Shown: positions 1 to 25,990 of the stretch, one piece after another
How the letters are laid out: every line of letters starts with the position of its first letter
Numbering within the stretch: the first letter of the stretch is position 1
Source: a virus
DNA: 25,990 nucleotides
Reading direction: 5' to 3' (one strand)
Virus record (IMG/VR): IMGVR_UViG_3300048589_000223
Location: 1-25,990 of that record
The notes under the pieces: generated by a model
Database searches by the model: none
Seen by the model: the letters and a program-made list of their open reading frames with translations, nothing else
What the model was told of the DNA's origin: nothing
Made by a program: the position numbers and the translations under genes

Positions 1-643
1 GAGCCGGCGAAACAACCAGCATCTCGGCAAACTGGCCCGAATTGACAAAGATGTTTTGACAAGCGGTGTCAAGCAGGGCCTTGCTGAATGCGCGGTTGGT
101 GCCACCAGTAACAGCCACGGTAGGCGCGCCCGAAGTCCAAGCGGGTGTTGCACCAGCGCCGTTGTGCAGCGGGTTGGACACCAACTGCACACCCAGACCA
201 GCGGACTGACCGGCAACCGCGGTGGTCGCAGCAATGGCAACCTGCGTCGGGCTGACGATCATGGCCTCGATGTTGCGCTTGAGTTCGAGCATTTTCTTGC
301 CCTTCAAGTACGCCATCTCAGCACCACGACCGGCCTTTTTCACGATGTTGGCACGGCGCGAGACGCCGACCGAACCGTTGAAAATCTGCAAGTGGTTGCC
401 CAGGCGCAGCGTGGGGACCTGTGCGTCCAGCGTCACATCGTCGCCGTCGATCATCTTGTTGGTAGCCGATGCAGCGCCCAGGGCGTCGGTCTGCCATTCG
501 TGGAAGTCGGTGGTCGCCGTGGTGCGGCCAAAGGCGGTGGACAGCGGCACCTCGCTGGGCGAAGTGTTGTAGATTTTGTCCATCAAGTCCTCGCGGGAGC
601 CCTTGAGAGACGCTTTTTGGTAGAGGTTGGTTGGGATTGCCAT
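1..643 (-). CDS. Major capsid protein (SU10/DUF5309-like), partial
   Basis: The reading frame runs from an ATG at 643 to the window edge, so the C-terminal part is missing (about 214 residues visible). The start is supported by a good ribosome site (AAAGGAAA) just upstream. The N-terminal text (MAIPTNLYQKASLKGSREDL, then a stretch with FGRTTATTDFHEWQTD and later LRLGNHLQIFNGSVGVSRRA) is typical of the SU10 major head protein family, which forms the icosahedral shell with an HK97-type fold. It lies directly downstream of the scaffold gene, the usual order in head modules. Family assignment is from recognition of the sequence style, not from a search. Confidence 0.85.
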   Translation of the reverse strand, partial: MAIPTNLYQKASLKGSREDLMDKIYNTSPSEVPLSTAFGRTTATTDFHEWQTDALGAASATNKMIDGDDVTLDAQVPTLRLGNHLQIFNGSVGVSRRANIVKKAGRGAEMAYLKGKKMLELKRNIEAMIVSPTQVAIAATTAVAGQSAGLGVQLVSNPLHNGAGATPAWTSGAPTVAVTGGTNRAFSKALLDTACQNIFVNSGQFAEMLVVSPA

Positions 644-657
644 GATAGTTTCCTTTG

Positions 658-1635
658 TTACCGCAGATAAGCGGCGAGGTCATTGAGTTTTGCGCGACCG
701 GTGCGGAACTTGTTTTCCAGCGCCTTGTCGAGCTTTTCCCTTGCGGGAGCGTTTTGTTTGTTGGGCATGGGTTGCGCCGCTTGCACCTTCTTCGTCACCT
801 CGGGCTTTTGGGCCTTGAGTGCTTGGTAGGCGGTCGCGTCCTTCATCAACCGAACCAGCCGGTGGTCGTACACGTTGCCCAGTTCCTCGGGCGAAAAGCC
901 GTAGGTTTTCTGAACGCTGCCGTAGATCTTTTCCAGCTTGGGCTTGTCGATGCCGTCCTTCTGTAGCTCGCTCCATGCCGTCTGGTACATGGATTGCAGC
1001 GACTGCTTCTGGCGCTGCTCGCGTTCTTGCGCGGCCCGCTGCTTTTCACCGTTGATCTGCTGGTCAAGCTGGTTCAAGTAGGCCGATAGCTGGCGCTGGC
1101 GCTGGTTTTCAGCCACCCATGCCGCAGGATCGGAATTAGCCAATTCGGCCATTTCCGACTCTGATCGGATGCCTGCAATCTGAGCCACTGCCGCGCGAGC
1201 CAATTCGGCTTGCGACAGGTAGTGATTGCGCACCTCCTCGTGTTTGGTCGTCAGGAACTGTACCGCTTCGGTTTCCCGCTGGGCCAATTCCTGTGTCTTG
1301 CGTGTGTAGTCACGCTGGCGCAAGTAGCTAGAGCCGATTTCCTCTGGTGTGAGTTCCAGGGTCTCGTCCTTGCCGTCTTCGCCCTTCACCTTGACGGTGA
1401 TCTTTGCAACGGGTGCAGGCTCGTCCTTAAACTCTCCGTCTGGATCGTCCGGGTCAATGTCCTGTTCGTCGTTTGCCTCTGCTTCCGTATCGACTTCTTC
1501 GTCGGTGGAGTCGTCAGCGGTTTGCTCGTCGTCTTGCTTGTCGGATGCCTCTTCAGGCGTGTCCGCAAGATACGAAGCCAAGTCGTTCAATGTGCCGCCG
1601 GTGTCGAGTGCCTGTTCGGCTTGTTCGAGTGCCAT
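658..1635 (-). CDS. Capsid scaffolding protein
   Basis: This 325-residue protein is very acidic in its first third (runs of D and E up to about residue 70) and rich in Q, E, R and A with predicted long helices afterwards, which is the composition of phage scaffolds that fill the procapsid and guide coat assembly. It sits immediately upstream of the major capsid gene, with 14 bases between them. The C-terminal end is basic and helical, as expected for a coat-binding segment. An oddity is that residues near 16-23 (LNDLASYL) and the last residues (LNDLAAYLR) are nearly identical. The start at 1635 has a modest GGAAA ribosome site. Function is inferred from composition and position. Confidence 0.8.
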   Translation of the reverse strand: MALEQAEQALDTGGTLNDLASYLADTPEEASDKQDDEQTADDSTDEEVDTEAEANDEQDIDPDDPDGEFKDEPAPVAKITVKVKGEDGKDETLELTPEEIGSSYLRQRDYTRKTQELAQRETEAVQFLTTKHEEVRNHYLSQAELARAAVAQIAGIRSESEMAELANSDPAAWVAENQRQRQLSAYLNQLDQQINGEKQRAAQEREQRQKQSLQSMYQTAWSELQKDGIDKPKLEKIYGSVQKTYGFSPEELGNVYDHRLVRLMKDATAYQALKAQKPEVTKKVQAAQPMPNKQNAPAREKLDKALENKFRTGRAKLNDLAAYLR

Positions 1636-1661
1636 TGTGGTTTCCAGTCAAACCCACCCCT

Positions 1662-1717
1662 TAAGCATCAAGGTGGAGTGCGGCGCATCTCTGCGTTCGC
1701 GTGAGGGTAGATGCTTA
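1662..1717. repeat. Inverted repeat between scaffold gene and its upstream neighbour
   Basis: TAAGCATC at 1662-1669 and GATGCTTA at 1710-1717 are perfect inverted repeats separated by 40 bases; the right copy contains the stop codon of the upstream gene. A second pair (GCATCT at 1685, AGATGC at 1709) shares the right arm, so alternative folds are possible. It lies in the only sizeable gap of the head gene cluster (1636-1714). It could be an RNA processing or attenuation hairpin before the highly expressed scaffold and capsid genes, but there is no T tract and the role is unknown. Confidence 0.3.
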
Positions 1718-2011
1718 CCCGAGAACCCTACGCATGAACTGCCGCGCTTGCGGCTCGTCACGCTCTGCAATCAAATCAATCTTGCGCTGCTCAAATTCGC
1801 CGGTTTTCACCATGCCAATCAGCAGCGACTCAAACTTGTCCGTGAGCTTCGCCAGTTGAAGCAACAGCACCTGGCCTTCACGATCACGAATCGGACACGC
1901 TTTCCACTGCTCGGTCACCGAGTCGCGCATCTGCTGCATGGCGAGCTTGAACGCCTCGCTGTCAAGCACTGCCTGCGCTTCGCGGCCCCGAAGAACGTCT
2001 TTGTCACTCAT
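1715..2011 (-). CDS. Small phage head-cluster protein, unknown function
   Basis: This 98-residue, mostly helical and charged protein (MSDKDVLRGREAQAVLDSEA at the N-terminus) has no signal peptide or membrane segment. It lies between a structural gene and the scaffold gene and is read in the same direction, so it is probably part of the head assembly module. Conserved small proteins of this size occur at this place in podovirus-like head clusters, but I cannot name a role. No clear ribosome site precedes the ATG at 2011; translation may depend on the upstream gene, whose stop is 30 bases away. Confidence 0.7.
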   Translation of the reverse strand: MSDKDVLRGREAQAVLDSEAFKLAMQQMRDSVTEQWKACPIRDREGQVLLLQLAKLTDKFESLLIGMVKTGEFEQRKIDLIAERDEPQARQFMRRVLG

Positions 2012-2041
2012 GCCGATATTGTGCGGATTGGTAAAGGCTGG

Positions 2042-2860
2042 TTATCGGCTGCGCCCGACAGACCCCAAGAGTCCAACATCATCAATCAACCCAAGGCGGG
2101 CGACTTCTTCTGCTGTTGTGACCGGCGTCCCCCCTCGGCTCAATCTGAGCGCATTCAATTCACTAACCTTAGTGCCTGCTAAAAGGTTTGGCGAAATAGA
2201 TGTTGGCTTTGTTATTTTCTTGTCAAGATTAAAACCGTTGGATTTCAGCCAATCCTTTGCCATTTCAAATGTATTGAGACTGTCAGGATCGACGGAGAAC
2301 CTCGCATCGGCGTCTACGCTATTTGGGTATCTGTCGCCGTGGTTCGACATCCTTACTTGGAATGAGGGGATGTCGCCATCCTTTGTTTCCTTGCCCATGA
2401 ATGTCAAATATCTAGAGCCGCTTACGTTGCTTGATCCGCCTTTTGTGTCATAACCAAGAGCATCGGCTTTCGATCTCAATTGATTGTAGAAACCATCGAT
2501 TTCTTTGGAAGTCTCTGGTATGCGTCCAAATGGCGTTTTTATCATCCCAGCCTGCCGATTCATCGCAGCCGGTGCCGCAACATTCGCCACCCCCTGGTTC
2601 ACCGCCCTTGCAATATGCGGGGCAAACTTCGTCACCAGCGCAGGCCCGAGAAGTCCAGCAGTCTCGCCAAGCACCTTGGGGATGCCCTGATCCACTTCCC
2701 GACGAAGCCCCATCTCTTTCTGCCACTCAGAGCCGCCGAATGGCCTGCCGACGGGCACGCCCATCTTGTTAAGCCCGAAGCCCAGCAAGTCCACCGGCCC
2801 CGCCACCGTGTCGGCTGCGGTGTTTGAAAGTGCCTGTAAGAAGTCGGTTAGGTTTTTCAT
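2042..2860 (-). CDS. Putative virion-associated protein, unknown function
   Basis: The start at 2860 (MKNLTDFLQALSNTAADTVA) is preferred over an in-frame ATG at 2902, because the upstream gene stops only 4 bases before it and the extra residues look non-native. This gives 272 residues. The first 110 are Gly/Ala-rich and amphipathic (pore-like text such as AGLLGPALVTKFAPHIARAV). The rest contains a compact region with SGSRYLTF, FQVRMSNHGDRYPN and RFSVDPDSLNTFEMAKDWL. The RMSNH text resembles the (I/V)R(I/M)S(D/N)H motif found in some phage polyvalent-protein domains; that link is tentative. It could be an internal or ejected virion protein. I do not recognise it with certainty. Confidence 0.65.
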   Translation of the reverse strand: MKNLTDFLQALSNTAADTVAGPVDLLGFGLNKMGVPVGRPFGGSEWQKEMGLRREVDQGIPKVLGETAGLLGPALVTKFAPHIARAVNQGVANVAAPAAMNRQAGMIKTPFGRIPETSKEIDGFYNQLRSKADALGYDTKGGSSNVSGSRYLTFMGKETKDGDIPSFQVRMSNHGDRYPNSVDADARFSVDPDSLNTFEMAKDWLKSNGFNLDKKITKPTSISPNLLAGTKVSELNALRLSRGGTPVTTAEEVARLGLIDDVGLLGSVGRSR

Positions 2861-2864
2861 GGTG

Positions 2865-3899
2865 TCAAGCCAATAACAGCATTTCAATGTCCAGCTCATC
2901 ATCTTGATCAGCCTGCGCCTTCACAGCGCGCGCCATGACTTCCATCACCCGATCAAAGTCCTGTTGCGCCACCAGGGCGGGCAAGTCCACCCGCATATTC
3001 AGATCGCGCAGCAGGCTCGATAGCGCGTCAATGTCCACCGTCTGCACCGGCTGCGGCATGGCGATGCTGGCGCGCACCCGCTTGCGTGCCCTGCGGCTGG
3101 TTTTCTGTGCCTGCTCAACCGCCTTCTGTGCTTGCGCTTCTGCATCGATGAAAGCGTCGGCGTCTTCAGCCCGGTCGAAGATGTGCAGCCGCTTGCCGCG
3201 CCTGACGTACCAGCGCTGCGGGGTAATGTCAATCTCAGCAGCAAAGGATTGCCCGACGGGGTCAGGGCCGCCCTCAGGCGCAGTCAGTGTGATGCTGGCC
3301 GGGGTGCCCACCGCAAAACCGCGTGGATCGGTCGCAATGGCCGTGGCCGTGGGCGCGCTGATGCTGATGCCCGCATAAATCCCCGACGCAACCGCCGCGC
3401 CGCGTGCCGTGCCAGCGGGTGCCAGCATGGACAGGCCTGCCGGTGTTCCGAATGCGTTGCCCGACGCGCTCGGTGCTGTGCTGGCCGTGGCCGTGGGTGC
3501 CGACAGCGAGACGCTGGCCGGTGATCCGGTTGCTTGCGCCTTTCCAGCTGCTGTTGCTGCTGCGGCTGTGATCGTGATCTGAGCGGGCGCTGCTGTGGCC
3601 TGCGCTTTGCCTGTTGCGGTTGCCGTGGGCGCTGCCAGCGTGATCGCGGCCGGCGTGCCGGTGGCGTTGCCCGCCGATGCGCTTGGGGTGACGCTGGCCG
3701 TTGCCGTCGGGGCTGTTAGGCTCAGGCTGGCCGGTGTCGCGCTGGCCTGGGCTTTTCCTGCTGCGCTGGCAGCGGGCGGTGTGAGGTTGAGGGATGCGGG
3801 GGTGCCGGTGGCGTTGCCCGCTACGGGAGACGGTCCAGCAGGCGCACCCGCTCCGGTGCCGAATGGCAGGGTGCCAAAAGGTGCCGTGCCGAAGCTCAT
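2865..3899 (-). CDS. Ala/Thr/Pro-rich repeat structural protein
   Basis: The 344-residue protein starts with a Phe-Gly-Thr rich head (MSFGTAPFGTLPFGTG), followed from about residue 33 to 211 by eight imperfect tandem units spaced 22-27 residues, each built around TPASLSLTAPTATA-like text. A different C-terminal part follows: RWYVRRGKRLHIF at about 229-241, a charged helix, and an acidic tail. Low-complexity beta-type repeats with a small globular end suggest a head fibre, decoration or tail-associated protein. Its ATG directly follows the stop codon of the upstream gene with no bases between, and no ribosome site is seen, so translation is probably coupled. The role is inference. Confidence 0.7.
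   Translation of the reverse strand: MSFGTAPFGTLPFGTGAGAPAGPSPVAGNATGTPASLNLTPPAASAAGKAQASATPASLSLTAPTATASVTPSASAGNATGTPAAITLAAPTATATGKAQATAAPAQITITAAAATAAGKAQATGSPASVSLSAPTATASTAPSASGNAFGTPAGLSMLAPAGTARGAAVASGIYAGISISAPTATAIATDPRGFAVGTPASITLTAPEGGPDPVGQSFAAEIDITPQRWYVRRGKRLHIFDRAEDADAFIDAEAQAQKAVEQAQKTSRRARKRVRASIAMPQPVQTVDIDALSSLLRDLNMRVDLPALVAQQDFDRVMEVMARAVKAQADQDDELDIEMLLLA
3267..3803 (-). repeat. Eight imperfect tandem 22-27-residue coding repeats
   Basis: Within the structural protein above, units beginning near residues 33, 55, 82, 104, 126, 152, 175 and 199 share the pattern x-T-P-A-(S/A)-(L/I)-x-(L/I)-x-A-P-T-A-T-A. Three of the linkers contain GKAQA and two contain GNATG or GNAFG, so there are at least two alternating linker types. 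This suggests growth by duplication of a two-unit block. Confidence 0.75.
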
Positions 3900-4394
3900 T
3901 TAGACAGCGGGCCAGCCAGCCGAGAAATCGTAGCCGTTCACCGCTTCAAACGTGGTGAGCGCTTTCACAGCATCTCGGTGCTTGCCGTCGGCGCCGCCGA
4001 TCTGCGCCTCAAGCGCAGAGAAGCCTGTGGCATTGCCGCCAACCTTCTGCACCAGCTCCAGCACCGTGATGCCGCGAATAGCCGCTTCGGCGGCAAGCAT
4101 GGGTGTGTCGGTGCTGCCCTGCGCAAACGCCCGCGCCTCGGCCAGCTTGATCGGCCAGCTTGCCATCTCGCCCGCGCTGATTGAGGACACCACCTTGTCG
4201 CGCAGAGTCTTGGCGTGCGCCATGATTTCCCCCTGCTTGACCGCTTTGGCTTGATCGAGGGTGTAGCCATCAATGATGGCCTGTACCGCTGCGTCGTCGC
4301 TGCTGTTCCACGCGCCGTCTCGCTGCTCGATCCAGTGGCCAGCGGCCACAATGGCTTCGTGCAGGCCCGCGCCTTTTTCGGTGTAGGTGATCAT
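3900..4394 (-). CDS. DUF4376-like phage tail/fibre-associated protein
   Basis: This 164-residue protein has a short N-terminal part (MITYTEKGAGLHEAIVAAGH), then a helical C-terminal half (VKQGEIMAHAKTLRDKVVSS through GITVLELVQKVGGNATGF to FEAVNGYDFSAGWP). The C-terminal half looks like the DUF4376 domain seen in phage tail-fibre assembly and fibre-tip proteins. It is tightly packed between two other structural genes (two bases after the upstream stop, none before the next start), consistent with one structural transcript. No Shine-Dalgarno is obvious. Exact role is unknown. Confidence 0.65.
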   Translation of the reverse strand: MITYTEKGAGLHEAIVAAGHWIEQRDGAWNSSDDAAVQAIIDGYTLDQAKAVKQGEIMAHAKTLRDKVVSSISAGEMASWPIKLAEARAFAQGSTDTPMLAAEAAIRGITVLELVQKVGGNATGFSALEAQIGGADGKHRDAVKALTTFEAVNGYDFSAGWPAV

Positions 4395-4396
4395 TG

Positions 4397-5248
4397 TTAT
4401 TGCCCGATGAATAGTGCCGGCGGGCTGCCTGAGCTGGTCGCTGTAAATGTCTCACCAGACGCATCGCTTGGCGTGGTGCTCCCGGTTGTCTCCAGTTGGA
4501 AAAACGAGTTTATGGCCCCAAGCTGGTGCCCAAATTTAGGCAAAACCCTATCAGCACCAATAGACCTAACAGACGGGTTTACAGCACTGGCGCAAGCAAT
4601 CCAATACACATCTCCAGGGCGGGGCGTAAAACTAATGGAGCCTGTTTTGTTACCGGTTGTCGATGAATCCAAAGAGACGTAGTGAATGCGAATGCCGGGC
4701 ACCAGTTGGCTGCTAACAATCTTTGATTCATAGATCGCCATCTTAATAGTTGAGGCGGCAACAGCAGTTGTTACGTTAACACCAAGACTTACAAGAGGGT
4801 AAATAGACCCCTGCATCTGGAACGGAAAGTAGAAAACGCGGTTACTGCTGAGCGTGGTGGTTCCGAGGCCAGTGATATATGCCACATAAGGACAAAACCA
4901 CGTTGAACCCCCGCCAGGAGTTTTCAAGACGAGTGACCCAGAAGATGACGCCGCACCGTGCTCTGTCACGATCAACTCGCTGGTGCCAGTCAAGCTGATC
5001 GCGCTGCCGTTTTTGGTGTACGTTGTGCCCACCAGCGTGGCGCTAATGACGGTGCGCTCTAGCGTGTTGCTTGCGCCCGCGATGCCAATGCCCCACTCCC
5101 GGTCGCCGTTGCCGCTGGTGAGGCAGTAACCCACCGCGCCGCCCACAGCAAACGCCTGCGACACGCGGGCGTGGTTCGCCACAGCAGACAGCGTGACCGT
5201 GCCGGTGCCTGTCGTGGTGGTGGTTTCCTTGATGCCGACGTCAAGCAT
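4397..5248 (-). CDS. Putative fibre or virion surface protein
   Basis: The 283-residue protein is Ser/Thr/Gly-rich and predicted mainly beta. Its N-terminal block (VGIKETTTTTGTGTVTLSAV, then AVGGAVGYCLTSGNGDREWG) matches a block shared by many podophage fibre or head-decoration proteins, while the C-terminal part is variable and contains PRPGDVYWIACASAVNP. The ATG at 5248 has a good AAGGAG ribosome site. The shared N-terminus plus divergent C-terminus is the usual build of surface proteins that attach to the virion at one end and face the host at the other; that role is inference. Confidence 0.65.
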   Translation of the reverse strand: MLDVGIKETTTTTGTGTVTLSAVANHARVSQAFAVGGAVGYCLTSGNGDREWGIGIAGASNTLERTVISATLVGTTYTKNGSAISLTGTSELIVTEHGAASSSGSLVLKTPGGGSTWFCPYVAYITGLGTTTLSSNRVFYFPFQMQGSIYPLVSLGVNVTTAVAASTIKMAIYESKIVSSQLVPGIRIHYVSLDSSTTGNKTGSISFTPRPGDVYWIACASAVNPSVRSIGADRVLPKFGHQLGAINSFFQLETTGSTTPSDASGETFTATSSGSPPALFIGQ

Positions 5249-5258
5249 GGCGCGCTCC

Positions 5259-5681
5259 TTACGACGTGGCGATGTAGATCGGGGCGCTGAATGTCACGCT
5301 GAAATCGCTGGCGGTGCTGACAACCGCGCTGCCGAAGTCCACAAACGCCACCAGATCGTCGGTCGCAGCAGTGCCTACCGCTTTGTAAAGCCAGCCGCCG
5401 ACAGCGGTTATCGTGGCAGTCGTCCACCCGGGCGAGAGGTTGCTGATCGTGACGGCCACGCGGTTGTTGGCTGTGTCAACCGCGCCCACGGTGACCGTGA
5501 CAGCGACGCCGCCAGCGGTGTAGCCGGTGCCTGTTACTTCGTTCGTGACGTCGTTGCGGAAGTCCCAAGCGTCGAGGTTTGCTTCGCTGGGGGCTGCGCT
5601 CACAAGAAGGAACTTGAACGAGCCTGTGAAGTAGGCGTCGGCAAGGCGTTTGGGGAGGATGCGGGCGTTTGCGGAGGGCAT
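5259..5681 (-). CDS. Conserved phage structural protein, unknown function
   Basis: The 140-residue protein begins MPSANARILPKRLADAYFTG and continues with a beta-rich body (GYTAGGVAVTVTVGAVDTAN, SNLSPGWTTATITAVGGWLY, a closing FSVTFSAPIYIATS). It follows the portal gene by three bases and has a strong AAAGGAA ribosome site. Proteins of this type commonly lie between portal and fibre genes in phage head clusters and are thought to be virion parts. No enzymatic motif is visible. Confidence 0.7.
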   Translation of the reverse strand: MPSANARILPKRLADAYFTGSFKFLLVSAAPSEANLDAWDFRNDVTNEVTGTGYTAGGVAVTVTVGAVDTANNRVAVTISNLSPGWTTATITAVGGWLYKAVGTAATDDLVAFVDFGSAVVSTASDFSVTFSAPIYIATS

Positions 5682-5684
5682 GGT

Positions 5685-7979
5685 TTATTCCTTTGGTTGG
5701 TAAGTTTGAATTCCGATGGCTCTGCCGTTGGCATCTCGGACGATCATCTTTGGCGCTGCGACTTGCTGCATCATGGTTTGCAAGTTCGCCAGGGCTTGCA
5801 GCATTTCTTCTTTCTGCATGTCGGCATCGGCCGGCGTCATACCGCGCACTTTCATTTCTGCGATGTAGATTTGCGTCTGAGACACCAGCTCAGCCCGCCA
5901 TCGCTCAAATTCCAGCTTCTGCGCCTCAAGCTGCGCGTCCATCTGCGCTTTCATCATTTCGCGCTCGCTGTCGCGCCGGTCGTTGGCGGCTTGCAATTCA
6001 AGGTTGCCCTGAATCTCGCGCAACTTGGCATCGGCCTTGATCTGCTCGATTTCCCGAGTCATTTGCGTTTCAGCTTGGAACTTCTGAATCTCAGATTGGG
6101 TTTCGGCTTGGAACTTCTGGCCCGCTGCCATCTGTTTCATTTCCTCAATCTGGATTTCCAGCGGCTTTTGCGGTGGCTGCGGTGGAACGGTAGTCGGATC
6201 TTGCAAAAAGTTCTGAACGTCCTTGAACCCGGCGTTTTCCACCAGCTTGGCAGCGGTGTTGTAGAGATGCTTCGGTGTTGCCAGGCCGACCGCCATGCCC
6301 TGCTGCTGAATCTGGCCGATCATCATGAGTTGCTGGCTGCGCTGCTGTGTGTCGCCAGTACCAAGGCCGACATTGATCGTCATGTCGTACTGATCGCGCC
6401 ACTCGTTCGGGTCGTACTCCACGAACTCATCGCGCAGCCGAAACGCCAGCTTTTCCATGCCGCCGTCAGTCAGCACTTTGAGGATGCCCTGAAAAATGGG
6501 CTTCACCAGCGTCTCGGCAATGATGCGGGCGATCAGCTCCACCCGCTGCATGGCCGACGACAAGTCCATGGCCCGTCCAGTGGCTGTGTTGTTCAGGCTG
6601 TCAGGGTTCATACCCATCGATGTACGCGAAACACCCGTGCGGTTTTCGCGCATCGATTGCACGTACTCAAGCATCGGCATCGATGCACCCGCACTGAACG
6701 GGATCACCTGCTCGCTGATCGCATTCACATCGCGCTGGCGAATCACACCCCCGGCGCGGGAGTCGAGCAGGTCGTCAATGTTGGCCAGCGGCGACCAATT
6801 GGCGTCTGTCAGTACCTTGGTGCGCGGGTTGTTCGTCAGGTACAGGTTGTTCAGCGTCTGGCGCAATAGCTCGGTGTGCAGGCGCTGCAAATCGCTCACA
6901 GCGTCGGCAATGCTCAGTCCATCCCATCGGTGGGTATTGAGCATGGGCGAAGCTGTGGCAATCGGCACATGGCTCACCACCTCGGCTTTGAGAATCTTGT
7001 CGCGCAGCCGGTAGACGCACAGTCGTTCGGCAATCCCGTCGCCATCGCGGTCGGCCAGGACGAACTCAATACGCAGCCAGCCCTCGGCCATCGCGTCATC
7101 GTCGTGATAGTCCGACTGCATGTTCAATGTGCTGGCGGTGTCTTGCGTGTCTTGATTGAACGCACCCGACTGCGTATCTTCGCCCAGGTAGTCCTGAGAA
7201 TCACTGGCGCGAAGCTCTTCGGGCTCAACGTCGTAGCCCATCATCTTCAAGTCACTGAGCGTCACCCGCATCAGGCGCGAGACATACGGGCAATCGTGCA
7301 ACAGCGGCGAAGTCCAATCGCGCTGCACCAGCAGGTTCTCCGGGCTGAACGCCTCCACCTTGACGATGCTTTTCTTTTCAGTCTTACGAAGCCGCCCGTT
7401 GTAGCCCATCAAAGGCTGTCCCGTCATGGGATCAACCTGCGGCTGTCCTTGCTCATCAAGGATCGGTGCGGGAGTCGCCATCTCGATCTCAGCGTCTTCC
7501 TCCTGCATCATCAGGGCGAGCATTTCTTCCGATGCACCCTTGAACGGCACAGACGACACCACCGATTGATCTTCCTTGCGCCACATGACCGCGCAGTTGC
7601 GCACGGTCAGCATGTCCTTGATCGCGGTGTAGAGGATCAAGAATCCGTTGTTTTGCTTGTAAAAGACGTGGTTTACTGCGTCGGTAGCCTGCTCTGCGCC
7701 CTGAACGTCAGAAGCGCGTGAAGGCTCAAAGGCGACGGCTTTGTCGGTGGCGCTAAACGTCTTGAGCAGCGCGGGCAAGATCCATTCCACGCTGTCTTGC
7801 ACATCGCTGGAGACGATGGTGGCCTCGGAATCGACCTCGTTGCCATACGGCATGCGGTGATATTCGCGCATGGCCTGCTCACGCGCCGATGCAAGCTCAC
7901 CATGCACATAGTGCGCAGCCGCGTCCTCTTTCTGCTGTAGCAGAGACAGCAAGTCTTCGTCGTCCAGTCGCTCTGCCAT
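5685..7979 (-). CDS. Portal protein
   Basis: At 764 residues this is the size of large P22/SU10-type portals, the dodecameric ring at the capsid vertex through which DNA is packaged and ejected. Recognisable portal text includes DVQDSVEWILPALLKTFSA near residue 60, FYKQNNGFLILYTAIKDML near 110-130, a core with MGMNPDSLNNTATG and a long C-terminal alpha-helical barrel rich in Q, E and K (roughly residues 590-730). It lies directly after the large terminase gene, its packaging partner. A GAGGG ribosome site precedes the ATG. The call is confident; the exact subfamily is not. Confidence 0.9.
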   Translation of the reverse strand: MAERLDDEDLLSLLQQKEDAAAHYVHGELASAREQAMREYHRMPYGNEVDSEATIVSSDVQDSVEWILPALLKTFSATDKAVAFEPSRASDVQGAEQATDAVNHVFYKQNNGFLILYTAIKDMLTVRNCAVMWRKEDQSVVSSVPFKGASEEMLALMMQEEDAEIEMATPAPILDEQGQPQVDPMTGQPLMGYNGRLRKTEKKSIVKVEAFSPENLLVQRDWTSPLLHDCPYVSRLMRVTLSDLKMMGYDVEPEELRASDSQDYLGEDTQSGAFNQDTQDTASTLNMQSDYHDDDAMAEGWLRIEFVLADRDGDGIAERLCVYRLRDKILKAEVVSHVPIATASPMLNTHRWDGLSIADAVSDLQRLHTELLRQTLNNLYLTNNPRTKVLTDANWSPLANIDDLLDSRAGGVIRQRDVNAISEQVIPFSAGASMPMLEYVQSMRENRTGVSRTSMGMNPDSLNNTATGRAMDLSSAMQRVELIARIIAETLVKPIFQGILKVLTDGGMEKLAFRLRDEFVEYDPNEWRDQYDMTINVGLGTGDTQQRSQQLMMIGQIQQQGMAVGLATPKHLYNTAAKLVENAGFKDVQNFLQDPTTVPPQPPQKPLEIQIEEMKQMAAGQKFQAETQSEIQKFQAETQMTREIEQIKADAKLREIQGNLELQAANDRRDSEREMMKAQMDAQLEAQKLEFERWRAELVSQTQIYIAEMKVRGMTPADADMQKEEMLQALANLQTMMQQVAAPKMIVRDANGRAIGIQTYQPKE

Positions 7980-8025
7980 TGGGTGCCCTCAGTGTCGGTG
8001 GAGGGATTGTCGGCAGTGGTAAAGG

Positions 8026-9300
8026 CTAGGCAATGAACCTGCGCGGGCGATACGCGATGGGCTTCACGCTGCCCGAACTGTTGCCCAAAGCGTCCGCCAC
8101 GATGCACGTGTACCTGAATGCGTCAGCACCGTGCGAGAACTCATCGTGCAATGCCGAACCTGCCTCGTTCGTCTGCTTGTTGATGTGCCGCCTGTACCGC
8201 TTCAGGCACTCGATCAGCCTGTTGGCCTTCGTCTTGTCGAAGTAGATGCGCCCAAAGGTCATGCGAGCGGCCTTGATGCCTTCCTCGATGCCCATGTTGG
8301 GCGTCTGCTCCACCGCGCAGCCCAGCGCCTCAAGGATTTCCTTGGCGCTTTTGCCTGTCTTGTAATCCTTGCTGAAACCATCGTGGGGCAGGTAGTGAAC
8401 GCCCCAATTGAGATTCATATTCTTCAGCTGCATCGCGTAATCGGCCAATGTGCGGTGGCTGTCTTCGATGTAGCCGACGATGCGCAGCTCGCTGGCGGAA
8501 CGCTGAACCAGGATGATGGACATGGAATCATTCCACCCCAAGTCCCACACCGCGTGGGTTTTGAGCATGAGATCGTTGGGCACATCGCGGATGCGGCCCT
8601 CTCTCTCGGCTGTCGCCACTTCATCGAAGTAAATGGCGCCAGTGACAGCAGGCAGGCACTCACCCTCCCACACGTTGCGATACTCCTCGCCCTTCATGGT
8701 TTTCTCGGCGTGCTCGCGCTCGGCTTTCAGCACGTCAGGAAAGTACGGGTTGTCCGTCCAGTTCATCAGAACCGATACGCAATCCTCGGGCGGGTTGACA
8801 ACGAACATCTGGTGTGTCGGGTCGCTCTCAAGCTCCGGGTTGTATGTCACCCAAATCTCTGATCCTTCCTTTCGGATCGTCGGGATCAGCGTTTTCCAAG
8901 ACTTAGCCGAGATGGCCTGAGCTTCTTCGCACCAGCAAATGTCCACGCCTTCAAACGACTTCAAAGCGGTCGCTGTAACGTCTGACAAGCCGCTGAAGAA
9001 GATTTGCGAACCGTGCGGGCCACGTATTTCGTTGTTCAGGATGGTGAACAACTCACTCATGCCCATCGCTTCGATCTGATCACACAGAAGTTGATGCACC
9101 GACTGCTGAATGGACTTCTGAATCTCTCGCGTACACAGCACACGGGTTTGCTGCTTTGCACAGATGAACAGGATGGCCCGAGCGAAGCCCCAGGACTTGC
9201 CGGAACCACGCCCACCCCTTGCAACCTTGTACCGAGCTGGCCGGAAAAGGAACTTCAGCGCCTTGGGAAAGCGTAAGTCCTTCTCAATCAAACTTGACAT
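8026..9300 (-). CDS. terL: Terminase large subunit (PBSX/Terminase_3 type)
   Basis: This is the DNA-packaging motor: an N-terminal ATPase and a C-terminal RNase H-like nuclease in 424 residues, a normal family length. The Walker A loop GGRGSGKS is at 29-36 and the Walker B region VDICWCEEA at 119-127 with tandem Glu. The nuclease acidic residues are visible as D253 (WDLGWND), D307 (PHDG) and the closing DEFSHGADAFRY at 386-397. The ATG at 9300 overlaps the terS stop by 17 bases and has no ribosome site, so it is probably translated by coupling. Confidence 0.95.
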   Translation of the reverse strand: MSSLIEKDLRFPKALKFLFRPARYKVARGGRGSGKSWGFARAILFICAKQQTRVLCTREIQKSIQQSVHQLLCDQIEAMGMSELFTILNNEIRGPHGSQIFFSGLSDVTATALKSFEGVDICWCEEAQAISAKSWKTLIPTIRKEGSEIWVTYNPELESDPTHQMFVVNPPEDCVSVLMNWTDNPYFPDVLKAEREHAEKTMKGEEYRNVWEGECLPAVTGAIYFDEVATAEREGRIRDVPNDLMLKTHAVWDLGWNDSMSIILVQRSASELRIVGYIEDSHRTLADYAMQLKNMNLNWGVHYLPHDGFSKDYKTGKSAKEILEALGCAVEQTPNMGIEEGIKAARMTFGRIYFDKTKANRLIECLKRYRRHINKQTNEAGSALHDEFSHGADAFRYTCIVADALGNSSGSVKPIAYRPRRFIA

Positions 9301-9550
9301 TGAATTGAATGTTCAAGGCCTTGCCGTCTGCGCCGGTCACCTGCATCGGCAGCACCTTGCCGACCAAGCCCAAGAAGGCGCTGGCGGTTCTAGGATCGTT
9401 TGCGCGGGCCTCCAGGTAGTCAGCACCACCAGCGTTGCTCAATGCCGTCAGGATCATGTCTTTGATGGCTGCGGTGTTTTTGTTCGGCGTACCCTTGGGA
9501 CGGCCAGGCCCCTTTTCTTTGCCTTTTTTGAATTGTGTTGCGGTCGACAT
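9284..9550 (-). CDS. terS: Terminase small subunit-like DNA-binding protein
   Basis: The chosen start at 9550 gives 88 residues and has a clear AAAGGAAC ribosome site; in-frame upstream ATGs would add non-native text. The N-terminus carries the basic KKGKEKGPGRPKGTPNKNT stretch, an AT-hook-like block common to DUF5681-type small terminases, followed by a short helical region and a beta-like tail. It would recognise phage DNA for packaging together with the large subunit whose gene it overlaps. The protein is short for a TerS, but position and N-terminal text support the call. Confidence 0.75.
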   Translation of the reverse strand: MSTATQFKKGKEKGPGRPKGTPNKNTAAIKDMILTALSNAGGADYLEARANDPRTASAFLGLVGKVLPMQVTGADGKALNIQFNVKFD

Positions 9551-9639
9551 GCGAGTTCCTTTCTTGGATTGTTCGCCACGCGCAGACGGCCCACTGCCCT
9601 GCTGCGTCGAGATAACTGAGTGTCGGTGCTGGTAAAGGC

Positions 9640-9921
9640 TCATCGAACATCGAAAATCGAGCGCACGCCACGCAAGCAAGGCGCAACCCCGTAGTGCCGC
9701 CCGGGCGAGCGGTACACCGTGCGGCCCTGCTCGTCTGTGCCGCGCTGAACTGCGCCGATGTACACCAGGTTGTAAATGGCGCCGCTCACTTGCCCCACCC
9801 GAAGGCCGGACAGATCCACGATGTCATGGCGGTACTCATGGCCCTGCTCTATCAGCGCCAGCACTGTCCGCATCGTTGAATACGGCTTTTTGAACTTGAT
9901 CGGCTGGTTTTTTCTCAGCAT
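9640..9921 (-). CDS. Putative winged-helix protein upstream of terminase
   Basis: The start at 9921 gives 93 residues; it lies inside the last codons of the preceding 40-residue gene (ATG and TGA separated by one base), so translation is probably coupled. The text STMRTVLALIEQGHEYRHDI followed by GLRVGQVSGAIYNLVYIGAV and a YRSPGRHYG turn looks like a small winged helix-turn-helix, and the tail is basic. Similar small DNA-binding proteins stand just before terminase genes in several phages. It may regulate late genes or help packaging; neither is shown. Confidence 0.65.
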   Translation of the reverse strand: MLRKNQPIKFKKPYSTMRTVLALIEQGHEYRHDIVDLSGLRVGQVSGAIYNLVYIGAVQRGTDEQGRTVYRSPGRHYGVAPCLRGVRSIFDVR

Positions 9922-10037
9922 AGCTCGCGCAGCAACAGCCGGTCGCGCTCGGCTTGCGGGGTAATGGCTGCGCCTGAAATGGCGTGCTTGATCGGGTCGA
10001 TCAGTTGCCACACCTTGCGGATCGTGCGTTTTCTCAT
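9915..10037 (-). CDS. Conserved phage micro-protein (40 aa)
   Basis: A 40-residue frame (MRKRTIRKVWQLIDPIKHAI, then SGAAITPQAERDRLLLRELC) starts at 10037 in a 4-nt ATGA overlap with the upstream gene and ends in an overlap with the next start. A GAGG ribosome site lies upstream. The text matches a small protein family I recall from Burkholderiales-type phages (RKRTxRKVWxLxxPIxHAIxGA). Function is unknown; here the usual longer C-terminus is missing. Confidence 0.75.
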   Translation of the reverse strand: MRKRTIRKVWQLIDPIKHAISGAAITPQAERDRLLLRELC

Positions 10038-10291
10038 TTGGCCGGGCCTCTAAAAATATCCCACTCAGCATCCGAAAAATTTGCGTGCTGATTTAGTGTC
10101 GCCTTTGCAATTTCAACAGTTGACCAAAAAGCAGAATCATCTTTTTTCGTGTGAGCGGTTATCAGCGCACAAAACAAAACTCGCATCTCGTTTGCCATCT
10201 TGTATTGGCCAACGACACTCCCCAGTTTGTCGCCGCTTTTAAAACCGTCAGCCACGCCTTTGTGGAAACCTGCGCCCCATTGCTTGCTCAT
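10034..10291 (-). CDS. Small phage protein, unknown function
   Basis: The 85-residue protein (MSKQWGAGFHKGVADGFKSG at the N-terminus) has a Gly-rich start and a helical middle with MANEMRVLFCALITAHTKKD. There is a strong AAAGGAGG ribosome site before the ATG at 10291, one of the best in this operon, so it is probably well expressed. It overlaps its upstream neighbour by 4 nt and the following 40-residue gene by 4 nt. No motif is recognised. Confidence 0.65.
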   Translation of the reverse strand: MSKQWGAGFHKGVADGFKSGDKLGSVVGQYKMANEMRVLFCALITAHTKKDDSAFWSTVEIAKATLNQHANFSDAEWDIFRGPAK

Positions 10292-10476
10292 GCGTCCTCC
10301 TTTAGCGTGTCGTCGAATTCAGATTCGTACATTCCATTGCGCAGGTTTTGCGCTATCTGGTCTATGTTTTCTTCGGTAATGCCTGTGCCAACAAAATCTA
10401 AAAACGTCACACCATCGTCAGACTCTAGCATTTTGTCCAACATCAATCGCTCCAGCGTTCCTGCTTTTGGTATCAC
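10288..10476 (-). CDS. Small acidic phage protein, GTG start
   Basis: This 62-residue acidic protein (MIPKAGTLERLMLDKMLESD ... YESEFDDTLKEDA) must start with GTG at 10476: the ATG two bases upstream is followed at once by a stop codon. An AGGAG ribosome site lies at the right distance and overlaps the end of the upstream gene, whose stop is one base before the start. It has no recognised domain. Its strong negative charge could mimic DNA, but that is a guess. Confidence 0.6.
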   Translation of the reverse strand: MIPKAGTLERLMLDKMLESDDGVTFLDFVGTGITEENIDQIAQNLRNGMYESEFDDTLKEDA

Positions 10477-10477
10477 A

Positions 10478-10735
10478 TCATTCTCCTGTTAATCTTTCAA
10501 TCGTGACGTTCAGCGCGGCCAGTTCGTCCATCTTGCGGATATTCCAAAATGCTTTGGTGCCGTGCCAGCCGTTGCAGCCTTGGTGGCATTCGTAGCAAAG
10601 GGCAATCGCGGTGTATTGCTGGCCCTGCTTGATGTGGTGCGCCTGGCTGGGGCCTTCCGCGTCGCAAACTGAGCAGGGAAGCTCTTTCACCCGGCCCAAA
10701 TGCTTGCGCTGGGCGGCTGTCAGTTTGTTGTTCAT
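10478..10735 (-). CDS. Ref-like HNH nuclease-family protein
   Basis: The 85-residue protein carries a compact HNH/zinc signature: RVKELPCSVCDAEGPSQAHH, then a second Cys pair in LCYECHQGCNGWHGTK. This is the pattern of the phage P1 Ref (RecA-dependent nuclease) and related DUF968-type families, in which the AHH histidine and the closing His coordinate metal for DNA cleavage. It lies with NinB and RusA genes, fitting a recombination role. It overlaps the upstream gene by 4 nt (ATGA). Family call is from motif recognition. Confidence 0.75.
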   Translation of the reverse strand: MNNKLTAAQRKHLGRVKELPCSVCDAEGPSQAHHIKQGQQYTAIALCYECHQGCNGWHGTKAFWNIRKMDELAALNVTIERLTGE

Positions 10736-10968
10736 CGGATTTCCCCCGTTTCCGGGTCAACGGTTTGCAGACCCTGCTCGGCCATCCAAGCCAGCACGTA
10801 TTCGATCAACTCAGCACAATCGGCGCGGCTGAGCTGGCTGGTTCGTCGAAACACAATGTCAGCACCCAGGCCGTCAATCGCCGGGAGAATCTCGATCTGC
10901 TCACCACGGGCGCGGAGCCAGGCGGCGGTAAGCAGCCGCTCATCTACGCTTTGGCGCAAATACAGCAT
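10732..10968 (-). CDS. Small phage protein next to the HNH insertion
   Basis: The start at 10968 gives 78 residues and overlaps the HNH endonuclease gene by 29 nt. An in-frame ATG at 11028 lies deeper in that gene and is less likely. No good ribosome site precedes either. The C-terminal text FRRTSQLSRADCAELIEYVL followed by AWMAEQGLQTVDPETGEIR faintly recalls the end of NinB proteins, and a true NinB gene lies just beyond the HNH gene. It may be an ancient NinB-tail relative or unrelated. The start is uncertain because the HNH gene probably inserted just upstream of, or into, its original 5' end. Confidence 0.55.
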   Translation of the reverse strand: MLYLRQSVDERLLTAAWLRARGEQIEILPAIDGLGADIVFRRTSQLSRADCAELIEYVLAWMAEQGLQTVDPETGEIR

Positions 10969-11587
10969 CCTTGTGGCCCCACCCGAGCGCAACTCGGCCA
11001 TAGATCGCCTTGGCAGGCGCAGCGCCATCCCGCAACGCCCACTGCGCCACAGTCATTGATTCGCCATCGATATTAAGAATAACGTTTCCTCTGCGGTTGT
11101 TCGCTTGTTGCGTCTTGCTAGCCCACCGGCAATTCTCAGGAGCATATGGCCCATTTGAATCAACTCTATCAATGGACATGCCCGCAGGCGCCTCACCCAT
11201 ATCTTCAAAAAACAAAGAGAAGTCCCGCCACCTATCACAGACATAGATGCCCCTGCCGCCGTAATACTGGTATGAGTCGAATTTCTCATTTGTGCAACGA
11301 CTCACCATGTTCGCCCAAATGCGATAGGTGCGCGAGTTTCCGCCGGCAGTCTGCCCATGCCGCAACAGCCGCGCCCTGCACGCTTCCGCAGAGCGCTCCT
11401 TGTGATAGCAGCCGCACGACTGCGCAGCACCGCTGGTTAAGCTGCGTGTGACGGTAATTTTCTCTCCGCCACAGTCACATACACAACGCCATAGCGCCAT
11501 GCGCCCCGCCGTTGATCCGGCCCGCTCCACAATCAACAAACGCCCAAAGCGACGCCCCATCAAGTCATAAGCCCGAGTAGTAGCCAT
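10940..11587 (-). CDS. HNH-type homing endonuclease-like protein
   Basis: The preferred start at 11587 (MATTRAYDLMGRRFGRLLIV) gives 215 residues. A Cys knuckle (WRCVCDCGG ... QSCGCYHKE) is followed by TYRIWANMVSRCTNEK, the YYGGRGIYVCDRWRDF block, and MSIDRVDSNGPYAPENCRW with an NNRR motif. This is a widespread phage endonuclease family related to HNH homing enzymes, where DR replaces the first His pair. A short DNA-recognition tail follows (VAQWALRDGA, GWGHKDAV). It breaks the chain of 4-nt overlaps in this operon, with 130 bases of AT-rich DNA before it, as expected for a free-standing mobile endonuclease gene. Confidence 0.85.
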   Translation of the reverse strand: MATTRAYDLMGRRFGRLLIVERAGSTAGRMALWRCVCDCGGEKITVTRSLTSGAAQSCGCYHKERSAEACRARLLRHGQTAGGNSRTYRIWANMVSRCTNEKFDSYQYYGGRGIYVCDRWRDFSLFFEDMGEAPAGMSIDRVDSNGPYAPENCRWASKTQQANNRRGNVILNIDGESMTVAQWALRDGAAPAKAIYGRVALGWGHKDAVFAPKRR

Positions 11588-11717
11588 ATCACACACAAAA
11601 AAGTCAGCACCAAAAATGCCGGTCGCATTGGCTCGAAACTGGCCACGGCAAAATTGATGCTGACGTATTTGCACTTCGATTTTGGTCGCGACAACCATAA
11701 TCAGATTATATACATTA

Positions 11718-12131
11718 TTACCAGTATTCTGGCGCGCTAAATTGCACTTCATTCTGCGCGCCAAACGCCTCAATCAAGTCTTGCAATTCACCCATCTCCG
11801 ATTTGGTCATTTTTGAAGTACGGGTGCCGCAAACAACAAATCCGCCGTCTAAGCCCGGGACAACTTTCTGCCGCTTAATAGCTGCGGTAAAAACATCTTT
11901 CCACTCGTCTTCACTAAGCTTGTTTCCGTGCCAGTCCACCTGCTGGCTGATGTCGCGCAGCATGGCCCACATGCGTCGGTTTTGCTCGCTGCTGCGCGTC
12001 TCGGGCGCCAGCGTAAGCACCATGCGACGGCCTGCCATCAGGTGCGCTTTCAGCATCGGCCAAAGCTGGGCTGTCATTGCCTTGTGGGCTTGCACTGGTT
12101 CAAAGCAGCGGATTGATGCGCGGTCGGTCAT
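11718..12131 (-). CDS. ninB: NinB-like recombination protein
   Basis: The 137-residue protein is close to the usual NinB length and has its characteristic text: EQNRRMWAMLRDISQQVDWH, LSEDEWKDVFTAAIKRQKVV, PGLDGGFVVCGTRTSKMTKS and a closing GELQDLIEAFGAQNEVQF. NinB (Orf of lambda) binds single-stranded DNA and SSB and replaces bacterial RecFOR functions in phage recombination. It sits near RusA, Ref-like and, on the other arm, ERF and SSB genes. The ATG at 12131 forms an ATGA overlap with the upstream gene. Confidence 0.9.
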   Translation of the reverse strand: MTDRASIRCFEPVQAHKAMTAQLWPMLKAHLMAGRRMVLTLAPETRSSEQNRRMWAMLRDISQQVDWHGNKLSEDEWKDVFTAAIKRQKVVPGLDGGFVVCGTRTSKMTKSEMGELQDLIEAFGAQNEVQFSAPEYW

Positions 12132-12313
12132 GCCTCACCCCGCAGCGCTTTTTCCACCGCTTCCAGCCGCAGCTTCGCTTCCGTCAGGTCGTACAGCGCA
12201 TCGCGGTAGCCCGACCATGCTTTTTCTGCCCGCTCTTTTTCCGCAGCAAGCTGGCCCTCCAGCAATGCGATGCGGCGCTTGAGTTGCGCGGGCTGGTCTT
12301 TGCGGTCGTTCAT
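12128..12313 (-). CDS. Small coiled-coil protein
   Basis: Starting at 12313 in an ATGA overlap with the upstream gene and preceded by a GAGG ribosome site, this 61-residue protein is almost entirely one charged helix (QLKRRIALLEGQLAAEKERA, then LTEAKLRLEAVEKALRGEA), with heptad-like leucines. Short coiled-coil proteins of this kind are common among phage accessory genes, and no specific role can be given. Confidence 0.65.
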   Translation of the reverse strand: MNDRKDQPAQLKRRIALLEGQLAAEKERAEKAWSGYRDALYDLTEAKLRLEAVEKALRGEA

Positions 12314-12570
12314 TTCGCATTCCTCAATGTCACCCTTAGCCGGATAATTCGAGCAACATCCGTCTGCGCGAAACGCTCTGCGACTTTCGCGCAATCTTCG
12401 CTTTCCAAGTCCTTACCAAGCTCAATACCAAGCTCAATACCGGCTCGGTATGCATGATGCCAAATTTCCATTTCGGAAAATTTGCTCGGGTCCAAACCCG
12501 ACTGAACAAACGATTTTCGCCAAAGTGCCCAGCACTCATCTGCGTCTTTTTCGATTTCTGAATCGGTCAT
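12310..12570 (-). CDS. Small phage protein, unknown function
   Basis: The 86-residue protein begins MTDSEIEKDADECWALWRKS and contains a short internal repetition (IELGIELGKDLE). At DNA level a 12-base unit is duplicated there (around 12420-12443), so it has probably grown by slippage. It overlaps RusA upstream and the coiled-coil gene downstream by 4 nt each. No recognised domain. Confidence 0.65.
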   Translation of the reverse strand: MTDSEIEKDADECWALWRKSFVQSGLDPSKFSEMEIWHHAYRAGIELGIELGKDLESEDCAKVAERFAQTDVARIIRLRVTLRNAK

Positions 12571-12926
12571 GGGGCCACCCCCGGCCCAGGCGAAAACCGC
12601 ACTTTCACCATGCCGCCGATCTGGTTCTTGACGTAAGGGTGGATGCGAAAACGCTTGTCGTTGACGCCCAGGGCCTCTGCCATGCCGTCCCGGCCCGCCT
12701 TGAAAGCGCCGATCATGTTGTCGTCGTCCCGATGGCGGCGGTCGGGCGGGTAGAAGTCAATCCAGCAATGGATATCGCCGTCCCAGTCAATTGCAACGCG
12801 CGCTTGCTTTGTGAGGATGTAGCAGGCGTCTCGGTAGCTGGCCTTGACCGGCGCGGCGCGGCGCCAGTGTGTGCGGGCATTGGGCGACAACTCTTTCGGT
12901 GGCCACGGCAGGATGATCTCAGTCAT
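12567..12926 (-). CDS. rusA: RusA-like Holliday junction resolvase
   Basis: This 119-residue protein matches RusA in length and key text: LPWPPKELSPNARTHWR at the N-terminus, an acidic DRRHRDDDN block at 62-70, the conserved lysine and aspartate in FKAGRDGMAEALG (K76, D80), and D90 in VND. RusA dimers cut four-way DNA junctions, here presumably during phage recombination or before packaging. It overlaps both neighbours by 4 nt (ATGA). Confidence 0.9.
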   Translation of the reverse strand: MTEIILPWPPKELSPNARTHWRRAAPVKASYRDACYILTKQARVAIDWDGDIHCWIDFYPPDRRHRDDDNMIGAFKAGRDGMAEALGVNDKRFRIHPYVKNQIGGMVKVRFSPGPGVAP

Positions 12927-13426
12927 ACCCGCGCCCCCAGCCCCGCGAACGGCGACGAATAATCGCGATGCGCAAGGCCACGTCGGACGCGGTAAATGTG
13001 CGCTTCGGACACGCCCATGACTTCCGCCAGCACGGCGCCGGTTTCGGTGCCAGAACGGATGCGGATCACGTCCGCAGGTGTGAGCCGGGTGCGTCCGCTC
13101 TCACGGTGGCGCATCTGCAATTTGGCCGCGCGAACAGGCCCGCCCAGCAAGCCCCTGTCACCCAGATCACGCGCAATCTGCGTCCGCGTGCGCGCCACAA
13201 TGTGATCGGGGTTGATGCATTTCGGCGTGGTGCAAGTCATGACGACGTGCTTGCCGTGCAGCGGGCCGATTAAGGCCGTAAACAAAGTGCGCCGCACCGT
13301 CAGCACTCGTTTTCCCACCCGGTGCGAAGGGCAGCCGTTGCTGCAGGCGCCTTGCCACACCAGGCAGCCACCGTCGTCAATCGTGCGCGCCAGCAGGCGC
13401 TCGGAAATTTGCTTTTCGTCTGTCAT
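12923..13426 (-). CDS. HNH-fold plus HTH protein, copy 1
   Basis: This 167-residue protein has an N-terminal HNH-like region (CLVWQGACSNG, VRRTLF, MTCTTPKCINPDHI) and a C-terminal helix-turn-helix (RLTPADVIRIRSGTETGAVL, then VMGVSEAHIYRVRRG). In homologous HNH enzymes the segment before the first Cys usually reads H-x-C; here it is M-T-C, so a likely catalytic or metal-binding His is absent. It is a paralogue of the protein at 17422-17940, sharing about half its residues and an identical SSPFAGLGAR end. It could be a homing-endonuclease relative turned DNA-binding regulator. Overlaps RusA by 4 nt. Confidence 0.75.
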   Translation of the reverse strand: MTDEKQISERLLARTIDDGGCLVWQGACSNGCPSHRVGKRVLTVRRTLFTALIGPLHGKHVVMTCTTPKCINPDHIVARTRTQIARDLGDRGLLGGPVRAAKLQMRHRESGRTRLTPADVIRIRSGTETGAVLAEVMGVSEAHIYRVRRGLAHRDYSSPFAGLGARV

Positions 13427-13638
13427 GTCGTCGTCTTCTCGGTTTGTTGTTTCATCCGCTCAGTCAGCGCGGCGGCCATGCCCTCAAAACCGGGCAATTT
13501 GTCCAGCTCTTTCGCGCGGTGCCACGCGTATTGCTTTTGCTGGTGAACGGTGGCCATGCGGACAAGGTGGTCAAGCTGGATCTGAAAGTCAGTCGCCATC
13601 GAATTCCTGTTTTCTGCTGTCTCTACTGCTGCCTGCAT
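13423..13638 (-). CDS. Small helical protein, unknown function
   Basis: The frame from 13638 encodes 71 residues. Two starts are plausible: 13638, preceded by a strong GAGGGGA site, and 13599 (MATDFQIQLDHLVRMATVHQ), preceded by AGGAA. The rest is helical and charged (WHRAKELDKLPGFEGMAAAL, then basic and Thr-rich end). It overlaps the HNH/HTH gene downstream by 4 nt. It has no known domain. Confidence 0.6.
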   Translation of the reverse strand: MQAAVETAENRNSMATDFQIQLDHLVRMATVHQQKQYAWHRAKELDKLPGFEGMAAALTERMKQQTEKTTT

Positions 13639-13732
13639 GGACTTCCCCTCTTTGCTGCATTCCTTTGGTGAGCAAAGACCTAGCCTTCCTTAGGCTGGCC
13701 TTCACATGGTCGATTCCTTCGGAGCCGCACAT
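13589..13732 (-). CDS. Possible 47-aa micro-gene in the gap after primase
   Basis: A frame from an ATG at 13732 (MCGSEGIDHVKASLRKARSL ...) runs for 47 codons and ends 11 bases inside the 13599 alternative start of the next gene. It fills part of the only long gap in this operon. There is no convincing ribosome site, and the last third looks like out-of-frame text of the next gene, so it may not be real. Confidence 0.25.
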   Translation of the reverse strand: MCGSEGIDHVKASLRKARSLLTKGMQQRGEVHAGSSRDSRKQEFDGD

Positions 13733-13871
13733 GACCCGGTAGCCTTTTCGTTCACCAGTGCTGCCTTCGCCGCTGGCCGGGGTGTTTCAGAACTTCCTCA
13801 CAGTCCCCCGCTCTTCCCTCGCTGCTGCCGTTATTGCTATTCCGACCGGCGAGGTGCTTGGTGTGCGCCTG
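13639..13871. other. 233-base gap between primase and the next gene
   Basis: In an operon where nearly all genes overlap, this gap is conspicuous. It holds a short hairpin (AGCCT at 13682-13686, AGGCT at 13692-13696, loop TCCTT) and the weak 47-codon frame described at 13589-13732. I see no promoter match I trust. It may hold a lost gene, an RNA signal or an internal promoter. Confidence 0.4.
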
Positions 13872-14747
13872 CTACGCCATCGCGGACTCCTGGCGGCGTA
13901 CCGTCATCAGCAGGGCACAGACGGCCATCAGCCCAGCGCGTGCATGCAGATCGTTGAAATCCTCGCCCTCAACAGGGCTCATGCAGTACGGGAGGCCGGT
14001 CGCCTGGGCGGTTTTCTCGCCGGTTTCTGACGTGTCGTTGTCGGCGCAGACAAACACGCGACCCTTGACCTGGGACGCGATGAGTTGCAGGTTGTGGGCG
14101 CTGAAACACACCAGCACAGACGCCCGCAATCCAACGCTGCGCGCCGCTGCGTGCACGGATAGGCCTGTGGCATAGCCCTCGACCAAAAACGTCTCTGGCG
14201 CGGTTTTGTCGCCCATGCGGAACACGGCACCTTTGGCGCGCATTCCGGGCAGCATCTTTTTCGTGAAGGTGCGGGCTTCCTCATCCCAGCGGATCACCTG
14301 CACGCCCTGCACGTTATTGCTCAGCAGGCTGCGCATGGGGATCAGCAACGCGCCATCCTTCGCAACTAAGCCCTGCGCTTCGGGGAAGCCCTTGCGGATC
14401 AGGTAGTTGTGCTCGTTGGGCTTTGCGCTGCGCAGCATCTCAGCGGCGCGCATGGCGGCTTGCTGCTGGTCGCGCTCCTGCGAAGCGTTGGCAGCTTGGC
14501 GCCGGGCTTTCCAGATCGCTTTGTCGGCATCCGTCCAGGGCTTTGCCTTGGGATCGTTCCACCACTGCACACGGGACTCGCCTGCCCAGTTCCAGACCCA
14601 GCCGCGCTCGCCATCCCAAAAGTAGGCCCCATTGGTTGAGCGCGGCTTCTCGGTTGTGCCGCACCGCTTGATGCGCTCGGATGCGTACAGCTTCGCCGGG
14701 TCAATATCAACCCCGTGAGCGCGCGCAAAGTCAATGAACGTGGTCAT
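13872..14747 (-). CDS. Toprim-domain DNA primase-like protein
   Basis: The 291-residue protein has a Toprim fold in its second half: FLVEGYATGLSVHAA with E190, and VFVCADNDTSETG with D236 and D238, the metal-binding acidic residues of primases and topoisomerases, followed by a DFNDL block at 263-267. The first half (YFWDGERGWVWNWAGES, then a Gln-rich helix) resembles phage replication proteins that lack the usual N-terminal zinc finger. It overlaps the helicase gene by 4 nt, so both probably act together in phage replication. It may make RNA primers or serve as a helicase-associated factor. Confidence 0.85.
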   Translation of the reverse strand: MTTFIDFARAHGVDIDPAKLYASERIKRCGTTEKPRSTNGAYFWDGERGWVWNWAGESRVQWWNDPKAKPWTDADKAIWKARRQAANASQERDQQQAAMRAAEMLRSAKPNEHNYLIRKGFPEAQGLVAKDGALLIPMRSLLSNNVQGVQVIRWDEEARTFTKKMLPGMRAKGAVFRMGDKTAPETFLVEGYATGLSVHAAARSVGLRASVLVCFSAHNLQLIASQVKGRVFVCADNDTSETGEKTAQATGLPYCMSPVEGEDFNDLHARAGLMAVCALLMTVRRQESAMA

Positions 14748-16285
14748 GACGCTGCGCCCTTTTTGAACGCAACATTCAGGCTAGTGATCTTGTTCTTGAC
14801 GTTGCGCGTGATTTCAGTGTTCGGCGTGCTGTCGAAGTGATAGCTTTTTGGCGGTGGCGAGCCGATGATCTTGTTGAACAGGTGCCAAGCGCGACCGGCT
14901 TGCTTCTCCGGTGCGCTGTGTGCCCGTGCGTAGGTGCACAGTTGCGCCCACAGGTGCGAATGATCGTCTGCCAGCTTCTTTTTGCCCAGCATCACTTCCT
15001 GCATTTCGCCCGGTACAGCTTCCACCAGTGCTGCGGCTTGCTTCTCAAAACCGCAAGACATGCAGCGCTTTGCAAAAGGCTTGAAACCGCACGATGGGCA
15101 CCCCTTCGCTTCAAAGTCCTCGGGTTCCTTGCGGATGGCCTTATCCAGCTTCTCGCCCATGTCCAGGGCATCTAGGCCGTCAAAGAAAATGCCGGTGTAG
15201 TCTTCGGCAAAGCGGGTGATGTTCCCACTGTGATCCAGCAGCAAGCAGTCTTTTTTCCCGGTCTCCGGGCTGGAGCGCAGGCCACGGCCCCACATCTGGA
15301 TCGCGGTCGAAAGCGATTTGCGCAGCGGTCGGCAATCGACCACGCACCCGACGTCTGGCACGTCGAAACCTTTGGCGAGCGCTTCGACCGAAATCAGCAC
15401 GCGCAACATCGAATCGCGCTTGCTGTACTCCTTGATCAGAAGCTCGCGCTCGGGCGCGGTGGTCTCGCTCGTGAAGACGGCGGCCATCACACCAGCGTCC
15501 AAAAACTGACGGGCAAGTTCCTGGCAGTGCTTGATCGTGGCGCCGAAAACGATGGTCTTGCGGTGCTCGCCAAACTTCAGCCACTCCGACACCACGTCGC
15601 CAACAATTTCCATGCCGCGATCTTCAGCAGCTCGGTCGGTCCATTCACCGCCCGCAGTGGCTGCGCCCGTCATGTCGGCCCGCTTGCACGAGAACACCCG
15701 CATGGGCACCAGCACGCCGGACTGCGTGAGTTCGTGCATCGTGGTGGCGTTGATCAGATTCGTGAAAAGCTTGCCCAGGCCGGGTGAGAACGGCGTGGCA
15801 GACAGGCCGATACAAACGGCTTTCGTGGTCTGGATGTATTCAGTCCAAACCTTCAGCTGGGTGTGCGCTTCATCAATGATGATCACGTCCGCTTCGGGCC
15901 AATAGCCGCGCTTTGCCAGCGTCTGAGCACTGGCGATCTGGTACGGCATTTCGGTGTTGCGGCGCCAGTGGTTCGCCTGCACGATGCCGTGAGCTGCCAG
16001 CCCGTAGGCGTCGGCTGTCTTGCTGGTTTGGTTGATCAGCGTGGTCCGGTCACACAAGAAAACCACCTTGCGGCCCTTCGCCAGCGCTTCGTGTGCGATG
16101 CGGTGCCCGAGGTAGGTCTTGCCCGACCCGGTGGGGCTCATGATCAGCTGGTTCTTGTGGCCGTCGCGGAAGCCCTGGCGCAGCGCTTGGTGGGCGGTGC
16201 TCTGGAACGGGCGTGGTTCTGGAAAGGTGGCGCTGGCGTAGTTCGGGGCATCGTCCAGCAAGCGCACCTGGGTTGTGGTGTTCAT
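14744..16285 (-). CDS. SF2 DEAD/DEAH-type helicase with zinc ribbon
   Basis: This 513-residue helicase has motif I PTGSGKT at 51-57, motif II DEAH at 138-141, motif III SAT at 162-164, and motif VI in QMWGRGLRSSP at 330-340. A C-terminal Cys4 zinc ribbon (CPSCG at 396-400, CMSCG at 408-412) follows, and the last 80 residues form an extra domain. The layout matches phage replicative or replication-restart helicases paired with Toprim primases. It overlaps the primase downstream and the ParB-like gene upstream by 4 nt each. Confidence 0.92.
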   Translation of the reverse strand: MNTTTQVRLLDDAPNYASATFPEPRPFQSTAHQALRQGFRDGHKNQLIMSPTGSGKTYLGHRIAHEALAKGRKVVFLCDRTTLINQTSKTADAYGLAAHGIVQANHWRRNTEMPYQIASAQTLAKRGYWPEADVIIIDEAHTQLKVWTEYIQTTKAVCIGLSATPFSPGLGKLFTNLINATTMHELTQSGVLVPMRVFSCKRADMTGAATAGGEWTDRAAEDRGMEIVGDVVSEWLKFGEHRKTIVFGATIKHCQELARQFLDAGVMAAVFTSETTAPERELLIKEYSKRDSMLRVLISVEALAKGFDVPDVGCVVDCRPLRKSLSTAIQMWGRGLRSSPETGKKDCLLLDHSGNITRFAEDYTGIFFDGLDALDMGEKLDKAIRKEPEDFEAKGCPSCGFKPFAKRCMSCGFEKQAAALVEAVPGEMQEVMLGKKKLADDHSHLWAQLCTYARAHSAPEKQAGRAWHLFNKIIGSPPPKSYHFDSTPNTEITRNVKNKITSLNVAFKKGAAS

Positions 16286-17085
16286 GCTGCTGCCTTCACC
16301 AGTTGTTCGAGCTTGGCAATCTGGCGGTCACGCGACTTCACCAGCGCAATCGCCTCGTTACAGCGGTTCATGTAGCCGTCGCGGGCTTGCTTGAGCTGGG
16401 CAATCTCAGCCTTCAGTTGCTTGTTTTCAGCAGCCAGCGCAGCCAGCGGCGCATCGGACTCAAGCAAGGTCGCCACCAGGGCGCGGTCGGCAGCTTCAGC
16501 ATCGGCTTGTGCGGCGAGTTCTTCGGCGCTTGGGCCGTCGTCTTCTGGCTCCACCACTGGCTCGGGCTTGGCTTTTGTCGCTGGCTTGGCTGACTTGCCA
16601 TTGGCGGCTTGTGCGGCTTGCTTGACCGACATCTCGCCTGACTTCACCTTGTCCGCCAGACCGGCTTTCTGCGCTGCTTGCGCTTGCTGAATCGTCTTTT
16701 TGGATACGCCAGCCTCTGCTGCCATTGCCTCTTGGCTTAATGTGGAACCAGGTTCCACATTAGCTTTTGGCTTGCCCACCGGCTTCCAAGCGTGAATGGC
16801 AACGATGGCAATGGCCCGCTGCGACCCGGTGATGTGACGACGCGCGTCGTTCATCGCCTTCACAAAATCAACAGGGTCGATTTCTTCGTTGAACGGCACC
16901 GTTGGGCAGTCCATGCCCAGATCGGTAGCGGCGCGGTAGCGGTTCCAGCCGTCGATCACTTGGTCTTCAAAAATCACGATGGGCATCTGCACACCGATGT
17001 TCTCAATGCTGTCCTTCAGGCTGATGAACTCGGCTTCGGACATAGCGGGCCATGCCGCGCTCAAAGGGTGCTGTTGCAGTTTCAT
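16282..17085 (-). CDS. ParB/Srx-like nuclease-fold DNA-binding protein
   Basis: The 267-residue protein opens with a ParB N-terminal domain: HPLSAAWPAM, LKDSIENIGVQMPIVIF and VIDGWNRYRAA (41-54), where the GWxR motif stands for the usual ERR/HRR nucleotide-binding box. A helix-turn-helix follows at about 115-137 (QEAMAAEAGVSKKTIQQA), then a Lys/Pro/Ala linker and a C-terminal coiled coil (about 213-265). Phage proteins of this type act in DNA binding, partition-like condensation or nicking. A perfect palindrome lies inside its own coding region (16738-16762). Overlaps the helicase and a 38-residue gene by 4 nt. Confidence 0.85.
   Translation of the reverse strand: MKLQQHPLSAAWPAMSEAEFISLKDSIENIGVQMPIVIFEDQVIDGWNRYRAATDLGMDCPTVPFNEEIDPVDFVKAMNDARRHITGSQRAIAIVAIHAWKPVGKPKANVEPGSTLSQEAMAAEAGVSKKTIQQAQAAQKAGLADKVKSGEMSVKQAAQAANGKSAKPATKAKPEPVVEPEDDGPSAEELAAQADAEAADRALVATLLESDAPLAALAAENKQLKAEIAQLKQARDGYMNRCNEAIALVKSRDRQIAKLEQLVKAAA
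16738..16762. repeat. Perfect 25-bp palindrome inside the ParB-like gene
   Basis: TAATGTGGAACC, one central A, then GGTTCCACATTA: 12-base arms with no mismatch. It encodes the linker just before the HTH (about residues 108-116), where sequence constraint should be low. The GTGGAAC half resembles the GTGAAAC half of parS, but with the halves in reverse order. It could be an autoregulatory binding site for the encoded protein or an RNA hairpin. Confidence 0.6.
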
Positions 17086-17198
17086 TTTTGGTGCGGTGGG
17101 GTGAATGAGTCGTATGCGTCAAGCCACAAAGCCGACGACAGCGAGCGATGAATGCATGCGTGTCGAATGAACCGCACAGCGCGTTTGATGAAGCTCAT
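17082..17198 (-). CDS. Micro-protein, 38 aa, unknown function
   Basis: A 38-residue frame (MSFIKRAVRFIRHACIHRSL, then a tail ending DSFTPPHQK) is joined by ATGA overlaps on both sides, to the ParB-like gene and to the 76-residue gene. This double coupling, without gaps, is strong evidence for a real gene despite its size. The N-terminal helix is basic and amphipathic, so membrane or nucleic-acid contact is possible. Confidence 0.7.
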   Translation of the reverse strand: MSFIKRAVRFIRHACIHRSLSSALWLDAYDSFTPPHQK

Positions 17199-17425
17199 AT
17201 GGCCGCCTTCCGAAGCCGCGCACGCTTGTCCGAGTCGGCTTGCTTGCCGAGCGAAATGTGGTTGCGCCCACCGGCCAGAATCTGTTTTGCAGACTGAGCG
17301 GCCTTCGTCCTGGCCGACACAAGCGCGCGCTTTTCGGCGGCTGTAAACGTGGCTCGCGGCGTGCCGCTGAAAGCGTTTCCGGTGCTTTTCGGTGTGCCGT
17401 CATCCCAGTGGGTTGCGTTTTTCAT
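17195..17425 (-). CDS. Small basic phage protein, unknown function
   Basis: The start at 17425 (MKNATHWDDGTPKSTGNAFS) forms an ATGA overlap with the HNH/HTH gene; a longer in-frame extension would read through that gene and is rejected. The 76 residues are rich in Lys, Arg, Ala and Ser (FTAAEKRALVSARTKAAQSA, closing KRARLRKAAI), consistent with nucleic-acid binding. No named family. Confidence 0.65.
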   Translation of the reverse strand: MKNATHWDDGTPKSTGNAFSGTPRATFTAAEKRALVSARTKAAQSAKQILAGGRNHISLGKQADSDKRARLRKAAI

Positions 17426-17940
17426 GCGCGCGCTCCCAAGCCAGCAAAAGGGCTGCTGTAGTCGCGGTGAACCTTGCCCAGCCGCACCTTGGAAACGTGC
17501 GCCTGCGACACGCCAAGCGCGGCAGCCAGCGCCACGCCGGTTTCGTTGCTCGTGCGTATCCGGTGAACATCCATGGGCGTCAGTCGCGTAATGCCCATCA
17601 GCCGCCTCGTGCGCTGACTGCTGGCGCTGCGCACCAAGCCGCCCATCAGGCCCTTTTTGGCCAGATCGGCTGCGATCTGCTGGCGCGTCACAGCCTGGAT
17701 GTGCTCGGGGTTGACGCACAGCGGCGTGTTGCAAGTCATCCGCACCATGCGGCCCTTGAGCGGCCCCAGCAGCTCAGTGAACAGCGTGCGGCGCACCATG
17801 ACAGTCGACCCGTTGTGACGGTGTGCCGGGTGCCCGTTGCAGCACGCGCCTTGCCAGATCAGACAATCGGCGTCTTCTACTGTGCGGGCCAGCAGGCGCT
17901 GAACCAGCTGGTTGTCCGCTGTCTGTTCAATGGCTCTCAT
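17422..17940 (-). CDS. HNH-fold plus HTH protein, copy 2
   Basis: Paralogue of 12923-13426, 172 residues. The same blocks appear in the same order: CLIWQGACCNG, VRRTLFTELLGPL, MTCNTPLCVNPEHI, then RLTPMDVHRIRTSNETGVAL with GVSQAHVSKVRLG and an identical HRDYSSPFAGLGAR end. As in copy 1 the expected His before the first Cys of the HNH core is Met. It is the second gene after the leftward promoter, beside the Cro-like repressor, so this copy may have a regulatory role. Overlaps both neighbours by 4 nt. Confidence 0.78.
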   Translation of the reverse strand: MRAIEQTADNQLVQRLLARTVEDADCLIWQGACCNGHPAHRHNGSTVMVRRTLFTELLGPLKGRMVRMTCNTPLCVNPEHIQAVTRQQIAADLAKKGLMGGLVRSASSQRTRRLMGITRLTPMDVHRIRTSNETGVALAAALGVSQAHVSKVRLGKVHRDYSSPFAGLGARA

Positions 17941-18173
17941 TTCCCCGCCCCTCCCTCATCCGCGCCGCCGAGTCTCTCGCGCCGCAAGTTGCGCTGCAAC
18001 ACACTGGCTGGCACCTTGATCCCGCGCCGCATGCAAGCCGCAAGAACGCGGTCAGCAAGGCGAGGCGGCAAATCGTCAGGCCACTGCGAAATTGCAGAGC
18101 TGGTTGTGCCGATTGCGATCGCTGCTGCGGTGACCGTCCCACCGAGAAGTTCAATGGCAGTAATTTTGTTCAT
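17937..18173 (-). CDS. Cro/YdaS-like repressor
   Basis: This 78-residue protein is a compact Cro-type DNA-binding protein: MNKITAIELLGGTVTAAAIA leads into a helix-turn-helix (about 13-31, IGTTSSAISQWPDDLP) and LADRVLAACMRRG, a common layout in phage Cro and YdaS-like proteins. It is the first leftward gene. Three 12-bp palindromes lie directly upstream, and the predicted leftward promoter starts transcription at or near the first base of the ATG with no ribosome site, implying leaderless translation. It presumably binds these palindromes and controls both divergent promoters. No separate CI-like repressor is seen in the window. Confidence 0.85.
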   Translation of the reverse strand: MNKITAIELLGGTVTAAAIAIGTTSSAISQWPDDLPPRLADRVLAACMRRGIKVPASVLQRNLRRERLGGADEGGAGK

Positions 18174-18179
18174 GACGCC

Positions 18180-18208
18180 ATCTTAGCGCGCTAATCAGGA
18201 ACACGCAA
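18180..18208 (-). promoter_or_regulatory. Leftward promoter for the repressor operon
   Basis: On the minus strand: -35 TTGCGT (18203-18208), a 17-base spacer, and -10 TAAGAT (18180-18185). The expected start of transcription is at about 18173, the A of the ATG, so the mRNA would be leaderless. Operator O1 overlaps the -10 and spacer. Confidence 0.6.
18183..18194. promoter_or_regulatory. Operator O1 (TTAGCGCGCTAA)
   Basis: A perfect 12-bp palindrome that overlaps the -10 region of the leftward promoter. Occupancy would shut off the repressor operon, giving autoregulation. Confidence 0.75.
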
Positions 18209-18238
18209 GCCCGATGAAAAATATTTTGCAGACTTACG

Positions 18239-18250
18239 TTAGAGCGCTTG
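18239..18250. promoter_or_regulatory. Operator O2 (TTAGAGCGCTTG)
   Basis: Matches O1 at 9 of 12 positions and keeps the TTAG and GCGCT core. It overlaps the -35 of the rightward promoter. As the least symmetric copy it is probably the weakest site. Confidence 0.6.
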
Positions 18251-18276
18251 CTTTTTGTTGTTAGCGCGCTTACAAT
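18248..18276 (+). promoter_or_regulatory. Rightward early promoter
   Basis: -35 TTGCTT (18248-18253), 17-base spacer, -10 TACAAT (18271-18276), giving a start near 18283, about 35 bases before the first rightward gene. O2 touches the -35 and O3 touches the -10, so repressor binding would block it. Its transcript would cover the early genes and, if no terminator intervenes, the cassette array. Confidence 0.7.
18261..18272. promoter_or_regulatory. Operator O3 (TTAGCGCGCTTA)
   Basis: Matches O1 at 11 of 12 positions and lies in the spacer and first bases of the rightward -10. With O1 and O2 it makes a three-operator control region. Confidence 0.75.
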
Positions 18277-18317
18277 AGCTCCATGCCGCACTTCAAGCGG
18301 TCAACCGGAGCAAGACG

Positions 18318-18533
18318 ATGACCCCGATGCAAACACTCACCGCCGCGATCCAGGCGGGCCACCGTCCAAGTGCCACGGACACGATGCAGATGCTCTATGA
18401 GCTGGCATCGGCCAGCAACAACTGCTGGGATGAATTCGATTGGATGAGCACCGGCCCGGAGGATTGGGCCGATGTCATCTGCCAGGCTCAGAAATGCCTG
18501 AGCGATCCAGCTTTGTGCGAGGTGGCGCAATGA
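18318..18533 (+). CDS. First rightward early gene, unknown function
   Basis: The 71-residue protein (MTPMQTLTAAIQAGHRPSAT, then NNCWDEFDWMSTGPEDWADV) has a GGAG ribosome site and is the first gene of the rightward transcript. It is acidic and probably helical. First genes of such operons are often early regulators or host-takeover factors, but no family is recognised. Confidence 0.65.
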   Translation: MTPMQTLTAAIQAGHRPSATDTMQMLYELASASNNCWDEFDWMSTGPEDWADVICQAQKCLSDPALCEVAQ

Positions 18534-18697
18534 ACACCACCCGCAAATACAGCCGAACGATGGAAGAGGCATTCGGCCCCGGCCATCGTGGCGGCATCTA
18601 CACCACGCCCGAACACATCCACCCACACGACAAAATCGTTTTGTGGTTCAGCGCAGCCGCTGGGCTGGGCTTCCTCGCCATTCTCATTTGGAGCTGA
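18530..18697 (+). CDS. Small membrane-anchored phage protein
   Basis: Starting at 18530 in an ATGA overlap, this 55-residue protein (MNTTRKYSRTMEEAFGPGHR) ends in one membrane helix (IVLWFSAAAGLGFLAILIWS), so it is a C-tail-anchored protein. The RTMEEAFGP block is common to short membrane proteins of many Burkholderiales-type phages. Role unknown. Confidence 0.7.
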   Translation: MNTTRKYSRTMEEAFGPGHRGGIYTTPEHIHPHDKIVLWFSAAAGLGFLAILIWS

Positions 18698-18699
18698 TT

Positions 18700-18996
18700 A
18701 TGAAAACCGTAACTTTTCAGGCAAACGTCTACAAAGCAGATTACCACTGCATGGCTGAGATTGAATCAGGCGAGCAAATGCCGTATGTGTTTAATTTTGA
18801 GAATGAGACTTTAGTAAAAATTGGAACGGCAGTCGTCACCATAACGTTGTTTGACAACGCCAAATTTCAAGAAAAGGAGCTAGAACGTTTGAACAAGAAA
18901 CTGGCCGATGTAAGGGCAGACAACCAGCACCGAGAGAATGCCATCCTAGACCGCATCAGCAAGCTGCAAGCCATTGGCTATGAGGCGCAATCATGA
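18700..18996 (+). CDS. Small phage protein with coiled-coil tail
   Basis: The start at 18700 has a GGAG ribosome site and gives 98 residues; the longer frame upstream overlaps the previous gene and is rejected. The N-terminal half (MKTVTFQANVYKADYHCMAE) looks beta-rich and the C-terminal half (FQEKELERLNKKLADVRADN) is a charged coil. The base composition is more AT-rich than in its neighbours, a possible sign of recent gain. No named family. Confidence 0.65.
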   Translation: MKTVTFQANVYKADYHCMAEIESGEQMPYVFNFENETLVKIGTAVVTITLFDNAKFQEKELERLNKKLADVRADNQHRENAILDRISKLQAIGYEAQS

Positions 18997-19163
18997 ACCG
19001 TTATCGCGCCGGACAGCCCGCAGAACCGCCCATCCAGCCGATTGAATACGCGGGCGAGGAGCCAGACGAAAGCATGGTGATGCTGGCTTACATGATCGTT
19101 GCGCTGCTGTTGGTGTGCGCGACCATCGGCATCGGCTTCATTGTTGGGAGGTACTTCTCATGA
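18993..19163 (+). CDS. Single-pass membrane micro-protein (56 aa)
   Basis: This 56-residue frame begins MNRYRAGQPAEPPIQPIEYA and has one strong membrane segment (MLAYMIVALLLVCATIGIGF) followed by a short basic end (VGRYFS). It is joined by ATGA overlaps at both ends (18993-18996 and 19160-19163), which supports it as a real gene. The N-terminal part is Pro- and acid-rich. It may act at the host membrane early in infection. Confidence 0.75.
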   Translation: MNRYRAGQPAEPPIQPIEYAGEEPDESMVMLAYMIVALLLVCATIGIGFIVGRYFS

Positions 19164-19357
19164 TGACCGAATCCGATCTGTATTGCATGGCGATGGAGAG
19201 CCAAACGGCTTATCGGCACATGGAAGAACTGTGCTATCGGCTGGGCTACGAGTTCCCGCCTCGCCTTGAATATCCGGCTGTGCGTGAAGCATTGGCCGAT
19301 CCTTTTTCCACCACCACTAAGCAAAGCCATGAAACACATAGCGGCAGCATTTGTTAA
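19160..19357 (+). CDS. Small phage protein upstream of ERF
   Basis: The ATG at 19160 follows a strong GGGAGG ribosome site and gives 65 residues (MMTESDLYCMAMESQTAYRH). It overlaps the ERF start by 29 nt, so ERF translation may depend on it. The first 40 residues are helical. No motif recognised. Confidence 0.6.
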   Translation: MMTESDLYCMAMESQTAYRHMEELCYRLGYEFPPRLEYPAVREALADPFSTTTKQSHETHSGSIC

Positions 19358-19874
19358 AGCTCAGCAAGCCTTTGGGCCAGCGCTGAAAGAGAAAACCAAT
19401 CCGGCATTCAAGTCGAAGTATGCCGACCTGCAAACCTGCATCGCCGCCGTCATTGACGCGCTCAACAACAACGGCATTGCGCTGGTGCAGCAGACTCACG
19501 AAGATGCGACCGGCGTCACTGTAGAGACCGTGTTTTTGCACGAAACCGGCGAAATGCTTACAAGTGGCCGCTTGCACGTCCCGGCGTCCAAGCAAGACCC
19601 GCAGGGCTACGGCAGCGCGCTCACATATGCCCGCCGCTATTCGCTGATGGCCGCTTGTGGCATTGCCCCGGAAGATGACGATGGAGAGGCCGCCAGCCGC
19701 CGAGCCCCCGATGTGGCATCCATCATTCGCAGCATATCCAACGCGAACAGCCTGGACATTCTGCGCACGAATTACGAAGCGGCATTGCAAATGCTCGATG
19801 CCCAGCACCACACCGCAATCAAAAAAGCAACCAACGCCCGCAAGGCCGAACTGTCAACCAAGGAAACAGCATGA
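19329..19874 (+). CDS. erf: ERF-family single-strand annealing protein
   Basis: The start at 19329 (MKHIAAAFVKAQQAFGPALK) gives 181 residues. The ERF signature is clear: FKSKYADLQTCIAAVIDALN near the N-terminus, a central HETGEMLTSGRL strand, and QGYGSALTYARRYSLMAACG with acidic EDDDGE after it. ERF proteins anneal complementary single strands during phage recombination and circularise terminally redundant genomes. It is followed in a 4-nt overlap by SSB, its usual partner. Confidence 0.92.
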   Translation: MKHIAAAFVKAQQAFGPALKEKTNPAFKSKYADLQTCIAAVIDALNNNGIALVQQTHEDATGVTVETVFLHETGEMLTSGRLHVPASKQDPQGYGSALTYARRYSLMAACGIAPEDDDGEAASRRAPDVASIIRSISNANSLDILRTNYEAALQMLDAQHHTAIKKATNARKAELSTKETA

Positions 19875-20266
19875 ACAACATCACCATTGCAGGCCAGTTG
19901 GGCCGTGACGCAGAAGTCCGTTTTCTTCCAGACGGCACAGGCGTTGCCTCGTTTTCCGTCGCAGATTCCCAAGGCAAGGAGAAGCCGACGATCTGGTGGC
20001 GATGCAGCCTTTTTGGTAAGCGCGCGGAGTCGCTGGCACCGTACCTCACCAAAGGCCAGTCGGTGACGGTCAGCGGCACCGTGACCGAGCGCGAATACCA
20101 GAAAGACGGCGCGACAGTCAAGGCAATGGAGATCCGCGTGCAAGACGTGGCATTGCAAGGTGGCAAGCGCGATGGCGCAGCACCAGCAGCCCGCGCGCCA
20201 GCGCCACAGCGCGCCGCTGCACCAGCGGGCAGCTTCGACGACATGGAATCGGATATTCCGTTCTAG
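19871..20266 (+). CDS. ssb: Single-stranded DNA-binding protein
   Basis: The 131-residue protein has an SSB OB-fold: MNNITIAGQLGRDAEVRFLP, the FSVAD strand, WWRCSLFGKRAESLAPYLTK and GQSVTVSGTVTEREYQKDG. A Pro/Ala linker leads to the acidic tip DDMESDIPF, the tail with which SSBs recruit recombination and replication proteins. ATGA overlap with ERF. Confidence 0.95.
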   Translation: MNNITIAGQLGRDAEVRFLPDGTGVASFSVADSQGKEKPTIWWRCSLFGKRAESLAPYLTKGQSVTVSGTVTEREYQKDGATVKAMEIRVQDVALQGGKRDGAAPAARAPAPQRAAAPAGSFDDMESDIPF

Positions 20267-20279
20267 AGCGAGCGCAGCC

Positions 20280-20774
20280 ATGAGCAAATTGACACTGTTT
20301 GACGCCGCGCAGTCGGTGCGCGAATCGCTGGCAACGGTTGACGCCGAAACTGGCGAGCTGACCGACGCCTACACAAGCAGCCGTGAGCTGTTCGAGCGCA
20401 AGGGCGGCGCGTGCGTGGCCTACTCGATTGAAGAAGCTGGGCAGATCGAAGCCGCTCGCAGCATGCTGCACGCAATGGGCCAGCAGCTCAAAGCCCGCGA
20501 AGCGCGGCTAGAGCAATTTCGCGGCTACATGCTCGATTGCATGAAGGCCGCTGGCATCACCAAATTGTCAGCCGATGGCCTGGCAACCGCCACGCTCTAT
20601 CCCGACCGCGATGAATCGGTCGAGCTTGACGCCGATGCGGTTTTCCCGCCTGAGCTGTGCGCAGATCCCAAGCCACCGCTGCCCAGCAAGTCAAAGATTC
20701 GCGCCGCCATCCTTGCGGGCGAACCAGTCTCTGGCGCTCGCATCGTTCGCCGTGATCGATTGACCATCCGGTGA
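20280..20774 (+). CDS. Gp157-like (Sipho_Gp157) protein
   Basis: From the ATG at 20280 the protein has 164 residues. It has a helical first half (AYSIEEAGQIEAARSMLHAM, LEQFRGYMLDCMKAAGITKL), then the FPPELCADPKP turn and a basic end (KSKIRAAILAGEPVSGARIV). This order is that of the Siphovirus Gp157 family, which neighbours ERF, RecT or SSB genes in many phages and is linked to recombination or phage resistance. It stands 13 bases after ssb. The exact role is unknown. Confidence 0.8.
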   Translation: MSKLTLFDAAQSVRESLATVDAETGELTDAYTSSRELFERKGGACVAYSIEEAGQIEAARSMLHAMGQQLKAREARLEQFRGYMLDCMKAAGITKLSADGLATATLYPDRDESVELDADAVFPPELCADPKPPLPSKSKIRAAILAGEPVSGARIVRRDRLTIR

Positions 20775-20779
20775 TCCCA

Positions 20780-20941
20780 ATGACCGGCCCCGACACCGAA
20801 GCCCGCGAGCTGACCGAGCGCGAGGCCCGCCGGGCACTGCGCGAGCAGTTTTATCTGCCGCCAGATTTTGAAGACACGAGCCCTGGCTGGGAGATTGAGC
20901 CGACAGAAGAGCAAGCCATCCGAAAAACATTGAAAGGCTGA
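20780..20941 (+). CDS. Small acidic phage protein (53 aa)
   Basis: A 53-residue frame (MTGPDTEARELTEREARRAL, then EIEPTEEQAIRKTLKG) fits between the Gp157-like gene and the next with one base to spare. A GTG at 20771 in the same frame makes a GTGA overlap with the upstream stop and could be the true start, adding three residues. No ribosome site is seen for either. Charged, helical, unknown role. Confidence 0.65.
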   Translation: MTGPDTEARELTEREARRALREQFYLPPDFEDTSPGWEIEPTEEQAIRKTLKG

Positions 20942-20942
20942 C

Positions 20943-21524
20943 ATGACCCGCAAAACCACCGCATACACCCGCCGCCGCGCACAGGGCACAATCCGACCGC
21001 TATCCGACGGCATCACCATGACCCGCATGCACAACACCCGCCTGAGCCAGGCTGAATACAACCGCATCATGGATCCCTGCCGCGCCGCGTGTGCAGCTCG
21101 ATCGCATTTTGAAGGACGCCAAATGAACACCGCCGAACAACTGGCCCGACGACTCAACAGCATCTTTATCAGCGAGATGATCCAAGCCGTTGAAGCCACC
21201 AAAATTGCCAATGAGCTTCGCCGCTTGAACGCTGAAAACGAAGAACTCCGCGCCGACCGAGATAGCTGGCTTGAACAGTGCTCCCAGCGCGTTGCCGACT
21301 GGCATAGCGAACACGTAAAAGTGCAAGAGCTTGAGGCTGAAGTAAAGCGCTTTCGACAAGACGCGCTGAATGAGAAGGCTGCGCGGCAGGCGTTGGAAGC
21401 TGTGCAGCCACAGCCAGCGCAGCAGCACACCAACCCCGCCCCTGACCAACGCAAGTGCCCCATGCAGCCGACTTGCGAAGCCTTGGCCCGGGCGGTAATG
21501 CTCGAACAAGGAGGCACATCATGA
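20943..21524 (+). CDS. Phage protein with basic head and coiled coil
   Basis: The 193-residue frame has three parts: a basic N-terminus (TAYTRRRAQGTIRPLSDGIT), a long coiled coil (about 62-150), and a Cys-containing C-terminus (KCPMQPTCEALARAVM). A second ATG at 21123 (MNTAEQLARRLNS) is preceded by an AAGGA ribosome site, so the coiled-coil part may also be made alone, or two genes may be fused here. The N-terminal part matches small phage proteins of the RRRAQGTIR type. Confidence 0.65.
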   Translation: MTRKTTAYTRRRAQGTIRPLSDGITMTRMHNTRLSQAEYNRIMDPCRAACAARSHFEGRQMNTAEQLARRLNSIFISEMIQAVEATKIANELRRLNAENEELRADRDSWLEQCSQRVADWHSEHVKVQELEAEVKRFRQDALNEKAARQALEAVQPQPAQQHTNPAPDQRKCPMQPTCEALARAVMLEQGGTS

Positions 21525-21769
21525 CGCGCCCGGACTACTGCCCCGTGGCTCAAGAGCCATGTCAAGCCGTGTGCTACGTGAGCGGTGTTCGATGCGTTAT
21601 CCGTGACGGACGCCCGGTCCCCGCACCCCAGCCAGCACAAAGGCCGCTGAGCGTGCAGGAGGTCGAATCAATCATTGCCCAACACGATTACGAGATTCAC
21701 GGCGACCGCGCCAGATACATCGTGCGGATGACTGAGCGCGCCCACGGCATCACGAAAGGGAAGCCATGA
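21521..21769 (+). CDS. Small Cys-containing phage protein
   Basis: Starting in an ATGA overlap at 21521, this 82-residue protein has four cysteines in its N-terminus (YCPVAQEPCQAVCYVSGVRC), which could bind a metal ion or form a small knuckle. The C-terminal part is an amphipathic helical region. It follows the coiled-coil protein and overlaps the AlpA-like gene. Function unknown. Confidence 0.65.
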   Translation: MTRPDYCPVAQEPCQAVCYVSGVRCVIRDGRPVPAPQPAQRPLSVQEVESIIAQHDYEIHGDRARYIVRMTERAHGITKGKP

Positions 21770-21924
21770 GTGAGATTGAACTGCTGACGCGCGAAGTGCG
21801 CAGCTTGCGCCTGCTTCTGCTGGGCACGCTGCAATCTCGCATCAAGCGCGGGGATGTGCCAGCACCTGGGCGCGATGGCAAATGGCTGCTGGCGGATGTT
21901 GAGGAATGGGAGGCCGGGCGATGA
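21766..21924 (+). CDS. AlpA/MerR-like small DNA-binding protein (52 aa)
   Basis: This 52-residue protein begins MSEIELLTREVRSLRLLLLG in an ATGA overlap with the previous gene. Its second half (IKRGDVPAPGRDGKWLLADV followed by EEWEAGR) resembles the wing region of AlpA/excisionase-type winged-helix proteins, which read a W-x-x-x-(D/E)-(V/I)-x-x-W pattern. It is the last gene of the phage early operon; the first integron-like core box starts only 4 bases after its stop. Confidence 0.65.
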   Translation: MSEIELLTREVRSLRLLLLGTLQSRIKRGDVPAPGRDGKWLLADVEEWEAGR

Positions 21925-21928
21925 TGTC

Positions 21929-21983
21929 TTTTAACCCAACAGCTAAGCGGCGCGGAGCGTCCGACTGGCGCGCCGAGTTAAAT
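21929..21983 (+). repeat. attC-like site A (left end of array)
   Basis: Right core GTTAAAT (21977-21983) is a perfect GTTRRRY box. Left core may be TTTTAAC (21929-21935) or ACCCAAC (21934-21940). The GGCGCG and CGCGCC arms pair, but the right arm lacks the spacer and L box, so the site is asymmetric and may be a hybrid of phage or attI DNA with the first cassette. Confidence 0.65.
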
Positions 21984-22005
21984 GGCTTTTGACCAAGTGA
22001 GCAAG

Positions 22006-23016
22006 ATGAACAAAGTGATTTTTGGTGACTGCCGCGACACGATGCGCGACCTGAAAGATCAAGGCGTGCGCGTGCAGATGTGCGTGACCTCGCCGCCCTA
22101 CTTCGGGCTGAGGGACTACGGGCACCCCGGACAGATCGGGCTGGAAAAAACGCCCGCCGAATTCGTGGCCGCGCTGGTGGAGGTTTTCGACGGCGTGCGC
22201 GAACTGCTGGCCGACGATGGTGTGCTGTGGCTAAACCTGGGCGACAGCTACGCACGCACCGGCGGCACAGACCGCAAGGTAAGCGAGAGCGCCCAGGTGG
22301 GCAGCACGCGCAACACACTCGAACAGATGTGCGACCGCACCACAAAGGCGCAAGCCTTTGGGCTTAAGCCAAAGGACTTGATTGGTATTCCGTGGCGCGT
22401 CGCCTTTGCCCTGCAAGAGGCGGGATGGTACTTGCGGCAAGACGTGATTTGGCACAAGCCCAACCCGATGCCAGAGAGCGTGACCGACCGCTGCACGAAG
22501 GCGCACGAATACCTGTTTTTGTTGAGTAAGAGCGAGCGGTACTACTTCGACCAGAAGGCGATTCTTGAGCCGGTAAGCCCGAACACTCACGCCCGACTTT
22601 CGCAGAACGTGCAGGCACAGATCGGCAGCGAACGCGCCAACGGCGGGGCAAAAACCAACGGCAACATGAAGGCGGTGGGTCGGAAGTTTGATCCGGGAGC
22701 GGGGAACAAGAACAACCCGAGCTTTGACGCGGCGACGGCGATCATGCCTGACGAGAGGAACAAGCGTTCCGTGTGGACGGTGCCGACGCAGCCCTACAGC
22801 GGCGCGCACTTTGCGACCTTTCCCCCGGCGCTGATTGAGCCGTGCATTTTGGCCGGGAGCAGGCCAGGGGATTTGGTTTTGGACCCCTTCATGGGGAGCG
22901 GAACAACCGCCCAGGTTGCACAGCAGCTCGGGCGCCAGTGGATCGGCTGCGAACTCAACACCGAGTACGCACCGCTGCAACAGGCACGCACGGCACAGAC
23001 CGCGCTTGCCATTTAA
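22006..23016 (+). CDS. Cassette 1: DNA methyltransferase (N4/N6, beta type)
   Basis: The start at 22006 (MNKVIFGDCRDTM) gives 336 residues. Catalytic motif IV is TSPPY at 28-32 and the AdoMet-binding motif I is DPFMGSGTT at 293-301; this IV-then-I order with the recognition domain between them defines the beta class. The SPPY form is more often seen in N4-cytosine enzymes, so N4mC is somewhat more likely than N6mA. No partner restriction nuclease is visible. A solitary methyltransferase in a phage may protect its DNA from host restriction. The TAA stop is part of the closing attC box (ATTTAAC). Confidence 0.9.
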   Translation: MNKVIFGDCRDTMRDLKDQGVRVQMCVTSPPYFGLRDYGHPGQIGLEKTPAEFVAALVEVFDGVRELLADDGVLWLNLGDSYARTGGTDRKVSESAQVGSTRNTLEQMCDRTTKAQAFGLKPKDLIGIPWRVAFALQEAGWYLRQDVIWHKPNPMPESVTDRCTKAHEYLFLLSKSERYYFDQKAILEPVSPNTHARLSQNVQAQIGSERANGGAKTNGNMKAVGRKFDPGAGNKNNPSFDAATAIMPDERNKRSVWTVPTQPYSGAHFATFPPALIEPCILAGSRPGDLVLDPFMGSGTTAQVAQQLGRQWIGCELNTEYAPLQQARTAQTALAI

Positions 23017-23068
23017 CGCAAAAATCAGGGGCGGCTGAAAGCCGTCCCGCTGGATTGCCTGGTTAGCC
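23011..23068 (+). repeat. attC-like site B
   Basis: Left core ATTTAAC (23011-23017), right core GTTAGCC (23062-23068). Between them are unpaired spacers of about five bases, arms ATCAG and CTGGAT with one extra G (23053) as extrahelical base, then a GGGCGGCT/AGCCGTCCC stem with GAA loop. This is the clearest canonical attC fold of the set. Confidence 0.88.
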
Positions 23069-23093
23069 TGGCGCTTACAACGGAGAACGAACC

Positions 23094-23321
23094 ATGAAAC
23101 TGAGCAACTTCATCAAAGGTTTGAAGACGCTGCAACCGTACTACAAGGGCGGAGACGGCTACCACATTGGCGCGGAGCATGACCAGTTCTACGCCTACCA
23201 AACAGAACGCCCGCTGACGTCGGAAGACGTGCAGAAAATGCGCGACCTTGGCTGGTTCCAGCCGGAGCAGGAAGACGACGCAGAGTACGACCCAGAGAAC
23301 GGATGGAGCGCCATCACTTGA
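23094..23321 (+). CDS. Cassette 2: small acidic protein, unknown function
   Basis: This 75-residue protein (MKLSNFIKGLKTLQPYYKGG) has a GGAG ribosome site 8 bases before its start and ends shortly before site C. The C-terminal text (TSEDVQKMRDLGWFQPEQED and DPENGWSAIT) belongs to a type of short hypothetical protein I recall from integron and phage genes, with no known activity. The cassette opening box GTTAGCC and closing box GACTAAC pair with one mismatch. Confidence 0.7.
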   Translation: MKLSNFIKGLKTLQPYYKGGDGYHIGAEHDQFYAYQTERPLTSEDVQKMRDLGWFQPEQEDDAEYDPENGWSAIT

Positions 23322-23325
23322 TGAG

Positions 23326-23384
23326 GACTAACCCGATGGGATCACGCGGCCTCTCTGTGTGCGCAGCTTGTGGCCAAACTAGGA
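23326..23384 (+). repeat. attC-like site C, decayed
   Basis: Left core GACTAAC (23326-23332) is one base off the expected GGCTAAC. The right core should read GTTAGGC but the best candidate is ACTAGGA (23378-23384). Only a GGCC/GGCC arm pair is left. Probably no longer recombinogenic. Confidence 0.4.
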
Positions 23385-23391
23385 GAGTGCA

Positions 23392-23631
23392 ATGAGCGAA
23401 TGGAAAATCCTGCCTCACGTTGAGGCACAGCTTGAGAGCGTGGCAAGGGACGAAGCCTTGCTTTCGCAGGAGGCACACACATACCTGCCGAAGACGCCCG
23501 AGGAAGCGGCGGCCTTCAACCCGCACGAGTGGGTGCTTGAGGCCATGCGCCGCGCCTACAGCATGGGCCGCACAGCGGGCCGCCACGCGGCAAAGGCGGA
23601 AATTCGAGAGGCACTTGGCCTGCCGAAGTGA
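23392..23631 (+). CDS. Cassette 3: small helical protein, unknown function
   Basis: The 79-residue protein (MSEWKILPHVEAQLESVARD) has an AGGAG ribosome site. It is mainly helical: a first helix, a Pro-rich turn (YLPKTPEEAAAFNPHEW), then a second helix with Gly/Ala and His (SMGRTAGRHAAKAEIREALG). The gene stops 4 bases before site D. I do not recognise it. Confidence 0.65.
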   Translation: MSEWKILPHVEAQLESVARDEALLSQEAHTYLPKTPEEAAAFNPHEWVLEAMRRAYSMGRTAGRHAAKAEIREALGLPK

Positions 23632-23634
23632 TGG

Positions 23635-23692
23635 GCCTAACAGTTGACATAAGCCGCGAGCGAAGCGAGTCGGCTTAATGGAAGTGTTCGGC
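23635..23692 (+). repeat. attC-like site D
   Basis: Left core GCCTAAC (23635-23641, perfect), right core GTTCGGC (23686-23692). Spacers of 5-6 bases, then arm CATAAGCCG pairing with CGGCTTAATG, in which A23678 is the extrahelical base, and a GC-rich terminal loop. 58 bases, the same length as site B. Confidence 0.88.
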
Positions 23693-23715
23693 GGCGCAGA
23701 CACAAGGAGCACGAA

Positions 23716-23898
23716 GTGAGCAAAGAGTACGCAGCAATCCCGAAGCACCTGCCGCCAGAAATTGTGGAGGCGCTTCGCAACGACCCAATGACCAGCATCG
23801 AGGACCGGGAGCAGTGGCATATCCGCCTCGGCTGGTTGGTGTGCGCATGGGACGTGATTTTCAGGACGAGCCCTGCGTGTGCGGTTGGCGAGGAGTGA
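23716..23898 (+). CDS. Cassette 4: small protein, GTG start
   Basis: The 60-residue protein (MSKEYAAIPKHLPPEIVEAL) starts with GTG at 23716, supported by an AGGAG site 6 bases upstream. It contains EDREQWHIRLGWLVCAWDVI, a hydrophobic stretch that could be a buried helix. It stops two bases before site E. This cassette is only 267 bases long, gene and site included. Unknown function. Confidence 0.6.
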   Translation: MSKEYAAIPKHLPPEIVEALRNDPMTSIEDREQWHIRLGWLVCAWDVIFRTSPACAVGEE

Positions 23899-23899
23899 C

Positions 23900-23959
23900 G
23901 CCGAACCAATAAGTTAACCGGCGCCCGAATGGGCGTCCGAGTTGAACTGGCGGTTAGGC
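23900..23959 (+). repeat. attC-like site E
   Basis: Left core GCCGAAC (23900-23906), right core GTTAGGC (23953-23959, perfect). Spacers of 4-5 bases, arm AGTTAAC pairing with GTTGAACT with G23944 extrahelical, then GCGCCC/GGGCGT stem with GAAT loop. 60 bases. Confidence 0.88.
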
Positions 23960-23985
23960 CGCCACAACGACGAGAGGAACCAATC

Positions 23986-24465
23986 ATGAAAATGGCAAAG
24001 GCCAGCAAGGCCGATCTGAATATGGCGCTGAAACTGTGCAGCGCCCTTGAAGCAATCGAGCGCCGATTCTTCCCTGATGGCAGCGAGGGCCAGAACGACC
24101 CGGAAGATTTCGACATTGATGACGATGCTCAATGCGGCCAAGTCTTGCGGCACTTGGATGGCATCTTGAGGGGCGGCAGCATTGGCCGCGTCATTTGGGG
24201 CATGGCCGTGTTGCTCGACCCCGAGAACAAGACCGTTGACCCTGACGCCCGCACACTGGAGCCCCACCCGGAAACCGTAGCGGGCAAGCAAGACGCCGCC
24301 GCCTTGAACTGGATCGAGCGCCAGCACCTAGAAGAGCTTGGCATGGGGCTGGTGATCGATGCGCCCAACGATGGCAAGTACTACGTGTGCGGCGACAGCG
24401 GCACGACCCATTACGGCAAAACCCTGCGCGAGGCCGTGGCCAGCGCCATTGCAGAAGGGGTCTAA
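23986..24465 (+). CDS. Cassette 5: 159-aa protein, unknown function
   Basis: The start at 23986 (MKMAKASKADLNMALKLCSA) has a GAGAGGA ribosome site; earlier in-frame ATG text overlaps the attC site and is rejected. The N-terminal half is helical with an acidic cluster (DPEDFDIDDDAQCG); the C-terminal half (MGLVIDAPNDGKYYVCGDSG, then GKTLREAVASAIAEGV) looks like a small alpha/beta domain. The stop TAA lies inside the left core of site F. No known family. Confidence 0.7.
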   Translation: MKMAKASKADLNMALKLCSALEAIERRFFPDGSEGQNDPEDFDIDDDAQCGQVLRHLDGILRGGSIGRVIWGMAVLLDPENKTVDPDARTLEPHPETVAGKQDAAALNWIERQHLEELGMGLVIDAPNDGKYYVCGDSGTTHYGKTLREAVASAIAEGV

Positions 24466-24512
24466 CGCCACGATGACCGCCGCACCGCGTGCGGTCGATT
24501 AACGAGTTCGGC
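24460..24512 (+). repeat. attC-like site F
   Basis: Left core GTCTAAC (24460-24466, perfect), right core GTTCGGC (24506-24512). GACCGC pairs with GCGGTC, with G24497 extrahelical next to it, and the terminal loop is GC-rich. 53 bases. Confidence 0.82.
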
Positions 24513-24533
24513 ACTGCCGACAGAAAGGAAGAC

Positions 24534-25172
24534 ATGAGATTCAGACTTGAGCGCGAAAGCCGCAAGCCGCTGCTGCGGGTGTTCGGGCGATCGGGAGAGA
24601 TTGCATGGGCATCGCTTGGAGTCAGCGGGTTGCAGGCGGAAATTGAGTTCCCGTCCGACTGGCGCGAAGAGCGCCGCGCGTGGGTTCGATTTGGTCTCGG
24701 TCTTGGGAAACTGAGTTTCTCTTTCCCGTGGTCCAAGGTTGTCCCGGACGAGTTCCAGTGCTCAGGGCCGACCTACGGTTTTCACTTCTATGAAGACCTG
24801 TTGTGGATCAGGTACGGAAAAGACGAAGGCAAGCGCACAGACCCACGAATCACGCTGCGCATGCCGTGGTCTTGGAAGCACCGAGAGCACAAGGTTCTGA
24901 GCGAGCCCGAGCAGCACCCGTACACCTACACGCTGCGGTCTGGCGAGGTGCAGCACCGGACAGCAACCATCAAGGCCGAACAGAGGACGTGGACGCGCTG
25001 GTGGATTCCGTTCCGGCGCGTGAGCCGGTCCATTGACGTTGAGTTCAATGCAGAAGTTGGAGAGCGCACTGGGTCATGGAAAGGCGGGTGCATTGGCTGC
25101 GGCTACCAGATGAACCCCGGCGAGACGCCATTGCAGGCACTGCGCCGCATGGAAGCCGAGCGGAAGTTTTGA
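24534..25172 (+). CDS. Cassette 6: conserved 212-aa protein, unknown function
   Basis: The start at 24534 (MRFRLERESRKPLLRVFGRS) follows AAGGAAG; the frame is open from 24489 but the earlier ATG lies in the site F region. The protein is rich in Trp, Phe and Arg, with WVRFGLGLGKLSFSFPW, SGPTYGFHFYEDLLWIRYG, LRSGEVQHRTATIKAEQRTW and GSWKGGCIGCGYQM blocks. These are well-kept motifs of a hypothetical protein family I recall from mobile elements, with no proven activity. It is the longest unknown gene of the array. Confidence 0.75.
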   Translation: MRFRLERESRKPLLRVFGRSGEIAWASLGVSGLQAEIEFPSDWREERRAWVRFGLGLGKLSFSFPWSKVVPDEFQCSGPTYGFHFYEDLLWIRYGKDEGKRTDPRITLRMPWSWKHREHKVLSEPEQHPYTYTLRSGEVQHRTATIKAEQRTWTRWWIPFRRVSRSIDVEFNAEVGERTGSWKGGCIGCGYQMNPGETPLQALRRMEAERKF

Positions 25173-25176
25173 TGCT

Positions 25177-25195
25177 GCCGAACAACTGGTTATGC
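25177..25195 (+). repeat. attC-like site G, minimal (19 bp)
   Basis: Left core GCCGAAC (25177-25183), five bases AACTG, right core GTTATGC (25189-25195). The whole stem and terminal loop are missing. The left core still matches cassette 6 and the right core still matches cassette 7, so the site seems to have lost its centre by deletion. Confidence 0.65.
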
Positions 25196-25207
25196 ACGGA
25201 GGTTGAC

Positions 25208-25483
25208 ATGGAACGGGTTTTTACCGACAAGATCGTGACAGCGAAAAAGCACTACCGCTGCGATGCCAGCGAGTGCTGGAACAGAGCCGGTTACTCGCTG
25301 CTCGACTGCGAGACACCAGAGCAACGCCTGATGGTTGAGGCGGCAGAGGCCGACAAGTGGAAAATTTTGCCGGGGCAGGCATACCGTAAAGTCACCGGAA
25401 TCCATGATGGCGAGTTTGTAACGTACCGGGCAAGGCCTGGAATGGATGCGGTATGTCACGACCTCGATATGTGGGACGAATGA
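25208..25483 (+). CDS. Cassette 7: 91-aa Cys-containing protein
   Basis: The ATG at 25208 follows GGAGG and gives 91 residues (MERVFTDKIVTAKKHYRCDA). CDASECW and a later Cys-His pair (AVCHDLDMW at the end) suggest a small metal-binding site, as in short phage proteins with a KxHxCD motif. A central block (LPGQAYRKVTGIHDGEFVTY) looks beta-rich. The stop lies 4 bases before the left core of site H. Confidence 0.7.
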   Translation: MERVFTDKIVTAKKHYRCDASECWNRAGYSLLDCETPEQRLMVEAAEADKWKILPGQAYRKVTGIHDGEFVTYRARPGMDAVCHDLDMWDE

Positions 25484-25487
25484 GAGT

Positions 25488-25523
25488 GCATAACGCAGAT
25501 TTAAGCGGCCGTACTCGGTCCGC
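25488..25523 (+). repeat. attC-like site H, right half missing
   Basis: Left core GCATAAC (25488-25494) is the exact complement of the box that opens cassette 7. The arm continues with GCAGATTTAAGCGGCCG and the tip closes as GCGGCCG/CGGTCCGC with a TACT loop, but after about 25523 no matching right arm or GTT core follows. The array ends here in phage DNA. Confidence 0.7.
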
Positions 25524-25538
25524 GGCGCGGCTGTAGTG

Positions 25539-25572
25539 AAAAAAACCCCGCCCACCACAAAGGCGAGCGGGG
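25539..25572 (-). terminator. Rho-independent terminator after Rz/Rz1
   Basis: On the minus strand, GCCCCGCTCGCC pairs with GGGCGGGG around a short loop and is followed by seven T (complement of A at 25539-25545). It lies about 40 bases after the Rz stop and would end leftward late transcription before it enters the cassette array. No T tract on the plus side, so it works mainly in one direction. Confidence 0.85.
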
Positions 25573-25576
25573 CAAA

Positions 25577-25594
25577 GCTGGCATCGCAGCCAGC
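25577..25594. repeat. Small perfect hairpin next to the terminator
   Basis: GCTGGC, loop ATCGCA, GCCAGC. It lies between the Rz stop and the terminator. It may stabilise the mRNA end or act together with the terminator. Confidence 0.35.
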
Positions 25595-25613
25595 GGAGAC
25601 AACAGCGGGAGAA

Positions 25614-25990
25614 TCAGGGCGGCGCGGTCAGGATCACGGCGGCATCGTAGGAAGCCTGGCAGGCGGCAAGCTGTAGTCGGATGCCGTCAGCTCGGGCACT
25701 TTCCCGGACAAGAAATTCAGCATCCGATCGGAAAAGCCCGGCTCCGGTGCAGGCCACTGGATCGGCTGCACTTGGGGGCACTGCACTACCAGCGGCGGCG
25801 GGGCGCTGGGGGCGGTTGCGCAGGCTGTCAAGAGCGGCGCGCAGATCAGCAGCGAGGCGAGTCTTTTCATTGGCGGCTTTCTCGGTGATGGCTTGCAATG
25901 TGTCGGCTTGGGCGCGCTCGCGGGCGCGGTGGCCAGCTTCCGCTTTTCGGGCGGTTTCGCTGCGCAGTTGCTCGGCTTGCGCGGTCTCGG
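25614..25990 (-). CDS. Rz-like inner-membrane spanin (DUF2514-like), partial
   Basis: The frame is open to the window edge, so the N-terminal membrane anchor is not visible. The seen part starts as a long charged coiled coil (AQAEQLRSETARKAEAGHRA, then RERAQADTLQAITEKAANEK) and ends with LFRSDAEFLVRESARADGIR and QLAACQASYDA. This is the style of DUF2514-type i-spanins, which span the periplasm and, together with the o-spanin, fuse the two membranes in the last step of lysis. It contains the Rz1 gene in another frame. Confidence 0.8.
   Translation of the reverse strand, partial: ETAQAEQLRSETARKAEAGHRARERAQADTLQAITEKAANEKTRLAADLRAALDSLRNRPQRPAAAGSAVPPSAADPVACTGAGLFRSDAEFLVRESARADGIRLQLAACQASYDAAVILTAPP
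25634..25870 (-). CDS. Rz1-like outer-membrane lipoprotein spanin, embedded in Rz
   Basis: A 78-residue protein lies entirely inside the Rz frame in a different reading phase, as in many phages. MKRLASLLICAPLLTAC is a lipoprotein signal with the lipobox LTAC (Cys17), and the mature part is Pro-rich (PSAPPPL, PIQWPAPEPG), typical of o-spanins, which sit in the outer membrane and bind Rz across the periplasm. Partner in lysis. Confidence 0.85.
   Translation of the reverse strand: MKRLASLLICAPLLTACATAPSAPPPLVVQCPQVQPIQWPAPEPGFSDRMLNFLSGKVPELTASDYSLPPARLPTMPP

Follow-up and report, generated by a model that had tools for sequence, protein, structure and literature searches.

Fused gene cassettes that arose through partial or total loss of an attC site are known from class 1 integrons (PMC8876359; PMC4670013). 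In the pair blaGES-1/aacA4, part of attI1 has taken the place of the blaGES-1 attC site, of which 6 bp of the first core site are left (PMC4670013). This remnant is not a substrate of IntI1, and the two genes are not excised separately (PMC4670013). No activity was seen with truncated attC sites of blaGES-1 and aadA10, whereas a truncated aadA1 site still recombined (PMC4670013). A cassette class in which attC is truncated by deletion and only R'' can be recognised is credited to Partridge 2009 in PMC12901181. Mutational work on attC sites showed that the extrahelical bases and the central spacer are important for strand choice and rate, and that the terminal loop is dispensable (PMC2727003). 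Here we describe a 19-bp junction between two cassettes of a phage-borne array which is likely the scar of an attC site lost by deletion, with both cassettes fused into one unit.

Results

A cassette array without integrase in a viral contig

The window, i.e. the whole stretch of DNA analysed, is a 25,990-base IMG/VR virus record. It encodes a terminase large subunit and Rz-like spanins; portal-like and capsid-like frames are also present, named by inspection alone. Between 21.9 and 25.5 kb, seven small genes lie in one direction. No member of the Phage_integrase family and no tyrosine recombinase was detected in the 25,990 bases of the record, which may be a fragment.

A covariance model of attC was built from 13 attC sites taken solely from other phage contigs and run unfiltered over the window. 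Four strong matches were obtained, all on the plus strand and all between array genes, and the remaining matches were at or near background. The array is thus real, and the test is not circular, since the model was derived from sites of other phage contigs. With four full attC sites within 1.5 kb and no intI in the (possibly fragmentary) record, it represents a CALIN. A screen for attC by regular expression and fold energy was too weak and was superseded by the covariance model. The array outside the junction of interest contains the following features.

21930-21985, plus strand: possible eroded site A, before cassette 1; its GTTAAAT pairs at 7 of 7 positions with ATTTAAC at 23011; missed by the model
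21982-23016, plus strand: gene 1, N6/N4 DNA methyltransferase (cassette 1; PF01555, E 5e-52)
23011-23068, plus strand: full attC site B, 3' of the methyltransferase cassette (39.9 bits)
23327-23385, plus strand: eroded attC site C, between cassettes 2 and 3, without GTT box; R'' GACTAAC matches at 6 of 7 positions; missed by the model
23392-23631, plus strand: gene 3, with a relative between attC sites in phage array L023
23635-23692, plus strand: full attC site D, between cassettes 3 and 4 (46.3 bits, E 4e-9)
23900-23959, plus strand: full attC site E, between cassettes 4 and 5 (25.9 bits)
23986-24465, plus strand: gene 5, with a relative between attC sites in phage array L016
24460-24512, plus strand: full attC site F, between cassettes 5 and 6 (34.1 bits, E 3e-6)
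25488-25539 (or to 25545), plus strand: attC site H, the last site (cassette 7); R'' GCATAAC and stem present (6.9 bits)

The array is eroding at several places: site C has no GTT box, and site H at the array end has lost its R' against the phage backbone. Other relatives of genes 3 and 5 lie outside arrays.

The junction between cassettes 6 and 7

Site G, GCCGAACAACTGGTTATGC at 25177-25195 (GCCGAAC-AACTG-GTTATGC), begins four bases past the gene 6 stop codon (25170-25172), and 12 bases separate its end from the gene 7 ATG. The features at this junction are as follows.

24534-25172, plus strand: gene 6, predicted CBASS inhibitor of the Acb3 family, 212 aa (PF25187, E 2e-40)
24506-25189, plus strand: cassette 6, delimited by box matching, with truncated attC and probably fused to cassette 7
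25177-25183, plus strand: R'' box GCCGAAC, 3' end of cassette 6, the exact complement of the start box GTTCGGC (24506-24512)
25184-25188, plus strand: 5-base spacer AACTG, the sole remainder between the boxes, read from the sequence
25189-25195, plus strand: R' box GTTATGC with crossover point G|TT, left edge of cassette 7, the same edge as in phages L001 and L002
25208-25483, plus strand: gene 7, 91-aa phage protein of unknown function (phrog_13613), preceded by GGAGG at 25198-25202

Of the attC elements, the R'' and R' boxes with their AAC and GTT are present. The imperfect L''/L' stem is absent, only five bases separate the boxes, and the bottom strand has neither extrahelical bases nor an unpaired central spacer. 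The covariance model assigned 7.5-8.7 bits to site G (E 3-6), which is background-like, and short matches at 18839 and 16888 scored similarly. As a bare motif site G is thus not above chance, but in its context it is real. The exact 19-mer had no second copy in all IMG/VR contigs.

The context is given by the pairing of cassette ends. Throughout seven phage arrays, the end box was the complement of the start box of its own cassette at six or seven of seven positions in 33 of 39 intervals. Taken unsplit, the interval 24506-25488 starts with GTTCGGC, ends with GCATAAC and breaks this rule; split at site G, it obeys the rule twice (GTTCGGC...GCCGAAC and GTTATGC...GCATAAC). It is the only one of the six rule-breaking intervals that holds both internal boxes, side by side, by which the rule is restored. 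When six cassettes in the window were compared, the boxes agreed at 22 of 24 variable positions; among 720 permutations of the end boxes, 4 did as well. The chance expectation of GCCGAAC in the 17 possible placements was about 0.005 when based on the frequency of this motif in the window and 0.001 for uniform bases; GTTATGC occurs a single time in the window.

The left edge of cassette 7 was located by comparison with phages L001 and L002, to which 38 of 40 bases were identical from the G onward and 10-11 of 40 before it. In both phages gene 7 follows full attC sites that belong to unrelated upstream cassettes. An origin of GCCGAAC as native sequence downstream of acb3 was considered and rejected; the motif was absent right after the stop codon in nine of nine relatives. 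The first-pass annotation had reported the 19-bp site with correct sequence and coordinates, and its assignment of the boxes to cassettes 6 and 7, with the stem gone, is borne out by the complementary start box and by the edge in L001 and L002.

Genes 6 and 7 and their relatives

Gene 6 reached 139.6 bits against PF25187 (curated cut-off 27), and its product is probably an anti-CBASS protein involved in immune evasion. Gene 7 is 86 and 85% identical to its versions in L001 and L002 and is related to proteins of Pseudomonas phage D3 and Vibrio phage ICP1; it was found in the arrays L001-L004 and elsewhere outside arrays or away from attC sites. Both frames are complete, i.e. of full length (212 and 91 aa) and collinear with their relatives. 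Gene 7 starts 35 bases past the end of gene 6 and is preceded by GGAGG, a good ribosome site. Because the hairpin is lost and the two genes lie within this short distance of each other with a GGAGG, joint translation of genes 6 and 7 is likely.

The gene acb3 is a cassette in the window and an ordinary phage or prophage-like gene at 16 other loci. These 16 relatives (15 viral, one from a proteobacterial MAG) had no attC site in the flanks fetched, which extended up to 3-4 kb on each side. Among 84,980 species genomes there was one close relative of gene 6, in a phage-like locus without attC, and no strong second relative was detected in 369 genomes of the class to which the MAG belongs. In collections of phages and plasmids, the relatives of both genes were all distant. 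A search for sister phages with the ParB-like gene yielded one contig of 8.7 kb, in which no array gene or attC site was found. A homologous array with a complete site between genes 6 and 7, which had been proposed as a check, was sought and none was found; no relative of cassette 6 was found inside an array. The case named as refutation, a constant adjacency of both genes outside integrons, was likewise sought and not encountered; genes 6 and 7 were adjacent in none of the loci fetched.

Related phage arrays

Several viral contigs carry arrays related to that of the window. L016 (IMGVR_UViG_3300001199_000021, genome G008) encodes a full integron integrase at 3708-4859 (TIGR02249, 466.6 bits), which sits within a six-site cassette array; cassette 5 is common to L016 and the window. 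The contig is that of a contractile-tailed, Mu-like phage with genes for tail sheath, baseplate hub and DNA circularisation, and it has a second, phage-type integrase too. The viral contig of L023 (G009:C1:18420-18620) holds a nine-site array in which an integron integrase is present as a truncated N-terminal fragment, which suggests the loss of intI from a phage array. In the phage contig of L002 (IMGVR_UViG_2710723518_000003, 400-5700) at least 11 attC sites lie within about 5.3 kb, and cassette 7 is present; this array adjoins a replicative-helicase-like gene and is without integrase. The same small phage genes occurred as attC cassettes in L001-L004, L016 and L023 and as plain genes in L017-L022 and L024-L027. 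Their occurrence in both forms seems to indicate either phage genes that turned into cassettes or cassettes that settled in phage genomes.

Folding and expected activity of site G

Within the array, site G is unfolded (-0.1 kcal/mol, compared to -9 to -15 kcal/mol for the full sites of the array). The closed-circle form of cassette 6, GCCGAACAACTGGTTCGGC, forms a perfect 7-bp hairpin (GCCGAAC/GTTCGGC) with a 5-base loop and -7.1 kcal/mol. This hairpin consists of one box pair without L box or extrahelical base and would have room for one integrase subunit. As site G lacks extrahelical bases and a central spacer, no useful activity is expected, and the scar probably no longer works. The name minimal attC and the proposed use as smallest working site could not be upheld, given the absence of L boxes, extrahelical bases and central spacer, the folding energy of -0.1 kcal/mol and the inactivity of the blaGES-1/aacA4 scar (PMC4670013).

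Discussion

Site G is likely the scar of an attC site, and a deletion likely fused cassettes 6 and 7 into one unit. Cassette 6 with acb3 would once have ended in an ordinary attC site of about 50-60 bp. The deletion would have removed everything from just past R'' to just before R' of cassette 7, perhaps because replication of the phage slipped at the hairpin, or perhaps through an off-register integrase event. Its product would be a two-gene cassette of genes 6 and 7 with no hairpin in between, movable, if at all, as one piece via the outer sites. Two properties of a fused cassette are present at the locus: cassette 7 starts at the usual G|TT edge, as in L001 and L002, and the R'' remnant complements the start of cassette 6. 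Since the unsplit interval breaks the box rule and the edge of cassette 7 is fixed by L001 and L002, cassette 6 appears to have lost nearly its whole attC site and to have been fused to cassette 7. Without an integrase of its own in the contig, nothing would preserve the sites of the array. We infer that a full attC site is what went missing, as no relative with an intact site was found and gene 6 is no cassette in its 16 relatives. The five bases AACTG may be left over from L' (site E reads GAACTGGCGGTTAGGC) or, like those in blaGES-1, may stem from a foreign site; a spacer of this length suffices neither to locate the breakpoints nor to decide between the two sources. The first-pass annotation had left the choice between a deletion of the centre and the use of a stem-less site. 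The deletion stands as the best reading and matches the fused cassettes of class 1 integrons (PMC4670013; PMC8876359), stem-less use was not retained, and a deletion that ties the two cassettes together is best supported.

Loss of the site by deletion was weighed against an exchange, in which an erroneous integrase event would have put the terminal part of attI, or of a similar integration site, with the end AACTG|G in place of the attC site of cassette 6. The anatomy would be that of blaGES-1, with the first core box, a few foreign bases and the next cassette at G|TT (PMC4670013). However, this array has no known attI, the five bases are traceable to no source, and we regard the exchange as unlikely. 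A different proposal is that site G works without a stem, the joined ends of the cassette 6 circle forming a 7-bp hairpin usable by an integrase. The perfect folding of the joined form (-7.1 kcal/mol), the position of both ends of cassette 6 exactly at G|TT and the presence of cassette 6 in the array, in spite of the lack of attC sites in all its relatives, speak for it. A single box pair would nevertheless serve one integrase subunit, the L box and extrahelical bases whose importance is documented (PMC2727003) are missing, and the junction is unfolded in the array (-0.1 kcal/mol). Moreover, the truncated sites of blaGES-1 and aadA10 are inactive, though one of aadA1 is active (PMC4670013). 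A working stem-less site is therefore very unlikely. It is still harder to believe that such a 19-bp site with a single 7-bp hairpin in the circle suffices for the capture of genes into a phage array; if true, this proto-attC would illustrate the first step by which ordinary phage genes, acb3 for example, turn into cassettes.

Gene 6 could also be an ordinary phage gene that happens to lie beside cassette 7, with GCCGAAC as a coincidence. This would agree with the location of all gene 6 relatives outside cassette arrays and with the background score of the bare motif. We consider it highly improbable, as gene 6 starts right after attC site F with a proper start box, both edges are located at G|TT, and a matching box in the gap was expected only 0.001-0.005 times. 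An assembly or sequencing error may in principle collapse a hairpin site, and the window is an IMG/VR contig, known from a single record, whose 19-mer is present in no other viral contig. Yet four full hairpin sites are intact within the same 1.5 kb, which renders such an artefact extremely improbable.

With the fusion of cassettes 6 and 7 by attC loss as the preferred reading, the site loss known from clinical integrons would occur in phage-borne cassette arrays too, and separate cassettes would become small operons. One gene of the fused pair is probably anti-CBASS, so that the array resembles a vehicle for counter-defence genes, with the methyltransferase as first and Acb3 as sixth cassette. 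Related arrays share cassettes between phages and one has its own integron integrase, so that the question of who moves phage cassettes is testable.

Among the described systems, the phage CALINs of Qi et al. 2023 resemble the window in their array of cassettes and attC sites with a DNA methyltransferase gene and no intI; the accessible text of that study describes no fused cassettes and no anti-CBASS cassette (PMC9892861). The sites attC-ereA2 and attC-oxa2 are likewise small, with short terminal loops, but they retain both box pairs and the extrahelical bases and recombine at about 1e-2, whereas site G has one box pair (PMC2727003). The loss of attC with fusion of cassettes is a known type of event; no earlier report from a phage array was found in the accessible literature. 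The closest counterpart is blaGES-1/aacA4. For that pair, attI1 was identified as the source of the replacement bases and the loss of excision was demonstrated, whereas site G is known from its sequence and is carried by a phage without an integrase of its own in the contig. Both junctions have in common that the upstream attC site is cut to its first core box, that the reading frames are intact, that the next cassette begins at G|TT and that the two cassettes form a unit (PMC4670013), which in the case of site G is the likely outcome of the deletion.
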